A DNA stretch of 64,000 nucleotides, from assembly GCA_018001015.1 (NCBI GenBank), contig JAGNIV010000001.1, forward strand, positions 372,001-436,000, read 5' to 3'. This stretch comes from Phenylobacterium sp. Its GTDB lineage: Bacteria; Pseudomonadota; Alphaproteobacteria; Caulobacterales; Caulobacteraceae. A model generated the notes under the pieces. The model was given only the letters and a program-made list of their open reading frames with translations. It was not told where the DNA came from and made no database searches. This document shows, in pieces, positions 1 through 64,000 of the stretch. A program made the position numbers and the translations under genes. Each line of letters opens with the position of its first letter. Positions within the stretch are counted from its first letter, which is position 1.

Positions 1-274
1 CCTGAGCCGCATGGCTGACAAGCGCGATGTAGCTCGATCCGCCGAAGTCCGTGGAGTCGAGGTGACGGGGTTTCAGTCCAAGATAGTCGACCATCGTCAG
101 CAGGCCGCCCGGCGCGTCGCCGGCGCAGAAGAAGCCGTCGATGTCCTTGTGTTCCAAACCCGCGTCGGCCAACGCCCCGGCGATGCATTCCGCGTAAAGG
201 CGCCCGACCGCAAGGTCGGTCGCCTTGCGCGTCGGGTGCTCGAAAGCGCCCGCGATATAGGCTGATGTGGTCAT
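1..274 (-). CDS. Thiolase-like acyl-CoA acetyltransferase, N-terminal part
   Basis: The reading frame starts at ATG 274 and runs off the left edge, leaving 91 residues. The N-terminus (MTTSAYIAGAFEHPTRKATD, followed by GLEHKDIDGFFCAGD and then STDFGGSSY) matches the start of SCP-x-type thiolase-like proteins, which act on or bind acyl-CoA in side-chain breakdown of steroids, terpenes and branched lipids. The FGGSS turn lies just before where the catalytic-cysteine region would follow, which is outside the window. It lies upstream of and in the same direction as the ferredoxin gene. Family assignment is good; catalytic competence cannot be judged. Confidence 0.7.
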   Translation of the reverse strand, partial: MTTSAYIAGAFEHPTRKATDLAVGRLYAECIAGALADAGLEHKDIDGFFCAGDAPGGLLTMVDYLGLKPRHLDSTDFGGSSYIALVSHAAQ

Positions 275-412
275 TGAGATCCTGCTTGCTGGCATTGGTT
301 CGGGCCCATCCGTCCTGGAGGGCCGGCCGACTGAAGACGCGGGCCTTCCGCCCCCAGTGGGCTTCGGCGTTGCAAAGCCCGCCGGATGGGTCCGGAGAGG
401 CGCACGCGTCGC

Positions 413-733
413 CTAGTGCTGGCTTTCCGGCATGCTCACCACCAGCCCGTCGAGATCGGCGCGCATCTTGATCTGACAGCCGAGGCGCGAGTTCGGATGC
501 ACGTTCTCGGCAAACTCCAGCATGCTGCGTTCCATGTCGGACTGCGGCTCGAGCCGGCTCAACCAGGGCTCGTCGACATAGACGTGGCAGGTGGCGCACG
601 CGCAGGCGCCGCCACAGTCGCCGTCGATCCCGGGCACGCTGTTGCGAACAGCGCCTTCCATGACGGTCACGCCCAGATCGGTGTCGACCTGAAACTCGGC
701 GCCATCATGGGCGCGGTAGGTAATCTTCGGCAT
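413..733 (-). CDS. Adrenodoxin-type [2Fe-2S] ferredoxin (P450 redox partner)
   Basis: A 106-residue electron carrier. Cysteines C40, C46, C49 and C86 form the CX5CX2C...C cluster-binding pattern of adrenodoxin/putidaredoxin-type ferredoxins. The start at ATG 733 ([10 protein letters not shown]) gives the normal family length; an upstream extension to 802 has no family sequence. It is divergent from the CYP153 gene at 1078, the classical arrangement in which the ferredoxin supplies electrons to the P450. No ferredoxin reductase is present in the window, so that partner must be elsewhere. The second CYP153 at 18737 has no ferredoxin of its own and may share this one (inference). Confidence 0.93.
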
Positions 734-914
734 TGCGCACTCCCCAATTTCTCTACGCTTTCCCTCGTTGAAGGGAGTGAAACGGCGTTCGAAAAGGGCC
801 AATCGCAGAAATTATTCCACTCGCTCGATCCGGCGCCGAGGCGCCGATTCCTCACCTCTGCAATGCATCGTGCGGCCCTAGGCCAGCGGCGCCAACACGC
901 CCACAGCGGTCGGT

Positions 915-939
915 GTCGGCGTGCTCGCCGCACGCCGAC
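915..939. other. Stem-loop in the ferredoxin/CYP153 intergenic region
   Basis: GTCGGCGTG at 915-923 is perfectly complementary to CACGCCGAC at 931-939, with a 7-nt loop. There is no T-tract, so it is not an intrinsic terminator. It lies in the leader of the ferredoxin gene or just outside its promoter. Function unknown. Confidence 0.4.
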
Positions 940-952
940 GCCCCGCAGACTC

Positions 953-978
953 GCTATGTCAACCGCGGTTGACATAGC
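953..978. promoter_or_regulatory. 26-bp perfect palindrome, probable operator between divergent genes
   Basis: GCTATGTCAACCG at 953-965 is followed immediately by its exact reverse complement at 966-978. The palindrome contains TTGACA on the + strand (969-974) and, mirrored, on the - strand (957-962), so it could carry back-to-back -35 elements for the CYP153 gene (+, start 1078) and the ferredoxin gene (-, start 733). I could not identify convincing -10 boxes. The TetR regulator at 2388 is the nearest candidate ligand (inference). Confidence 0.65.
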
Positions 979-1077
979 TCCGATTTGGGCAGAGCGTGGC
1001 GGGAAGAAGATCGCCAAGCTAACGCGTCAGCAGCAGTGCTGCGCTGATCGCCGGGCGGCAAAACAAGGGAGCAGACC

Positions 1078-2373
1078 ATGAATATCGCCGTGAAAGTCGA
1101 TCCTGCGTTGGGATCTGAAGTCGAAGCCGACGCCAATACAGTCCCGCTCGACGAGATCAATCCGGCCCGCGCTGATCGTTTCCAGACCAACAGCTTCTGG
1201 CCCTATTTCGAGCGTTTGCGGCGGGAGGATCCCGTTCACTTCACGCCGCGAAGCGAGTTCGGTCCCTACTGGTCGATCACCCGTTGGAACGACATTCTGC
1301 AGGTCGACAGCGACAACGAGACCTTCTCGTCGGCGGAAGGTATCTCGTTGCAGAACCTGGAAGCGGTGGCCGAACAGGAGCGTGTGGTCGGCAAGCGCCA
1401 GCGCCGCGGCGCTGGATTCATCACCATGGACGAGCCCGAGCACAGCATGCGTCGGAAGGCGGTGAGTCCGACGGTGGCGCCTTCGAACCTGCACAACATG
1501 GCGCCGCTCGTCAGAGAGCGCGCTGGACAGATCCTCGACTCCCTACCGATCGGCGAAGAGTTCGACTGGGTGGATCTGGTTTCCAAGGAACTGACCGCCA
1601 TGACCCTGGCGACCCTGTTCGGCTACCCGTTCGAGCGTCGTCGCGAACTGACCCATTGGTCGGACATGTTCACCAACCTGCCGGGTCACGGTCCCGTTGA
1701 GAGTTGGCAGCACAAGGCTGAGGCGGCTGAGGCCTGCTTTGGCGCCTTCACCGAACTCTGGAACGAGCGGGTGAACGGCGAACCGGGGATCGACCTCATC
1801 TCCATGCTCGCGCACAACGACTCGACGCGAGGCATCTCCATGGACGAGTATCATGGCACGGTCGTCCTCCTGATTATCGGCGGCAACGACACCACGCGGA
1901 ACACCATCTCCGGCAGCATTTACGCGCTGAACAAGAATCCGGACCAGTACGCGAAACTTCGCGCCAATCCGGGTCTAGTCACCTCGATGGTCTCGGAGAC
2001 GATCCGCTGGCAGACCCCGCTTGCGCACATGAGCCGCGTCGCCCTGCGCGACGCCGAAGTCGGCGGAAAACTCATCAAGAAGGGTGAGAAGGTTGTGATG
2101 TGGTACGTCTCGGGCAACCGTGACGAGACCGTGGTCGACAATCCCAACGACTATATCATCGATCGCGAGCGTCCCCGCCAACACATGAGCTTCGGCTTCG
2201 GCGTTCACCGCTGTGTCGGCAACCGAGTCGCCGAACTGCAATTGACCATCATCTGGGAGGAGATCTTGAAGCGCTTCCCCGAGATTCGAATGGTTGGAGA
2301 ACCCACTCGGACCTACTCGTCCTTCGTGAAGGGCTATGAAACGATGCACGTCGTCATTCCGCGGCGAGTTTAG
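1078..2373 (+). CDS. CYP153-family cytochrome P450 (terminal hydroxylase)
   Basis: A soluble bacterial P450 of 431 residues. The I-helix oxygen-binding motif is GGNDTTRN (about residues 267-274), the ExxR pair is E307/R310, and the heme-binding loop FGFGVHRCVGN has the cysteine ligand at C379. The stretches TIRWQTPLAHM, VVMWYVSGNRDE and FVKGYE are characteristic of CYP153, which hydroxylates the terminal carbon of alkanes, fatty acids or terpenes using ferredoxin electrons. A GGGAG ribosome site precedes the start. The next gene (TetR) begins 14 nt after the stop, suggesting co-transcription. The exact substrate cannot be told from sequence. Confidence 0.93.
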   Translation: MNIAVKVDPALGSEVEADANTVPLDEINPARADRFQTNSFWPYFERLRREDPVHFTPRSEFGPYWSITRWNDILQVDSDNETFSSAEGISLQNLEAVAEQERVVGKRQRRGAGFITMDEPEHSMRRKAVSPTVAPSNLHNMAPLVRERAGQILDSLPIGEEFDWVDLVSKELTAMTLATLFGYPFERRRELTHWSDMFTNLPGHGPVESWQHKAEAAEACFGAFTELWNERVNGEPGIDLISMLAHNDSTRGISMDEYHGTVVLLIIGGNDTTRNTISGSIYALNKNPDQYAKLRANPGLVTSMVSETIRWQTPLAHMSRVALRDAEVGGKLIKKGEKVVMWYVSGNRDETVVDNPNDYIIDRERPRQHMSFGFGVHRCVGNRVAELQLTIIWEEILKRFPEIRMVGEPTRTYSSFVKGYETMHVVIPRRV

Positions 2374-2387
2374 GGCCACAACTCCTG

Positions 2388-2984
2388 ATGGGTGAATCGG
2401 CGACACTTCGCACTGCTCCCTCGGCGCCGCGCAAACGCGACGCCGAGGCCACGCGTTTGGCGATCCTCGGCGCCGCCAAGATCCATTTCGCCAGGCTTGG
2501 CTACGAGTGTGCGGCGTTGCGGGATATCGCCACCGAGGCCGGCGCGGACGTTTCGCTGATCAAACGCTATTTCGGCGGCAAGGAGGCGCTGTTTGCAGCA
2601 GCGCTGAACGACTCGTTCAGTGGAAACGCCGCGCGCGACTGGAACAGGGAGACGTTCTCCCGAGACATCGCCACGATGATGGCGGACGACACACACGTCG
2701 ATGAGGATCGAACACTCCGTTTTAAGTTCCTGCTGCGCGCGGCGACGTCGCCGACGACGGCGCCGCTGCTGAATCTGGCGATGCAGGAGCGCTTTCTGGC
2801 TCCGATCCGTGATTGGCTTGGCGGCGAGTGCGCACCGGTCCGCGCCCGCGTCCTGGCCGCCGTTTACATCGGCTTCCTCGTCGAACGACTCATCCGCGAC
2901 CGTCCGCTGATTGGGGAGGAACGGGAGGTGTTTATCGCCTCGGCCGCGGCCGCCTTGGACGCAGTCTTGCAGCCTGCGCCCTAG
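2388..2984 (+). CDS. TetR/AcrR-family transcriptional regulator
   Basis: 198 residues. The N-terminal TetR helix-turn-helix is clear: RLAILGAAKIHFARLGYE, then ALRDIATEAGADVSLIKRYFGGKEALF at about residues 25-65; the rest is the variable ligand-binding half. It follows the CYP153 gene by 14 nt and is probably in the same transcript, so it is a candidate repressor of the ferredoxin/CYP153 divergent promoter (palindrome 953-978) and possibly of the dyad-bearing promoters at 3157 and 20137. Which site it binds is an inference. Confidence 0.92.
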   Translation: MGESATLRTAPSAPRKRDAEATRLAILGAAKIHFARLGYECAALRDIATEAGADVSLIKRYFGGKEALFAAALNDSFSGNAARDWNRETFSRDIATMMADDTHVDEDRTLRFKFLLRAATSPTTAPLLNLAMQERFLAPIRDWLGGECAPVRARVLAAVYIGFLVERLIRDRPLIGEEREVFIASAAAALDAVLQPAP

Positions 2985-3156
2985 ACGGGGTGGACAAAGG
3001 CGTGCGCCGCCGCCCGCACGCGCGACGCCAGGGGTTTCGTCCGCTCTTCGCCGCACTGCAACAAGTACAATCCTAGGCGCCTACACAGATGTTGAAGCAA
3101 TCAATCAACCTGTACCCTTTGCTCTTCTGACGATTTTCACGCTGCGGAAAGTGCTT

Positions 3157-3173
3157 TTCGAACGTCGTTCGAG
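3157..3173. promoter_or_regulatory. Operator-like dyad upstream of the TonB-dependent receptor
   Basis: TTCGAACGTCGTTCGAG contains the 15-bp dyad TCGAAC-N3-GTTCGA. It lies 82 bp upstream of the receptor start at 3255. The same dyad is found upstream of the second CYP153 gene (20137-20171), which makes a shared regulator likely. Seen directly; regulatory role inferred. Confidence 0.6.
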
Positions 3174-3254
3174 GTCCCTCCTTCGCTCTCAACGGTCCCA
3201 CTAAGGGACGAGCGAACTGCTCCTGAGATCCAAGGAGCCAGGGAGGGGACTACG

Positions 3255-5972
3255 ATGAAGATCTACTTGTTCGCCGGCGCCGCGATGTCGCTGGTTTTGA
3301 CCTCACCGGTCTGGGCGCAGGAGCCCACGCCGCAGGCTCAGGAAAGCTCGATCGTCGACGAGCTGATCGTCACCGCGCAAAAGCGCGAAGAGTCCATGCA
3401 GGACGTCCCGATCGCGGTGTCGGCGTTTTCGCAGAACGCCATGAAGGCCCAGGGCATTGATGGCGCGCGCGACTTGGTGCAGTCGGTTCCGAACGTCTCG
3501 TTCCAGCGCCGCAATACGCGCACCAACTTCCAGATCCGCGGCATTGGCTCGCAGCTGAGTGCGGTCGGTGGTGACGACGGGGTCGGGATCCACCTGAACA
3601 ACGCCCCCCTCACCTTCAACTTCATCGCCGAAGCCGACTTCTTCGACGTCGAGCGCGTGGAAGTGCTGCGCGGCCCTCAGGGCACGCTCTACGGCCGCAA
3701 CGCCACCGGCGGCGTCGTCAACGTCATCACCAACAAGCCGAACGACCAGTTCAGCGCCCAGGTGGGTGTCGATGTCGGGAACTACAGCAGCCGCCGCTAC
3801 ACCGCCTTTGTGAACCTGCCGTTGGGCGACATGTTCAACCTCCGCGTCGCCGGCCTTGGCCTGCAGCGGGACGGCTACACGAAGAACACCCTCACCGGGA
3901 ACGATATCGACGGGCGGAAGATCTTCGCATCGCGGATCACCTTGGGGTTCGAGCCGAGCGAGAATTTCAACGCCTTCCTGATGTATGACAGCTTCTCGGA
4001 AGACGACACCCGCGGCGGGCGCAAGCAGCTTTGCGACAAGGACGTCGGCCTGACCTCGGTGGGCGGCGTGGCCACCGGCGTGGCTCAAGCCTCCTTGACC
4101 CAAGGCTGCCTGGGCACCTCGGTCTACGCAAACTCCTCCTATGGCACCACCAACCAACTGTCGGCCTTCTCCGGCATCATTGCGCGGCAAGTCGGCCTCC
4201 AGCCTGTGGACTCCTTCCGCGGCAAGACGGTGTCGCGCGACCTGCGCGAGATCGAAGCCGTTGGGTCGCCGATCTATCGGCCGAGATCCGAAACGTGGGA
4301 GCTCAACGCCGACTGGAGCTTCGCTGAAGGCCTGAAGGTGACCTCGCTGACCAGCTACACGGAAGTCGAGCTCTTCGCGCGCGGCGACTCGACGGGCGGC
4401 TACTCGTCGGTTCCGTTCCCGATTTCGCCGCTTGCCCCGGCCGGCACCGTCAATGACCCGCAGTTCGGGACCGTGGATCGCCTGATCAGCGAGCAAGGTC
4501 GGAACGGGCACAACACGCAGTTTAGCCAGGAACTTCGCATCCAGTCGAGCTTCGACGGGCCGTTTAACTTCAACGCCGGCGGCATCTATGTGAAGTACAA
4601 GCAGCACGACATCACCTACGTGAACACGACGGCGCTCTCGGCTGCCGCAAGAGTCGTCAACCCCGGCATCTATGTCGATCCGCTGCGCGACCCCGACTAC
4701 ACCGGCCACCAGTACTATATCGCTCTGACGGACTATGAGCTGGAGTCCAAAGCCGCGTTCGGCGAAGCCTATTGGAGCCCGACCGACACGCTGCGGGCCA
4801 CTTTGGGCCTGCGCTATACGAGCGACTCCAAGAAGCAGGTCGGCTCACAGAGCACCCTCTTCACCGCGGGTCGCGGTCCGGTCTTCACTCCCGTCCAAGA
4901 GGTCGAATTCAACGAGGTCACCGGCAAGTTCAACCTCGACTGGTCGCCCGTCCTGAGCTTCACCGACAAGACCCTGATCTATGGGTCGTATTCGCGGGGC
5001 TATAAGGGCGGCGGCTTCAACGGCGCCCGCGCCACCGATCTGGGCCTCTCGGCGAGCTATCAGCCCGAGTTCGTGAACGCCTTCGAAGTGGGCACCAAGA
5101 ACGTCTTCATGGATGGGCAGTTGCTGCTCAACCTCACGGGCTTCTACTACAAGTATAAGGGCTACCAGATCGCGCGTCCGGTGAACCGGGTGGCTTACAA
5201 CGAGAACATCGACGCGACGATCAAGGGCGTAGAACTGGAAAGCATCTGGCAGCCGTTCGGCGGTCTGCGCTTGAACGCCAACATCGGCTATCTCGACACC
5301 CGCATCGACAGCGGCGTCGTGGTCGACAGCTTCGACCGCACCCAAGGCAACACCGCCTATGTCTACGGCAACTCTACCCAAGGCGGCTGCATCTACAATG
5401 CTCAAGGCATCGCCAGCCTGCTGGCCCTGCCCGCAGGACCGGCGGCGCTCAACGCGTTGGGCTGCGGTGGTCCTGCGGCTCTGCGCACCCGCCTAACCAC
5501 CGCCGGCGTACCCACGGCGACGGTCGACAGCGTCGTCTCGCAGGTCTTCACCTACGGAGCCGACGTCAACCGGTTCTCGAATGGGAATGGCGAGGGGGTG
5601 TTCCAGAACCTCAAGGGCAACCAACTTCCGAACGCGCCGCATTGGACCGTCGCGCTCGGCGCCCAGTACAAGTGGGACCTTCCGTCCGGTTGGAACGCCA
5701 CGGTGCGCGGCGACTACTATCGCCAATCGAAGTCGCAAGCCCGCTTCAACAACGCGGACTTCGATGGTCTTCGCAGCTGGGAAAACCTCAACGCCTCGCT
5801 GATCTTCGCCAAGCCGGAACTGGACCTGACCGTGCAGGTCTACGTCAAGAACGCGCTCGGGAAGGACACCATCGTCGGCTATGAGATCGGCGACGAAAAC
5901 CTTGGCTCCGCCCGCACCTTGAGCCTGCTTGATCCCCGCCTCTACGGGATCTCGGTCACCAAGAACTTCTAG
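3255..5972 (+). CDS. TonB-dependent outer-membrane receptor
   Basis: 905 residues. A Sec signal peptide ends near VWAQ (residue 22). A TonB-box-like segment (DELIVTAQKREE) is followed by the plug domain with VERVEVLRGPQGTLYGRNATGGVVNVIT, then the 22-strand barrel, ending in the aromatic C-terminus SVTKNF. It imports a substrate across the outer membrane using TonB energy. The ribosome site GGGAGGGG is strong. Placement between CYP153/TetR and an acyl-CoA dehydrogenase suggests uptake of the hydrophobic substrate degraded by this cluster, as in sphingomonad and Caulobacter catabolic loci, rather than iron-siderophore uptake (inference). An intrinsic terminator follows directly. Confidence 0.93.
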   Translation: MKIYLFAGAAMSLVLTSPVWAQEPTPQAQESSIVDELIVTAQKREESMQDVPIAVSAFSQNAMKAQGIDGARDLVQSVPNVSFQRRNTRTNFQIRGIGSQLSAVGGDDGVGIHLNNAPLTFNFIAEADFFDVERVEVLRGPQGTLYGRNATGGVVNVITNKPNDQFSAQVGVDVGNYSSRRYTAFVNLPLGDMFNLRVAGLGLQRDGYTKNTLTGNDIDGRKIFASRITLGFEPSENFNAFLMYDSFSEDDTRGGRKQLCDKDVGLTSVGGVATGVAQASLTQGCLGTSVYANSSYGTTNQLSAFSGIIARQVGLQPVDSFRGKTVSRDLREIEAVGSPIYRPRSETWELNADWSFAEGLKVTSLTSYTEVELFARGDSTGGYSSVPFPISPLAPAGTVNDPQFGTVDRLISEQGRNGHNTQFSQELRIQSSFDGPFNFNAGGIYVKYKQHDITYVNTTALSAAARVVNPGIYVDPLRDPDYTGHQYYIALTDYELESKAAFGEAYWSPTDTLRATLGLRYTSDSKKQVGSQSTLFTAGRGPVFTPVQEVEFNEVTGKFNLDWSPVLSFTDKTLIYGSYSRGYKGGGFNGARATDLGLSASYQPEFVNAFEVGTKNVFMDGQLLLNLTGFYYKYKGYQIARPVNRVAYNENIDATIKGVELESIWQPFGGLRLNANIGYLDTRIDSGVVVDSFDRTQGNTAYVYGNSTQGGCIYNAQGIASLLALPAGPAALNALGCGGPAALRTRLTTAGVPTATVDSVVSQVFTYGADVNRFSNGNGEGVFQNLKGNQLPNAPHWTVALGAQYKWDLPSGWNATVRGDYYRQSKSQARFNNADFDGLRSWENLNASLIFAKPELDLTVQVYVKNALGKDTIVGYEIGDENLGSARTLSLLDPRLYGISVTKNF

Positions 5973-5981
5973 TTCGCGTCA

Positions 5982-6011
5982 GCGCCCGACCGACCAGGTC
6001 GGGCGCTTTTT
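5982..6011 (+). terminator. Rho-independent terminator after the TonB-dependent receptor
   Basis: The 10-bp stem GCGCCCGACC (5982-5991) pairs with GGTCGGGCGC (5997-6006) around a 5-nt loop and is followed by TTTTT. It begins 10 nt after the receptor stop codon. Confidence 0.9.
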
Positions 6012-6057
6012 CTTTTGCGCCCCAGTTGGCGTGCACAGTCTCCCAAGGAGTTGGAAT

Positions 6058-7194
6058 TTGGCCGTTCTGAATGAAGAACAGAGCATGCTCCGCGACGCGG
6101 CGAAAAGCTGGGTGCAGGACAAGAGCCCGGTCACCGCCTTCCGCAAGATGCGGGATTCGGGCGCCGAGCTCGGCTATGACACCGCCGCCTGGAACGAGAT
6201 GGCGGAAATGGGCTGGGCCGGCGTGGTCGTGCCGGAAGACTTCGGTGGCTCGCAATTCGGCTACCTCTCCATCGGCCTGATCCTCGAGGAGCTGGGCCGC
6301 ACGCTCACCGCCTCCCCGCTGACCGCCTCGGCCGTGGGCGCTGCTTCGGCGCTCGCGCTGGGCGGCAGCGACGCTCAGAAGAACGAGTGGCTGCCGAAGA
6401 TTGCCGCCGGTGAAGTTGTCGGCGCTCTCGCCGTCGACGAAGGCGCGCACCACGCGCCGGAAAAGGTCGCCCTGAAGGCCGAAAAGTCCGGCTCGGGCTA
6501 CAAGCTGACCGGCGCCAAGACCTACGTGATCGAAGGCTACGGCGCGGGCCTGCTGGTGGTCTCCGCCCGCACCTCGGGCGCTCCAGGCGACAAGGACGGC
6601 GTCAGCCTGTTCCTGGTGCCGGGCGACGCCCAGGGCCTCGTCAAGACCCGCCTGGCCCTGGCCGACAGCCGCGGCGCCGCGAACATCAAGTTCGACGGCG
6701 TGGAAGTGGGCGCCGAGGCCCTGCTGGGCGAAGAAGGCAAGGGCTGGGACGTCCTGGAGAAGACCCTCGACCGCGCCCGCGCGGCGATCAGCGCCGAAAT
6801 GCTCGGCGCCGCCGTCCAGGCCTTCGAGACCACCCTCGACTACCTCAAGGTCCGCGTTCAGTTCGGCCAGGTGATCGGCTCCTTCCAGGCCCTGCAGCAC
6901 CGCGCGGCCAAGATGTTCACCGACCTGGAACTGGCCCGCTCGGTGGTGGAAGCCGCCCTGCAGGCGATCGACGCCGACAGCCCGGACGTCCCGGAACTGG
7001 TCAGCCTCGCCAAGGCCAAGATGGGCGACACCTTCCACCTGGTGTCGAACGAAATGGTCCAGATGCACGGCGGCATCGGCATGACCGACGCCCACGACGC
7101 GGGCTTCTACCTGAAGCGCGCCCGGGCCTGCGAAGCCACCTTCGGCTCGCAGTCCTATCATCGCGACCGCTACGCGAAGATCCAAGGCTACTGA
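6058..7194 (+). CDS. Acyl-CoA dehydrogenase
   Basis: 378 residues from a TTG start at 6058 (AVLNEEQSMLRDAAK), chosen because AAGGAG sits 7 nt upstream and the family N-terminus begins here; a longer upstream reading would run through the terminator. It shows the FAD-linked dehydrogenase fold: N-terminal helical domain, beta domain with TGAKTYVIEG, and C-terminal FGQVIGSFQALQHRAAKM and QMHGGIGMTDAHDAG. It introduces an alpha,beta double bond into an acyl-CoA and passes electrons to ETF. Membership of the P450/receptor block suggests a step in degradation of the same substrate, but specificity is unknown. Confidence 0.92.
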   Translation: MAVLNEEQSMLRDAAKSWVQDKSPVTAFRKMRDSGAELGYDTAAWNEMAEMGWAGVVVPEDFGGSQFGYLSIGLILEELGRTLTASPLTASAVGAASALALGGSDAQKNEWLPKIAAGEVVGALAVDEGAHHAPEKVALKAEKSGSGYKLTGAKTYVIEGYGAGLLVVSARTSGAPGDKDGVSLFLVPGDAQGLVKTRLALADSRGAANIKFDGVEVGAEALLGEEGKGWDVLEKTLDRARAAISAEMLGAAVQAFETTLDYLKVRVQFGQVIGSFQALQHRAAKMFTDLELARSVVEAALQAIDADSPDVPELVSLAKAKMGDTFHLVSNEMVQMHGGIGMTDAHDAGFYLKRARACEATFGSQSYHRDRYAKIQGY

Positions 7195-7202
7195 CTAAGT
7201 GC

Positions 7203-7232
7203 GGCCGGCGGCGCTGCTCAGCGCCGCCGGCC
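7203..7232 (+). terminator. Strong GC hairpin after the acyl-CoA dehydrogenase, no T-tract
   Basis: GGCCGGCGGCGCTG (7203-7216) pairs perfectly with CAGCGCCGCCGGCC (7219-7232) with a 2-nt loop, 8 nt downstream of the stop codon. No T-run follows, so it may be an RNA-stabilising end or a weak/Rho-assisted terminator. Confidence 0.5.
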
Positions 7233-7313
7233 CGCTACCTGCAACTCCGCCGCGCCTATGCCGGGGATCTAGTTTCTCTCCGCCCTCGTCGTGCAGTCGC
7301 CGCCGAGGGTCTC

Positions 7314-8711
7314 GTGCTTTCGGAAGGCCAAAATGCCCTCGTCACAGTTCCCGACCCCGATGTCCGACGAGACGCCGCGATGACCATGCATGTTGATGAA
7401 GAGATCGAGGACGCCGAGTTGGTGGCCGCCGATGACGACTTGGTCGCCCGCGAGGCGGCCTATGAAAAGTTCATCTGGGACAATCTGAGGCGCAACTACG
7501 TGGGCAACTTCGCTCACGGCATGCTCGGCATGACGGGGTTCCGTCTGATCAACGCGCCGACCTTCCTGCCCGCCTATCTCCATCAGGTCTCCGGCTCGAA
7601 CTCGATCGTCGGCCTGGCGCTCGCCCTGCAGCAGGTCGGCAACATCATCTCGCCGATCTTCGCCAGCACCCAGATCGAGCATCGCTCTCGGGTGATGCCT
7701 GCGGCGATGTGGTTTGGAGGGCTCGGCCGCCTGGCGATCCTCGGCATGGCTCTGGTCGGCTGGTTCATGAAGGGCGAACCCCTGGTGATCGCCCTGCTGG
7801 TCTTCATCTTCCTGTTCGGCGTGTTCATGGGCGCCCAGCGTGTGGCCTTCTCGATCTTGATTTCGAAAGTCATCCCGATCAGCCGGCGCGGCCGATTGCA
7901 GGCCTGGCGCAACGCGACCGGTGGATTGATCGCAGCGGTGATGGCTTATCTTGCGGGAAAGTACCTCATCGGCACCAACGCCTTCGGTAACGGCTATTCC
8001 ACAACCTTCGTGCTGGCTTTCGTCCTGACCAGCGCGGGCCTTTGGGTCTTGCAGCTTCTGCTCCGCGAACCGGATCCGCCAACGATCCGGAGTCAGGCGA
8101 AATTTCTAGACCGCCTGAAAGACAGCCCTCGCCTCATCGCTGAGGATCCTGCGTTCGGCGTCTTCATGATCGTACAGATGCTGGCCACATCGGCGCGCGT
8201 CGCCGCGCCGTTCTACATTCTTTTTGCCGGTCAGCAGGTGAACCTCGATGGCGCAATGCTGGGCCTTCTGACGCTGGCCTTCCTGGGCGCCGACACGATC
8301 TCCAACCTGGTCTGGGGTTACCTGGGCGATCGCTCTGGATACAGATTGGTCCTGCTGTTCACGATCCTGCTCTGGATCGCCTCGACAGCGCTACTGATGA
8401 CCGTGCCCACCCTGCCTGCGATCCTACTCGCCTTTGCGGGACTGGGCGCCGCACAGGCCGGCTACATGATGGCGGCGATGACGATGGTGCTGGAATTCGG
8501 CGACCGTGACGACTTGCCGATGCGGATCGGTCTCTCCACCACGGCGGAGGGCATAACAGCGACCCTTGGCCCGCTGGTCGGCGGCGCCCTGGCCGATGCG
8601 TTCGGCTACGACTTTGTCTTCGGCGCCTCGATCGGTCTTCTGGTGGCCGCCTTCCTGGCCCTGATGACCATCAAGGATCCGCGTCGCCGCAAGACCGCTG
8701 TCGTCGATTGA
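7314..8711 (+). CDS. Major facilitator superfamily transporter
   Basis: 465 residues from GTG 7314 (GAGGG a few bases upstream); in-frame ATG codons at 7380 and 7386 are alternatives. After an acidic N-terminal tail of about 60 residues there are about 12 hydrophobic segments, with an MFS-like loop GYLGDRSGYRLV between segments in the second half and SRRGRLQAWRNATGG in the first. It probably moves a substrate or product of the catabolic cluster through the inner membrane; whether it imports or exports cannot be told. Its stop lies only 23 bp from the convergent stop of the DUF2274 gene, where the conjugative backbone begins. Confidence 0.85.
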   Translation: MLSEGQNALVTVPDPDVRRDAAMTMHVDEEIEDAELVAADDDLVAREAAYEKFIWDNLRRNYVGNFAHGMLGMTGFRLINAPTFLPAYLHQVSGSNSIVGLALALQQVGNIISPIFASTQIEHRSRVMPAAMWFGGLGRLAILGMALVGWFMKGEPLVIALLVFIFLFGVFMGAQRVAFSILISKVIPISRRGRLQAWRNATGGLIAAVMAYLAGKYLIGTNAFGNGYSTTFVLAFVLTSAGLWVLQLLLREPDPPTIRSQAKFLDRLKDSPRLIAEDPAFGVFMIVQMLATSARVAAPFYILFAGQQVNLDGAMLGLLTLAFLGADTISNLVWGYLGDRSGYRLVLLFTILLWIASTALLMTVPTLPAILLAFAGLGAAQAGYMMAAMTMVLEFGDRDDLPMRIGLSTTAEGITATLGPLVGGALADAFGYDFVFGASIGLLVAAFLALMTIKDPRRRKTAVVD

Positions 8712-8734
8712 TGACGCTTCGCCATCGACCGCCT

Positions 8735-8956
8735 CTAGGGCTTGGCTCTTCGAAGCTTAGCGAAGGCGCGGTCCGTGCTCATGAACCTGGCCAGCATCGC
8801 CCCAGCGAGCTTGGCCGGTTCGATGGGTCGATGTCCCGAGGACGTCATGGCTTCGCCATAGGCGACGAGATCGCGATGAACGCTGGCCGGTAGCTCGAGG
8901 TTGAGCTTCACAGGCGTATCGTCCTCAAGCGAGGACAGCTTCAGCTTTTCAGTCAT
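8735..8956 (-). CDS. DUF2274 family protein at the end of the trb operon
   Basis: A 73-residue protein. The central LNLELPASVHRDLVAYGEAM resembles a ribbon-helix-helix-like segment, and DUF2274 proteins of this size are regularly the last gene after trbI in proteobacterial conjugative elements. Its start overlaps the trbI stop by 4 nt (ATGA), so it is translationally coupled. No function is established for the family. Confidence 0.75.
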   Translation of the reverse strand: MTEKLKLSSLEDDTPVKLNLELPASVHRDLVAYGEAMTSSGHRPIEPAKLAGAMLARFMSTDRAFAKLRRAKP

Positions 8957-10080
8957 GGCAAGGGGCTCTCATAGGGCTCGAGGATAAGATCGCGGGTGAC
9001 GATAACGCGGACCGGCGCGCCTGGCCGCACAGTCAAGGTCGGCGCAAGATCGAGCCCCTTCCCGACGGTCTGGCGACCCACGTCGTTGAAGGTGTCGCTG
9101 GCGCCGCGCCGAAAGGCGCGGATCACCGCGTGGTCGTCGTCATCGGCGCCAAGCTCCGCGCCAACCCCGAGCACGGTGGAGAGGGCCGCCATAGCGAAGA
9201 GGTGGGACCAGTGCCTGTCCACCCTGTCCTCCAGGCCCGAGTAGCCCGCCGGATCGGCGCCTGGGAGATCGTCGAGCTGGAGGGAGCGGCCATTGGGGAG
9301 GATCAGGCGCGTCCAGGCGAGCAAGACCCGCCGCTGGCCATTGGCGATCCGGCTGTCATAGCGTCCTACGACCTTTGCGCCCTGCGGGATCAGCAGGTGG
9401 CGGCCGCTCGGCGTGTCATAGACGTTCTGAGTGATCTGACCGATCACTTGCCCGGGCAAGTCGGACCGGACGCCGGTGACCAGCGCCGCGGGGATCACTG
9501 CGCCCGTCTGCACGACGAACGGGGACGCCGGGGAGCGAAGGCGCTCGGGGCTGGTGCTGCGATCTTCGCTCCGCTGGGGCGTCCCCGGCGGAGGCGCCTC
9601 GGCCGCCCTCGAGCTTGGCGCCATCGCCGCCACAGTCGCGTGGCGAACCTGTGCGCCGGCCACAAAGAGGCCGCTGCCTCGCGCGGCGGCTTGATCGGAC
9701 GTTGACCTTGGCCCGGCCGCCGGCGGGGGCGGCAGCGCCTCCGGGAGCGTCGAGACCGCCCCTTCGCCGATGGGCGGCGGCGAAACGCCGGCGGCGAGCA
9801 GCGGCCGTCCAAGATCGCCGGGCAGAGGCGGCCCCAACCGCGTGCGATAGTCGACCGGTAGGGCGCGAACCTTCTCAGGCGGTTGGCCACCGACATTGTA
9901 GACCGGCGCCACCTCGCGGGGGGCGCGTGAGGTCGTCAGGGCGTAGGCGAGCGCCCCGACGACGGCGATGGCCCCTGCCGCGATCATGACAATCACAGCA
10001 CGGCGCGACAGTCGCATAACCGTCGGACGCCGGGCGCGAAGTCGCAGGGGTTCGGGCGCCTTGGTCTCCCGCGGGGTCAT
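8953..10080 (-). CDS. trbI: Conjugal transfer protein TrbI (VirB10-like)
   Basis: 375 residues. It has a cytoplasmic proline-rich/basic start, one membrane segment at about residues 26-48 (VIVMIAAGAIAVVGALAYAL), a low-complexity Pro/Ala periplasmic linker, and a C-terminal VirB10 domain (VVQTGAVIPAALVTGVRSDLPGQVIGQ, then VYDTPSGRHLLIPQGAKVVG). TrbI spans both membranes and forms the outer part of the secretion channel with TrbG and TrbF. It overlaps trbG by 4 nt. Confidence 0.95.
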   Translation of the reverse strand: MTPRETKAPEPLRLRARRPTVMRLSRRAVIVMIAAGAIAVVGALAYALTTSRAPREVAPVYNVGGQPPEKVRALPVDYRTRLGPPLPGDLGRPLLAAGVSPPPIGEGAVSTLPEALPPPPAAGPRSTSDQAAARGSGLFVAGAQVRHATVAAMAPSSRAAEAPPPGTPQRSEDRSTSPERLRSPASPFVVQTGAVIPAALVTGVRSDLPGQVIGQITQNVYDTPSGRHLLIPQGAKVVGRYDSRIANGQRRVLLAWTRLILPNGRSLQLDDLPGADPAGYSGLEDRVDRHWSHLFAMAALSTVLGVGAELGADDDDHAVIRAFRRGASDTFNDVGRQTVGKGLDLAPTLTVRPGAPVRVIVTRDLILEPYESPLP

Positions 10081-10970
10081 CGCCGCCCTCCCCCGTCTCG
10101 GACAATGCGGACGCGTTGGGGGCGACGGCTATCGCCTAGGCGGAGTTCGGCGGCCTCGAACAGCCGTTCGACGATGATCCGGCGTCCTTGCACGCGGTAG
10201 TTCACCAGTTCGTCCGACTTTCCGGGACCGATCACGAACAGCGGCGGCATCTCGCCCTGGGTCACGCTGGGCGGAAACTCGATGAAGGTCCGACGACCAT
10301 CGTCGAAGACCCTCAAGGGCTTCCACGGCGCGCGCCCGGTCAGGCGATACCCGAAGAAATACTCTGGAGCCGGCGCGGGCGGCGTAATGGCAGGCTGGCG
10401 GACCTGGACAACGGCGGCGGCGGCCTTGGCCTCGTCGGCGGGATACCGCCAGGCGACGGCGGGCATGTAAACCTTGGTCGCGGACTGGAGCTCAAGGTGG
10501 TAGGTTCGCCGATTGGTATTGATGACCAGGTTGGTTCTCAGTCCTGCCCGCAGCGGCTTCACCAGGATATGCACCTTCCGGTCCGCACCCGAGCCGCTCT
10601 CGCTATCGCCGATGATCCAACGCACGGTGTCGCCCGCCGCCACCGGCCCGGTGGGCGCCAGATCTTCTCCCGGCTGAAGCACGATGTCGGTGATCTGCCC
10701 GGGCGCTGTGTAGACCTGATAGAGCGCGCCGTCCGAGTAGAGGTAGACCTGGGCGGCGTTCACATAGCTCGTGGGGCGCGGTTCGATCCGGGCCTTCGCA
10801 TTGGCGCGCGAAACGGCGCCGAGCGGCCCGGATCCTGCCGGTATATTGTTAGCCGGCGGCCGCGCAGCCGGCTCTGCGGGCATCTCCCCGCCCGCCTTCA
10901 AGGGCTCCGGCGCGGCCGACGCGGCCGCAAGAACCAGGGAGACAACCGCCGCGATGAGAGGGCCCATCAC
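10077..10970 (-). CDS. trbG: Conjugal transfer protein TrbG (VirB9-like)
   Basis: 297 residues with a Sec-type signal (LIAAVVSLVLAAASAAPEP), the VirB9 N-terminal domain (VYLYSDGALYQVYTAPGQITDIVLQPGE) and C-terminal VirB9 domain (YFFGYRLTGRAPWKPLRVFDDGRRTFIEFP). It forms the outer-membrane ring of the type IV secretion core complex with TrbI. Starts and stops overlap the neighbouring genes by 4 nt. Confidence 0.95.
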   Translation of the reverse strand: MMGPLIAAVVSLVLAAASAAPEPLKAGGEMPAEPAARPPANNIPAGSGPLGAVSRANAKARIEPRPTSYVNAAQVYLYSDGALYQVYTAPGQITDIVLQPGEDLAPTGPVAAGDTVRWIIGDSESGSGADRKVHILVKPLRAGLRTNLVINTNRRTYHLELQSATKVYMPAVAWRYPADEAKAAAAVVQVRQPAITPPAPAPEYFFGYRLTGRAPWKPLRVFDDGRRTFIEFPPSVTQGEMPPLFVIGPGKSDELVNYRVQGRRIIVERLFEAAELRLGDSRRPQRVRIVRDGGGRR

Positions 10971-11653
10971 GCGATCTCCTTCGACCAGTCGAGCGCATGT
11001 ACAAACAGCCCGAGCGGGTTCTTGCGCAGTTGTTCGAGGCTGCGCGGAGGCTGCACGACCAAGGTCGCGATCGCCGACCAGCGCTCCGTGCGTGCGAGCG
11101 CGCCGTCCTCGTAGGTTCGCTCACTCCAGGTGATGCGGAAGCTCGTCGGCGAGGCGCGGATCACACTGGAGACGTCGACCGCGACCTGCACTCTGCCGAC
11201 CTTCGCGAACGGATCATCGGCGCGCGCATAGTCGCTGAGCGCCAAGGCCCCGCGATCGGTCGTGTAGTCATAGGCCCGCAGCCAGTTCTGGCGGACGACG
11301 ACAGGGTCGGCCGGGATGGAGCGGACCTCCTCGATGAACCGGGCCAAGTGCCAGGCGATCTGCGGGTCGGTGGGGCGATAGTCCGCCACGGCGGGCGACA
11401 CGGCCTCGGCCGCGCCGTGCCGGTCGACCTCCACGACCCACGGGACGACGGCGCCGCGAGCACCTTGCCAGACGAGGGCCGCGGCCAAGCCGACTGAAAG
11501 CGCCCAGCTGGCGAAGGCCATGAGCCGCCAGTTGCGGGCCTGGACACGCGAAGAGCCAATACGATCGTCCCAGACCTGCTGAGCCCGTTGATAGGGGGTC
11601 TCCGCGACAGGGGTTTGGCCGTAGCGACCGCTCGCGCGACGGAAATGACTCAC
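10967..11653 (-). CDS. trbF: Conjugal transfer protein TrbF (VirB8-like)
   Basis: 228 residues from GTG 11653 (SHFRRASGRYGQTPVAETPY); GGGGAGG lies upstream and the start overlaps the trbL stop by 4 nt. A longer reading to 11776 lies inside trbL and has no family sequence. One membrane segment (LMAFASWALSVGLAAALVW) is followed by the periplasmic VirB8 domain, with VPWVVEVDRHG and RVQVAVDVSSVIRASPTSFRITWSE. It is a bitopic assembly factor of the secretion channel. Confidence 0.93.
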   Translation of the reverse strand: MSHFRRASGRYGQTPVAETPYQRAQQVWDDRIGSSRVQARNWRLMAFASWALSVGLAAALVWQGARGAVVPWVVEVDRHGAAEAVSPAVADYRPTDPQIAWHLARFIEEVRSIPADPVVVRQNWLRAYDYTTDRGALALSDYARADDPFAKVGRVQVAVDVSSVIRASPTSFRITWSERTYEDGALARTERWSAIATLVVQPPRSLEQLRKNPLGLFVHALDWSKEIA

Positions 11654-12774
11654 GATCGATCCTCCCCAAGGCTGACGGATGCGCCGCCACCGCCGTGGTC
11701 CCCGCCACGGACGGCATGGAGCGCGCTGGATGCCGCGTGGGCCGCCGCTTGACGGTGCTGGAGGCGCGTGGCCCACGCCGGCGCCTCCCCTTCGCCCTTG
11801 GGCGTCGAGCCGGACGTCCCCTGCGAACCTGACGGTCCGGCGTTCGGGGGGCCGCTGGACCGCCGTGCGCCGAGCGCGGCGACCGATCCCAGGATCGCCC
11901 GACCACCCATGGCGCCGGCGATCGCCAGACCACTCGCGGCAAGGCCGGCGCCGACTGCGGAGCCGGCCCCGAGCTGCGGTCCGCCCGAGACCAGGCCGCC
12001 GGCGATCGACGGGCCGAAGATGCCGAGGCCAAGCAGGCAGAGCGCGGCGAGCGCCAGCGAAAGAACCTCTTCCAAGGATGGCGCGACCCCGCCGAACTCC
12101 TGGATGAACTCATCGAAGAGAGTCGAGCCGATACCGACGATCACAGCCAGGACCAGCACCTTCACGCCGGACGCCATCACGTTGCCAAGCACGCGCTCCG
12201 CAAGGAAGGCCGTGCGCCCGAACAGGCCGAAGGGCACCAGAACGAAACCCGCCAGGGTGGTGAGTTTGAATTCGATGAGGGTCACGAAGAGTTGGACCGC
12301 CAAGACGAAGAAGGCGACGATGACCACCAGCCAGGCGAGCATCAGAACCACGATGTGCGGCAGGTTTTCGAACACCTCGGGAAAGCCGGACATCTGCTGC
12401 GCCGCCTCGAGTATGGGGTTGCCGGCGTCGATGCCGGCCTGTCCCAGGCGGCCCGGCCGCAGGAATTCGGCTGGCGACATGGCGCCCCCCGCCGCCTTCA
12501 GGCCCAGGCCGGAGAACGATTCAAAGACGATCCGCGCGAGGCCGTTGAAGTTCGAGAGCAAGAAGGCGAAGAACCCCACATAGAGGGTCTTCTTGATCAG
12601 CCGGGCGAGTACCTCTTCGCCGCTCGACCAGGTCCAGAAGAGCGCCGCGAGGGTGACGTCGATCACCACCAGGGTCGAGGCGAGATAAGCCACCTCCCCG
12701 GCCAGCAAGCCGAAGCCGGAATCGATGTAGCGGCTGAAGACATTGAGGAAGCGATCGGCGACCCCCGGGTTCAT
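11650..12774 (-). CDS. trbL: Conjugal transfer protein TrbL (VirB6-like)
   Basis: 374 residues from ATG 12774 (MNPGVADRFLNVFSRYIDSG), which overlaps the preceding gene by 4 nt. There are about six membrane segments between residues 25 and 270, followed by a low-complexity Gly/Ser/Pro-rich C-terminal tail, as usual for TrbL/VirB6 inner-membrane channel proteins. The frame is open further upstream to 13101 but that stretch overlaps trbK and trbJ and is not family sequence. Confidence 0.93.
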   Translation of the reverse strand: MNPGVADRFLNVFSRYIDSGFGLLAGEVAYLASTLVVIDVTLAALFWTWSSGEEVLARLIKKTLYVGFFAFLLSNFNGLARIVFESFSGLGLKAAGGAMSPAEFLRPGRLGQAGIDAGNPILEAAQQMSGFPEVFENLPHIVVLMLAWLVVIVAFFVLAVQLFVTLIEFKLTTLAGFVLVPFGLFGRTAFLAERVLGNVMASGVKVLVLAVIVGIGSTLFDEFIQEFGGVAPSLEEVLSLALAALCLLGLGIFGPSIAGGLVSGGPQLGAGSAVGAGLAASGLAIAGAMGGRAILGSVAALGARRSSGPPNAGPSGSQGTSGSTPKGEGEAPAWATRLQHRQAAAHAASSALHAVRGGDHGGGGASVSLGEDRS

Positions 12775-12995
12775 GGCCGCACGCTCGGCGCGCCGGTCAG
12801 GAGCCGCTGGTTGCGCTCGTCCTGGGCCAGGCGACACCGCCGATCCTCGTAGACCTTCGGGCCTAAATCCCTGCACCGGCGCAGCTCTTGGGCCAAGTCC
12901 AGCTGGGACATGTCGCGAACGCCATCGGCTGCGGGTTGGCAGCCGAGGAGACCGGCGATGGCGAGGGCCGTGAGGACAAACCTGACGGATCTCAC
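12771..12995 (-). CDS. Small lipoprotein in the TrbK position (putative entry exclusion)
   Basis: A 74-residue protein with a lipoprotein signal: MRSVRFVLTALAIAGLLGC, lipobox LLGC with the modified cysteine near residue 19. The mature part is short and polar (LAQELRRCRDLGPKVYEDRRC). In trb operons the gene between trbJ and trbL is trbK, an entry-exclusion lipoprotein; this one matches by position, size and signal but its sequence is too short for me to identify firmly. It overlaps both neighbours by 4 nt. Confidence 0.65.
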   Translation of the reverse strand: MRSVRFVLTALAIAGLLGCQPAADGVRDMSQLDLAQELRRCRDLGPKVYEDRRCRLAQDERNQRLLTGAPSVRP

Positions 12996-13720
12996 CGGAA
13001 CATCTCCACAGCCTGCGGCTGGTACCCCGCGCCTCGATCCATGAAGCGGCGGAACTGCTCCTGGGCTTGGGCGCGAGCGGCGGATCGTTCGGCCTGCTCA
13101 AGGGCGGCGGCGCGCCCCTGAGCGGCGATCAGCGCCGTGAGGTCGGTCAACTGCTGCGACTGCAGGGCAAGCAACTGGTTGCCGGCCTGCGCGGCCTGCA
13201 CCACACCGCTCGCGCCCTGGCTGGCGCTGAGCAGCGCCTCGGTTTCCGCCTGGACCGCCGGCATGCCGGAGACGACCCCGGCCTGCACCTTGAGCGCGTC
13301 GCGGAACGCCGCCGCCGAATTCGCCCAGCGCTGCCGCGCGGCGCCGACGAGGGCTACGTCCGACGCCAGCCGATCCAGGGCGTAGTCTCGCGACAACGCC
13401 TGCTCGATGGCGCGCACATCGTAGGCGATCTGCTGAGCTTCTCGCATCAAACCGCTGATCCGAGATAGATTTTCCCGGATCGTCTGCAGTGAGGAATATG
13501 GCAGCTGAGCCAGATTGCGAGCCTGGTTCGCCAGGCTGAGCGCCTGGTTCTGCAGGCTACGAATCTGGTTGTTGATCTGCTCCAGCGCACGGGCCGCCTG
13601 CAGGACATTGGAGGCGTAGTTGGTCGGGTCGTACACGGCCAGTTGGGCGCGCGCTGGCGCGGCGATCCAGGCACCGAGCATCGCGCATGCAATGGCGCGC
13701 CGTGTCAGGGGGACTGTCAT
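12992..13720 (-). CDS. trbJ: P-type conjugative transfer protein TrbJ (VirB5-like)
   Basis: 242 residues from ATG 13720 (MTVPLTRRAIACAMLGAWIA), with a signal peptide cleaved after PARAQ. The mature protein is helical and glutamine-rich (ALEQINNQIRSLQNQALSLANQARNLAQLPYSS), the pattern of TrbJ/VirB5 minor pilus components. The ATG overlaps the trbE stop by 4 nt. The longer open frame to 13801 is inside trbE. Confidence 0.93.
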   Translation of the reverse strand: MTVPLTRRAIACAMLGAWIAAPARAQLAVYDPTNYASNVLQAARALEQINNQIRSLQNQALSLANQARNLAQLPYSSLQTIRENLSRISGLMREAQQIAYDVRAIEQALSRDYALDRLASDVALVGAARQRWANSAAAFRDALKVQAGVVSGMPAVQAETEALLSASQGASGVVQAAQAGNQLLALQSQQLTDLTALIAAQGRAAALEQAERSAARAQAQEQFRRFMDRGAGYQPQAVEMFR

Positions 13721-16167
13721 GGGATTTGCTCCGGATGTGACGCAGAGGACGGGGTTCTCACGAGGTCGGCGGCCCAGCCTAGATTGCGGTGGGACAGCCA
13801 CGCCGCCGCGAAGCCGGCCGGACCGTGACGGTCGAGGAGGTCATTGATCGCCCCCTGGTCCGCCTTGGCTGATGTGGCGCAGAACGCCAGGGCGACCTCG
13901 CCGAGATCGAGGTCGAAGAGCCGGTTGCCCCTTCGCGACTGGCAGTAGTAGTCGCGCCGTGGCGTCGCCTCGCTGAGGATCTCGATCTGTCGATCGTTCA
14001 GTCCGAACCGGGCGTAGGCCGCGGCGATCTGCGGTTCCAGCGCCCGATCGTTGGGCAGGAAGATTCGGGTCGGGCAGCTCTCGACGATCGCCGGGGCGAT
14101 GGGGCTGCGCTCGATGTCCGCCAGGGACTGGGTGGCGAAAACCACGGCGGCGTTCTTCTTGCGCAAGGTCTTGAGCCACTCGCGCAGCTGGGCGCCGAAG
14201 ACCACATCGTCGAGGGCGAGCCAGCCTTCATCGACCATGACCAGGGTCGGCCGGCCATCGAGGCGCGAGGCGATCCGGTGGAAGAGGTAGCTCAAGGTGG
14301 CGGGCGCCGCGGCGCTGCCCACGAGTCCCTCGGTCTCGAACACCGCCACGGCGGCGTCGCTCAGCCCCTCCCCCTCGCCATCGAGCAGTCGCCCCCAGGG
14401 ACCGGCGAGGGTGTAGGGGGCGAGCGCCTGCTTGAGCGCGGTGGACTGCAGCAAGGCCGAGAGGCCGCTGAGCGTGCGTTCACACACCGGTGCGGAAGCA
14501 AGATTGGCCAAGGCCGACCAGACGAGCGCCTTGGCCTCGGGCCCAAGCGCCACCCCTTCCCGGGCGAGCAACCCCGCCAGCCAATCGACCGCCCATGCCC
14601 GTTCGCCAGGATCGTCGACACGGGCCAGAGGCTGAAGGCTCAAGGCGCCCGTCGTGGCGCCGCCAATCGCGGCGCCCAGATCGTGGGCTTCGCCGCCCAT
14701 GCCCAGGGCGGCGGCGCGGATCGAGGCCCCGAAGTCGAAGGCGACGATCTGAGCGTCAGGGTAGCGACGGAACTGCAGGGCGGTGAGCGCCAGGAAGACG
14801 CTTTTCCCCGCCCCCGTCGGGCCGATCAGCAGGGTGTGGCCGACGTCGTCGACATGGGGCGAGAAGCGAAAAGGGGTGGCCCCCTCGGTGCGCGCCAACA
14901 GGAGTGGCGGACCATCTAGGTGAGTGTTGCGCGACGGACCCGACCAGAGGGCCGAGATCGGGATCATGTGGGCGAGGTTGAGGGTGGAGATCGGGGGCTG
15001 GCGGACATTGGCGTAGGCATGTCCGGGCAGGCTCCCCAGCCATGCCTCCACCGCGTTGACGCTTTCGAGCGCGCAGGTGAAGTCGCGGGCCTGCAGCACC
15101 TTCTCCACCTGGCGCAGGCGCGCGTCGGCCACGGCGGGGTCATGATCCCAGACGCAGACGCTGGCGGTGACATAGGCATGGCCGACGTGGTCGGCGCCCA
15201 GGTCCTGGAGGGCGGCGTCGGCGTCCTGCGCCTTGTTCTCGGCGTCGCTGTCCACGAGGCTCGACGCTTCGTTGGTGAGCACCTCCTTGAGGATCGCCAC
15301 TACCGATTTGCGCTTGGCGAACCACTGCCGGCGAATGCGGCCAAGGACGCGGGCCGCGTCGGTCTTGTCCAGGCAGATGGCACGGGTCGACCAGCGGTAG
15401 GAGAACGCCAGTCGGTTGAGATCGTCGAGAAGGCCGGGCCAGGTGGCGGTCGGAAAGCCGCTGATGGTGAGCATGCGCAGGTGAGCTTCACCCAGCCGGG
15501 GCGCCATGCCGCCGACCAGCGGCTGGTCGGCCAGCAGCACATCAAGGTGCATGGGCGTGTCCGGAGGCGCGACGGCGTGGCGGTTTGTGGAGATCGTGGC
15601 GTGAAGATAGGTCAGGGTCTCGCGATCGGAGAGCCAGACCGCCTCGGGCATGAAGCCTTCGAGCTGCGCCAGGATGCGATCGGTGACGTCGCAGAAGTCC
15701 CGCAAGGCGCCCGCCCAGTCCGCCCCACCTTGGCTACGGCCCTCATAGAGCCAGTTCGCCACGCGCGCGGACTGCTCGGCAGGGGGAATGAAGGCGAAGG
15801 TCAAGAAATAGGCGCTCTCGAAGTGGGCGCCGTGCGCCTCGAACTGGGCGCGACGTTCCTCGTCCACCAGAGCCGAAACCGCGTCCGGGAAGCTGCTGGG
15901 CGGATAGTCGTCAGCGGGGTTTCGCTGGGCCTCCACGAACAGCGCCCAACCCGACCCGAGGCGTCGCAGCGCTGCGTTCACCCGGCTAGCGGCGGCCATG
16001 AGTTCGGCCCCCGTCGCAGAGTCCAGATCAGGACCGCGGAACCGCGCTGTGCGCTGGAAGGCGCCGTCCTTATTGAGGACGATCCCCGGCGCAATGAGGC
16101 CCGCCCAGGGCAGGAAGTCCGCAAGCATGGCCCCGCGGCGGCGGTATTCTCGAAGGTCGATCATCAC
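13717..16167 (-). CDS. trbE: Conjugal transfer ATPase TrbE (VirB4-like)
   Basis: 816 residues. The N-terminal VirB4 domain is followed by the ATPase domain with Walker A GPTGAGKSVFLAL (about residue 450) and Walker B LVMVDEGWLALDD (about residue 645). It is the large cytoplasmic ATPase that powers pilus assembly and DNA transfer. Coupled to trbD and trbJ by 4-nt overlaps. Confidence 0.96.
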   Translation of the reverse strand: MMIDLREYRRRGAMLADFLPWAGLIAPGIVLNKDGAFQRTARFRGPDLDSATGAELMAAASRVNAALRRLGSGWALFVEAQRNPADDYPPSSFPDAVSALVDEERRAQFEAHGAHFESAYFLTFAFIPPAEQSARVANWLYEGRSQGGADWAGALRDFCDVTDRILAQLEGFMPEAVWLSDRETLTYLHATISTNRHAVAPPDTPMHLDVLLADQPLVGGMAPRLGEAHLRMLTISGFPTATWPGLLDDLNRLAFSYRWSTRAICLDKTDAARVLGRIRRQWFAKRKSVVAILKEVLTNEASSLVDSDAENKAQDADAALQDLGADHVGHAYVTASVCVWDHDPAVADARLRQVEKVLQARDFTCALESVNAVEAWLGSLPGHAYANVRQPPISTLNLAHMIPISALWSGPSRNTHLDGPPLLLARTEGATPFRFSPHVDDVGHTLLIGPTGAGKSVFLALTALQFRRYPDAQIVAFDFGASIRAAALGMGGEAHDLGAAIGGATTGALSLQPLARVDDPGERAWAVDWLAGLLAREGVALGPEAKALVWSALANLASAPVCERTLSGLSALLQSTALKQALAPYTLAGPWGRLLDGEGEGLSDAAVAVFETEGLVGSAAAPATLSYLFHRIASRLDGRPTLVMVDEGWLALDDVVFGAQLREWLKTLRKKNAAVVFATQSLADIERSPIAPAIVESCPTRIFLPNDRALEPQIAAAYARFGLNDRQIEILSEATPRRDYYCQSRRGNRLFDLDLGEVALAFCATSAKADQGAINDLLDRHGPAGFAAAWLSHRNLGWAADLVRTPSSASHPEQIP

Positions 16168-16430
16168 AGCCCCATGTGCGCGGGCAGGCGCAGGTGTCTG
16201 CGTCCCACCTCGACGAAGTGCGGATCACGCCGCCCTGCCCAGACCGCCAGACCATGCCCGACCACCCAGACCAGCAGACCAACCGCCCAAAGGCGCAGGC
16301 CCAGTCCAAGCGCCGCGGCCAGGGTGCCGTTGGCGATGGCGAGGGTTCGTGGCGCGCCCGCCAGCAGGATCGGCTCGATGAGCGCGCGCCGCACCGGTGC
16401 AGCGAAGCCTTGGGGGGTGTCGCTCATCAT
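16164..16430 (-). CDS. trbD: Conjugal transfer protein TrbD (VirB3-like)
   Basis: 88 residues. An N-terminal segment (PVRRALIEPILLAGAPRTLAIANGT), one or two hydrophobic stretches, then GRRDPHFVEVGRRHLRLP match TrbD/VirB3, a small inner-membrane protein that works next to the VirB4 ATPase. Overlaps trbE by 4 nt and touches the trbC stop. Confidence 0.92.
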   Translation of the reverse strand: MMSDTPQGFAAPVRRALIEPILLAGAPRTLAIANGTLAAALGLGLRLWAVGLLVWVVGHGLAVWAGRRDPHFVEVGRRHLRLPAHMGL

Positions 16431-16774
16431 CAGATCAGCAGCCCGCCGCCGAAGGCGAAGAAGGACAGGAAGAAGCTGGAGGCCGCGAAGGCGATCGAGA
16501 GGCCGAACACGATCTGGATCAGCCGCCGAAAGCCTCCGGAGGTGTCGCCGAAGGCCAGGGTCAGGCCAGTGACGATGATGATGATCACCGCGATGATCTT
16601 GGCCACCGGCCCTTCGATCGATTGCAGGATCTTCTCCAGAGGCGCTTCCCAGGGCATGGAAGACCCTGCGGCCCAGGCCGGGGCGGCATACAGGAGGCCC
16701 GCGGCGGTCAGGCCAGCGTGGCCAAGGCGGTCAAGCATCGTGCCGCAGAGCAGGTTGGTGCGCGTTGCAGTCAT
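16430..16774 (-). CDS. trbC: TrbC/VirB2-family conjugal pilin
   Basis: 114 residues from ATG 16774. A signal/leader region (AGLTAAGLLYAAPAWAAGSSMPWE) is followed by two hydrophobic helices (VAKIIAVIIIIVTGLTLAFG and LIQIVFGLSIAFAASSFFLSFF), the standard pilin precursor layout. TrbC-type pilins are processed and cyclised by the TraF peptidase, which is also in this element (27773). Overlaps trbB by 4 nt. Confidence 0.93.
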   Translation of the reverse strand: MTATRTNLLCGTMLDRLGHAGLTAAGLLYAAPAWAAGSSMPWEAPLEKILQSIEGPVAKIIAVIIIIVTGLTLAFGDTSGGFRRLIQIVFGLSIAFAASSFFLSFFAFGGGLLI

Positions 16775-17739
16775 GGAAGATCTCCTGAAGGGGTGAGGAG
16801 GTATTCGCCGTGGCCATCGAGGCCGCGGACTTCGGCGAGTTCGATCAATCGGCGCGCCGCACCGCGACCGCTCAGCACGGCGATAACCTCGATGGTCTCG
16901 GCGATCAGCGCTCGGGGGGCGACGGCCACGGCTTCCTGGCACAGCTGTTCCAGCCGCCTCAGGGCGCCAAGGGCCGAGCCCGCGTGAATGGTGCCGATGC
17001 CGCCGGGGTGGCCTGTGCCCCAGGCCTTGAGAAGGTCCAGGGCTTCGGCGCCGCGCACCTCCCCGACGGGAATCCGATCGGGGCGGAGACGCAAAGCGGA
17101 CCGGACAAGGTCGGTCAGGGAGGCGACGCCGTCCTTGGTGCGCAAGGCGACCAAGTTCTCTGCGGCGCACTGCAGCTCGCGGGTGTCCTCGATCAGCACG
17201 ACGCGGTCGCCGGTTCTGGCGACTTCGGCGAGCAAGGCGTTGGCGAGCGTGGTCTTTCCCGTCGATGTGCCGCCGGCGATCAGGATGTTGCGACGCTCGC
17301 GCACGGCCGCGGCGAGCTTGCCGGCGGAGGTCTGCGACATCACGCCGGCGGCGGCGTAGGCGTCTAGGGTGAACACAGCCACGGCCGGCTTGCGGATCGA
17401 GAAGGCCGGCCCGGCCACGACCGGCGGCAGGAGGCCTTCGAAGCGTTCACCGGTCTCAGGGAGCTCGGCCGAGAGCCGAGGCGTCGCAGCATGGACCTCG
17501 GCGCCCACATGGTGGGCGACGAGGCGAATGATCCGCTCGCCGTCGGCGGGGGCGAGCGCCTGTCCCGTATCGCTGAGCCCTCGGCCAAGATGGTCGAGCC
17601 AGAGCCGGCCGTCGGGATTGAGCATGATCTCGGCGACCGCGGGATCTTCGAGCCAGCCCGCGATCTGCGATCCAAGCGCGGTCCGCAGCATCTGAGTGCT
17701 GCGGAGGAAGGCCAGATTGGATTGGGGGTGCTGAACCAC
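16771..17739 (-). CDS. trbB: P-type conjugative transfer ATPase TrbB (VirB11-like)
   Basis: 322 residues with Walker [13 protein letters not shown] (about residue 155), Walker B/Asp-box region [12 protein letters not shown], and the His box [16 protein letters not shown] typical of secretion hexameric ATPases. It is the first gene of the ten-gene trb operon, in which nearly every junction is a 4-nt overlap. In most related elements traG and its CopG partner lie directly upstream; here about 5 kb of cargo intervenes. Confidence 0.96.
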
Positions 17740-17835
17740 CGACGCCTCCGAGGCCCACCGGAGCGGCGAGCGACGGATGAGCCTTGAGAGCTGATCGGCA
17801 GGGCTTCAATGCGCGGTTGGGCATCGTAGCGCGTT

Positions 17836-17855
17836 GTCGCACAATCACTTGCGAC
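17836..17855. promoter_or_regulatory. Dyad upstream of trbB
   Basis: GTCGCA (17836-17841) and TGCGAC (17850-17855) form an inverted repeat separated by 8 nt in the 139-bp gap between trbB and the convergently placed end of the TetR gene. It is the only obvious symmetric site where the trb promoter should lie. Weak evidence. Confidence 0.35.
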
Positions 17856-17878
17856 CGACGTTTCAGCCCCTTCGGCGG

Positions 17879-18565
17879 CTAGTCTCCAGCCAAGCCGCAA
17901 GGCTCCCAACCAGCTGGCGCCGCGGCAGGCTGCGAGATCAGCACGCCCCCCAGAAACGCCTCCACGCCTTGAGCGAGCACGGCCTCGACATCGTGTTCCG
18001 GGGCGCCGGCCGGGACGAAGGTCTCGCGCCAGATCAGCAGGGTGATCAGCGGGGCGATGGCCTGCAGGGCGAAGGCGTGCGGATCGCCCTGGCGCACCTC
18101 CCCTTCGGCCTGCGCCCTGATAATCGCGGCCGTGATCACCTCAAGGATTGGGCCAAGCAGCTCCCGATACCAGATGCGGCTGAGTTCAGGAAAATTATGC
18201 GCCTCGGCGATGACCATCTTCAGCACGCCGCCCAAGGCGCTGTTGACGGCGATCTCCGCCATCGGACGGACCACGCCTCTCAGCAGCACGGCGAGCGAAG
18301 ATGTCGGCGCGATGCTGCGGGCCCGCAGCGCCTCCACGTGCGGCGCCATTGTCTTGACGACCACCGCCTGGAACATCGCTTCCTTGCTGTCGAAATGCCG
18401 ATAGACCGAACCGCGTGATCGGAGGCCAACCCTCTGTGCGACGTCGGCGATTCGGGTCGCGGCGAAGCCCTTAGCCGCGAATTCCGCCGCGGCCGCCGCG
18501 AAGAGCTCGTTGGGCCGGTGTGGCTTTGTGCGTCTCGGCCGTCGGACGGCGCGCACCTCGTTCAA
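17879..18565 (-). CDS. TetR/AcrR-family transcriptional regulator (cargo)
   Basis: 228 residues. The N-terminal HTH (ELFAAAAAEFAAKGFAATRIADVAQRVGLRSRGSVYRHFDSKEAMF) at about residues 20-65 is typical; the C-terminal domain with ALGGVLKMVIAEAHNFPEL resembles the TetR_C family of lipid/hydrocarbon-responsive repressors. It lies just downstream of the second CYP153 gene, facing the same way, and is a candidate regulator of the repeated TTCGAA sites at 20137-20171 (inference). The 171 bp upstream (18566-18736) hold no other feature I can see. Confidence 0.9.
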   Translation of the reverse strand: MNEVRAVRRPRRTKPHRPNELFAAAAAEFAAKGFAATRIADVAQRVGLRSRGSVYRHFDSKEAMFQAVVVKTMAPHVEALRARSIAPTSSLAVLLRGVVRPMAEIAVNSALGGVLKMVIAEAHNFPELSRIWYRELLGPILEVITAAIIRAQAEGEVRQGDPHAFALQAIAPLITLLIWRETFVPAGAPEHDVEAVLAQGVEAFLGGVLISQPAAAPAGWEPCGLAGD

Positions 18566-18736
18566 GCTGGAACTCCAAAATCGCGGAAGGACTCGCCAGA
18601 TGTCGAAGGCGCAGGAGGCGTTGGCTTCCCGCGCCCCGTCGCAAGGCGAAACGATCCGATGACCGCCGCGGCGAGGCAGATCCTCAGCCGCGGCTCGAGC
18701 GCGATCTAGCGTCGAGGAACGCTAGGGGCTCGCAGA

Positions 18737-20014
18737 CTAGGCGCGGGCCGGAATGATGACCTGCATCGACTCATACCCCTTCACGAACGACGAGTAGGTT
18801 CGCACGGGCTCGGACACGACCTTGATCTCTGGGAAGCGCTTGAGAATCTCTTCCCAGATCACCCGCAGCTGCAGTTCAGCCAACCGATTGCCGACGCAAC
18901 GGTGGATCCCGAAGCCGAAGGAGAGGTGGTTCCGAGGCCGCTCACGATCGATGATGTAGGCGTTCGGGTTCTCGATGACCTCTTCGTCACGGTTGCCCGA
19001 GACGTACCACATGACCACCTTATCGCCCTTCTTAATGGTTTTGCCGCCGAGCTCGAAGTCCTCGAGCGCCGTCCGGCGCATGTGGGCCAAGGGTGTCTGC
19101 CAGCGGATGGTCTCCGACACCATCGAGGGGATCAGGGACGGGTTGTCGCGCAGCTTCTGGTACTGGTCGGGGTTTTGGTTCAAGGCCAGGACCGACCCGC
19201 TGATGGTGTTGCGCGTGGTGTCGTTGCCGCCAACAGTAAGCAGGACGATGTTCCCGAAATACTCCCGCGGCTCCATGTCCCGCGTGTCGGGGCCATGGGC
19301 GAGCATGGAGATCAGGTCGCCGGCCGGCGGGGCGTTGACCCGCTGGTTCCACAGCTCGGTGAAGTACGCGTGGTACTCCATGAAGATCTGCGCCTTCTGC
19401 TCGATGGTGTCGATCAGGGGGCTCTTTCCCGGGATCGCGGTCGCGACGTCCGACCAATAGGTCAGCTTGCGACGGTCCTCCTGGGGCATGTCGAACAGGG
19501 TGGCGAGGGTCATCGCCGTCAGTTCCATCGAGACCTTGTCGACCCAGTCGAACTCCACGCCGATCGGCAGTTCGTCCAGGATCTTGGCGGCGCGTTTGCG
19601 GATCAGCGGCTCGAGAATCTGCAGGTTCATGGGCGAGACGGCCGGACTGACCGTCTTGCGCTGCACGTCGTGCTTGGGCGGGTCCATGGCGATGAACATC
19701 GGCAGCGGACCGAGCGCGTTGCTGTCTTGGCTGGCGATGCCGATGCCGCCCTCCGAGGAAAACACCTGATGGTTCGTGTCGACCGTCATGATGTCGTTAT
19801 ACTTGGTGATCGACCAGTACGGGCCGTACTCGCTGTCGGGCGTATAATGCACGGGGTCCTCCTTGCGGAGGCGCTCAAGAACCGGCCAGTGAGAGTCGGT
19901 CCGAAAGAGCGTCGGATCTCCCGGATGCAGCGCCTCGAGAGGCGTGGAATAGGCGTGATCACGCGCCTCCTTGGCCCGCGCCGCTTGGCTCAGATCAACA
20001 TTACCGTCGCTCAT
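18737..20014 (-). CDS. CYP153-family cytochrome P450, second copy (cargo)
   Basis: 425 residues from ATG 20014 (MSDGNVDLSQAARAKEARDH), with GGGAG upstream; a longer reading to 20134 runs into the operator region. It carries the same CYP153 signatures as the first copy: GGNDTTRN, SETIRWQTPLAHM, VVMWYVSGNRDE, heme loop FGFGIHRCVGN with the cysteine at C373, and FVKGYES. The two proteins are clearly paralogous but diverged, especially in the substrate-recognition regions of the N-terminal half, so their substrates may differ. No ferredoxin is adjacent. Confidence 0.93.
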   Translation of the reverse strand: MSDGNVDLSQAARAKEARDHAYSTPLEALHPGDPTLFRTDSHWPVLERLRKEDPVHYTPDSEYGPYWSITKYNDIMTVDTNHQVFSSEGGIGIASQDSNALGPLPMFIAMDPPKHDVQRKTVSPAVSPMNLQILEPLIRKRAAKILDELPIGVEFDWVDKVSMELTAMTLATLFDMPQEDRRKLTYWSDVATAIPGKSPLIDTIEQKAQIFMEYHAYFTELWNQRVNAPPAGDLISMLAHGPDTRDMEPREYFGNIVLLTVGGNDTTRNTISGSVLALNQNPDQYQKLRDNPSLIPSMVSETIRWQTPLAHMRRTALEDFELGGKTIKKGDKVVMWYVSGNRDEEVIENPNAYIIDRERPRNHLSFGFGIHRCVGNRLAELQLRVIWEEILKRFPEIKVVSEPVRTYSSFVKGYESMQVIIPARA

Positions 20015-20136
20015 CTTTGTCTCCCTTCCCGGTTGGCCCGGCCCCCAAGGATGCTCGCGCGCGCGAGCGCGTCTTTCAGCGCCCTCACGGGTCGCGTCAA
20101 GGAACACCATGCGCAGGATGAATATACGGGTCAATA

Positions 20137-20171
20137 TTCGAATCGTGTTCGAACTTCGAACATTGTTCGAA
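20137..20171. promoter_or_regulatory. Four TTCGAA sites forming two operator-like dyads before the second CYP153
   Basis: TTCGAA occurs at 20137, 20148, 20155 and 20166, i.e. spaced 11, 7 and 11 nt. The pairs read TTCGAATCGTGTTCGAA (20137-20153) and TTCGAACATTGTTCGAA (20155-20171); the latter contains the same perfect dyad TCGAAC-N3-GTTCGA seen at 3157-3173. It lies 123-157 bp upstream of the CYP153 start. Two adjacent dyads suggest cooperative binding of a dimeric regulator. The rest of the 351-bp gap 20015-20365 shows no gene. Confidence 0.65.
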
Positions 20172-20365
20172 GCGTCGCCACATTAAGACAAGCGCCGGAC
20201 CTGAGCATGAATAATCGAGATCGACGCACTCCAGGGTGAGCACGGTTGCTTCTGCAGCATCGACGATGAGCGCGCAAGTACACGCGAGCGCAGCTTGATG
20301 AGCTGCGCGAGAACCATCTTTTCAAGACCGCCGCCGCAACTGCGACCAGGCGGACCGGTGGCCGA

Positions 20366-20854
20366 TCAGCTGATCGGCTCTCCCCGGCGGAAGGCTTCCA
20401 TCCGCGGTTGATGGAAGGCGTTCGTCACGTCACTGCGTGGCGTCAGATTCGCGAAGCGGTAGATCTCAGCGATCAGCTCCTGCCAGGCGCTCTCCAGATC
20501 CGACGTCCAGTCGGACCCGAGGCCGACCCGAACCGCGTCGCGCACCACGTCGAAGAAGGTGACGAACACTTCCCGGGGCACGTCGTACCCCTCATGGGTC
20601 ACCATTTCCGTGCCGATCATATGGTCGGCGTAGCGTCGCTCGCCGACGAAATCCAAAATGGCGCCGAAGGTCCGCGAGAGCATCTCGCCCTTGATGGCGT
20701 CGTTGGTGTCGCGCCAGAAGTAGGGTTTCATCTCCGGTTGCAGCTCGAACAAGCGCTCATAGACCAGCGCCGTCGGGTCCTCGCAAAGTTCCGCGAGGCG
20801 TTCGAGACTGTGTTCGATCTCCGCTGCACGCGGAAAGGCCGGACCGGTGGACAT
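20366..20854 (-). CDS. Globin-fold protein
   Basis: 162 residues from ATG 20854 (AGGGG upstream). An all-helical sequence with LAELCEDPTALVYERLFELQPEMKPYFW near the N-terminus and VRVGLGSDWTSDLESAWQELIAEIYRF near the C-terminus follows the pattern of single-domain globins (helix B/C with the PEMKPYF turn, helix G/H with W..L). The proximal histidine is not certain: H94 in ADHMIGTEMVTHEGYDV or a nearby residue. Role unknown; it sits in a cargo block with a heme enzyme and a heme-related HtaA protein, so oxygen/heme handling for the P450 is plausible. Confidence 0.7.
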   Translation of the reverse strand: MSTGPAFPRAAEIEHSLERLAELCEDPTALVYERLFELQPEMKPYFWRDTNDAIKGEMLSRTFGAILDFVGERRYADHMIGTEMVTHEGYDVPREVFVTFFDVVRDAVRVGLGSDWTSDLESAWQELIAEIYRFANLTPRSDVTNAFHQPRMEAFRRGEPIS

Positions 20855-21163
20855 CAGAAAATCCCCTCGCGAAGCTGCGTCGCTATAGATGTGTTCGATC
20901 GGCGGAAAGCGGCCATCGCCGAACTCGAGCGGGCGCGAACGATAAGGTTGAAGGTCACGGCGAGGGCGCCCTGACGATGGGCGGCGTCACCCCGCCTCGC
21001 CCCTCGGCGATCCCTGTCGCCTGCAACTGCAGCGTCATTCGGACCTCCCAATGTCCGGACATGGCTAGCCTCACCGGGCCTTGTCGAAAGCCTATGCAGG
21101 ATTTGAACATCTCGAAATCCACGATATGGGAAATCACAATATAGCTGCAGGTTATGGTTCGAG

Positions 21164-22153
21164 ATGACACGCGCCCCCCCCTCGGCCGCCAGCGGCGAGC
21201 CCACCCCAGACCTGCAACCGGCGATGGCGCAGCGCCTTCGGCGCATAAATCTCGACCTGCTGCCCGTCCTCCACACCCTGCTCCATACCCGAAGCGTCAC
21301 CGCGAGCGCCCGGGCGCTGGGGGTCACCCAGCCTGCGGTGAGCAAAGCCTTGCGTCAGTTGCGCGAGGTTTTTGACGACGATCTGATCCTCTCGCGTGGA
21401 AGCGAGGCTCGGCTCTCGGAACGGGGGCGGTCCCTCGTGAGGCCGCTCGCCGCGCTGCTCGGCGACCTGGACCTGCTCCTGGAGCCGCCTCGGCCGTTCG
21501 ATCCGCAAACCGAGCACCTGCGGATCGTCTTCAAGACCGCGGACTATGTCAGCGTGCTCCTGGCGCCGAAGCTGGCCAAGATCTGCGCAGCCGAGGCGCC
21601 GCACGTGGAGTTGTTGTTCCTCGAACCCGCGGGCGCAGGGTTCGACAACCCCGATCAGGTAGACTTTTCCATCGTGCCGCGCCCGGTCGGTCAAACCTTC
21701 GGCAAGCGCATCGAGCACATGGCGCTCTGGAGCGACGACATGGCGTGCATCGCGTCAAGCCGTGACACCCGGTGGGGCGACGTCATCACCCCTGCGGAAT
21801 TCCGTCTGGCGCGGCAGGTGGTCTACCAGGTCGGCGAACGGAGCGCCTTGGCGCGAGCCGGGCTCATCCAGCCCACCTCGGTGCTCGAAGTGGCCCCCGT
21901 CTGCGAGGTGCCGAACTTCCTGGTGATCGGCGCGATCGTCGAGGAGGCCGAATGCCTGGCCCTGGTGCCGCGGAAGCTCGCACAAGAACTCAAGCGCTCA
22001 CGCGATATCCGCATTCTTGAGATCGACTTCCCGAACCGGCGACTGGACATCGACGCCTTCTGGACGACGCAGGCCGGCGCCAAACGCGGGCATGCCTGGT
22101 TCCGCACCCTGCTCGCGCGGGTTGCCCAGCAGATGGCCGGGGTCGCCGACTAG
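21164..22153 (+). CDS. LysR-family transcriptional regulator (cargo)
   Basis: 329 residues. The N-terminal winged HTH is clear (LDLLPVLHTLLHTRSVTASARALGVTQPAVSKALRQLREVFDDDLILSRG, roughly residues 24-75), and the substrate-binding domain resembles the NodD/LinR type (PQTEHLRIVFKTADYVSVLLAPKL). It is divergent from the globin gene and upstream of the HtaA-domain gene, so either may be its target. The 310-bp upstream gap (20855-21163) is AT-richer near 21100-21160 and likely holds the divergent promoters. Confidence 0.9.
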   Translation: MTRAPPSAASGEPTPDLQPAMAQRLRRINLDLLPVLHTLLHTRSVTASARALGVTQPAVSKALRQLREVFDDDLILSRGSEARLSERGRSLVRPLAALLGDLDLLLEPPRPFDPQTEHLRIVFKTADYVSVLLAPKLAKICAAEAPHVELLFLEPAGAGFDNPDQVDFSIVPRPVGQTFGKRIEHMALWSDDMACIASSRDTRWGDVITPAEFRLARQVVYQVGERSALARAGLIQPTSVLEVAPVCEVPNFLVIGAIVEEAECLALVPRKLAQELKRSRDIRILEIDFPNRRLDIDAFWTTQAGAKRGHAWFRTLLARVAQQMAGVAD

Positions 22154-22273
22154 CGGCCAGCGAGCATTTCGAATGTGAACAGCAAGAAGGCTATGGCCGA
22201 ACAGGATTCGAAGCGCCCAAACTCTCGCTTCGCAGCGTCGGCGGCGATCGCGATGCGCTGGTGGAGAAGAGCC

Positions 22274-22765
22274 ATGAGTGAGCCGCGTGGGGGGTGGGTT
22301 TCGACCCTGGACTGGGGTGTGAAACAGACCTTCCGCAGCTATGTGCACGGCGTTGGCGGCGCCATTCTGGCGCGCGGCGGCGCGACCCGAAGCGGCGACG
22401 GCGGCTTCACCTTCCTGGCGGAGGAAGACTCGAGCCTGCGGCGCGACGCGGATGGGACGCTGGTGGGGCTCGGCCGCTTCCGAGGCGAAGTCACTTTCGA
22501 AGGACATGGCGGCATACTCGCCGTTCGGCTCGCCGATCCGATCATCGAGATCACCCCGGACGCCGCGGTGATGTCCGTCGCCGAAGACCTGGAACGTCGC
22601 CGCCGGATCGTGATCGCGCACCTCGACATTGGCGCGGCGGGCTGGGACGACGAGGGCCTGGTCAGCGTCCCCGCGATCCTGACTCTCGAAGGCAGCCAGC
22701 TGCTCGGCGACCATTATCCGATCCGCACCCCGCTCGATCCCCTGCGCCTGAGGGTCGAGGCCTAG
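22274..22765 (+). CDS. HtaA-domain (heme-transport-associated) protein
   Basis: 163 residues from ATG 22274; the frame is open to 22175 but that extension is not domain sequence. It shows the HtaA pattern: LDWGVKQTFRSYVHGVGG, a glycine-rich FTFLAEEDSSL, GRFRGEVTFEGHGGILAVRLADPIIEI, then ILTLEGSQLLG. In Corynebacterium HtaA domains bind heme; single-domain proteins without signal or anchor, like this one, also occur in Proteobacteria with unknown roles. There is no signal peptide, so it should be cytoplasmic. Its end overlaps the convergent CopG gene by 4 nt. Neighbouring globin and P450 genes support a heme-linked role (inference). Confidence 0.75.
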   Translation: MSEPRGGWVSTLDWGVKQTFRSYVHGVGGAILARGGATRSGDGGFTFLAEEDSSLRRDADGTLVGLGRFRGEVTFEGHGGILAVRLADPIIEITPDAAVMSVAEDLERRRRIVIAHLDIGAAGWDDEGLVSVPAILTLEGSQLLGDHYPIRTPLDPLRLRVEA

Positions 22766-23205
22766 GCTCCTTCGTCGCGATCGCGGGGAGCCGCTGAAGA
22801 CGGCGCGTCCGGCGACAGACCGTCGACGAACCGCCCCCCCTTGGCCAAGCGGCGACCCAGGGCGACGACAAAGCCATCGTATCGCGATTGTCCCTTGGCG
22901 CGGGCCGCGGCCTGGGCCGATTCCGGCAGGGTCGGCGTGGTGGTCAGCCAGAAGCGGATGAAGAGGGCGAGCATCTCGATCACGATGGCGAGGTTCCGGT
23001 CGGCGCGCTCGGCCGTGCGGTTCTGGTGATCGAGACGGCGGATCAGGGCCGCGTCCGGTCGCTCGACGGCATCGGGCGCCAGGAAGGCCGAGATCGCCGC
23101 CTCGGCCACCAGCGACTTCGATTTCCGGTGCTCAAGGGCGAACCGTTCAAGGGCGCGCAGCAGGGTCGGCTCGAGATAGACCGAAAGGCGGGACTTGGCG
23201 CTCAC
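22762..23205 (-). CDS. CopG-like ribbon-helix-helix transfer protein upstream of traG
   Basis: 147 residues. The N-terminal RLSVYLEPTLLRALERFALEHRKSKSLVAEAAISAFL is a ribbon-helix-helix DNA-binding motif; the rest contains a hydrophobic stretch (NLAIVIEMLALFIRFWLTTTP). CopG-type genes paired with traG are standard in Trb-type elements and probably act as accessory oriT-binding proteins or regulators. Its stop overlaps the end of the HtaA gene and its own reading overlaps traG by 4 nt. Confidence 0.82.
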   Translation of the reverse strand: MSAKSRLSVYLEPTLLRALERFALEHRKSKSLVAEAAISAFLAPDAVERPDAALIRRLDHQNRTAERADRNLAIVIEMLALFIRFWLTTTPTLPESAQAAARAKGQSRYDGFVVALGRRLAKGGRFVDGLSPDAPSSAAPRDRDEGA

Positions 23206-25154
23206 AGGTCCACCCCGTCGTCGGGGTCCAGCGCGGCCTGCCGGGCGATTTGCCCGAACCCGGCCTGGAACGTACCGGCTCCGCCAAGGTCGTCCTCCTG
23301 ATCGAGGTCGATGAACTCGAACTCGCCTTCGACCTGGGTCTCGGGAGCCTCCTGCGGAAGGTCAGGTTCGCGCCGCAAGCCGCCGTCATCGGCGAGCGGG
23401 CGCCGGGGTGGGCCGACGGGCGGGACCGCGCCGATTGGGGCGCGGCCCGACCAGTCGTCGGACCGTGGCGGCCCGGGCGTCGAGCCCGCTGCGGCGGCGA
23501 TACGCGCCTGGAGCTCGCGGTCCCGGTAGTAGAGGATCTTGCGCGCCCGGATCGGCGGCGTCCCGGCCACCAGCACCAGTTCCTCCTCTGGCGGGAGTTG
23601 CATCACCTCGCCAGGCGTCAGCAGCGCTCGCGCGGTTTCCTGGCGCGAGACCATCAGGTGCCCCAGCCAAGGCGAGAGCCGGTGGCCGGCATAGTTCTTC
23701 ATGGCGCGCAATTCGGTGGCGGTGCCGAGCGCGTCTGAGACGCGGCGCGCGGTCCGCTCGTCATTGGTGGCGAAGCATATGCGCACATGACAGTTGTCGA
23801 GGATGGCGTTGTTGGCGCCGTAGGCCTTCTCGATCTGATTGAGGGACTGGGCGATGAGCACGGCCTTGAGGCCATAGCCGGCCATGAAGGCCAAGGCGCT
23901 TTCGAAGAAGTCCAGACGCCCGAGGGCCGGAAACTCGTCGAGCATCAATAACAGCCGCTGACGATGGGCGCCGGCCTTGAGGTCTTCGGTCAGCCGCCGC
24001 CCGATCTGGTTGAGGATCAAGCGCATGAGCGGCTTGGTCCGACTGATGTCGGAGGGCGGCACAACCAGATAGAGGCTGACGGGCCTTTCCCCGTCGACCA
24101 GATCGGCGATCCGCCAGTCGCATCGCGCCGTGACCTTGGCCACCACCGGGTCGCGATAGAGCCCCAGGAAGGACATTGCAGTCGACAGCACGCCTGAGCG
24201 CTCGTTCTCGCTCTTGTTCAGCAACTCCCGCGCCGCCGAGGCCACGACCGGATGGGGTCGATCACCGAGGTGCGGTGTGGCGAGCATCGCGTGCAGGGTC
24301 GTCTCGATCGGTCGCTTGGGATCTGACAGGAACGCCGCGACGCCGGAGAGGGTCTTGTTCTCCTCGGCGTAGAGCACGTGCAGGATGGCGCCCACCAGCA
24401 GACTGTGGCTGGTCTTCTCCCAATGCGATCTCCGCTCCAGGGCGCCTTCTGGGTCCACCAGCACGTCGGCGACGTTCTGGACGTCACGCACCTCGCTGTC
24501 GCCGCGCCGCACTTCCAGCAACGGATTGTAGGCGGCGCTCTCGGCGTTGGTCGGATCAAACTTCAGCACCCGCCCGACCGAGGCGCGGCATCCCGATGTC
24601 AAGGTCCAGTTCTCGCCCTTGATATCGTGGACGATCACCGAGCCTGGCCAGGTGAGCAGCGTCGGGATCACCAGACCGACGCCCTTGCCGCTTCGGGTCG
24701 GTGCGAAACATAGGACATGTTCGGGTCCATCGTGGCGCAGGTATCGTCCGGCCAGTTCGCCCAGCATCACGCCGCGGCCGGTCAGCAAACCCGCCTTCCT
24801 GACGTCTCGCTGCAGCGCCCACCTGGCCGAGCCGTAGGTGGTGACGTCGTGCGCCTCCCGGGCGCGCCACACGGACAGCAGCAATGAGACGATGACAGAC
24901 GCCACCCCGCCGCTGACGGCGATGCCGGCGCCTTCGACAAAGACCTGGGGGGCGTAGGCCTCGAACGCGAACCACCACCAGAAGAAGGCCGGGGGCGGAT
25001 AGACCGGCCAACCCTCGACCCTAAACCAGGGCGCCCCCAGTCCAGGGTCGAACCCCAGGCGCCAAGCCGTCCATTCCGTCGCCGCCCAAGTGGTCGCCAA
25101 CACGATCAGTCCCACCAGCGCGAGCTGGCCCCACATCACCTTGGTTCCCGACAT
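23202..25154 (-). CDS. traG: Conjugal transfer coupling protein TraG (VirD4-like)
   Basis: 650 residues. N-terminal membrane segments (LALVGLIVLATTWAATEW; AGIAVSGGVASVIVSLLLSV), then the ATPase with Walker A APTRSGKGVGLVIPTLL (about residue 150) and Walker B LLLMLDEFPALGRL (about residue 400), and GANNAILDNCHVRICFATND. The coupling protein brings the relaxase-DNA complex to the Trb channel. The C-terminal 90 residues are acidic and variable. It is followed 10 nt later by the relaxase gene's stop-side neighbour, i.e. relaxase and traG are consecutive in one operon with relaxase first. Confidence 0.96.
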   Translation of the reverse strand: MSGTKVMWGQLALVGLIVLATTWAATEWTAWRLGFDPGLGAPWFRVEGWPVYPPPAFFWWWFAFEAYAPQVFVEGAGIAVSGGVASVIVSLLLSVWRAREAHDVTTYGSARWALQRDVRKAGLLTGRGVMLGELAGRYLRHDGPEHVLCFAPTRSGKGVGLVIPTLLTWPGSVIVHDIKGENWTLTSGCRASVGRVLKFDPTNAESAAYNPLLEVRRGDSEVRDVQNVADVLVDPEGALERRSHWEKTSHSLLVGAILHVLYAEENKTLSGVAAFLSDPKRPIETTLHAMLATPHLGDRPHPVVASAARELLNKSENERSGVLSTAMSFLGLYRDPVVAKVTARCDWRIADLVDGERPVSLYLVVPPSDISRTKPLMRLILNQIGRRLTEDLKAGAHRQRLLLMLDEFPALGRLDFFESALAFMAGYGLKAVLIAQSLNQIEKAYGANNAILDNCHVRICFATNDERTARRVSDALGTATELRAMKNYAGHRLSPWLGHLMVSRQETARALLTPGEVMQLPPEEELVLVAGTPPIRARKILYYRDRELQARIAAAAGSTPGPPRSDDWSGRAPIGAVPPVGPPRRPLADDGGLRREPDLPQEAPETQVEGEFEFIDLDQEDDLGGAGTFQAGFGQIARQAALDPDDGVDL

Positions 25155-25164
25155 CTCAACCTCC

Positions 25165-26871
25165 TCATCTGGCGGGTCCGCGGAGGCGCCCGATCCGCCA
25201 TTCGACCTCGCCCCCGTGGCCTGCGACGCCGTCGACCGTCTGATTGCGTCGCGTCTCGAACGCCTCGCGCCAGGGCGTCAGCGAGAAGCCCATTGCGCCT
25301 TCGATCACCGCAAAGCGGCCGGAGGCGAGATCGAGCCGGCGCCGATAGACGCCCGACACGGATTCACCCGGTTCAAGGGTCGGTGCGGGCGCGCCGAACT
25401 GGGCGGCCAGGCGCGCCTGCGCCGCCGCCAACTCCCGGGCCCGCAGAGTAGCCAACAGGTTCGGTGCGAAGGCGGTCGACCCGCCGCCTGGACTAAGGCC
25501 CTGCTGCGCGAGCCGTGCCGCCCGCGCCTCCAGGGCCTCGCGCACCTCCGCGCCAAAGCCATGCTCGGCGATGTCGGATCGGCCTCCGGCCAGCAGTCGT
25601 CTATCGAGCCAGGTCGCCCCGTCGGCCTGGATCTGTTCGGAGATCGAAAGGTCGGACCGCACCGCCAGCACGGATCTTCCCCGCGACCCAACGGCGCGCA
25701 GTTCGACGACGCCGCCGATCGGGGCGTCGGAGGTGTCGGCCAGCTCTCGAAACACCACATGGTGCGAGCGCCCGTCGATCCCATCGATGACCGCAAAGCC
25801 TGAACCGGACAGCTCATCGTCCAGGCCCCGTGCGGCGAGGCGACCCACAAGGCCGACTGGCGGCGCGTCCTCGACGAGGTAGGTCGCCGGGTCGCGCTCA
25901 CCTCCCGGTCCGCCCAAGGCGTTGTGCAGCCGCGCGATGATGTCGCCCCGACGGCCCAAGGCTCGCAGGGTTGCTTCCGCATCCGGTGCGATACGCCACC
26001 GGCCAGGCCGCTCGGCCTCGGCCAAGCCCAAGGCCTGCAGCTTGCGCAGTCGCGTCACGCGGATCTGATGGTCCGCATCGGGCTTGCCCAGCCGAGGCGG
26101 CCGCAGGTCCAGTTCCCCCGCGGCGCCGGCGTCGCGGACCAGTCGCCGATCCAGCGCGGTCCACCGCTCGGCGCTCGCCTCGCGCTCGAGCTGACGGCGC
26201 ACTTCGAGGTCGCTGCGCGGCCCGAGTTCGAGTGTGACCAACTCCGCGGCCCGGGCGCGCAGGCCGTGGGAGATGTAGTCGCGGCTGATTACCAGGTCGC
26301 TTCCGTCATCGGCCTTGCCGCGGACCAGGACGTGGATGTGCGGATGACCTGTGTTCCAGTGAGCGACAGCCACCCAGTCGAGCTCGCTCGCGAGGTCGCG
26401 CGCCGCCTGCCCCATGAGGTCTCGGGTGAAGGCCTGGAGATCCTCCAGGCGCTCGGCGTCGTCCGGGGACACGATGAAGCGGAAATGGTGCCGGTCGTCA
26501 GCGCAGCGCGCGACAAAGGCCTTGGCGTCGGCATCCTGCCCCTGGGCGCCGAACAGGTCGCCCCGTGCCCCGTCCTGTGTGACGCCGTCGCGCTGGAGAT
26601 AGGCCAGGTGGAGCGCCATCGGCGCCCCGCCGCGGGTGTGACGCACCACACGGGCCTTGATGACGGCGCTGCGGGTGCGCGCGCCCAACCGACTTGCCGC
26701 CAAGCTGGAGGCCCGCCCTCGGCCGAAGGCGCCCTTGAGGCTTGAGCGGCCGGGATGCAGACCGCCGGCGCGCGCTGCGGCGGCCAGGGCCTCGCCGACG
26801 AAGGTGCGATGACCGCCGGCGCCACGGGACCGCGAGCGACCGGGGCGAAGGATGAAGTCATCGTCGTTCAT
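25165..26871 (-). CDS. Relaxase/mobilisation nuclease with DUF3363 domain (MOBP-type, VirD2-like)
   Basis: 568 residues from ATG 26871 (MNDDDFILRPGRSRSRGAGGH). The nuclease half contains the metal-binding three-histidine motif HWNTGHPHIHVLVRGK at about residues 170-185; the C-terminal half is the DUF3363 domain (WLDRRLLAG; LGFSLTPWREAFETR-type sequence near the end). It nicks oriT, becomes linked to the 5' end and pilots the strand. A nic-like site lies in the 243-bp gap directly upstream. traG follows with a 10-nt gap. Confidence 0.93.
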   Translation of the reverse strand: MNDDDFILRPGRSRSRGAGGHRTFVGEALAAAARAGGLHPGRSSLKGAFGRGRASSLAASRLGARTRSAVIKARVVRHTRGGAPMALHLAYLQRDGVTQDGARGDLFGAQGQDADAKAFVARCADDRHHFRFIVSPDDAERLEDLQAFTRDLMGQAARDLASELDWVAVAHWNTGHPHIHVLVRGKADDGSDLVISRDYISHGLRARAAELVTLELGPRSDLEVRRQLEREASAERWTALDRRLVRDAGAAGELDLRPPRLGKPDADHQIRVTRLRKLQALGLAEAERPGRWRIAPDAEATLRALGRRGDIIARLHNALGGPGGERDPATYLVEDAPPVGLVGRLAARGLDDELSGSGFAVIDGIDGRSHHVVFRELADTSDAPIGGVVELRAVGSRGRSVLAVRSDLSISEQIQADGATWLDRRLLAGGRSDIAEHGFGAEVREALEARAARLAQQGLSPGGGSTAFAPNLLATLRARELAAAQARLAAQFGAPAPTLEPGESVSGVYRRRLDLASGRFAVIEGAMGFSLTPWREAFETRRNQTVDGVAGHGGEVEWRIGRLRGPAR

Positions 26872-27114
26872 GGCGCCGCCCTGCGGAGCGAGGTGTCTGA
26901 AAGCCTTGGGGGCCAAGGGACGGGCGCAGATGGCAGCCTGCCAACGCCCCACGCACATCGCCGTAGCCAACTGTTTTTACGGTCCTTTTTCTTGCCTCAA
27001 ACCCAACCCGCCTCGCGCCTTTTATCCTGTCCTCCCCCCTCACCTTCCCTGCACCCCGCTTAAAGACCGCCAAACCTGCGAGGCCGTACGACGCGCCGGG
27101 AATCACGAGACCGG
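26872..27114. other. Putative oriT region with nic-like site
   Basis: This gene-free 243-bp stretch between relaxase and transglycosylase genes contains TATCCTGT at 27023-27030, matching the IncP/T-DNA nic consensus YATCCTG|Y, with predicted cleavage between 27029 and 27030 on the + strand. A weak inverted repeat CCGTA...TACGG (26961-26982) lies on the 5' side, and a pyrimidine-rich run spans 26995-27060. Octamers like this occur by chance, so position next to a MOBP relaxase is the main support. Confidence 0.5.
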
Positions 27115-27789
27115 TCATGGCGCGTTCGCCCCGTTGGACACGGCGACAAACAAGGATGAGCCCGCTGGCGCCCCGTCCGCCGCGGGGCCGTCCAGGTTTG
27201 CAAAAAGCGACCGAGGGGCGAGGTCGAGACGAAGCTCGTGGGGTGGAACTGCGGCCTGAACTTGCGGCGCAAGGATCGCCACATAGTCCCGCGTTTCCTG
27301 GGGCAACGGGCGGGTCCCGGCCAGGTACTGAAGATATCGCCCCGGCCCGGCGTTGTAGGCGGCGAGGAAGCCTGGCGCGCCAAACTGCGCGTGGAGCTCC
27401 CGCAGATAGGCGGCGCCGGCCATGATGTTGTCGCGGGGATGATAGGGATCTGCGCCCAGGCCGTAGCGCGTGCGCAGTTCGGCATAGGTATCGGGCATGA
27501 TCTGCATCAGGCCGAGCGCGCCAGCTAATGACCGTGCCCGCGGGTCGTTGGCGCTTTCGGCGCGCATCACAGCGACGATCCAGGGCGCTGGAATTGCAAA
27601 ACGCTCGGCGGCTTCGGCGACCAGCGCGGCGCGAATCTCGGGCGCCAGATGCTCACCGGCCGCGTAGGCCGGTGGAGGTCCCAGCGTCCCCATCGCGAGT
27701 GCGCCGCTCAACAGCCATCGCATGGGGCGCCTGCGCCGACCTTCGCGCCGAACGCCGAGGACTGTAGCGATCCTAGCCGCCACGGCCAC
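27115..27789 (-). CDS. Lytic transglycosylase (SLT family) for conjugation
   Basis: 224 residues from GTG 27789, or 202 from ATG 27723 (MRWLLSGALAMG), where a signal peptide ending at AYAAG begins; the shorter start looks more natural. The catalytic glutamate is in VMRAESANDPRARS, followed by GALGLMQIMPDTYAELR and FLAAYNAGPGRY, the SLT motifs. It opens peptidoglycan for assembly of the transfer apparatus (VirB1-like). It overlaps the traF stop if the longer start is used. Confidence 0.92.
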   Translation of the reverse strand: MAVAARIATVLGVRREGRRRRPMRWLLSGALAMGTLGPPPAYAAGEHLAPEIRAALVAEAAERFAIPAPWIVAVMRAESANDPRARSLAGALGLMQIMPDTYAELRTRYGLGADPYHPRDNIMAGAAYLRELHAQFGAPGFLAAYNAGPGRYLQYLAGTRPLPQETRDYVAILAPQVQAAVPPHELRLDLAPRSLFANLDGPAADGAPAGSSLFVAVSNGANAP

Positions 27790-28327
27790 GCTCCCGAACC
27801 GTCCACAACGGCCTCACCCGGCCCACAATCTGGGACGAGGCCAGGGGGCCGAAGTAGCGACCGTCCAGGGAGCCGACCGCCTCGTTCAGCAGAAGCACCT
27901 GCCCAGGCTGCAGACGTTGACACCCCCCTAACACCGGCAGGGAGCGGCCCATCCTGTCGTGCGACGCCGCCACCGCGACCTGGCGGCCGTCGACGCTCAC
28001 CTGGCCGTGCGTCCAGCACAGGCGCGAGGGCGGCAGGGCCGCCACCCGCTTCACAAGCAGGACACCATGGGGCGCTGCGCCGCGGGTTGAGAGCCAGTCG
28101 GCGAGCGGCTTGGGCGGCGTCACCGCCACCAGATCGCCGACAGCGATGCTCCCCGGGTGCGAGCAGAGATAGAGCCCCACAGGCGCGCTGGCCGTCGCAT
28201 TCCAGACGAGAGCCGGCGGCCAGGCGGCGAGCGCGGGCGCGAGCCCCAGGGCGAGGCCAGCCAGTCCCATCAACAGAATGATCGGACGAGGCCGGCGCCT
28301 GGCTTGCGCCGTAACGACAGGTGGCAC
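27773..28327 (-). CDS. traF: Conjugation signal peptidase TraF (S26 family)
   Basis: 184 residues. An N-terminal membrane segment (IILLMGLAGLALGLAPALAAW) precedes the S26 catalytic serine in NATASAPVGLY and the catalytic lysine in VLLVKRVAALP; near the C-terminus GRYFGPLASSQIVGRVRPLW completes the fold. In RP4, TraF trims and cyclises the TrbC pilin; a TrbC gene is present at 16430. It begins 3 nt after the AlpA-like gene. Confidence 0.93.
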   Translation of the reverse strand: MPPVVTAQARRRPRPIILLMGLAGLALGLAPALAAWPPALVWNATASAPVGLYLCSHPGSIAVGDLVAVTPPKPLADWLSTRGAAPHGVLLVKRVAALPPSRLCWTHGQVSVDGRQVAVAASHDRMGRSLPVLGGCQRLQPGQVLLLNEAVGSLDGRYFGPLASSQIVGRVRPLWTVRERGRGG

Positions 28328-28330
28328 GGC

Positions 28331-28606
28331 CTATCCTCCGACGCTCCAGGCCGCCGGCGGCCGCGGCCGGCGCGCGGGGTGGACGACACTCGCGGCGGGG
28401 TCGGTGGTGGAGGTGCGCGCACCCCGGTCAGCCCAGGCTTGCAGGTCGCCGACGGCGTAGATCACGCGGCCGCCGATCTTCTTGTAGGTCGGGCCGGTGC
28501 CAAAGGTGCGGTGCTTCTCCAAGGTCCGCCCCGAGAGGCCCAGGAACCGAGCCGCCTCGGCGGTGCGCAGCATTCGCGGCGGGATGGGTGTGGATGTGTC
28601 TGTCAT
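28331..28606 (-). CDS. AlpA-like helix-turn-helix regulator
   Basis: 91 residues. MLRTAEAARFLGLSGRTLEKHRTFGTGPTYKKIGGRVIYAVGDLQAWAD is the MerR/excisionase-like HTH common to small AlpA-type regulators of mobile elements; the C-terminus is disordered and proline-rich. In this class of elements a gene of this type regularly precedes traF and probably controls the transfer operon or excision. The 125 bp upstream (28607-28731) hold no gene. Confidence 0.85.
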   Translation of the reverse strand: MTDTSTPIPPRMLRTAEAARFLGLSGRTLEKHRTFGTGPTYKKIGGRVIYAVGDLQAWADRGARTSTTDPAASVVHPARRPRPPAAWSVGG

Positions 28607-28731
28607 CTTCTGTCTCCGCGTATTTCCGAGCCGCGACCGGGAGCGGCAGCGCGGCCTCGAAAACCTGGCGGAGAGCGAGTCGGGGGGTTGATGGCGAAAT
28701 CGCAGGGTCGCGACTCCGCCATCGCTCGGGA

Positions 28732-29400
28732 TCAGCGGATCGGCTGCAATCCCTGGAGATAGTCGCAGGCGCGGGCCGCATGGGCGGCGGCGGTGAAGAT
28801 GAAGCGGCGATCGCCCTTCAGGACCCGCAGCCAGCTGGCCAGGTAGGCGGCATGGTCCTCGCGTGGCGTGAGGTCCAGCCCGAGGTCGGCGCAGAGGAAC
28901 GCAGCGCCCAGTTCGGCGACAAGCTCTTCCCGCGCATAGTCCTCATCGCCCCAGCGCCCGCGACCGAAGTCCCGGTCGAGGCGGCTGGGATGCGCGGTCC
29001 AATGGACGCATTCGTGAGCCAGGGTCGCGTAGTAGCTCTCCGGGTCCCGGAAGGCCTCGAAGGGTGGCGATTGCACGTGGTCGGCGTGAATCGCGTAGTA
29101 GGCGCGCGCACCGCCATGGCGGATGTCTGCGCCCGTGGCGGCGAAGAAGGTTTCGGCGCGGGCGATCCTCGCGTGGGGATCTAACGTCGGCCGGGCGCAC
29201 GCCTGGCCGCGGTCCGGCAGCCCATCGATCTGTTCGACATTGAACACCGTGTAGGCCTTCAGAAAGGAGATGTGGCGCTCGACGTCCACGCCTTCGGCGT
29301 CCGGCTCGGTCCGCGCCAAGCGGTTGGCGTAGACCACGATCGAACCAGTCTCTCCCTTGCGGACATGTCCTCCGAGCGCCAGCGCCTGGCGGAAGGTCAT
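28732..29400 (-). pseudogene. ardC: ardC antirestriction gene, 3' part (split by insertion sequence)
   Basis: 222 residues reading MTFRQALALGGHVRKGETGS to the natural C-terminus. It carries the zinc-peptidase motif HECVH in LAHECVHWTAHPSRL and the typical KAYTVFNVEQIDGLP. The missing N-terminal 82 residues lie at 30749-30994, on the other side of the IS. Together they give 304 residues, normal ArdC length, so the gene was intact before insertion. ArdC proteins bind single-stranded DNA and protect incoming plasmid DNA from restriction. Because the fragment begins with ATG at 29400 it might still be translated, lacking the ssDNA-binding N-terminal part. Confidence 0.88.
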
Positions 29401-29402
29401 GT

Positions 29403-29418
29403 GTGGACGGCCCCTGCG
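29403..29418 (+). repeat. IS1111-type subterminal inverted repeat, right end
   Basis: GTGGACGGCCCCTGCG, identical in inverted orientation to 30728-30743; located 2 bp inside the element's end. Confidence 0.85.
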
Positions 29419-29650
29419 TTGCAAGGGGCGTCAGCTGAGATTTCGCTCCGGTCAGGCAGCAGTCATGTGTCCGGCCTGTTTGCGCGGCGCACGTGGCCGC
29501 TGGCCCTGATGAAGTCCGCGGACCGGGTCCCAATCATCCAGACGCGCTCGAGGCGCCTAACCTACCGTGGGCTCTCCCGATCCCCGGGTTGACCGGGTCG
29601 TCATCACACCATCAGCACTCCTGCAACTTGAGCCGTAATCGCTGACGCGC
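29419..29650 (-). ncRNA. Candidate bridge/seekRNA region of the IS
   Basis: 232 bp of non-coding DNA between the transposase stop and the right inverted repeat, against only about 51 bp between the left repeat and the transposase start. IS110-family elements encode a structured guide RNA in a non-coding end; in the IS1111 group it is downstream of the transposase. The position and length fit, but I have not derived a secondary structure or guide loops, and RNA boundaries are unknown. Confidence 0.45.
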
Positions 29651-30676
29651 TCAAAGCGCCCCGGCGACACCCGGCCGATAGACCTCGCCACGCGTGAGGA
29701 TGGCCCAGGCGATTCGCGCTGCCTTGTTGGCCAGCGCGACGGACACCAGCCGGGCGGGACGTCGCTCGAGCAGCGCCATCGCCCAAGCCTGGCGCGGCCC
29801 GCCGCGGGTGCGGGCGTAGCGGATGATCGAAGTGGCGCCGACGACCAGCAGTCGGCGAAGATATCGGTCGCCCATCTTCGAAATCGACCCGAGCCGATCT
29901 TTCCCGCCGCTGGAGTTTTGTCTCGGCACGAGTCCGATCCAGGCGGCGAACTGGCGACCCGATTTGAAGTGGCTGGGGTCGGTCACCGTGGCGGCGATCG
30001 CTGCGGCTGTGACGGGGCCGACGCCAGGAATCGTGGCCAGGCGCCGTGCCGCGTCATTGGTCTTGGCCCATCCAAAGATGTGCTGCTCCACCTCGCGGAT
30101 CCGGTCTTTGACCTCCTGAAGCTGCCGCAGCAAAACCTCCAAGGCGCAGAGCATCAGAGCGGGCAGCCGGTCTCGCTCGGCCTCGACGACTTGCAGCAGC
30201 TCCGGCACACGCTTCACGCCGGGTGGCGCGATAATGCCAACCTCGGAGAGGTGAGCACGCAGCGCGTTGTAGAGGCTGGTGCGTTGGCGGACGAGTTGAT
30301 CGCGGATGCGATGGAGCATCAGAACCGACTGCTGTTCAGCACTCTTGAGCGGCACGTAGCGCATCGTCGGTCGACTGACCGCCTCGCAGATCGCTTCGGC
30401 GTCGACCGCGTCGTTCTTCCCCCGCTTGACGTAAGGCTTCACATAGCTGGGCGGCATCAGCTTGACCTGGTGGCCCAGGGCCGCGAGTTCGCGCCCCCAG
30501 TGGTGCGCTGAGAAGCAAGCCTCCATCCCAACGAGGCATGGATCCAGGCTGCGGAAGAACGGCAGCACTTCGGCGCGGCCCAACTTCTTGCGCACGATCA
30601 CCTGGCCGTCGGCAGTGACGCCGTGGACCTGGAAGACGTTCTTGCCGAGATCGAAGCCGATGGTCGTGAGCTGCAT
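29651..30676 (-). CDS. IS110-family (IS1111 group) DEDD transposase
   Basis: 341 residues from ATG 30676 (MQLTTIGFDLGKNVFQVHGV), with AGGAGG upstream. The RuvC-like N-terminal domain has the acidic residues in FDLGKN, GMEAC and KNDAVDAEAI; the C-terminal transposase_20 domain has LATIPGVGPVTAAAIAATV and FAAWIGLVPRQNSSGGKDRLG with the serine region. Apparently full length. The open frame continues upstream without a stop into the ardC 5' fragment, so a read-through fusion is possible. Confidence 0.95.
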   Translation of the reverse strand: MQLTTIGFDLGKNVFQVHGVTADGQVIVRKKLGRAEVLPFFRSLDPCLVGMEACFSAHHWGRELAALGHQVKLMPPSYVKPYVKRGKNDAVDAEAICEAVSRPTMRYVPLKSAEQQSVLMLHRIRDQLVRQRTSLYNALRAHLSEVGIIAPPGVKRVPELLQVVEAERDRLPALMLCALEVLLRQLQEVKDRIREVEQHIFGWAKTNDAARRLATIPGVGPVTAAAIAATVTDPSHFKSGRQFAAWIGLVPRQNSSGGKDRLGSISKMGDRYLRRLLVVGATSIIRYARTRGGPRQAWAMALLERRPARLVSVALANKAARIAWAILTRGEVYRPGVAGAL

Positions 30677-30727
30677 GGTGGGTCCTCCTGCTCTGTGGCT
30701 AGCCCCCTCCGAATTCACATCTGCAGT

Positions 30728-30743
30728 CGCAGGGGCCGTCCAC
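30728..30743 (-). repeat. IS1111-type subterminal inverted repeat, left end
   Basis: CGCAGGGGCCGTCCAC on the + strand, the exact complement of 29403-29418; 5 bp inside the element's end. Confidence 0.85.
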
Positions 30744-30748
30744 CCCAT

Positions 30749-30994
30749 CATCCAGGTCGGTTCGATGAAGCCGCGCGCCGCAGCTTCCGACCAGAGCAGG
30801 ACGACATTGATCCCGTTGTAGGGCTGGCCGTTGTGCCGCAGTGGCCGGCTGACGCTCGAGGTCGCTGTCTTGTTCGACCAGGGTTGGGTCCAGGGGCGAA
30901 CGCCGCGGTCGAGGTCGGCGACGATGGCGTTGGTGACGCGGGTGTAGAGGTCGGGCCGGGCGTCTGGGCGCACGGCGGAGGTTGGACGGGCCAT
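30749..30994 (-). pseudogene. ardC: ardC antirestriction gene, 5' part
   Basis: 82 residues from ATG 30994 (MARPTSAVRPDARPDLYTRV...) to EPTWM, where the IS interrupts the frame. The segment LYTRVTNAIVADLDRGVRPWTQPW and PYNGINVVLLWSEAAARGF is the ArdC N-terminal ssDNA-binding domain. Translation would continue in frame through the IS left end into the transposase. See 28732-29400 for the other half. Confidence 0.88.
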
Positions 30995-31066
30995 GACGGC
31001 CTCCGATCTTGTGCTGGTTGGGGGAGATGGGCGCCGCCCGCGCGCAGGCGCGGGCGGCGCCAGGGC

Positions 31067-31378
31067 TCAGTCGGCGGCGCGGCTGCGCGACCAGATCAGG
31101 GCGTAGCCGTCCTCGGCGTCGACCAGAGAGGCGTAGATCGGGGCGGCGAAGCTGGGGTCGTCCAGCTTGACGGAGAGGTAGTCCCGGTTCTCACGGCTGG
31201 TCTTCTTCCAGGCCGCCCCAAACTCGGTGGCGCCGGCGAAGATGCGGTAGTCCGGGGCCTTGTCGTTCTCCTTCTCGGCGGTCCGGAATTGCGCGGACTT
31301 GACGTTGAGGGTGAGGGTCTTGATGGCGCCGCTGATGGAGCCGTCTTCGTGCTTGGTGAAGGTGCCGATGGTGGCCAT
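31067..31378 (-). CDS. DUF736 family protein
   Basis: 103 residues from ATG 31378 ([22 protein letters not shown]). The pattern GTFTK..DG...G.I.TL...[17 protein letters not shown] and [11 protein letters not shown] defines DUF736, a small protein almost always found near ArdC and relaxase genes on conjugative elements; its function is not established. This is the last recognisable backbone gene on the right; 31379-31522 contain no gene I can support. Confidence 0.93.
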
Positions 31379-31522
31379 GGTGGATCTCCTGTTGCTCGGA
31401 CCGCGCCTGTCGCGGCCTCGATGGCGATCCCCAGGCCGGGGGGCGACCGGCGCCGCAGCCATCTGGCCCGAAGCGTCAGCGCAGGACGCCGACGGGCGGC
31501 TTCTTTGCCTCGCGAGGAATGA

Positions 31523-32152
31523 CGTGGCCCAAGGCGCGGCAGGGGAAAGAAGGCGCGCGGCGGCGTTGAAGAAGCCGCGCTCTGGACGGGATCGGCCGAC
31601 GACCAGCCCCCCGAGCTGGAAGCCGCCGCCCTCGTGCAGGGTGGCCGCGAGCGCGGGCTGATCCTCCACAAGCTCCTGGAAGAGGTGCTGACCGGCGAAA
31701 TCCCAGAAGCGGAAGCCGCCCTGACCGAACGGGCTGGCCAACTCATCCGCGCTCTCGGCCAGTCTCCGGTCGCCGACCCGGCGACGGGGCTGTCGGCGCA
31801 GGAACTGGCGGCCTGTGTGGCCCGGACCCTGGCTCTGCCTGACATCGCGGCCCTGCGGCCGGATCTTCTCGCCGAATTTCCCGTCTATTCCGCACAGGCG
31901 GCCAACGGCGTGGAAACCGCAACGGCCGGGATCGCCGATGCCCTGACCCTGACGGCAGAGGGCCGCCCCGCCGTCGTCGTGGACTGGAAAAGCGATGTGA
32001 CGCCGGCGCCGGGAACGCTCGATCACTATCGCGCGCAGGTGCGGGCCTATCTCGACATGACCGGCGCCGAGCGCGGACTGATCGTGCTGATGACCTCCGG
32101 CGCCGTCATTCCCGTCCTGCCGACGAAGCCGACCGAGAGCGAGGCGGCCTGA
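31523..32152 (+). pseudogene. Nuclease end of a UvrD/AddA-like helicase-nuclease (5'-truncated)
   Basis: The frame opens after a stop at 31520; the first recognisable residues are [13 protein letters not shown] near 31565. There is no ATG; a GTG at 31634 could start a 172-residue product. The sequence [16 protein letters not shown], then [15 protein letters not shown] and [19 protein letters not shown] is the PD-(D/E)XK nuclease signature (H, D-x(n)-DxK, Q...Y) found at the C-terminus of AddA/RecB-like UvrD helicases of about 1100 residues. The helicase portion is missing. It ends 4 nt before the DUF6361 gene, so it was probably the first gene of that operon. Whether the nuclease fragment is still made is unknown. 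Confidence 0.75.
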
Positions 32153-32156
32153 GCCC

Positions 32157-33335
32157 ATGTCGTCTCTTGCCTGGATCGATTTCGATGAAGCCGAGCGGCA
32201 GCGCGCGCAGCGCATCATGGCGCTCTTTCAGGAGCGCGAGACCCGCGACGAGCTGGGGCTGGGGGCGATCCGGGATTCCATCGCCGATCATCTCTTTCCA
32301 GGCACGAGCACGATCCAGACGCGCCTGCGATACATGCTGTTCATTCCCTGGCTCTATCGGGCACTGGAAAAGTGCGAAGTCCCTGAAGCGCAGCTCCGCA
32401 CCGAGGCGCGCGACACCGAGATCCGGCTTGCCGACGCCCTGAAAGCCGGTGGTGAGTCCAACGGCATCATCGGCCGGGATGCAGGACCACGGCTCCAGCG
32501 GTTGCCGAGTTCCGTCTATTGGGCTGGCCTGGGCGCGTGGGGCATCCGGGTCTTTCCCGGCTCGCTCGACAGTCTGTTCGTCGCCTTGCGGGGCCGTGGC
32601 CGGTCGCGCGGTGCATCCAGCGGCGAAGACGCTCTGGCCGGAGCCCAGACGCCCGCCATCTGGAATCTGGCCTTGCCCCAGATGCCCGGCGATCTGCTTG
32701 AGCGCGCCATCTTCCGCCTGACCACTGACGAGGCGCAATTCCTCATCGACCGCCTGATCGCCAGCCAGCCCACCACACTGCTCACGATGCTGGCGCGCGA
32801 CGGCATCGACGCGGACTGCGACTATATCTGGACGCACCCCCATCTGTCAGCGTTTCCATCCGCCGCGCGCCGCCTCGTCCAACATGGGGAAATCTTCTCC
32901 CATGTGATGCACGGCGCCGCGCTGCTCTATAACCTCGCGCTCAGCGAGCTGCGCCAGCGCGACGACTGGATCGAGGAATATCGCGCTCGGCTTGAAGCCT
33001 GGCGCGACGAACTCGATACCGGTGCCGTCCGCGCGTGGTCGCTCGATGATTTCTGGAATGTCGTGGAGCACCCGGCACACGCCGTCCGACCGGCCGCCAA
33101 CCGGTTCGTGAGCGAGTGGCGCGATCTGGTTCTGGCCGGGACGGAGCAGGTAATCTCGGCACCCGCGGCGCGGCGGCTCGTCGAGGAGCGCGAACGCCGG
33201 CTCAAGACCAGCCAGTCCCGATACGCCAATCACGCTGTCCGCGACCGCTGGACCGGCGCATCGGGCACCGACCGCCTCAGCTTCCGCTGGGCGCAGGCCA
33301 AATCCCACCTGCGGGATCTCGCCCATGCTGAATAG
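32157..33335 (+). CDS. DUF6361 family protein
   Basis: 392 residues from ATG 32157. The N-terminus [20 protein letters not shown], then [43 protein letters not shown], is the DUF6361 signature. The remainder is helical ([39 protein letters not shown]) with no enzymatic motif I can name. Its stop overlaps the PLD-like gene by 11 nt, so the products are made in coordination. I know of no established function for the family; context with nuclease and helicase genes suggests a DNA-processing or defence complex. Confidence 0.85.
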
Positions 33336-35181
33336 GCGTAGCCTCGATCCCGAACAGCGAACGCTCTACGGCGCCAATCTTCAGCCGCCGGCGGGCTATG
33401 TCTTCGACGCGGCGGTCGCCACGACCTTCTCGCTCGACTTCGAGACCGCGCTCGCCGTGCCGGTCAGTCTGGCGCTCTTCGCCGCCGAGAACCGCGACGA
33501 CATTCTTTCTCATCCTCTGGCGCTGCTGGAGGGCGCCGAGCGCATCGCCGGCCGCCTCGTCGTCTTCACCGACGCCGGCCATATCCAGGCGAGCGCCCGG
33601 CCGCATTCCCGCCTTTGCTCGCTGCTCGAACGCATCATCGTCGAGGTCGCCGCCCCTCAAGGCGGGGCCTTCCACCCCAAGATGTGGGCGCTGCGCTTCA
33701 CGCCGTTGCGGCCCGAAGACCCCGCCCGCCTGCGTCTGCTCATTCTCTCCCGAAACCTGACGCGCGATCGCTCATGGGATATTGCCGCCACCCTCGACGG
33801 CGTGATCACCAAGCAGCCCAAGGCCGTCAATCGCCCGGTCGCCGACTTCCTTCGCCAGCTCCCCGACCTCGCGACCGTCGGCGCTCCCGACGGAACGAAG
33901 ACGCTTGTCGATGACCTGGCCGAAGACATACGACGCGCTGAATGGAGCCTGCCCGAACCGTTCCAGAGCGTCTCCTTCGCCGTCAACGGCCTCGGCGGCA
34001 AGCCGTGGCGCCCGGAATCCTGCGCTCGGCTGGGCGTCGTGTCGCCCTTCTGCGACGATCAAACCTTGTCGATGCTCGCCCGGCTGGCCAGCGCCGAAAA
34101 GCCCATCTTCATCGGGCGATCCGACGAACTCGCCCAGGTGCCCGGCGCCACGCTCGATGGCTTTGCCCGCGTGGCCGTGCTCGATGAAATGGCGGCCACG
34201 GAAGATGGCGAGGAGGAGGACGCAGCGGCCCTGCAAGGGCTCCATGCCAAGGCGTTCATCGCCGAACGCGGCTGGGACACCGCGATCACGGTCGGCTCGG
34301 GAAACGCCACGCGGCCGGCGCTGCTGACCGGCAGCAATGTCGAGATCTTCACCACCCTGACCGGGAAGCGATCGCGGGTCGGCAGCGTCGAGGAAATCCT
34401 CGGCGACAAGGGGTTTGGCCGGCTGACGCGGCCGTTCGTCCGCGACGAGACGGGAGCCGCCGATGCCGCGCAACGAGCCGCCGAGGCTCGTTTGGATCAG
34501 GCCCGGCGCGAGATTTGCCGCAGCGGCCTCACGCTCCGTTGCGAGCGCGGCGAGCACAGCGCAGATGGTGCGCCGGTCTGGCGGGTCTGGCTGATCCCGT
34601 GCGAACCGCTGCCCCTTACCGGGCTCGGTGCGCTGCGAGTTTGGCCGATCACACGGGGCGAAGGGCATGCGCGCGATGTGCTGGAGCCGCTCCGACAGGG
34701 ACAGCCCGCCGACCTTTGCGCAATGCCCTTGGTCGACCTTACCCGGTTCCTCGCCTGTCACCTGACGGACGAGACGGAAGGCGTCTCGATCCTGTTCAGC
34801 ACCGGGCTCATGATGGAGGGGCTGCCCGCAGAGCGTCACGCCGCCATCCTGCGCTGGGTGATCGACAGCAAGGACGCCTTCTTCCGCTATCTCCGCCTGC
34901 TCCTCTCCGAATTGGGCGATCCCTTCGCCGCCGCCCTCGCGGCGCAGGACGGGTCAGGTCAGGGCGCTTGGCGCGCGGCAAGCGACGACGCGCCCATCCT
35001 CGAGGAGATGGTTCGGGCCTTCTGCCGGGGCGGAGACCAGCTTCGCGCCATCGAACGGCTGATCGCACGCCTGGAAACCGGCGACGGTGACGATACCGAT
35101 CCGATTCCGGCCGAGTTCCGCGCACTCTGGAACACATTCCGAATTGCGCTCGCCACGCAGGATGCCGCGCATGCCGAATGA
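33325..35181 (+). CDS. PLD-like nuclease-family protein (two HxK half-sites)
   Basis: 618 residues from ATG 33325. It has two phospholipase-D-type half-sites: FHPKMWALRF with LILSRNLTRDRSWD (about residues 114-160) and LHAKAFIAERGWDTAITVGSGNATRPAL (about residues 305-335). Both have H-x-K followed by a conserved N (SRN, GSGN), as in PLD nucleases associated with helicases. The C-terminal 250 residues have no recognisable domain. It overlaps the DUF6361 gene and the helicase gene by 11 nt each. By analogy with DrmC-like and other helicase-linked PLD proteins it may cut nucleic acid; this is an inference. Confidence 0.82.
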   Translation: MLNRRSLDPEQRTLYGANLQPPAGYVFDAAVATTFSLDFETALAVPVSLALFAAENRDDILSHPLALLEGAERIAGRLVVFTDAGHIQASARPHSRLCSLLERIIVEVAAPQGGAFHPKMWALRFTPLRPEDPARLRLLILSRNLTRDRSWDIAATLDGVITKQPKAVNRPVADFLRQLPDLATVGAPDGTKTLVDDLAEDIRRAEWSLPEPFQSVSFAVNGLGGKPWRPESCARLGVVSPFCDDQTLSMLARLASAEKPIFIGRSDELAQVPGATLDGFARVAVLDEMAATEDGEEEDAAALQGLHAKAFIAERGWDTAITVGSGNATRPALLTGSNVEIFTTLTGKRSRVGSVEEILGDKGFGRLTRPFVRDETGAADAAQRAAEARLDQARREICRSGLTLRCERGEHSADGAPVWRVWLIPCEPLPLTGLGALRVWPITRGEGHARDVLEPLRQGQPADLCAMPLVDLTRFLACHLTDETEGVSILFSTGLMMEGLPAERHAAILRWVIDSKDAFFRYLRLLLSELGDPFAAALAAQDGSGQGAWRAASDDAPILEEMVRAFCRGGDQLRAIERLIARLETGDGDDTDPIPAEFRALWNTFRIALATQDAAHAE

Positions 35182-38167
35182 ACGGTTTCGCGCCGACGCA
35201 GCGCTCGCTCCACTCAAGGTCTTTCAGCGGCGCACCGTCGACTACGTCTTCGATCGGCTCTACGGCCAGGACGATCCTGTCCGCCAGTTCCTGGTCGCCG
35301 ACGAAGTTGGCCTTGGCAAGACGATGGTGGCGCGCGGGGTCATCGCCCGCATGATCGAACACCTGTGGGACAGCACCAAGCGGATCGACATCCTCTACAT
35401 CTGCTCAAACCAGGCGATCGCCGCCCAGAACCTCAACCGGCTGAACGTCCTCGGGCGGCGCGAGCTGGCCCTGCCGACCCGCATGACCCTTGTTCCCCTG
35501 CAACTGCGCGACCAGGCGGGCCTCGACGCCAACAGGGTGAACTTCATCAGCCTGACGCCGGGCACGACTTTCGATCTGCGCTCCGCGACGGGCGTGACGC
35601 AGGAACGCGCCTTGCTGTTCCATCTCCTGCGCGACCTCGTTACGCGCCCGCGCGGCCTGCACAACCTGTTGCAGGTCACGGCCGGCGTCGAGGGTTGGAA
35701 CCGCGCCGTGGACAACCTCACCCTCGAAGGCGTCGACAAGCGCATCATCGAGCGTTTCCGCCGCGACGTGCAGGCGGATCGGGACCTCTTCGAGGAACTC
35801 GAACGGGTTTGCGAACTCTTCCCGCGCCGCCGGGACACCTATCCCGCAGAAATGACGCAGCCCCGCAACAGCCTGGTCGCCCGGCTCCGCGCCAAGCTGT
35901 CCCACGCCTGCGTGGATGCGCTGCAACCCGACCTCATCATCATGGACGAGTTCCAGCGGTTCCGGGATCTGCTGCATGGCGACAGCGACGCGGCGATCCT
36001 CGCGCGCGAACTGTTCGACTACTCGGGAGGCGACGGGCACGCCGCCCGCACCTTGCTGCTCTCCGCCACACCCTACCGGATGCTCACGCTCGCCGGCGAC
36101 GAGCCCGACGAAGGCGACCACTATCAGGACTTCCTTGAGACCCTGAGTTTCCTCTACGGCGGGGAAAAGGGGCCGGAGGTGGCAGCCACGCTGGCGCGTG
36201 AAATGCGCGCCTTCCGCGGCCTCCTGCATGCCCTGCCACAGTCACATGCCTCAGCGGTCGAGACCCGCCAGACCATCGAACGGCGCCTGCGCCGTGTGAT
36301 CGCCCGAACCGAGCGGGTCGCATCCACGGTCGAGCGCGACTCCATGATGAGCGAGCCTCCCATCACGGTCTCGATCGCGCCCGCCGACCTCGCGCAGGCA
36401 TCCGCCGTTTCTCAGGTGGCGCGCACGCTCGATGCGCCGGAGATCATCGAATACTGGAAGTCTTCGCCCTATCTGCTCAACTTCATGCGCCACTACAGCC
36501 TGAAGCGGCTGCTGGAAGACCAGGTCGACGCGCCTTCGGCCGTGCTCCGCACTGCAATCCAGGCGGCTCGACCGGCCATGCTCGATCACGACGCCATCGA
36601 CGCCTATGCGCCGCTGGACCCGGCCAACGGCCGTATGCGCGCGATCATGGACGACATCTTCGGCCAGCACCTGGAACAGAACCTCTGGATACCCGCCGCC
36701 ATGCCCTATTACGGCGAGGCGCGAGCCGGGGCGCCGCTGACCAAGGCGCTGATATTTTCGTCCTGGTCCATGGTGCCCGATGCGATCGCAGCCCTGCTGT
36801 CCTACGAAGCCGAACGGCGCATGGGCGTCGGCGAATCCGGCCGGCGCTATTTCGAGCAGCATCGCCTGCGTCCCTTGCAGTTTCGGCAGGATCACGGCCG
36901 GCTCGCGGGTCTGCGCGCGCTGCTGCTGATCTATCCCTCGCCGGCGCTGGCCGAGTTGGCCGATCCGCTGGCGGTGTTCAGCGAAACGGGGGCCGCCTTG
37001 TCGCTGGAGGGAATGCGCTCCGCTGTGGGCGACCGCCTCAAGCCCGCCATCGGTGCTTTGAAGGAAGGCGCGGTGTCGCATCAGGACGCGCACAGCGCCG
37101 AGTGGGCCGCCCCAGCCGTGATCGATGACCTGCTGGGCGCGCGATCCCGCGCCTGGCTGGAAGCGCCCCACGGCATGCGCGCCCTGGCGAGCGAAGACGC
37201 CTTCCACGATCATGTCGCCGAATTGGCGGCAGCGGTGAAGACGCACGACATCGGCGCTTTGTCCGACGATCTTTCGGACCTGCTGGTTGACGTCGCGCTC
37301 GGCAGTCCGGCCGTCTGCGCGCTTCGCGCCCTCAAGCGGATCGCGCCCGAGCTGGCGTGGGATGACCCACGCTTGCTCAGCGCCGCCGCCGAAGTCGCCT
37401 GGTCGTTCCGGGCTCTGTTCAATCAGCATGACGCGGTCGCCTTGCTGCGACGGGATACCGACGATCATTACTGGCGCCGCGTGCTGGCCTATTGCGCCCA
37501 GCACAACCTACAGGCCGTCCTGGACGAATACGCACATTACCTCGTCGACGCCGAAGGTCTCGGTGCCCGCCCAGCCGACGACCGCGCAATCGGTGTCGCT
37601 CGCGCCATGGCCCAGGCCCTGGCTATCCGCCCGTCGCAGATCGACGTCGATGACGTGCAGGTCGATGGAGAGTCCCTCGCCATCAGCAAGTTCCAGATGC
37701 GCGGACGCTTCGCGATGCGGCTCGCCGACTACAAGGACGAAGACGGCGCCGTCGCACGGCTCGGAGGCGTGCGTGACGCCTTCAACTCACCATTCCGGCC
37801 GTTCGTTCTCGCCACCACGTCGGTCGGCCAGGAAGGGCTGGACTTCCACCCCTATTGCTATCGCGTCTATCACTGGAACTTGCCGGGCAACCCGGTGGAC
37901 CTTGAGCAGCGCGAAGGCCGCGTTCACCGCTTCAAGGGCCATGCCGTGCGCCTCAACCTAGCCGAACGCCAGGCCGCGGTCGTCAGGGGCCGCGGGCAGG
38001 CTCCTGACGACCCGTGGAAGCTGATGTTCGAGCACGCGCGATCCGAGGCGGCGGTCGACACCGATCTCATCCCCTATGGGGCCGATTTCACGCGAACAAA
38101 TGCGAAATGTTGCGAGAACATGCTCGCACCAGATGCGCACCCACCTCCTGGCAAGTTATTGAAATAA
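35171..38167 (+). CDS. SF2/SNF2-like helicase of the DUF6361-PLD module (C-terminus probably truncated)
   Basis: 998 residues from ATG 35171 (AGGA about 9 nt upstream); ATG 35162 is an alternative, and an open frame back to 35087 is inside the PLD gene. Helicase motifs: Walker A VADEVGLGKTMVARG (about residue 42), motif II IIMDEFQRF (about residue 257), motif III LLLSATPYRM, and the second lobe with LATTSVGQEGLDFHPYCYRVYHWNLPG (about residue 880) and the arginine-finger motif QREGRVHR. After DTDLIPY the sequence turns into an unlike tail (GADFTRTNAKCCENM...) and stops at a hairpin; relatives continue for some tens of residues, so the end looks replaced by DNA at the island boundary. Confidence 0.82.
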   Translation: MPNERFRADAALAPLKVFQRRTVDYVFDRLYGQDDPVRQFLVADEVGLGKTMVARGVIARMIEHLWDSTKRIDILYICSNQAIAAQNLNRLNVLGRRELALPTRMTLVPLQLRDQAGLDANRVNFISLTPGTTFDLRSATGVTQERALLFHLLRDLVTRPRGLHNLLQVTAGVEGWNRAVDNLTLEGVDKRIIERFRRDVQADRDLFEELERVCELFPRRRDTYPAEMTQPRNSLVARLRAKLSHACVDALQPDLIIMDEFQRFRDLLHGDSDAAILARELFDYSGGDGHAARTLLLSATPYRMLTLAGDEPDEGDHYQDFLETLSFLYGGEKGPEVAATLAREMRAFRGLLHALPQSHASAVETRQTIERRLRRVIARTERVASTVERDSMMSEPPITVSIAPADLAQASAVSQVARTLDAPEIIEYWKSSPYLLNFMRHYSLKRLLEDQVDAPSAVLRTAIQAARPAMLDHDAIDAYAPLDPANGRMRAIMDDIFGQHLEQNLWIPAAMPYYGEARAGAPLTKALIFSSWSMVPDAIAALLSYEAERRMGVGESGRRYFEQHRLRPLQFRQDHGRLAGLRALLLIYPSPALAELADPLAVFSETGAALSLEGMRSAVGDRLKPAIGALKEGAVSHQDAHSAEWAAPAVIDDLLGARSRAWLEAPHGMRALASEDAFHDHVAELAAAVKTHDIGALSDDLSDLLVDVALGSPAVCALRALKRIAPELAWDDPRLLSAAAEVAWSFRALFNQHDAVALLRRDTDDHYWRRVLAYCAQHNLQAVLDEYAHYLVDAEGLGARPADDRAIGVARAMAQALAIRPSQIDVDDVQVDGESLAISKFQMRGRFAMRLADYKDEDGAVARLGGVRDAFNSPFRPFVLATTSVGQEGLDFHPYCYRVYHWNLPGNPVDLEQREGRVHRFKGHAVRLNLAERQAAVVRGRGQAPDDPWKLMFEHARSEAAVDTDLIPYGADFTRTNAKCCENMLAPDAHPPPGKLLK

Positions 38168-38170
38168 CTT
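38153..38170. repeat. Short AT-rich inverted repeat at the helicase stop
   Basis: AAGTTATT and AATAACTT flank a 2-nt loop, a perfect 8-bp stem unlike the surrounding GC-rich DNA; another 6-bp stem (TGCGAG...CTCGCA, 38111-38128) lies just before it. This marks the probable right junction of the element. The following 38171-38359 show no gene. Confidence 0.45.
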
Positions 38171-38359
38171 ACGAATCCATCCAGTCCATCATGGGCGCAA
38201 CGGACAGTCGGTGGGAGGAAATCGGCACGGGCATCGGGTCTCAGGCGGCGAACGATGGGAGCCGCGCGGGGCGGCTCCCGTTCGCCTTAGCAGATACCGA
38301 TCCTATCCGCACGGCCAGGCCGCCGCCGCCAAATCCGCTCGCCAGGGTCAGGCGGCCGG

Positions 38360-39151
38360 CTATGGCGGGCTGGACTCAGGGGCGACCTCGCCGGCGACCA
38401 GCAAGCCGCAGGCCAGCAACTCCGACCAGATCTGCTCGGGGCTCTCGGCGAAGCGGAAGATTTCGAGGTCCGCGGCGTCGGCCATCCCCGCCGCCACCAG
38501 GGCTTCGAAGTTGATGATCGACCGCCAATAGGCCTCGTCAAAGAGCACCACGGGAATCCGTGGCGACTTGTCGGTCTGGCGCAGGGTCAGGATCTCGAAC
38601 AGTTCGTCCAGGGTCCCGAAGCCGCCGGGAAACACCACCAGGGCGTTGGCGCGCATGGCCAGGTGCATCTTGCGCATGGCGAAGTAGTGGAACCGGAACG
38701 TCAGCTCCGGGGTCGAATAGGCGTTCGGCTCCTGCTCGTGGGGCAGGCTGATATTGAACCCGATGGACGGCGCGCCGACGTCGGCGGCCCCACGATTGGC
38801 GGCCTCCATGATCCCAGGTCCGCCGCCGGTGGCGATCACGTTGTCACGCGTCCGGTCGCCCGCTCGAATGGCGCCGCCCTGCTGGGACGCCAGGGCGGCG
38901 AACGCCCGCGCCGCGGCATACCACTGCGCTTGCTTGCCAGGCCCAGCCTCCGAAATCCGGGCGCTGCCGAACACCACCAGGGTGGATCGCACCCCCCAGG
39001 CGGCCAGCGCCTCGTCCACCTTGGAGAACTCCAGCATGAAACGGACACCACGCATCGAGGAGCTCAGCAGAAAATCCTGATCCAAGGCCGCCAGCCGATA
39101 GGCGGGTGAGGTCGATTGCGCCCTATTGGGCGCCGGTTCAGGGGTCGGCAT
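38360..39151 (-). CDS. LOG-family / TIGR00730 Rossmann-fold protein
   Basis: 263 residues from ATG 39151, with GGAGG upstream. It contains VIATGGGPGIMEAANRGAADVG and the signature PGGFGTLDELFEILTLRQT. Proteins with this motif include cytokinin-activating phosphoribohydrolases (LOG), which release a base from nucleoside monophosphates; this longer N-terminal form is the bacterial type often labelled 'TIGR00730'. Substrate unverified. Divergent from the oxidoreductase gene at 39289. First gene that looks chromosomal on the right. Confidence 0.9.
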   Translation of the reverse strand: MPTPEPAPNRAQSTSPAYRLAALDQDFLLSSSMRGVRFMLEFSKVDEALAAWGVRSTLVVFGSARISEAGPGKQAQWYAAARAFAALASQQGGAIRAGDRTRDNVIATGGGPGIMEAANRGAADVGAPSIGFNISLPHEQEPNAYSTPELTFRFHYFAMRKMHLAMRANALVVFPGGFGTLDELFEILTLRQTDKSPRIPVVLFDEAYWRSIINFEALVAAGMADAADLEIFRFAESPEQIWSELLACGLLVAGEVAPESSPP

Positions 39152-39288
39152 ACGAGATTCCTCCAGGACGCGGGCAAACAGGATCGCGACGCCGCGCGCC
39201 ACCTGATCTGGCGCAACCTGCCCGCGCGCCTGATTTCGATCAATGCGCGCGCTGGCCGCGAGCGGGAGGATGCGGGCAGGAGCCGCAC

Positions 39289-39891
39289 ATGAAACACGCC
39301 ATCATCGTCGCCCATCCCAACCCCCACAGCCTGACTTGCGCCGCCGGCGCCGCCTATGCGGCGGCTGTGGAGGCCCTGGGCCATCAGGCGCTGGTCCGTG
39401 ACCTCTATCAACTGGACTTCGACCCCCGCCTGCAGGCCGCCGAGATTCCCGGAGCGGCCGGCTACGCCTTCGGCGCCGACGTGCTGCAGGAACGCCGCCT
39501 TCTGGCCGACGCCGATGTCTTCGCCTTCGTCTACCCGCTGTGGTTCAACGCCCCGCCGGCGATGCTGAAGGGCTACGTCGATCGCGTCTTCAGCATGGGC
39601 TTTGGCTACGGCCCTGCCCTTGGGGGAACCGAGCCCCTGCTGGAAGGCAGGAAGCTGATCAGCTTCAGTTTCTCAGGCGCCCCGGAGCCCTGGGTTCGCG
39701 ACAGTGGGGCGCTTCGGGCCCTGATGACGGTGTTTGACCTTCACCTCGCCGCCGTCTGCGGGCTGCAGGTGCTGGATCACAAACACATCGGCGGTATCGT
39801 TCCCGGCATCACCGAGGAGGCCGTCGCCGACGTGCTGACAGAGGTGGGCCGCACCGTCGCCGAATCCTTCGGCAGCCAAAGCTCAATTTGA
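39289..39891 (+). CDS. NAD(P)H-dependent oxidoreductase (flavodoxin-like, NQO/MdaB type)
   Basis: 200 residues from ATG 39289, AGGAG 8 nt upstream. The flavodoxin-like fold is shown by IIVAHPNPHSLT at the N-terminus, FAFVYPLWFNAPPAMLKGYVDRVFSMGFGYG in the middle and LISFSFSGAPEPW later. Members reduce quinones or related compounds by two electrons with FAD. 26 nt separate it from the next gene, so co-transcription is likely. Confidence 0.88.
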   Translation: MKHAIIVAHPNPHSLTCAAGAAYAAAVEALGHQALVRDLYQLDFDPRLQAAEIPGAAGYAFGADVLQERRLLADADVFAFVYPLWFNAPPAMLKGYVDRVFSMGFGYGPALGGTEPLLEGRKLISFSFSGAPEPWVRDSGALRALMTVFDLHLAAVCGLQVLDHKHIGGIVPGITEEAVADVLTEVGRTVAESFGSQSSI

Positions 39892-39916
39892 GCCCTATCC
39901 TCCAGGAGCGCCTCCG

Positions 39917-41527
39917 TTGACCGTCAAACTGACCTTTCACGGCGCCGCGGGCTGCGTCACCGGATTTTGCGCGCGCCTGGAGGTTGATGGCGCCGCGATG
40001 CTGATCGACTGCGGCATGTTCCAAGGCTCGAAGACCCTCAAGGCCCTGAACTACAACGACTTCCCCTTCGATGTCGGCAAGATCGACGCGGTGCTGCTGA
40101 CCCATGCCCACATCGATCACTCAGGCCTGCTGCCCAAGCTCATGAAAGCCGGCTTCACCGGGCCGATCTATGCAACGGCCGCCACGCGCGACCTATGCGA
40201 CATCATGCTGGCCGACGCCGGCGGCATCCAGGAGAGCGAGGTCCGACACCTCAATCGCCGCAATGAGCGGCGCGGCCGGCCCAGCGTCGAACCCATCTAC
40301 ACCGAGCGAGACGCCGCCAAGGTGATGGGGCAGTTCAAGAAGGTGAAGCTGGGCGCGCCGGCGGCCATCCTGCCCGGCGTGACGGCCATCTACTGGGAGG
40401 CCGGCCACATCCTCGGCGCCGCCTCCATCGAGGTTCAGGTGGAGACGGCGGAGGGGCCGGTAAAGCTGCTGTTCTCCGGCGATATCGGCAGCGGCGGGCG
40501 GGACTATTCACCCGACCCCGACGGTCCCAGCGGCGTGGATCATCTGATCGTGGAGTCCACCTATGGTGACCGCGAGCGGCTGGATCTGGACGGCGAGGCC
40601 CGGCGCGCCGTGCTCACCCAGGAACTCCTCGACGCCCATGAAGCGGGGGGGCCGGTGCTGATCCCGGCCTTCGCGGTGGAACGCTCCCAGGAGCTGCTGG
40701 CCGACATTCTCACCCTCATGGACGACGGCCGGATTCCCAAGGCCGACATCTTCCTGGACTCGCCCCTGGCCATCGAGGCGACAGAGATCTTCCAGCGCCG
40801 CGGCTGGAACCGAACCACCGAGAGCAACCCTTTCCAGGACCTGCACTCGGGGGGGCGGCTGCGGTTCCTGCGCAAACCCAAGGAGAGCGACAGCCTCGAG
40901 AAGCTGAGGGGTTGGCACCTGATCATGGCCGCCAGCGGCATGTGCGACGCCGGCCGCGTGCGGCGGCATCTGAAGCGGCTGCTCTGGCGCAAGGACGCCA
41001 CCGTCCTGTTGTCGGGCTTCCAGGCCATGGGGACGCTTGGCCGCATCCTGCAGGACGGCGCCAGCCGCGTTTCGATCGAGGGCGAGCAGATCCAGGTCAG
41101 GGCGCGGATCCGCGCCCTGGACGTCTATTCGGCGCACGCCGACGCCTCGGGCCTGACCAACTGGGTGAAGGCGCGCGGGCCCGTCGCCGGCCAGGTCTTC
41201 ATCCTGCACGGCGAACCCTCCGCGCGGGAGGGTCTGCGGACCCGCCTCGTGACGGCTGGACTCCAGCCTGACCGCATCGCCCTGCCCGGGATGGACGAAG
41301 GTTATGTCCTTACCGCCACCAAGGCCCAGCCGGCCGGCGAAGCGGTTCACCGCATCGCCGCCCGCGCGGTGGCCGCACCCGACTGGCACAATGCCCGAGC
41401 TGGACTGCTGATCGAACTCGATCAGGCGCTCCAAGCCGCGGAGGACGACACGGCGCGCGAGCAGCTGCTGGCCGGCTTCCGGCTGGCCCTGACAGCGGCC
41501 AAGGCCTCACCCCCGCCGCCGGCGTGA
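39917..41527 (+). CDS. MBL-fold beta-CASP hydrolase (CPSF/RNase-like)
   Basis: 536 residues from a TTG start (TVKLTFHGAAGCVTG), with AGGAG nearby. Zinc motif THAHIDHSGLLPKL at about residue 62, then GHILGAASIEV, DIGSGGRDY, the beta-CASP region with AFAVERSQELL, MAASGMCDAGRVRRHL, and the C-terminal RMMBL segment YSAHADASGLTNW. The family acts on RNA as endo- or exonuclease; the bacterial members' cellular targets are mostly unknown. A C-terminal extension of about 75 residues is Ala-rich. Confidence 0.92.
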   Translation: MTVKLTFHGAAGCVTGFCARLEVDGAAMLIDCGMFQGSKTLKALNYNDFPFDVGKIDAVLLTHAHIDHSGLLPKLMKAGFTGPIYATAATRDLCDIMLADAGGIQESEVRHLNRRNERRGRPSVEPIYTERDAAKVMGQFKKVKLGAPAAILPGVTAIYWEAGHILGAASIEVQVETAEGPVKLLFSGDIGSGGRDYSPDPDGPSGVDHLIVESTYGDRERLDLDGEARRAVLTQELLDAHEAGGPVLIPAFAVERSQELLADILTLMDDGRIPKADIFLDSPLAIEATEIFQRRGWNRTTESNPFQDLHSGGRLRFLRKPKESDSLEKLRGWHLIMAASGMCDAGRVRRHLKRLLWRKDATVLLSGFQAMGTLGRILQDGASRVSIEGEQIQVRARIRALDVYSAHADASGLTNWVKARGPVAGQVFILHGEPSAREGLRTRLVTAGLQPDRIALPGMDEGYVLTATKAQPAGEAVHRIAARAVAAPDWHNARAGLLIELDQALQAAEDDTAREQLLAGFRLALTAAKASPPPPA

Positions 41528-41567
41528 GCGTTCCTAGCCGGGGTGGTCCGCACGCTCCGGCGCCGGA

Positions 41568-42638
41568 TCAGCCGGCGGTCTGAAGCTCCGACAAGGTCGG
41601 ATAGTCGGTGTAGCCCTCCGCGCCGGGCGAATAGAAGGTCGCCAGGTTCCACCTGTTCAGGGGCGCGCCGGTGCGCAGCCGTTCCACCAGATCAGGATTG
41701 GCCAGGAAGTCCTTGCCGAAGGCCACGGCGTCGGCCCAGCCGGCATCGAGGGCCGCCTGGGCGGTGGCGCCGGTGAACTTCTCGTTGGCGATATAGACAC
41801 CGCCGAAGGCCTTCTTCAGCCGCGGCCCCAGGCTGTCGGGGCCTTCCGCCTCCCGGGCGCAAAGGAAGGCCAGCTTGCGCTTGCCCAGTTCGGTGGCGAC
41901 GTGGGTGAAGGTCGCCGCCAGGTCGCTGTCGCCGACACTGTGGGCGTCGCCGCGCGGGGCCAGGTGCATGCCGACGCGGTCAGAGCCCCAGACCGAGACC
42001 GCGGCGTCGGCGCATTCCAGCATCAGCCGGGCGCGGTTGGCGATCGAGCCGCCGTACTGGTCGGTGCGCTGGTTGGAGCTGTCTTGCAGGAACTGGTCGA
42101 GCAGGTAGCCGTTGGCGCCGTGCAACTCCACCCCGTCGAAGCCGGCCTTTTCGGCGTTCTGGGCGCCCAGGCGGAAGGCTTCGACCACATCCTGGACCTC
42201 GCTGGTCTCCAGGGCGCGCGGGGTCGGATAGGGCCGCTCGGGCCGCAGCAGGCTGACATGGCCCTTGGCGGCGATGGCGCTGGGTCCCACCGGCGCGCGA
42301 CCGTCCAGGAAGGTTGGGTCGGAGATGCGGCCCACGTGCCAGATCTGCATGAAGATGCGACCGCCCGCGGCATGCACCGCCGAGGTCACCTGCCGCCAAC
42401 CTTGCGTCTGTTCGGCAGACCAGACGCCGGGCACGCCGGCATAGCCCACGCCCATCGGATCGACGGGCACGCCCTCGGAGATCAACAGGCCCGCCGAGGC
42501 GCGCTGCTCATAGTACTTGGCCATCAGCGCGTTGGGGACCCGGCTGTCGCCCGCGCGGCTGCGCGTCAGGGGCGCCATGATCACCCGATTGGGCAGGGTC
42601 AGGGCGCCGACGACGAGCGGATCGAAAAGCGAGGGCAT
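41568..42638 (-). CDS. Old yellow enzyme-family alkene reductase
   Basis: 356 residues. FMN-dependent TIM barrel: LPNRVIMAPLTRSRA, MQIWHVGRIS, GFDGVELHGANGYLLDQFLQDSSNQRTDQYGGSIANRARL, and the C-terminal VAFGKDFLANPDLVERL. These enzymes reduce activated C=C bonds of enones or nitro compounds with NADPH. Monocistronic; converges toward the MBL gene with a 40-nt gap. Confidence 0.93.
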   Translation of the reverse strand: MPSLFDPLVVGALTLPNRVIMAPLTRSRAGDSRVPNALMAKYYEQRASAGLLISEGVPVDPMGVGYAGVPGVWSAEQTQGWRQVTSAVHAAGGRIFMQIWHVGRISDPTFLDGRAPVGPSAIAAKGHVSLLRPERPYPTPRALETSEVQDVVEAFRLGAQNAEKAGFDGVELHGANGYLLDQFLQDSSNQRTDQYGGSIANRARLMLECADAAVSVWGSDRVGMHLAPRGDAHSVGDSDLAATFTHVATELGKRKLAFLCAREAEGPDSLGPRLKKAFGGVYIANEKFTGATAQAALDAGWADAVAFGKDFLANPDLVERLRTGAPLNRWNLATFYSPGAEGYTDYPTLSELQTAG

Positions 42639-42729
42639 GGGGCGTCCTTGGGTTATCGGCGCCGGTCCATCGCCCGCGCGTCAGAGCACATAGGCGCCCA
42701 ATCCCCCCTTGCCCAGGGGCGCTTGACCT

Positions 42730-42893
42730 TTAGCCACCGCCGACCCGCGAGGCGAGGTCGGCCAGTGTCCCGGGCCAGCCGACCGGCCGAACCACCTCAT
42801 GATGTGCTCGGGCCGCGAATAGGCCTCGAACAGAAGGGACGCCGGGGCGTCGATGACGCGGGTAAGGGTGATCGCGCGGTCGGCTCGGCTCAC
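42730..42893 (-). pseudogene. Decayed SRPBCC (AHSA1-like) gene with internal deletion
   Basis: From GTG 42893 the frame gives ITLTRVIDAPASLLFEAYSR and PEHIMRWFG, the first strand and helix of an SRPBCC domain. After about 40 residues it diverges; the characteristic end of such proteins (GWPGTLADLASRV) is found in another frame ending at 42730. About 90 central residues and the frame are missing, so it is a remnant. The rest of the 42639-43060 gap holds the upstream region of the aminotransferase. Confidence 0.6.
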
Positions 42894-43060
42894 GACGGCT
42901 CTCCCTCGGCCTGGAAATCCGTCCCGGGCGCCGCACCAGGAAGGCGGCGCGCTCAACAATTGAACACGCCGCCGCGTTCGCAAGGGGGGCGTCCCCCGCG
43001 CCGTTGCGGTCCACCCCCACGCGCCTAAGCTTCGAGAAGCCAATCCTGGGGGACTTCCAC

Positions 43061-44210
43061 ATGACCGCACTCGCCGAACTCGCAGACGAGGCCCTTTCGG
43101 ATCTCACCAGCCGTGGCTATTCCCGGCGCAGCATCGGCAAGGTGCTCAGCCTGTTCGCCGCCGCGCCTGCCCTCGGCTCGGCCCTCGCCGCGCCCGCCGC
43201 AGCCCAGGCGGCCCCGGGCATGGTGATGATCGGCACCAATGAATGCTGGACCGGGCCTCTGGCGCCAGGCGCCGCCGCCGCCGCCGGGGCCATCGCGACC
43301 GGCAACCGCTACACGGGCTCCCAGCGCGACGCCTTCGCCAAGGCGGTGGCCTCCGTCGAGGGCGTGCCCGCCGGCCACGTCATGGCCTGGGCAGGCTCCA
43401 GCGACCCGATGGCCCGGATCATCGTCACCTATTGCTCGCCGACCCGGGGCCTGGTGGTGGCCGATCCCACCTTCGAGCTGGCCGAGAGCGTCGCCCGCTA
43501 TATGGGGGTGAAGGTGGCCAAGGTTCCGCTGAAGGCCGACTACGGCCATGACGTGAAGGCCATGCTGGCCGCCGATCCCAACGCCGGGGGTCTACTATAT
43601 CTGCACCCCCAACAATCCCAGCGCGACGCTGACCAGCCTGCCCGACGTGGAGTGGCTGATCGCCAACAAGCCGGCCGGCTCCATCGTCCTGCTGGACGAG
43701 GCCTATATCCACTTCTCCGAAGCCAAGCCGGGCGCCTACCTGGCCGCCGAGGGCAAGGAGGTGATCGTCCTGCGCACCTTCTCCAAGCTGTTCGGGATGG
43801 CCGGCATGCGCCTGGGGGCGACCATCGCCCGGCCCGACCTGATGGCCAAGACCATGCGCTCTGACGGCATGATGGCCAGCTACGCCCTGCCCAATCCGTC
43901 CCTGGTCTGCGCCACGGCGAGCCTGACGGAGGCTAAGCTCATCAAGGCCCGGCGCGACGAGATGATCGCGGTGCGCTCCAAGTCCCTGGCCCTGCTGGAC
44001 AAGCGTGGCATCGAACACCTGCCCTCCGACGCCAACTTCTTCATGATCGACTGGAAGAAGCCGGCCAAGGAGGTCCAGGCCGCCTTCGCCAAGGAGAACG
44101 TCGCCATCGGCCGCTCCTGGCCCATCTGGCCGACCCGCAGCCGCGTCACCGTCGGTTCGGCCAGTGAGATGGCCGCCTTCGACGCCGCCGTGGTGAAGCT
44201 GAACCTCTAG
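43061..44210 (+). pseudogene. PLP-dependent (HisC-like) aminotransferase with Tat-like signal, frameshifted
   Basis: From ATG 43061 the product has a twin-arginine-like leader (SRRSIGKVLSLFAAAPAL, then ALAAPAAAQA) and a fold-type I aminotransferase body. At a run of five G (43586-43590) the frame shifts; removing one G restores PNAGVYYICTPNNPSATLTS and continues into LLDEAYIHFSEA and TFSKLFGMAGMRLGA, which contains the PLP lysine (SK). The repaired protein would be 382 residues. The second half alone is open from 43647. It may be a true recent mutation, phase variation in the G run, or a sequencing error. It overlaps the convergent desaturase by 4 nt. Confidence 0.85.
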
Positions 44211-45223
44211 GCGGCGACCCGGCTCCGGCGCGCAAGCTCCCGGAAGGAGATCAGCCGCTGGTTGGCCTCGTCCCACAGCGACAGCGGCACCGCGCGGAGG
44301 CTCTGAGGCACGCTCAGCCGGCTGGCCATCATCAGCTCCGGGTGGTCCTTCAGCACGGCCGGCAGCCGGTAGAACGGGATGCGGCTGGAGATGTGATGCA
44401 CGTGGTGGACGCCGATATTGGCGGTCATCCAGCGCAGGGGCTGCGGCAGGTGATAGTGCGAGGCCCCCCTCAGCGCCGCCTCCGTCAGGTCCCATTGGTC
44501 TCGGCGCGCCCAATAGGCGCCCTCAAACTGATGCTGGACGTAGAACAGCCAGACCCCGATGGAGGCGGCGATCACCAGGGTCGGCAGGTTCACCAGCAGC
44601 AGGGCCTGCCAGCCGGCCAGCAGGGCGACCGCCACCAGGAAGGCCGCGATGGCCAGGTTGGTGCCCATGGCGCTGAACCACGGCCGCCAGCCGCCCCTCA
44701 TCAGGCCGCTGGGCAAGCGCTGCTCCAGCAGGAACAGGTAGGCCGGCCCGATCCCGAACAGCACCAGTGGATGGCGATACAGCCGGTAGCCGATCCGCCG
44801 CCACAGCGGCAGGGCGCGGTACTCATCGACGGTGAGGGTCAGGATGTCTCCCAGGCCCCGCCGGTCCAGGTCGCCGGAGGTGGCGTGGTGGATGGCGTGG
44901 GTCTGCCGCCAGCAGTCGTAGGGCGTCAGGGTCAGCACCCCGATCACCCGGCCGATCCAGTCATTGGCGTGCCGGTTGCGGAAGAAGGCGCGGTGGCTGC
45001 AATCGTGCTGCACCATGAACAGGCGCACCAGGAACAGGGCGGCCGGAACCGCCAGCAACAGGGCCAGCCACCAGAGCCCGAAATGCGCCGCGGCCCACGC
45101 GGCGCCCCAGATCGCCGCCAGGGGCGCCGCGGTGATCAGAATTTCCAGGATCGAGCGGCCCGCGCTCGGCTGCTGGTAGGCGGCCAGACGCTGGCGCCAG
45201 GTGCGGGTGTCGGAGGTCGGCAA
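44207..45223 (-). CDS. Membrane fatty acid desaturase
   Basis: 338 residues with three histidine boxes: HDCSHRAFF, HAIHHATSG and HHVHH, and four hydrophobic segments in pairs. The di-iron enzyme inserts a double bond in an acyl chain or hydroxylates a lipid. The spacing and C-terminal box match the DesC/acyl-lipid desaturase group rather than sterol desaturases. Product not assignable from sequence. Confidence 0.92.
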   Translation of the reverse strand: MPTSDTRTWRQRLAAYQQPSAGRSILEILITAAPLAAIWGAAWAAAHFGLWWLALLLAVPAALFLVRLFMVQHDCSHRAFFRNRHANDWIGRVIGVLTLTPYDCWRQTHAIHHATSGDLDRRGLGDILTLTVDEYRALPLWRRIGYRLYRHPLVLFGIGPAYLFLLEQRLPSGLMRGGWRPWFSAMGTNLAIAAFLVAVALLAGWQALLLVNLPTLVIAASIGVWLFYVQHQFEGAYWARRDQWDLTEAALRGASHYHLPQPLRWMTANIGVHHVHHISSRIPFYRLPAVLKDHPELMMASRLSVPQSLRAVPLSLWDEANQRLISFRELARRSRVAA

Positions 45224-45324
45224 GGTCAGTCGTCTCGCGAGGGTGTCTGACGCCGGTCATATCATCCCGATTGAGTCGGTTTGACGTCGCTGACCCGCCT
45301 TCGGACAGCCCCGCGACGGCCCCG

Positions 45325-46530
45325 TCAGGTGGACTGTGTGTTGTCGGGCAGGTTCAGGATGCGCTTGGAGATGATGTTGTTCTGGATCTCCACCGAGCCG
45401 CCGTAGATCGACATGGCCTTGCCTGACAGCCAGCCGCGCACGGTCTCGATCTCTTCCTGGCTGAAGTCGCTCCCGGTCCAACCCAGGCCCTGGTGGCCCA
45501 TGATCTCCAGGGTCAGTTCGGCGCGGCCCTGGGACACCACCGTGGCGGAGTTCTTCAGCACCGAGGCGCCGTTGGTTGCGCCTGAGGCCTCTTTCGATTC
45601 CGCCATCACCCGGGCCAGGGTCAGGCCATGGATGCGCGCGTCCATCAGGTGCCGGGTCAGGCGGGTGCGCAGATCCAGGTCGGCGATGCGGCCGTCCTCG
45701 TCGACTTCGAGATAGCGCTTGGCGATCTCGTTCAGCGGCACGGTGCGGCCACCGCCGCCGGTTCCGGTCTGGCTGGCCCGCTCATGCTGCAGCAGGCGCT
45801 TGCCCACCGTCCAACCACCGTTCAACGGTCCCAGCAGGCCGTTTTTCTCGGCCCGCGCATCGGTGAAGAAGGTCTCGCAGAAGGGCGAGGCGCCGGCGAT
45901 CAGGGCGATGGGCCGCGGATCGATGGCCTTCTGGTGCATGTCGATCAGCATGAAGCTGATGCCCTCATGCTTCTTGGCCGAGAAGTCGGTGCGCACCAGG
46001 GCGCCGCACCAGTCGGAATACTGGGCCCCGCTGGTCCACGTCTTCTGGCCGTTGATCACATAGTGGTCGCCGGCGTCCTCGCACTTCATCTGCAGGGAGG
46101 CCAGGTCCGACCCGGCGCCGGGCTCGGAATAGCCGACGCACCACTGGACGTCGCCGCGCACGATCGGCGGAATGTGTTGAGCCTTCTGTTCGGGGGTGCC
46201 GTAGTCGAGGATGGTCGGGCCGATCATGGTGACGCCCATCCCGAACATCATCGGGTTGAAGGCGCCGATCTTGCCCATCTCCTGGGTCAGCACTCGGGCT
46301 TGTTGAGGAGAGAGCCCCCCGCCGCCATATTCCGCCGGCCAGGTAGGGGTGGCCCAGCCCTTCAGGCCGATGGCCTTGCGCCAGGCTTTGAGCTCGGCGT
46401 TTGTCGTGGTCACCTCGGTCGCGGCCAGGAAGCCCTTGCCCTTCAGCGAGGCCGGGAAGTTGGCCTCCAGCCAGGCGCGCGCCTCGGTACGGAATTCCTC
46501 AAGTTCGAGCTCGCCTCCGAAATCGGCCAT
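45325..46530 (-). CDS. Acyl-CoA dehydrogenase (long form)
   Basis: 401 residues. FAD-binding and substrate signatures: WCVGYSEPGAGSDLASLQ, VINGQKTWTSGAQYSDW, GLGWTGSDFSQEEIETVRGWLSGKAMSIYGGSVEIQNNIISKRIL. The C-terminal YGGSxEIQxNIIxxR is standard. This group acts on long-chain or branched acyl-CoA; exact substrate unknown. No partner genes are adjacent. Confidence 0.93.
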   Translation of the reverse strand: MADFGGELELEEFRTEARAWLEANFPASLKGKGFLAATEVTTTNAELKAWRKAIGLKGWATPTWPAEYGGGGLSPQQARVLTQEMGKIGAFNPMMFGMGVTMIGPTILDYGTPEQKAQHIPPIVRGDVQWCVGYSEPGAGSDLASLQMKCEDAGDHYVINGQKTWTSGAQYSDWCGALVRTDFSAKKHEGISFMLIDMHQKAIDPRPIALIAGASPFCETFFTDARAEKNGLLGPLNGGWTVGKRLLQHERASQTGTGGGGRTVPLNEIAKRYLEVDEDGRIADLDLRTRLTRHLMDARIHGLTLARVMAESKEASGATNGASVLKNSATVVSQGRAELTLEIMGHQGLGWTGSDFSQEEIETVRGWLSGKAMSIYGGSVEIQNNIISKRILNLPDNTQST

Positions 46531-46618
46531 GTCGGTTCCTCCACGTCTGGTTCGTTGGCCCTAGTCTAGGCTTCCCGGCGAACAGGCCAAGTGTGACGTG
46601 GCGGCAGGCGCGCAAACG

Positions 46619-46653
46619 AAAACCGCCGACGCTGGGGGGACCAGCGCCGGCGG
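46619..46653 (-). terminator. Rho-independent terminator after the UrcA gene
   Basis: Read on the minus strand: a 13-bp stem with one mismatch (46641-46653 with 46623-46635, 5-nt loop) followed by TTTT (46622-46619), 26 nt after the stop of the minus-strand UrcA gene. Confidence 0.8.
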
Positions 46654-46679
46654 CTTCAACACCTGACGGAGTAAGGAGC

Positions 46680-47198
46680 TTAGAGCGAGGCGAGCTGGCT
46701 CGAACCCTGGGCGCGGGCCAGCTGGCGCAGTTGCACCTTGGCCGAGCGCACAGCGCCGGTGACGCAGGCGCGGTAGTCGGGGGCGTAGTCGTTGGTGGCC
46801 TTGCAGACGGTGTTGGCGGCGGCCGCGATGTCGGCCTGAATCTGTTCGTTCGTGCGGCCCGCCACGGCGACCCGCACGGTGGCGACGTCGGCGCGGCCAT
46901 CTTCGAGCTTGGCGGCGCGAACCGGGGTCGGCGCGGCGGCCTGGCGGCTGCGGTTGATGGCGTTGAAGTCGGAATTGGCCTTGCGCACCGAGGTGTTCCA
47001 GCAATCGCCGGCCGCGGCGCCGCAAACCGTCGTGGCGGCGTCGCGGATTTCAGCGCGCACCTGGGCGACGGTCTTGCCGGTCAGGGCGATACGGACACTC
47101 TTCACGTTCAGCTGAGACGGCGAGGCTTCCGCGGCGAAGGAGGGGACGGCGAAGGCGGCGACGGTGGCGGCGAGAGCGAAAGCGGCGAAGGTCTTCAT
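46680..47198 (-). CDS. UrcA-family secreted protein with two repeats
   Basis: 172 residues from ATG 47198. A signal peptide ends at SFAAEA. Two UrcA-like units follow: VKSVRIALTGKTVAQVRAEI with TTVCGAAAGDCWNTSVRKA, and VATVRVAVAGRTNEQIQADI with NTVCKATNDYAPDYRACVTGAV, each with a cysteine pair probably forming a disulfide. UrcA proteins are common in Caulobacterales and sphingomonads; the function is unknown. The AT-rich upstream region (47199-47459) probably contains its promoter; I see no other gene there. Confidence 0.88.
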   Translation of the reverse strand: MKTFAAFALAATVAAFAVPSFAAEASPSQLNVKSVRIALTGKTVAQVRAEIRDAATTVCGAAAGDCWNTSVRKANSDFNAINRSRQAAAPTPVRAAKLEDGRADVATVRVAVAGRTNEQIQADIAAAANTVCKATNDYAPDYRACVTGAVRSAKVQLRQLARAQGSSQLASL

Positions 47199-47459
47199 GG
47201 CGTGTTCCCGACTGTGTGTTTGAGTTTTGGTTGTTGATTGAACTTGTCGAGAATGGTTTTCGCGCATTCGGTTTAAACTGTGGTTTATCTTCAAGGTGAA
47301 TAAGGACTTAATCAAAACTGTATTTTGAATTACTATAGATATACACAAACAGTCGGTCGAAGAGGCAGGCGAGCTCCTGCGCTTGCTGCGGCCTGGAAGC
47401 CGCAAACAGCTTGTTGATAAGGGATCAGGCGATCCGGCGGCGGCCAGGCCCCGCCGTGG

Positions 47460-48062
47460 TTACTCTTCGAGGTGGCTGCCGACCGAGACGTTGAGGTCCG
47501 TCAGCAGACCGTTCTCCAGCGAATAGACCAGGCCGTGCACGCACAGATCCTGGCCGCGGGTCCAAGCGTCTTGCACGAAGACATCAGTGGCCACGTTCTT
47601 GACCTGGCGGATGACGTTTAACTCGCACAGCCGGTCGAGCCGCGCGGTATCGCTGCCTAGGGCGTTCAGTTCGCAGCGATGCTCCTCATGGACCTCACGG
47701 ATCGGATGCAGCCAATGATCCACCAGACCGCGCCGCTCGCCATCCACGGCCGCGGCCACGCCGCCGCAGCCATAGTGGCCCACCACCATGATGTGCTTCA
47801 CCTTCAGCACATCGACGGCGAACTGCAGAACCGAGAGGTAGTTGGCGTCCTGCGGGGGCGCGAGGTTGGCGACGTTGCGGTGCACGAACAGCTCGCCGGG
47901 ATCGAGATCGACGATCTCGTTTGCCGGGACCCGGCTGTCGGAGCAGCCGATCCAGAGATAGTCAGGAGCCTGTTGGCCCTTCAGCCGCTTGAAGAAACCG
48001 GGATCAGCCGCGACCTTGCGCGCGGCCCAAGCCTTATTGTTCGCCTTCAGGTGATCGAGCAT
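47460..48062 (-). CDS. can: Beta-class carbonic anhydrase
   Basis: 200 residues. Zinc ligands C40 (CSDSR), H96 and C99 (VVGHYGCGG), with catalytic D42-R44. Flanking VDLDPGELFVHRNVANL is diagnostic of the Can type. It interconverts CO2 and bicarbonate in the cytoplasm. Full length for the family. Confidence 0.96.
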   Translation of the reverse strand: MLDHLKANNKAWAARKVAADPGFFKRLKGQQAPDYLWIGCSDSRVPANEIVDLDPGELFVHRNVANLAPPQDANYLSVLQFAVDVLKVKHIMVVGHYGCGGVAAAVDGERRGLVDHWLHPIREVHEEHRCELNALGSDTARLDRLCELNVIRQVKNVATDVFVQDAWTRGQDLCVHGLVYSLENGLLTDLNVSVGSHLEE

Positions 48063-48104
48063 GGCCGCGCCTTACCCCCGCACGCCCCTCGCCGCAACCC
48101 CGCC

Positions 48105-48500
48105 TCAAGCCTCTCGCGGCCCAGGCCAAACCTCTCGTGCGCCGTCCGACGTCACCGACATGCCCACGCCCTCGCTGACCCGCACCGGCAGACCAGAGGG
48201 ATCGAAGCCGTCCAGGCAGAAGACATTGACCTCATACAGGTCGGGCGCCGCGCGCTTGCGGTGGAAGACGTAGATTCCACATATCCGGCAGAAGTGATGC
48301 CGCGCCCGGTGGGTGTTCCATTGATAGTCGCCCAAGTGGTCTTCACCCGACAGCACTGTCAGGGCGTCCTCGCGCACCCGCACCATCCGAGCGTTTTTCT
48401 TCACGCATAACGAACAGTCGCACGCGGTCACATGATCGATCTCCGCCTCGATGGCGAAGGTGACCGCCCCACAATGGCATGAGCCGAGATGACGGGGCAT
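48105..48500 (-). CDS. GFA-family (glutathione-dependent formaldehyde-activating-like) zinc protein
   Basis: 131 residues from ATG 48500 (MPRHLGSCHCGAVTFAIEAE). Zinc cysteines CHCG, CDCSLC and CRICG follow the GFA/Mss4-fold pattern. Family members include a glutathione S-hydroxymethyl synthase; most, like this one, have no proven activity. An open frame upstream to 48692 is not family sequence. Confidence 0.92.
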   Translation of the reverse strand: MPRHLGSCHCGAVTFAIEAEIDHVTACDCSLCVKKNARMVRVREDALTVLSGEDHLGDYQWNTHRARHHFCRICGIYVFHRKRAAPDLYEVNVFCLDGFDPSGLPVRVSEGVGMSVTSDGAREVWPGPREA

Positions 48501-48549
48501 GAGGGTCTCCGGTCGCGCCTCCCCGGACGGGAGGCACTCGCGAAGCGCT

Positions 48550-48945
48550 CTAGGCCAGGCCGACCAGGGCGGCAAACACCATGATGGTGCCGGCCACGCC
48601 AACGGCCCAGGCGAGCGGCCGCACCATCGGGACGCCAAGAATGTAGAGCACCGCGTGGGCGACGCGCGAATAGAAGAACAGCTGCGCGCCAAGCATCGTG
48701 GTCCCGCTGGACACGCCGGCCACCGCCGCCACCAGAACCAGTGGCGCGAACATCGCCAGCCCTTCGCGGTGATTATCCACCACCCGCTTCATCCGCGCAT
48801 GGAAGCCGCTCGGCGGCGGCAGGCCATCGCGGGAGTTGGCGAGCGGAACCAAGCCCTGGGCGCGAATGGCGGCCAGGGCTTGGATGAAGATCAGAACGAA
48901 TAGCAGGCCGACCGAATAGGTCAGCATTGTCAGTTCAACACTCAT
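48550..48945 (-). CDS. MAPEG-family membrane protein
   Basis: 131 residues with four hydrophobic helices. The pattern GFHARMKRVVDNHREGLAMFAPLVLVA and LFFYSRVAHAVLYILGVP marks the MAPEG superfamily (eicosanoid/glutathione metabolism), here the short bacterial type of unknown substrate. It lies 49 nt upstream of the GFA gene in the same direction; both relate to glutathione-type chemistry in other organisms. Confidence 0.9.
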   Translation of the reverse strand: MSVELTMLTYSVGLLFVLIFIQALAAIRAQGLVPLANSRDGLPPPSGFHARMKRVVDNHREGLAMFAPLVLVAAVAGVSSGTTMLGAQLFFYSRVAHAVLYILGVPMVRPLAWAVGVAGTIMVFAALVGLA

Positions 48946-49118
48946 AATTCCCGCCCCGAATGCGCTTCCTGTTGAAGCTTCACTTTGCGAGCTTCAGTGG
49001 GCATGGCGATGGCGTCAACCTCCGCCGGCGACAGGCGAGAGCGGCCTGATCATCCATGCTAGGCTGAACCTCAGTCCGAGCCGGGCATTATTCCGGGGCG
49101 GAGATCAGGGAGGCGCCC

Positions 49119-50456
49119 ATGCGTTCGATGTTGTTTGCCACCACCGTGGCGGCGCTCGGACTGGCCGGCTGCGGCCAGGGGGTCTCTGACCCGTTCGCGG
49201 GCTTTGGCCCCAAACCCACCCTGCCGCCCCCCACCAAGAGCGCCTTGCCGACCGTCAACGTCGCCAAGTTCGTGGGATGGCCCAAGGACGCGGCGCCCAC
49301 GGCGCCGCCTGGCTTCGTCGTCACCCGGTTCGCCGACGGCCTGGATCATCCCCGCTGGCTGCTGGTGCTGCCCAATGGCGACGTACTCGCCGCGGAGTCC
49401 TCCACCGAGGCCGGCAAGCCGCAGAACTTCAAGGACTGGGTCGCGCAGTTCATCCAGAAGCGGGCCGGGGCGCTGCAGGAGAGCCCCAACAGAATCATGC
49501 TTCTGCGCGACTCAAACTCCGACGGCGTGGCCGACACCAAGGCGATCTTCGCCCAGGATCTGAGGCGGCCCTTCGGCATGGCCCTCGTGGGCGACACCCT
49601 CTACGTGGCCAACGACGACTCCATCGTCGCCTTCCCCTATTCCGAGGGCCAGACCCAGGTTCAGGGAACCGGGACCAAGGTGTTCGACCTGCCGGGGGGC
49701 CCGATCAACCACCACTGGACAAAGAACATAGTCGCCAGCCCGGACGGGCAGAAGCTGTACGCCACCGTCGGCTCCAACTCCAACGTCGGCGAAAACGGCC
49801 TCCCGGCCGAGGCCGGCCGCGCCCAGATTGTCGAATTCAGCCTGCCCGAAGGCCCCAGCCGCCCCTACGCCACCGGCCTGCGCAATCCCAACGGCATGGA
49901 TTGGGAGCCCACCACCGGCAAGCTGTGGACGGCCGTCAACGAGCGTGACGAACTGGGGAACGATCTGGTCCCCGACTACATGACCAGCGTCACCCCGGGC
50001 GGTTTCTACGGTTGGCCCTATAGCTATTACGGCCAGCACGTCGATACCCGCGTCAGCCCGCAGCGGCCGGACCTGGTGGCCAAGGCCCTGACGCCGGACT
50101 ACGCGCTCGGGGCCCACACCGCATCCCTGGGCCTGGCCTTCTACCGGGCCGACGCCTTTCCCGCGGCCTACAAGGGGGGTGTCTTTATCGGCCAGCACGG
50201 CTCTTGGAACCGCAGGCCGTTGAACGGCTACCGCGTGGTCTTCATTCCCTTCGCCAAGGGCAAGCCCTCGGGCCCGCCGCAAGCCTTCCTCACCGGCTTC
50301 CTCAACGCAAAGGACGAGGCGCAGGGTCGCCCGGCCGGTGTGGCCGTGGACAATACGGGCGCCCTGCTGGTGGCCGACGACAGCGGCGACATCGTCTGGC
50401 GTGTCGCCAGCGCGACCTTACCGCCGCCTCCCCTCCAGACGGCGCCCAAGCCCTAG
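49119..50456 (+). CDS. PQQ-type sorbosone dehydrogenase-like lipoprotein
   Basis: 445 residues. Lipobox LAGC with C18 (MRSMLFATTVAALGLAGC). The beta-propeller matches the glucose/sorbosone dehydrogenase family: GFVVTRFADGLDHPRWLLVLPNGDVLAAE, LRRPFGMALVGDTLYVANDD, ATGLRNPNGMDWEPTTGKLWTAVNERDELGNDLVPDY, and GQHGSWNRRPLNGYRVVFIPF. It is expected in the periplasm, oxidising sugars or aldehydes with a quinone cofactor. Convergent with the TonB receptor, with a 4-nt overlap. Confidence 0.92.
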   Translation: MRSMLFATTVAALGLAGCGQGVSDPFAGFGPKPTLPPPTKSALPTVNVAKFVGWPKDAAPTAPPGFVVTRFADGLDHPRWLLVLPNGDVLAAESSTEAGKPQNFKDWVAQFIQKRAGALQESPNRIMLLRDSNSDGVADTKAIFAQDLRRPFGMALVGDTLYVANDDSIVAFPYSEGQTQVQGTGTKVFDLPGGPINHHWTKNIVASPDGQKLYATVGSNSNVGENGLPAEAGRAQIVEFSLPEGPSRPYATGLRNPNGMDWEPTTGKLWTAVNERDELGNDLVPDYMTSVTPGGFYGWPYSYYGQHVDTRVSPQRPDLVAKALTPDYALGAHTASLGLAFYRADAFPAAYKGGVFIGQHGSWNRRPLNGYRVVFIPFAKGKPSGPPQAFLTGFLNAKDEAQGRPAGVAVDNTGALLVADDSGDIVWRVASATLPPPPLQTAPKP

Positions 50457-52522
50457 AAACTCTTGCGGATCCGCAGGTTCCACATCCGGCCCCAGCGCAG
50501 GTCGCGCACGTCGGTATAGGCGAGCGCGCTGCGGTCGCGTGGCCCGGCATAGACCTCGCGGGTGCGTTGGGCGCTGCGCTCGGTGAGGTTCATCAGCTCC
50601 AGCCGCACGCTGAGATCGGGCTTGGGCTTATACTCTCCGAACAGGGTGACCCAGGTGTCGAGCTTGCGGGTCTCGATCTCCGACAGCCGATAGGCGCGGT
50701 CACGCCAGCCATAGGCGTCGTTGGCGTTGGAGCCGCCCCGGTTGACGTCGACCCCCCAGCTTGACTTCCACTTGGCCAGATCCTGGGTGAAATGCAGGTC
50801 CCATTCCATATGGCGCAGCCCCGAGATCTGACGCGGCTGCAAAGTCAGGGGGTCGATGACCTCCGAGCGCCTCCAGATAGCCTGGGCCTTGAGTTGCGCC
50901 GCCGGGATGCGGAAGCGATCCAGGGGCAGGCTGAGACTGGCCTGCACCTCATCCTTGGTCCCCTCGCCAATATTACCCGGCGCATCGGCGACACTGCCCC
51001 CTGGGCCGAAGATCGGCGCACGGTCGATGACATCGGTGAGTTCGTAGTGGCGCAGGGTCAGGATTGCCGCCCCACTCTTCCAGAACCTTTGTTCAACAGC
51101 GGCCTCGACCACCCAGGCCTGTTGCGGCGACAGGTTGGGATTGCCCGCGATCACGGTGCCGGTATTGGCCACCGACGACGGGGCGACGAAGTCGTCGAAG
51201 TTCAACTGCCCCACCTCGCGCTCAATGCGCAGGCGCACCTGGGTCCTCGGCGTCGCAGACCAGGTCACCGCCACGCGCGGCTTGGTGAACTGAAGCTGCT
51301 TCTCCAGCAGCACGTCGCCCTCCGACACGATTGTGGACCGCTCCTGACGCAGACCAGCCTCGACGGAGAGGGCGTCGCTGGGCCGCCAGGTCGCCGTGGC
51401 GAACACTTCGCCGCGCTTCTCGGTGACCAGCACGCTGGCGGCCGGCAGTCGGACCTTCACGGCGTTCTGAAACAGCGTCGTGGTGTTATCGAGCTTGTTG
51501 TAGGCGCCCTCGGCGCCGAACTCCCAGGTCAGGGCCCGCGACTGGGCGAAGCGCACATGTCCCCGCCCGACGCTCTCGGTGGTCTTACGGTCGCCCTCGA
51601 ACTGTCGGACCAGGCTGGCGCCTTCAAACCGCGACTTGGTGGTGTTGTTGTTCCACTGCTGGAAGGCCACCGCCTCCAGGTCCAGGCGCGGCGACAGCGG
51701 ACGCGTATAGCGGCCGCCCACCTCGGCCTGGAGCCGGTCCATGGTGTCGTACTGGTATTCCTTGCCGCCCGGGAAACGGAGGCGGTCGGTGATTTCCGCC
51801 GAATAGGGGGTCATCATGTAGGCTGCGTTCAGCCGCAGCTTGCCCCCGCCCAACGGGGTCTCATAGGCGCCGGTGGTCCACTGCTTCAGGCCCTTCCCGT
51901 CCGCGTCCACGTCGGAGAGGATCAGGGTCGAGCCGTTCGCTGCGGTGCGGATGCGTTGGCCGTCGCCCAGTTGGTCGTCGGGACCGTAGCCCAGGATGAT
52001 AGAGGCTTCGGCTGAGCGCCCGCCGGCCCAACGCCACTGGCCCTCGGCGCGGAAACTACCCAGGACGCGCCCATCGTAGACGGCGTAAGCGCCCGTCGTC
52101 GTCGCGCCGCGGAAGCCGGCCGTCGACTTGCGCACGACGTTGACCACCACGGTGCGGCCCTGCATGTCGATACCAGGCGCCCCGCCGCGGATCAGGTCCA
52201 CATGGGCCACCGCGGCTGCGGGGATGCGCCTGAGAATCTCGTCGAGGGCGTCGTTCTTGGCTACCGCCGGCTCGCCATCGATCAGCACGTTGCCGCCCGA
52301 TCCGGCCAGGCCTCGCACCACCGTCCCCTTGTCGAAGGAGAAGCCCGGCACCCGGATCACCATGTCGTACGCCGTCGAGGGCGAGGCCTCGGCGAAGAAG
52401 GGCGCGGGATAGGCGATGACACCGGTCTCGGACGCTGCGGCCTTGGCGGGGGTCACAGCGGCCGACGGCTCGGCTCCGGCTAGAACGGCGGCCGCCGCGG
52501 CGATCATCAGGATACTCATCAC
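50453..52522 (-). CDS. TonB-dependent receptor, second copy (Oar/FecA-unlike short form)
   Basis: 689 residues with an N-terminal signal (MSILMIAAAAAVLAGAEPSAA), a plug domain (VIRVPGFSFDKGTVVRGLAGSGGNVLIDGEPAV; RRIPAAAVAHVDLIRGGAPGIDMQGRTVVVNVVRK) and a barrel that ends in MWNLRIRKSF. The plug belongs to the group that starts with a CarboxypepD/plug-like segment and lacks a clear TonB box. Ligand unknown. Confidence 0.88.
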   Translation of the reverse strand: MMSILMIAAAAAVLAGAEPSAAVTPAKAAASETGVIAYPAPFFAEASPSTAYDMVIRVPGFSFDKGTVVRGLAGSGGNVLIDGEPAVAKNDALDEILRRIPAAAVAHVDLIRGGAPGIDMQGRTVVVNVVRKSTAGFRGATTTGAYAVYDGRVLGSFRAEGQWRWAGGRSAEASIILGYGPDDQLGDGQRIRTAANGSTLILSDVDADGKGLKQWTTGAYETPLGGGKLRLNAAYMMTPYSAEITDRLRFPGGKEYQYDTMDRLQAEVGGRYTRPLSPRLDLEAVAFQQWNNNTTKSRFEGASLVRQFEGDRKTTESVGRGHVRFAQSRALTWEFGAEGAYNKLDNTTTLFQNAVKVRLPAASVLVTEKRGEVFATATWRPSDALSVEAGLRQERSTIVSEGDVLLEKQLQFTKPRVAVTWSATPRTQVRLRIEREVGQLNFDDFVAPSSVANTGTVIAGNPNLSPQQAWVVEAAVEQRFWKSGAAILTLRHYELTDVIDRAPIFGPGGSVADAPGNIGEGTKDEVQASLSLPLDRFRIPAAQLKAQAIWRRSEVIDPLTLQPRQISGLRHMEWDLHFTQDLAKWKSSWGVDVNRGGSNANDAYGWRDRAYRLSEIETRKLDTWVTLFGEYKPKPDLSVRLELMNLTERSAQRTREVYAGPRDRSALAYTDVRDLRWGRMWNLRIRKSF

Positions 52523-52641
52523 GCGCCCCTCCCCAGGAACAGAGATGTTTCTGGCTTACTTCGTAAGCTCTCGCCACCCAGCACCAACCCGATGGGACGA
52601 TTCGCCCCGCCCTGCGGCTTTGGCGTAACAAGATTGCTGGA

Positions 52642-53340
52642 TCAGACCCGTCCGGCGACCGGAATCAGGGCGCCGGTGACCGCGCTGGCCGCTGGGGAGG
52701 CCAGGAACAGGATCACCGCCGCCAGCTCTTCCGGCGTCACCCAACTCGCGAAATCCGCGTCGGGCATATCCACGCGATTGGTGGGCGTGTCGATGATCGA
52801 GGGCAGGACGGCGTTGACGGTAACCTGCCCCTTCAACTCCTCCGCCAGGCTCTCGGTCAGGCGGTGGACGCCCGCCTTGGAGGCGGCATAAGCGCCCATG
52901 CCCGCTCCGGACCTGACCGCGCCATTGGCGCCGATGTTGACGATGCGGCCCGCCGCGCTGGCCCTCAGGTGCGGGATGGCCGCGCGGCTCGCATTGGCCG
53001 TGGTCTTGACGTTCATGGCATAGAGCCGGTCCCAGACCGCCGGATCGCCGTCGGCATGGGTCTGCCAGGCGAAGCCGCCGGCGACATTGATCAGCACATC
53101 CAGGCCACCGAACCGCGCGGCGGCTTCGTCGACGGCGTTCGTCGCGCCGGCGGGATCGGTGAGGTCAACGCCGGAGAGCGCCAGGGCGTCCGGACCGCAG
53201 GCCTCGAGCAATCCCTCGGGCGCGGTCTTGGCGAAGTCGATGAGGGCCACCTTGGCCCCCTGCCCGGCCGCGGCGCGGGCGACGGCGGCGCCCAGAATTC
53301 CGAACGCGCCGGTGACGGCGACGATGCGTGGCTGGCTCAA
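52642..53340 (-). CDS. Short-chain dehydrogenase/reductase
   Basis: 232 residues from a TTG start at 53340 (SQPRIVAVTGAFGILG); the open frame further upstream is not family sequence. Cofactor motif TGAFGILG is a variant of TGxxxGxG (A-F-G-I-L-G), with NVAGG in place of NNAG and the catalytic YAASK (Y in GAYAASKAGVHRL) preceded by serine-poor NIGANGAV. The usual catalytic serine is therefore not obvious. A D37-type acidic residue (LIDF) suggests NAD preference. Substrate unknown. Confidence 0.88.
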   Translation of the reverse strand: MSQPRIVAVTGAFGILGAAVARAAAGQGAKVALIDFAKTAPEGLLEACGPDALALSGVDLTDPAGATNAVDEAAARFGGLDVLINVAGGFAWQTHADGDPAVWDRLYAMNVKTTANASRAAIPHLRASAAGRIVNIGANGAVRSGAGMGAYAASKAGVHRLTESLAEELKGQVTVNAVLPSIIDTPTNRVDMPDADFASWVTPEELAAVILFLASPAASAVTGALIPVAGRV

Positions 53341-53402
53341 GTCTGTCCCCAATGCAGCGAGGCTCCCTTCTCCCGCACGGAGAGAAGGAAGCCAAGCCGG
53401 GT

Positions 53403-54575
53403 CTAGAGGCGTTCGACGATGGTCACATTGGCCATGCCGCCGCCTTCGCACATGGTCTGCAGGCCGTACTTGCCGCCGGTGGACTCCAGGGCGTTGAGCA
53501 GCGTGGCCATGAGCTTGGTGCCCGAGGCGCCCAGCGGGTGGCCGAGCGCGATGGCGCCGCCGTTGACGTTGATCTTTTCGCGCGGGACGCCAAGCGACTT
53601 CATGTAGGCCACGGGCACCGACGCGAAGGCCTCGTTGACCTCGAACAGATCGATGTCATCGACGGTCATGCCGGCGCGCTTGAGGGCGCGCTCGGTGGCC
53701 GGCAGCGGAGCTTCCAGCATGATGACGGGATCGTGGCCCAGCAGGCTCATGTGATGGATGCGGGCCAGCGGCTTCACGCCCAGTTCCTTCAAGCCCTTTT
53801 CCGAGACGATCATCACGCCCGAGGCGCCGTCGCAGATCTGGCTGGAGGAGGCCGCGGTCAGGCAACCATCCTCGCGCAGCAGCTTCACGCCCTTGATGCC
53901 CTCAAGGCTCGCTTCGAAGCGGATTCCCTCGTCGACGGTGTGCAGGGTCTTGTTGCCCTCGGCGTCGGTCACCTCGATGGCGACGATTTCGTTCTTGAAG
54001 GCGCCGGCCTGGGTGGCGGCGATGGCGCGCTGGTGGGACTGGAAGCTGAACTCGTCCATCTGGTCGCGGTTCAGACCGTACTTCTTGGCCACCATCTCGG
54101 CGCCGACGAACTGCGAGAACTGGATGTTGGGATACTGCTCCTGGATCCCCGGACTCATGTAGGTGCCGAAGCCGTTCTGGGCCGGGAGGGCGGCCGACAG
54201 CCCCATGGGCACCCGGGTCATGCTCTCAACACCGGCGGCGATGACGATGTCCATGGTGCCGCTCATGACGGCCTGAGCCGCGAACTGCAGGGCCTGCTGG
54301 GAGGAGCCGCACTGGCGGTCGACGCTGGTGCCGGGCACGCTCTCGGGCAGGCGCGAGGCCAGCACGGCGTTGCGTCCGACATTGATCCCCTGCTCGCCCA
54401 CCTGGCCGACGCAGCCCATGATCACGTCCTCCACCAGGGCCGGGTCGGCCTTGGTGCGGTCGATGAGATCATTGAGGACGTTGGCCGCCAGATCGACCGG
54501 ATGCCAATCCTTCAGTTTGCCACCCTTGCGGCCGCCGGCCGTGCGTGAGGCCGCGACGATATAGGCTTCGCCCAT
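53403..54575 (-). CDS. Acetyl-CoA C-acetyltransferase (thiolase)
   Basis: 390 residues from ATG 54575 ([19 protein letters not shown]). The acylated cysteine is in [12 protein letters not shown], with [19 protein letters not shown] carrying the catalytic histidine and [16 protein letters not shown] the second cysteine. It cleaves or forms acetoacetyl-CoA-type thioesters at the last step of beta-oxidation. 62 nt separate it from the SDR gene; both may be one operon. Confidence 0.95.
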
Positions 54576-54730
54576 GGTTCCGCTCCCTTTGGAAATGCGC
54601 GTCTTGCGCGTCGGCACGCAAACTAGGCGGGCGCCGTCACGGAAGCCAACGGGGCTCGCACTCAGGCCAGATTACAGCGGCCTCGAATTGGGCCACAAGC
54701 GTTGCTGCAACCTTGCGGAGCCCCGATCCC

Positions 54731-55435
54731 ATGACCCTGAAGCGCCGCGTGGATTTCCTGGCCCATCTGCTCAAGGCCACACTGCGGCGGCACCATCGGG
54801 AATTGATCCCGGTCTTTGCGCCCCACATTCCCGATGAGGCCGTCGTGATCGACGTCGGCGCCCACGCGGGACAGTTTTCCAAGCTGTTCGCAAGGATGGC
54901 TCCCGGCGGCCGGGTCTACGCCTTCGAGCCCTCGGCCTATGCGCGGTCGATCCTCACCCGGTCGCTGGCCTTCAACCGGCTGGCTCATGTGACGGTGATC
55001 CCCATGGGACTGTCGGACGCTCCGGCCGAACTGATCCTGCGCACCCCTATCAAGGCCCATGGCGGCCTCGGCTTCGGCATCGCCCACTTCGGCGAGGATG
55101 GTCAGGACGCGCGCGACACCATGGACCAGGTCGTGCCGCTCACCACGCTGGATGCCTTCGCCGAGCAGGAGGGGCTTAGCCGGCTGGATTTCCTCAAGGC
55201 CGATGTCGAGGGCTGGGAGGTCAATGTGCTGAAGGGCGGCCTGAGGACCTTGGCGAAGCACCGTCCGGCCCTCTTCCTGGAAATCTCGGACGCCTCGCTG
55301 GCGCGGGCAGGTTCAAAGCCCACCGACATCTGGGACATCCTGCGTCCGCTGGGCTATCGCGCGCTAAAGGCGCCGGAGTTCACGCCGGTGGATGGCTACT
55401 CCGGCGTCCAGGACTACCTGTTCGTGGCCGGCTAA
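54731..55435 (+). CDS. FkbM-family methyltransferase
   Basis: 234 residues from ATG 54731. SAM-binding motif VIDVGAHAGQFSKLFARM, acidic FEPS, and the FkbM end DFLKADVEGWEVNVLKGG and RPALFLEISDA. These enzymes put methyl groups on sugars or small molecules. It overlaps the convergent cupin gene by 4 nt and neighbours a glycan-type operon, so a surface glycan is a plausible target (inference). Confidence 0.9.
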   Translation: MTLKRRVDFLAHLLKATLRRHHRELIPVFAPHIPDEAVVIDVGAHAGQFSKLFARMAPGGRVYAFEPSAYARSILTRSLAFNRLAHVTVIPMGLSDAPAELILRTPIKAHGGLGFGIAHFGEDGQDARDTMDQVVPLTTLDAFAEQEGLSRLDFLKADVEGWEVNVLKGGLRTLAKHRPALFLEISDASLARAGSKPTDIWDILRPLGYRALKAPEFTPVDGYSGVQDYLFVAG

Positions 55436-56349
55436 ACCGGCAGCAGGCCGCCCAGCCGCTCGCCGTCCAGCTTGAAGCTGGTGGGCAGGACGCGGGGATT
55501 GGGCTTCTGCAGCTTCAGCGCCTTGGCACCGCGCGCCACCGCCAGCTTGCCCAGGGCGCCCGGCGTGAAGCCGTGCTGGATGCGCGGCCGTTGCGCGCCC
55601 AGCCGGCGGCGCAGGACGCCGTTGGCGTAGATCACATTGGCCCGCATCAAGGCCTGGGGCGTCATGAATTCGATGGAGAGCGAGACGTTCAGCATGGGGC
55701 CGTTCTCGATCCTGTGCGGGGCGTTCTGGGCCCAGGTGACCATCTTGCCAGGCGTCAGGTCGTGGACCTCCGCGCCCTTGTCCCACTCGGGGTTGAAAGC
55801 GAACTGCTCGGCGGTCTCGCGCAGGACGATCTTCTCGAGGGCCTCGTCGCCCACATAGGGGTCGGCCACCGGATAGACCCAGACGCGCTTCTGGCCGCGC
55901 AGCTGCCACAGCGACACCAGCGGCACGTCCAGATGGTAGAAGACCTGGGCGTTGGCCGAGGAGATCAGCATCCCCAGGTCGCGCTTGAAGGTGCGCAGGC
56001 CCGGCGCGTGGGCGGACTTCTCGGCGAAGATCTCGTCCCCCAGGGCGGCGTACTCGGCCAGGTGCAGGTTGGTCTCGCGCAGGTTCAGCCAGATGCGCCC
56101 AGACTGGGCGGCCTCCAGCAGCTTCGATCCGGTGAGCGTGCCGGCCGAGCCGCGCCGCCAGGTGGTCCAGGCCACGGGGTCCTCGCCCATGGTGAAGACG
56201 CCCAGCTTCTCGCGCGGATAGCGGTCCAGCAGCTCCTCCAGCCCGGCGTCGTCGAACATCGGCCGCTCGTGCAGATCATGCTCGAAGGCCAGGTTAGACC
56301 GGGTGAAGGCGGCGCCCTTTTCCGGCGTCCAGTCTTTGATGATGCTCAT
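55432..56349 (-). CDS. Cupin/JmjC-like putative 2-oxoglutarate-Fe(II) oxygenase
   Basis: 305 residues from ATG 56349. The cupin_8-type iron site is visible as FYHLDVP (H139, D141) and APHRIENG (H212). The fold is in the group of bacterial hydroxylases and transcription-factor-like cupins. It overlaps the GT2 gene by 4 nt, placing it in a glycan-modification operon; it may hydroxylate a sugar or lipid part (inference). Confidence 0.8.
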   Translation of the reverse strand: MSIIKDWTPEKGAAFTRSNLAFEHDLHERPMFDDAGLEELLDRYPREKLGVFTMGEDPVAWTTWRRGSAGTLTGSKLLEAAQSGRIWLNLRETNLHLAEYAALGDEIFAEKSAHAPGLRTFKRDLGMLISSANAQVFYHLDVPLVSLWQLRGQKRVWVYPVADPYVGDEALEKIVLRETAEQFAFNPEWDKGAEVHDLTPGKMVTWAQNAPHRIENGPMLNVSLSIEFMTPQALMRANVIYANGVLRRRLGAQRPRIQHGFTPGALGKLAVARGAKALKLQKPNPRVLPTSFKLDGERLGGLLPV

Positions 56350-57281
56350 GTCGGAGCCCTCAGGCCATAGAAGTGAATCTTGAAGGGACCCCACCACAGG
56401 GTCTTGCCCAGGCCGCGCGCGGCGCGGTCCAGGGTGTAGGCGAAACGTGGGCTGCGAACCAGCCACTGGAGGGCGGCGACCAGGCCGTACACCCCGGCCT
56501 GTCCCATCCCGATGGCCATCCATCGCGCCACGCCCAGCCGGTCGGGCGGGGTGCTGATGGCGCAGTGGGCCGACGGCCCCTGCCCGTAGGCGAAGGCGCG
56601 CGCGATCGTGTAGTCCAGGGTCAGGCGGCTGGGCACGGGGTCCTCCCAGACCCAGGCGTCCGGCGCCCAGGCGAAGGTCGCGCCCCTGGCCCGCATGCCA
56701 CCGAACAGCAGGTCGTCCTCGCCGCCGATGTGGTTGCGCAGCGCCGAGAACGGGGCGTTTGGGTTGGGCAGGCTGGCGCGGCGGATCAGGCTGTCGCCAC
56801 AGCCGTAATAGTGATCGATCACCCCCTCGCGCGGGCCATCGCCGACCCGGGAGAAGAACCATTCCAGATAGGCGCGGTGCTTGACCACGTTTGAGGGCGC
56901 GCGGCCGCGCACCGGGCCGAACACCACATCGGCGTCGTACTTGGACTGCGCGGCCAAGAGGGCGGCCAGCCAGCCAGCCGGCGCCTCCTCGTCGTCGTCC
57001 AGGAAGGCGATGAAGTCGCCGCGCGCCTGGGCCATGGCGGCGTTGCGGGCGTTGGCGACGCCGGGCTCGGGCTCATGCACATAGACCACCGGGAACGGCG
57101 CCTCGGCCGCCAGGCCCTGGGTCAGCGCCTTCGCCGACGGCGCCTGATCATTGTCCACCACCACCAGCTCCAGGGTCGCGGGATCGACGCCGGCCTGGAG
57201 AAATGTCGAGCGCGCAGCCGTGGCCAGTCCGTCCAGACGGCGCTGGGTGGGAATGATCAGGCTGACACGCGGCGTGGCCAT
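56346..57281 (-). CDS. Glycosyltransferase family 2
   Basis: 311 residues from ATG 57281 (MATPRVSLIIPTQRRLDGLA). GT-A fold with LELVVVDNDQAP, ARNAAMAQARGDFIAFLDDDEEAP (DxD region) and GGEDDLLFGGMRARGATFAWAPDAWVWED, which gives the acceptor-side ED. No multi-pass membrane tail except an uncertain segment near residue 270. It transfers a sugar to a growing glycan or lipid carrier. Confidence 0.92.
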   Translation of the reverse strand: MATPRVSLIIPTQRRLDGLATAARSTFLQAGVDPATLELVVVDNDQAPSAKALTQGLAAEAPFPVVYVHEPEPGVANARNAAMAQARGDFIAFLDDDEEAPAGWLAALLAAQSKYDADVVFGPVRGRAPSNVVKHRAYLEWFFSRVGDGPREGVIDHYYGCGDSLIRRASLPNPNAPFSALRNHIGGEDDLLFGGMRARGATFAWAPDAWVWEDPVPSRLTLDYTIARAFAYGQGPSAHCAISTPPDRLGVARWMAIGMGQAGVYGLVAALQWLVRSPRFAYTLDRAARGLGKTLWWGPFKIHFYGLRAPT

Positions 57282-57285
57282 GGGA

Positions 57286-58428
57286 TCAGACGGCCTCGAG
57301 CTCGGCCGATTGGCGGCGCGTGCGGGCGGCGATGGCCTGGGCAAGGCCCTTGGCGCGGCCGGCGAAGGAGAGTTCGCTGCTGGCGATGATGTCCAGGCGG
57401 CGGCGCAGCTTTCCCACCGCGCCTTGGCCATGGGCGCCGGCCAGGGTCCACGCCTGTTCCGATACCTGGGCCGCGCGACCGCCCAGGTTGGCGGCTGTGG
57501 CGATCCCCTCGCCGATCCGTCGCGTGGTCAGCGCATAGGGGCGCTTGTAATGCTCGTGGCCGGGACCGAGGTCATAGGTGGTCAGGCCCATCTCCGGCAT
57601 GGCGGCGATGGCGCGGCCCAGGAACACCTGGCCCGGCGACCAGGCGCCCAGCTCCGGATCGGTGGACGCGATCCACGGGTGATAGACACCACCCTGGCGA
57701 ATGCCGAAATGTCCCGCCACCAGCCGGTCGCCGGCGTAGAGATTGACCATCAGGCCCTGAAAGTCACCGTCCTGGCGTTCGAACAGCGACTGCAACAGAC
57801 CTTGGGTCCAGTTGGCGTTCAGGAAGCCGTGGGCGCCGGTGCGGGCCAGTTGCTCGCGCTTCCAGCGCAGCAGGGTCGCAAAGGCGGCCGGATCACGGTC
57901 CGCGCCCCGGATCGACAGCACGCCGACCTCGCGGTCCAGTTTGTGATCCAGGCGGCGATAGTTCTTGAACCGCTTGGGACTGGCGGCGCGTAGGGCCTCC
58001 AGATAGTCCTCGGCGGTGGTCGCAAGCTCGATGACGAAGCTCTCGCGCTCCACCGCGCCGAAGCCGTTGAAGGCCTTGTTCGGGTCAGTGAGGCCGGTGA
58101 AGCGGTAGACCGACAGACCGGCGGCGGCCAGGGCCTCGTCGGCGTCCAGGCCCTGCTCGGCCACCAGGCCGTGGTAGTCGGAAAGCGGGGCGCCGATGGG
58201 CCGGGCATAGCTGCCGGGACGGCGATGATAGGCCAGGAAGCCCGCGGTGCGGCCCGGCCAGCGCCAGACGGTGACGCGGGCGTCGCCGCGCACCTTGCCC
58301 ACCGCGATGGCGAACTCCGGCCCCATCAGCGGATTGGCGAACTCCGGCCGGCTGGCGCACAGGGCGCGCCAGGTGGCGATGTCGGTGTCCGAAAGGTCGC
58401 TCGGATGGAAGGTCTCGGCGGTCAGCAT
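57286..58428 (-). CDS. CelD/FemAB-like GNAT acyltransferase
   Basis: 380 residues. The pattern RPEFANPLMGPEFA at the N-terminus and LRAASPKRFKNYRRLDHKLDREVG, then FLNANWTQGLLQSLFERQDGDFQGLMVNLYAGDRLVAGHFGIRQGGVYHPWIAS is the GNAT domain of the BcsL/CelD group used in exopolysaccharide synthesis. Probably acylates a polysaccharide intermediate. Runs 4 nt upstream of the GT2 gene; together with the cupin gene it forms a three-gene operon. Confidence 0.88.
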   Translation of the reverse strand: MLTAETFHPSDLSDTDIATWRALCASRPEFANPLMGPEFAIAVGKVRGDARVTVWRWPGRTAGFLAYHRRPGSYARPIGAPLSDYHGLVAEQGLDADEALAAAGLSVYRFTGLTDPNKAFNGFGAVERESFVIELATTAEDYLEALRAASPKRFKNYRRLDHKLDREVGVLSIRGADRDPAAFATLLRWKREQLARTGAHGFLNANWTQGLLQSLFERQDGDFQGLMVNLYAGDRLVAGHFGIRQGGVYHPWIASTDPELGAWSPGQVFLGRAIAAMPEMGLTTYDLGPGHEHYKRPYALTTRRIGEGIATAANLGGRAAQVSEQAWTLAGAHGQGAVGKLRRRLDIIASSELSFAGRAKGLAQAIAARTRRQSAELEAV

Positions 58429-58525
58429 CGTCTTAAGCCCTAGCTTGTCCCGGTTAGGGAAAGGTGGACTTCAACGCTGCAAACCACATGCCTCAGCACG
58501 TGTGCCGGTTCGCGCCACGCGGGAA

Positions 58526-59020
58526 CTAGGTGAATGAATTCCTAAGGATGCGCTCAAGCCATTGCGCATCGACCTCGTCGAAGGCCGCGGGCTCCGTGGC
58601 GTCGACATCGAACACGGCGATCAGCTCGCCGGCGGCGTCGAAGACCGGCACGACCACCTCGCTGGCCGAGCGGCCGTCACAGGCGATGTGGCCCGGAAAC
58701 GCGTGGACGTCGGGGACCAGCTGGGTCTGGCCGGTGGCCGCCGCCGCGCCGCAGACCCCGCGACCAAAGGCGATGCGCAGGCAGCCGAGCGTTCCCTGAT
58801 AGGGTCCGACCACCAGCTCCCGCTCCCTGTCGGGATCGACCACGTAGAAGCCCGTCCAGAAATAGTGCTCGAAACTGGCCGCCAGCATCGAGGCGATGGT
58901 GGCCATCCGCGCCGTGCGGTTGGGCTCGCCGTCCAGCACCGAGGCGATTTCCTGCGCCACCGTCGCATAGCGGGCGGCCTTGTCGTCAGGCAGGGTCAGG
59001 TCGTTGAAGGCTTCGGCCAT
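58526..59020 (-). CDS. msrC: Free methionine-R-sulfoxide reductase (GAF domain)
   Basis: 164 residues. A single GAF domain with the conserved cysteines C80, C90 and C114 (LGCLRIAFGRGVCGAA; HIACDGRSASEVVVP). It reduces free methionine-(R)-sulfoxide in the cytosol using thioredoxin. Correct length for the family. Confidence 0.93.
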   Translation of the reverse strand: MAEAFNDLTLPDDKAARYATVAQEIASVLDGEPNRTARMATIASMLAASFEHYFWTGFYVVDPDRERELVVGPYQGTLGCLRIAFGRGVCGAAAATGQTQLVPDVHAFPGHIACDGRSASEVVVPVFDAAGELIAVFDVDATEPAAFDEVDAQWLERILRNSFT

Positions 59021-59092
59021 GGGGTCGTATATGGCGGGATGAGGAAAAGTGGGAACCGGTTTTCCGCCCGCATCCCGCCAATCTTGAAGTCT

Positions 59093-60022
59093 TTAGCCCA
59101 CCGCCACCAGCCGCCGCGCGCTCTTGCGGCTCACCACGGCCTCAAGATTGCGCCCGATACGGTCGGCTTCGCCCTCCTCCATCTCGGTGTGGCTGAGCAG
59201 GTTGCGGATGGCGTCGAAGTGGATCTCGATCACCGCCGGGTCGCAGGCCTCGGGGCCTCCCATGGCCTCGACATAGGTCAGCATCGACTGCGAGGCGCGC
59301 TCCACCGTCTTGTCGCGCACCTGGCGGGCGCGGAAGCTGGTGTGCTGCATGACCCGGTAGATCATCTGCAGAGTCGATCGATCCACGCCGCCGCGGGCGG
59401 TGATCAGGCGGCGCATGGCCTCCAGCTCGACGCTGATGGTCTCGCGGGCGATCTCGCGTTCCACCTCATCGGCGACCTCGTCGGGATCGCAGGTGCGGCG
59501 CAGGGGCCCGGAGTAGTTCAGTTCGATCTTACGGCGGCGGTCAGGGCCGACATAGGCCTCGCTGATGATGAAGGGCCGCGGCTTCTTGAGCACAAGCTGG
59601 ATGCGCGACAGCAGGGCCGCCGGCGTGAAAGGCTTGATCACGAACTCATTGACCCCCGCCAGGCGGGCGATCTGCACGTCGCGCTCACTTCGCTGGCCGG
59701 TGACCATCACCACCGGCACTTCTGCGTTGGGCACCAGGGGGTCAGGATGGATGGCCGCGCGGCGGATCGACCGGACCAGCTCCAGCCCGTCCATCACCGG
59801 CATGGACCAGTCGGTGAAGATGATGTGCGGGCAGCGGTGGCGAAGCAGGTCGCGCGCCCGATTGCCGTCCGGGGCGGTGTAGACCTCCCCCACGCCGCCC
59901 GCCCGCAGAAGGTCAGTGATCAGTCGCAGGGTGTTGGAGTGGTCATCGACCACGAGAATCTTCAGACCCGACAGATCGTCAGGCGTCAGGTTCGCACTTG
60001 GCAGCAATCGTTGCGAGCTCAT
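59093..60022 (-). CDS. Response regulator with a long C-terminal region
   Basis: 309 residues from ATG 60022 (MSSQRLLPSANLTPDDLSG), preferred over ATG 60055 because GGGG precedes it. Receiver domain with KILVVDDHSNTLRLI, phospho-acceptor aspartate in IIFTDWSMPVMDG, and VIKPF. The remaining 180 residues have no HTH or GGDEF motif; they include EVEREIARETISVELEAMRRLI, helical. Partner kinase not in the window. Confidence 0.9.
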   Translation of the reverse strand: MSSQRLLPSANLTPDDLSGLKILVVDDHSNTLRLITDLLRAGGVGEVYTAPDGNRARDLLRHRCPHIIFTDWSMPVMDGLELVRSIRRAAIHPDPLVPNAEVPVVMVTGQRSERDVQIARLAGVNEFVIKPFTPAALLSRIQLVLKKPRPFIISEAYVGPDRRRKIELNYSGPLRRTCDPDEVADEVEREIARETISVELEAMRRLITARGGVDRSTLQMIYRVMQHTSFRARQVRDKTVERASQSMLTYVEAMGGPEACDPAVIEIHFDAIRNLLSHTEMEEGEADRIGRNLEAVVSRKSARRLVAVG

Positions 60023-60116
60023 CAGCCCCGGAAATCCCCAACCCTTGGCGAACATGATCGGTGAGCGTTGAGATCGGGTTTATGGCGGCCGGCAAATGTC
60101 GGGTCGTCGACTCTGC

Positions 60117-60851
60117 TTATTGAAGAACGTGCGCGGCCAAGGCCTCGTAGTGGGGCCGAGCCTGGTCGGCGATACGGCGCAGATCGTCGGAAAGGCTGAT
60201 CTCGCGGGCTGGGCCGGGTGGTTCGAACCCGGTCGACCGCTCGACCGCGTCGTACCAGGCCGGCGCCCAGACCCCATCTGTGTCGCGGGGTCCGGAGGGC
60301 CAACTCAGCATCTCAGGCCGGAACGGGACGCCCAGGGCATCGCACAGCATCCCCAGCACACGCTCAGGATCGGCGAGGACATCGCGGCCTTCCATCACCG
60401 GCGGCGGAACACCCAGCCGGTCAGCCTCGCGTTCGAAGAGTTCCCGCTGCCGCACGATGCCAATGTCGGCCAGGGTCACCTGCGCGCGCTTGACCGTGTA
60501 GGAGGCCAGCACGGCGGCCGGATCACGGATCAGGAAGGCGCTGCGGCAAGCCTCCGTCCATTCCATACCGACACCGTCAAGCATGTGGTGGGTCATGTGC
60601 TTCTGGTAGAAGACCGCCTTGCCCCCAGGCGCCGGACCGGCCATGGCGGCGGCCACCTCGCGCCAGTCCTGGGGTTGTGAGGCCAGCACCGCCTCGCGCA
60701 TCGGATGGTCCAGGCCGGTCCTGGCCAGGTAGGCGGCGTAGAACGGCTCGTCCACGACAGCGGTGTCTGGCCGGTTCTCGAAGCTGCGCATCATGGCCGT
60801 GGAGATGTTGCGAGGGCCCGACCACATGGCGATCCGCACGGTCTGGGTCAT
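60117..60851 (-). CDS. Sulfotransferase-family P-loop protein
   Basis: 244 residues. The PAPS-binding-like P-loop is IAMWSGPRNISTAMMRSFENR with the DEPF segment (AVVDEPFYAAYL), and RSAFLIRDPAAVLASYTVKR resembles the 3'-phosphate site. Its ATG overlaps the stop of the class IV aminotransferase by 4 nt (60848-60851), so the two are translationally coupled. Substrate unknown. Confidence 0.85.
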   Translation of the reverse strand: MTQTVRIAMWSGPRNISTAMMRSFENRPDTAVVDEPFYAAYLARTGLDHPMREAVLASQPQDWREVAAAMAGPAPGGKAVFYQKHMTHHMLDGVGMEWTEACRSAFLIRDPAAVLASYTVKRAQVTLADIGIVRQRELFEREADRLGVPPPVMEGRDVLADPERVLGMLCDALGVPFRPEMLSWPSGPRDTDGVWAPAWYDAVERSTGFEPPGPAREISLSDDLRRIADQARPHYEALAAHVLQ

Positions 60852-61756
60852 GCCGCCTGCGCGTCCTTCAACTCCTCATAGGCCGCCCGCAGAGCCGTCG
60901 TCACCGGTCCCGGCAAGGCGGCCGGCAGGACGTGGCCGTCGATCTCGCGCACCGGCGTCAGGCCCCCGAAGGTGCCGGTCACGAAGGCCTCGTCGGCGTC
61001 GTAGACATCGTCCAGGCTGAAGTCGCCCAGCGTGATCGGGACGCCCTTGGCGCGGCACAGCGCGATCACATTGCCCCGCGTCACCCCGTTGAAGCAGAAG
61101 TCGCCCGTGGACGTCATCACGCGGCCGTCGCGGACGAAGAAGAAGTTGGTGGCGTTGCAACTGGAGACGAAGCCGCTGGGGTCCAGCATCAGCGCCTCGT
61201 CGCATCCGGCCTCGATGGCCTGAAGCAGGGCGGTGATCAGGTTCAGGCGGCTGTGGGAGTTCAGCCGCATGTCGAACATCTGGGCCGGCGTGCAGAGGAT
61301 GCTGGAGGTGAACAGCGAGAGCCCTCGCGTCACGATCTCGGGACTGGGCGACTTGTATTCCGCGGTGATCACGATGGTGGGGCGGCCCAGCCAGTTGCGA
61401 GGGTCCTGGTTGGCGGCGGCCTTCTCGCCTCGGGTGATCATCAGGCGCAGGTGCGCGCCATCGGTCATGCCGTTGCCGTCCAGCAGCTTCCAGATCTCGG
61501 CGGTGAGCTGTTCGCGGCTCAGACCGATGTCGAGGGCGATGGCCTTGAGGCCCGCATAGAGCCGGTCGAGGTGGGTCTCCAGGAAGAGGAGCTTGCCCCT
61601 GTGCAGGCGCAGGCCCTCCCAGACCCCGTCGCCCAGGACAAAGCCTGCGTCGAACACCGACACCCTGGCGTCCTCGCGCTTGACGAGATCGCCGTTGAGA
61701 TAGAGGCGCGCCGCCGCATTGCGCGGATCGACGGCGAAATCCTGACTGCCTGCCAT
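60848..61756 (-). CDS. Class IV aminotransferase-fold protein (catalytic Lys not visible)
   Basis: 302 residues from ATG 61756. The D-amino-acid/branched-chain aminotransferase fold is clear: DAGFVLGDGVWEGLRLHRGKLLFLETHLDRL, then FDMRLNSHSRLNLITALLQA, GCDEALMLDPSGFVSSCNATNFF and GNVIALCRAKGV. In the family a lysine precedes the LN/NYL segment and binds PLP; here residues 136-235 contain no lysine, with R164 and R170 in that area, and the EG...N loop reads SSCNATN. It may be a non-classical or inactive member, or use another residue. Confidence 0.82.
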   Translation of the reverse strand: MAGSQDFAVDPRNAAARLYLNGDLVKREDARVSVFDAGFVLGDGVWEGLRLHRGKLLFLETHLDRLYAGLKAIALDIGLSREQLTAEIWKLLDGNGMTDGAHLRLMITRGEKAAANQDPRNWLGRPTIVITAEYKSPSPEIVTRGLSLFTSSILCTPAQMFDMRLNSHSRLNLITALLQAIEAGCDEALMLDPSGFVSSCNATNFFFVRDGRVMTSTGDFCFNGVTRGNVIALCRAKGVPITLGDFSLDDVYDADEAFVTGTFGGLTPVREIDGHVLPAALPGPVTTALRAAYEELKDAQAA

Positions 61757-61808
61757 GGCCGGCAGTTGTATGGGTGGAGGCGGCGCACGGCTAGACCAGG
61801 AGCATCGG

Positions 61809-63017
61809 ATGACCCACGGCATCGGCGGATCGAGCGCGGACGAACAGCTTTCCGGACTGGCGCCTTGGCCCAAGGCGACGGCCATCGGCCTGGAGGAACG
61901 CGTCGCCCGCATCGCCCGCGCCCGCGAACTGATGGCCGAGATCGGCGCCGACGCCCTGATCATCGGAGCCGGCCCCTCCCTGCGCTTCTTCACCGGCGTC
62001 GCCTGGAACGCCACCGAGCGGCTGGTGGCCCTGGTCCTGCCACGCACCGGCCCCCTGAAGATGATCTGCCCTCGCTTCGAGCTGGGCTCGCTGCAGGCCG
62101 CCCTGCTGGTGGAGGCGGAGCTCCTGCTCTGGGAGGAACACGAAAGCCCCTACACCCTGACGACCCAGGCGCTGGCCGACCTGGGCGCCCAGTCGCTGGC
62201 CATCGACCCCGCCCTGCCCTTCTTCGTCTTTAATGGTCTGCGCCAGGCCGCGCCGGACCTCGCCCTGCTGGACGGCGCCCCGGTGGTGGACGGTTGCCGG
62301 TCCATCAAGTCGCTGGCCGAACTGGCTCTGATGTCCCAGGCCAAGGCCATGACCCTGGAGGTCCACCGCCGTGCTGCTCGCATCCTGGCTCCGGGGATCA
62401 CCACGGCCGAGGTCCGCCGCTTCATCGACCAGGCCCATCGGGCGCTCGGAGCCGACGACGGCTCGTCCTTCTGCGCGGTGCAGTTCGGGGTCGCCAGCGC
62501 CTATCCCCATGGCCTGCCGGGCGAACAGCGGCTGGCCCAGGATGATCTGGTCCTCATCGACACCGGCTGCAGGGTGCAGGGCTACAACTCCGACATCACC
62601 CGCACCTATGTGTTCGGCCAGGCGACCCCGGAGCAGGCTCGCGTTTGGGAGATCGAGAAGCGCGCCCAGGCCGCCGCCTTCGCCGCCGTGAAGCCCGGCA
62701 TCCCCTGCGAGGAGATTGACGCCGTCGCCCGCCGCGTCCTGGCCGCCGAGGGCTTCAGTCCCGACTACGACCTGCCGGGCCTGCCCCACCGCACCGGCCA
62801 CGGCATTGGCCTGTCGATCCACGAGGCGCCCTATCTGGTGCGCGGCGACAAGACCCCACTGGCGCCCGGCATGTGCTTCTCCAACGAGCCGATGATCGTC
62901 ATCCCCGAGACCTTCGGCGTGCGCCTGGAGGACCACTTCCACGTCACACAGGACGGGGCCGCCTGGTTCACCGAGCCCCAGGACAGCCTCGACGCTCCTT
63001 TCGGCCGGCAGGCCTAG
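61809..63017 (+). CDS. M24-family aminopeptidase P-like metallopeptidase
   Basis: 402 residues from ATG 61809 (MTHGIGGSSADEQ). The creatinase-like N-terminal domain precedes the catalytic domain with metal ligands in DTGCRVQGYNSDITRTYVFG (two Asp), GHGIGLSIHEAPYL (His), CFSNEPMIV (Glu) and VRLEDHFHVT (Glu). It removes N-terminal X-Pro residues or cleaves dipeptides. The divergent gene is the class IV aminotransferase; 6 nt separate it from the GNAT gene downstream. Confidence 0.94.
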   Translation: MTHGIGGSSADEQLSGLAPWPKATAIGLEERVARIARARELMAEIGADALIIGAGPSLRFFTGVAWNATERLVALVLPRTGPLKMICPRFELGSLQAALLVEAELLLWEEHESPYTLTTQALADLGAQSLAIDPALPFFVFNGLRQAAPDLALLDGAPVVDGCRSIKSLAELALMSQAKAMTLEVHRRAARILAPGITTAEVRRFIDQAHRALGADDGSSFCAVQFGVASAYPHGLPGEQRLAQDDLVLIDTGCRVQGYNSDITRTYVFGQATPEQARVWEIEKRAQAAAFAAVKPGIPCEEIDAVARRVLAAEGFSPDYDLPGLPHRTGHGIGLSIHEAPYLVRGDKTPLAPGMCFSNEPMIVIPETFGVRLEDHFHVTQDGAAWFTEPQDSLDAPFGRQA

Positions 63018-63023
63018 GACTTC

Positions 63024-63548
63024 ATGCCCCTCTATCCCGCCACCGCCGCCGACCTGCCCGCCGTCGTCGATCTCGTGAACTCCGCCTATCGCGGCGAGAC
63101 CTCCCGCCAGGGCTGGACCACCGAGGCCGACTATCTGGAGGGCCAGCGCACTGACCTCGCCACTCTGAGCCATGACCTGACCGAGACCCCCGGCGCGGCC
63201 CTCTACGTATGGCGCGACGATCCCGACACGCCGCTGCTGGGGACGGTCTGGCTCGAGCCGGCGGAGACCGGCGTCATGTACCTGGGCATGCTCACGGTGC
63301 GCCCTGACCTCCAGGCCCGGAGCCTGGGCCGCACCCTGCTGCACGCCGCCGAGGCCGTGGCCGAGGCCAAGGGCGCGCGGCGCATCCGCATGACGGTGGT
63401 CAATATCCGCGACACCCTGATCGCCTGGTACGCAAGGCGCGGCTACGACCTCACCGGCGAGACCCGGCCCTTTCCCTACGGCGACCGCCGCTTCGGCGAT
63501 CCCCTGCGGGACGACCTGGCCTTCGTAGTGCTGGAAAAAGCTCTCTAG
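63024..63548 (+). CDS. GNAT-family N-acetyltransferase
   Basis: 174 residues. GNAT motif A is MYLGMLTVRPDLQARSLGRTLLHAAEAVAEAKGARRIRMTVV; LIAWYARRGYDLTGETRPFPY is motif B. Acetyl-CoA-dependent; substrate unknown. It overlaps the convergent protease gene by 4 nt. Confidence 0.92.
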   Translation: MPLYPATAADLPAVVDLVNSAYRGETSRQGWTTEADYLEGQRTDLATLSHDLTETPGAALYVWRDDPDTPLLGTVWLEPAETGVMYLGMLTVRPDLQARSLGRTLLHAAEAVAEAKGARRIRMTVVNIRDTLIAWYARRGYDLTGETRPFPYGDRRFGDPLRDDLAFVVLEKAL

Positions 63549-64000
63549 GCGATCTCGAAGGTCACCGTGGAGCGCCCGAAGTCCAGGGACACCACGGCGA
63601 ACTCCGCCATCAGGTCCATGCCCAGCACCAGGGCCGGCTTGGACTCCAGGCCCCACAGAGCGAACACCGACAGGTCGGCGAACACCACCGGCACATTGCC
63701 CAGCTGCACGCCGCCGACCCGTAGGAACGGCAGGTACATCATGTCCCCCACGAAGGTCTCCCCGGTCACCGAGACCATGGTCACCTTCTCCAGCTTCCCC
63801 TCGATCTTCGGGCCCAGCATCTTGCGCAGGGTGGGGTTGCCGATGGAGAGCTGGGCGCCGGAATCGATCATGCAGCTGATCGGCTTGGCCCCGAGGTCGG
63901 CATCGACGATGGTCAGTTGGCCGATGCGTTTACGGGCCGGCACCACCACGCTCTTGGCGGTGCTGATGTCGCGGCGCGAGGCGGTGATCGCCACATGCTT
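63545..64000 (-). CDS. Retropepsin-like aspartic protease, partial at window edge
   Basis: The frame is open to the right edge (GTG at 63994 is a possible start, but the frame continues). The active-site motif is CMIDSGAQLSIGN (DSG), then GETFVGDMMYLPFLRVGGVQLGNVPVVF and ALVLGMDLMAEFAVVSLDF, the flap and second-strand pattern of the bacterial retropepsin-like clan AA group (TIGR02281-like). Substrate unknown; an N-terminal signal or membrane segment would be outside the window. Confidence 0.8.
   Translation of the reverse strand, partial: KHVAITASRRDISTAKSVVVPARKRIGQLTIVDADLGAKPISCMIDSGAQLSIGNPTLRKMLGPKIEGKLEKVTMVSVTGETFVGDMMYLPFLRVGGVQLGNVPVVFADLSVFALWGLESKPALVLGMDLMAEFAVVSLDFGRSTVTFEIA

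Follow-up and report, generated by a model that had tools for sequence, protein, structure and literature searches.

Four reading frames lie on the + strand at positions 31523-38167 of the window, that is, the whole stretch of 64,000 nucleotides of Phenylobacterium sp. DNA that was analysed. An ORF check agrees with the first-pass annotation, which had described four genes that are either 4 nt apart or overlap by 11 nt. The first frame stops at 32150-32152 and is followed, after a gap of 4 nt, by the ATG of ZacA at 32157. ZacA and ZacB share 11 nt (33325-33335), as do ZacB and ZacC (35171-35181) when ZacC is started at the ATG at 35171, where it was placed because the aligned relatives start there. 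The features of the locus and of its surroundings are collected in Table 1.

Table 1. Features at the Zac locus and in the surrounding DNA; positions are those of the window unless a contig is named
Feature	Position	Strand	Basis or remark
ArdC anti-restriction gene, split by IS110-type transposase	28732..30994	-	Pfam domains
Small island gene left of the break	31067..31378	-	Read from the sequence
AddA-like UvrD helicase-nuclease gene, 3' fragment	31568..32152	+	Nuclease motif retained, helicase domains absent
ZacA (DUF6361), 392 aa, intact	32157..33335	+	PDLC03828 E 1.1e-135; PF19888 5.9e-90
ZacB, 618 aa, intact, PLD-fold phosphodiesterase (predicted)	33325..35181	+	Half-sites H117xK119..N144, H307xK309..N327
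ZacC, SF2 (SNF2/RapA-like) helicase, C-terminally truncated	35171..38167	+	PDLC03830 1053.6 bits
dusA 5' end (probable)	38169..38234	-	Reads MPVPISSHRLSVAPMMDWMDS*; ~90 bp right of the 38080 break
dusA and 355-aa integrase-like ORF	Contig C5 (genome G000) ~345.8-348.0 kb		dusA start reads HRLSCAPMMDWTD

The last three genes form a core that is already known. The first-pass annotation recognised no named system of this composition, but the trio of DUF6361, PLD and helicase proteins is ZacABC in PADLOC-DB, whose profiles (version 2.0.0, models PDLC03828-03830) find ZacA, ZacB and ZacC homologues within one operon, ZacB at E 7.9e-173, ZacC at E 0 and ZacA with the value given in Table 1. Since PADLOC-DB has names for the three, they are already catalogued as a candidate defence system. 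The window proteins match all three models over nearly their full length and in the same order; the differences are that the window ZacC lacks its tail, and that neither the AddA remnant of the window nor the WYL, AddB and AddA proteins of whole copies hit a Zac model among the matches listed. A full-text literature search found, among the matches listed, no publication describing Zac, no experiment on it and no origin for the PADLOC name.

With regard to the individual proteins, the second gene had been called DUF6361, and the Pfam match confirms it; its product, ZacA, is predicted to be all-helical (pLDDT 82.8), and a fold search found no usable PDB match for this model. ZacB has no Pfam match at E 0.1. 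Its predicted fold is nonetheless the two-lobe PLD fold with two HxK...N half-sites that is expected of a PLD superfamily nuclease, as the first reading of this gene had held, and both half-sites are invariant in relatives. The Foldseek matches reach E 1e-7, yet with modest TM-scores of 0.3-0.45. ZacC carries the Pfam domains DEAD and Helicase_C, the motif patterns for helicase motifs I, II, V and VI were all found in the window copy, and the PADLOC ZacC model aligned at 4-945 of 1019 in this copy. These results bear out the earlier description of a roughly 1000-residue SF2 helicase, but the gene is cut at 38080 and closes on 28 foreign codons (38081-38164).

The extent of the truncation is evident from a comparison with 37 kb of plasmid sequence from Niveispirillum cyanobacteriorum (L002), which aligns with the window in a single gapless block of 6513 bp (31568-38080, 97.2% identity). 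The left end of this block falls inside the AddA-like gene, which is 1155 aa long on the plasmid by our own ORF call, and the right end inside ZacC; the residues encoded before 31568 in the first frame fall outside the homology. The first gene had been read as a UvrD/AddA-type nuclease end, and a PDDEXK_1 domain is indeed present (Pfam, 8.9e-7; motif GIADAL..VVDWKS), but not a whole gene: about 194 C-terminal residues remain of the ~1135-1155 seen in whole relatives. At the other end, ZacC has lost a tail of about 79 residues that is nearly gapless and nearly invariant across 50 other non-redundant relatives (selected as at least 940 aa long), including W970, R980, S988, Y1004, R1005 and FGQPRQ (1008-1013). 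The window locus is therefore a Zac remnant and not an intact member. Of the two parts of an AddAB enzyme, an AddA with SF1 helicase and C-terminal nuclease is represented in the window by the nuclease end alone. An AddB partner with a nuclease domain is present in relatives, but an AddB query for the first of the two cassettes described below (set 1) gave no match at E 1e-30 in the window's genome, where the DNA missing from the window copy finds only a 32-nt match. The breaks at 31568 or 38080 may include an assembly join.

Compared with the plasmid, the four pieces together differ at 41 first, 15 second and 123 third codon positions, and no frame-breaking stops were seen in them, so that the truncation looks recent. 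An active, shortened copy would also be expected to show intact Zac frames and mostly synonymous differences, ZacA and ZacB are whole, ZacC has its helicase motifs, and Zac loci free of AddAB exist; a Zac that still works without AddAB, from a promoter inside the AddA remnant, is nevertheless improbable, given that residues of at least 97% conservation (Y1004, R1005 and FGQPRQ among them) are gone from ZacC. Furthermore, the gene calls at 22.8 to 31.4 kb, up to just upstream of the fragment, are all on the strand opposite to Zac, and a scan of 31000-32300, which covers sigma-70-like promoters alone, found none. Taken with the missing upstream part of the operon, these observations indicate that the window copy is probably inactive.

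The fragment is flanked on its left by genes of a mobile kind. The small gene next to the break is, we presume, DUF736-like. Pfam finds MPTase-PolyVal and ArdcN at 28732-29424 and ArdcN, DEDD_Tnp_IS110 and Transposase_20 at 29651-30994, and one ORF joins the ArdC start to the IS110-type transposase. A DUF3363 gene (Pfam) also lies to the left within the window; we take this family to be tied to relaxases and read the other left-side genes as tra/trb, conjugation-type genes. On the right, what we take from its APMMDWTD start to be a dusA 5' end probably marks the site at which the outer end of the fragment-bearing island is attached. A dusA lies 63 kb to the left of this remnant, with the integrase-like ORF about 0.1 kb beyond its start, and the pair suggests a dusA-integrated island of about 63 kb (C5 ~345.8-410.2 kb), for which no empty site was found. 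This arrangement fits the dusA integrase family (PMC4482086).

The gene content of whole copies was taken from a genome scan, in which 414 of 434 pattern matches encode ZacA relatives; the best 80 of the 414, six plasmid loci and the window give 87 sequences. The first-pass annotation had proposed a search for DUF6361, PLD and helicase neighbourhoods across genomes, and the trio recurs in order throughout this set, with ZacA in all 87 sequences, ZacB in 86 and ZacC in 82. Near full length are 87, 81 and 74 of them, respectively, the shortened ZacC of the window passing the length cut. ZacC is absent from five loci, of which four stop at that point and one, L080, appears broken. This arrangement is not due to chance. 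Other copies are shortened too, some perhaps through assembly errors: L009, L020, L025 and L056 have short AddB, ZacB or ZacC frames, and in L012 the AddA has 582 aa and no AddB match lies upstream. The hosts include Alpha-, Beta-, Gamma- and Deltaproteobacteria, Campylobacterales, others and a haloarchaeon. A ZacA relative was found in 45 plasmid records, of which 16 were typed as conjugative and 26 as non-mobilizable; Cronobacter accounts for 19 of the 45, and one of its plasmids (L004) carries Zac without AddAB, with an integrase adjacent.

The fuller form of the operon, seen in whole copies, comprises a WYL regulator, an AddB-like nuclease, an AddA-like helicase-nuclease, ZacA, ZacB and ZacC. 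In Bradyrhizobium, Shinella and many other loci, genes for a PD-(D/E)XK (AddB-like) and a UvrD (AddA-like) protein precede ZacA, often with a divergent WYL gene. Sphingomonadales and Rhodobacterales have a second set of WYL, AddB-like and AddA-like genes, identically ordered and likewise upstream of Zac. The AddB proteins of the two sets align with a probability of 77% over 311 columns. The AddA-like relative in L003 has UvrD domains and a nuclease motif, with AddA (4.2e-36) and then RecB (3.5e-24) as its best PDB matches; for the AddB-like protein the PDB search gave nothing at E 1. In set 1, motif patterns detect a PD-(D/E)XK-type motif in AddA as well as in AddB. In the second set the patterns mostly fail: Walker A was found in 0 and the nuclease motif in 2 of 15 non-set-1 AddA ORFs, and the nuclease motif in 6 of 13 second-set AddB proteins. 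Notwithstanding the earlier suggestion that order and tight coupling point to one complex of four genes, both ends of the group are cut, and its nuclease end belongs to this separable WYL-AddB-AddA cassette.

The frequency of the cassette near Zac was counted in several ways. AddA/UvrD was matched in 49 of 86 loci and AddB in 39, or in 23 and 18 of 51 non-redundant loci. Among the 31 non-redundant loci with at least 9 kb of flank on both sides, AddA/UvrD is present in 16 (weak opposite-strand UvrD matches in L043 and L083 included) and AddB in 14, whereas none of the 20 control windows, each 20 kb long, has a match. These controls were taken from the chromosomes of three completely sequenced members of the class, without matching for mobile islands. 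Of the 31 loci, 15 lack an AddA match and 17 an AddB match. Because many Zac lineages are without it, AddAB cannot be essential. In 385 genomes of the class, ZacA was found in 7 (the window's own genome included), set-1 AddB in 8 (in one of them a 94-residue piece with stops) and both in 5, against about 0.15 expected by our own arithmetic, a co-occurrence that is biased upwards because Zac-linked loci supplied the AddB query. Two of these 5 genomes have Zac adjacent to AddB on a single contig; for G060 a convergent, neighbouring arrangement is suggested by two contig ends, and in G065 they are on different contigs.

A reasonable possibility, if short of an even chance, is that AddAB and Zac are functionally unrelated and travel together only because defence cassettes collect in shared hotspots. 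Each occurs without the other (AddAB without Zac in G066 and G004), AddAB is on the opposite strand in L043 and probably in G060, and a further SF2 helicase (~1113-1141 aa) intervenes between AddA and ZacA in L030 and L040. On the other hand, two divergent AddAB sets sit directly upstream of Zac in the same order and with close spacing, and 5 of the 7 ZacA genomes also have AddB. Moreover, on a quick Zac tree of 45 rows with AddAB labels assigned by hand, the distribution of the with/without label takes 8 changes, of which well-supported branches force at least 7, and the link has therefore been gained or lost repeatedly. In Shinella L005 a set-1 AddAB stands beside a Zac that groups, on a long branch, with set-2 loci. 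The additional helicase is possibly a separate AddAB partner: in G066, on a single contig, the gene after AddAB encodes a 1113-aa SF2 helicase that is 79% identical to the one of L040. Helicases of 1113-1141 aa lie between AddA and ZacA at L040:6523-9945 and L030:6602-9940, and after AddA in place of Zac at L104:2911-6249(-). As far as these searches go, in which no description of it was found, the recurrent, swappable AddAB/WYL partner is the new part of the Zac locus.

The annotation had also seen the profile of a defence island and proposed a check for enrichment. Beyond the conservation and wide spread of the trio, 120 of the 154 proteins encoded around Zac at 31 loci, with the Zac, AddAB and WYL clusters excluded, gave matches to 167 PADLOC models at E 1e-15, compared with 5 (mad3, MzaA and three E1-E2 models) for 120 control proteins not matched for mobile islands. 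The models are redundant, so that 167 counts models and not proteins, and one UvrD-domain neighbour may account for many. The 25 neighbour matches listed include ZorA, PglZ, BrxL, DrmA, PtuA and methylases. For instance, Zorya I ZorA and ZorB lie downstream of ZacC at L077:16500-19648, and L073, L082 and L086 carry the same two clusters; BREX BrxL and PglZ directly adjoin Zac at L043:16208-20817. In Shinella, Multiubiquitin, ThiF-type and DUF6527 genes adjoin AddAB-Zac (L005:3320-5665). The SbcCD-, Ku- and ligase-type genes that accompany some copies, the 16 conjugative plasmids and the DUF3363 gene near the window fragment would also suit a role in mobile-element DNA processing (transfer, repair or plasmid competition) in place of phage defence. 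This is unlikely, as the neighbours include Zorya, BREX, DISARM DrmA, Septu and methylase genes where the controls match 5 models in total, and 26 of the 45 plasmids were typed as non-mobilizable.

Among known systems, DISARM shares with Zac a PLD protein (DrmC) and an SNF2-like helicase (DrmD), and DrmD models touch the helicase motifs of ZacC. The annotation had nonetheless set DISARM apart, rightly: ZacB has no DrmC match at E 0.1, the four window proteins contain no DUF1998 or methylase domain, and of the DISARM set of DrmA, DrmB (DUF1998) and methyltransferase they yield only short helicase-motif matches to DrmA/DrmD models. SauUSI/NgoAVII-type ATP-dependent PLD restriction enzymes have an SRA- or B3-type DNA-recognition domain. 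Pfam finds no known DNA-recognition domain, these types included, in the four proteins; ZacB, in addition, holds both half-sites in one chain, and Zac has the extra helical subunit ZacA. The AddA-like protein of Zac loci is closest to AddA, then to RecB, in the PDB search, but the Zac-linked pair is an accessory copy on mobile DNA, often beside WYL and defence genes. The Druantia III-Zorya II synergy likewise involves two defence systems that depend on a helicase-nuclease for end processing, there reported to be the host's own RecBCD (PMC13192584); Zac loci, some with Zorya genes beside them, encode an AddAB-like pair alongside.

The best reading of Zac is a DNA-cutting anti-phage or anti-plasmid system. 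ZacC, as an SF2 translocase, would move along invading DNA, which ZacB, by its predicted PLD fold and paired half-sites, would cut, with ZacA as a putative helical adaptor between them, coupling or licensing their action. By analogy with RecBCD/AddAB, the linked AddA/AddB-like pair may degrade the cut ends, and before infection the operon is probably kept repressed by the WYL protein. We put at roughly 0.6 the probability of the reading as a whole, namely that a Zac operon cut down not long ago survives in the window as a remnant, at the outer end of an island that is conjugation-related and probably dusA-integrated, and that whole copies are a DNA-cutting system with AddAB end degradation. 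More tentatively, and with doubt outweighing confidence, Zac with WYL-AddB-AddA might be a self-sufficient cutter and shredder with an end processor of the RecBCD/AddAB type of its own, AddAB being a portable module that pairs with Zac or with the ~1113-aa SF2 helicase; since the island would bring its own end processor, phage inhibitors of the host's enzyme would not disarm Zac.

What reads in a single genome as a compact 'four-gene system' can turn out to be a fragment, and gene content is better taken from whole relatives. If AddAB-like enzymes are recruited as island partners, bacterial defence would have a recurrent layer in which DNA ends are degraded independently of the host, and this recruitment can be tested in the Zac loci found here.
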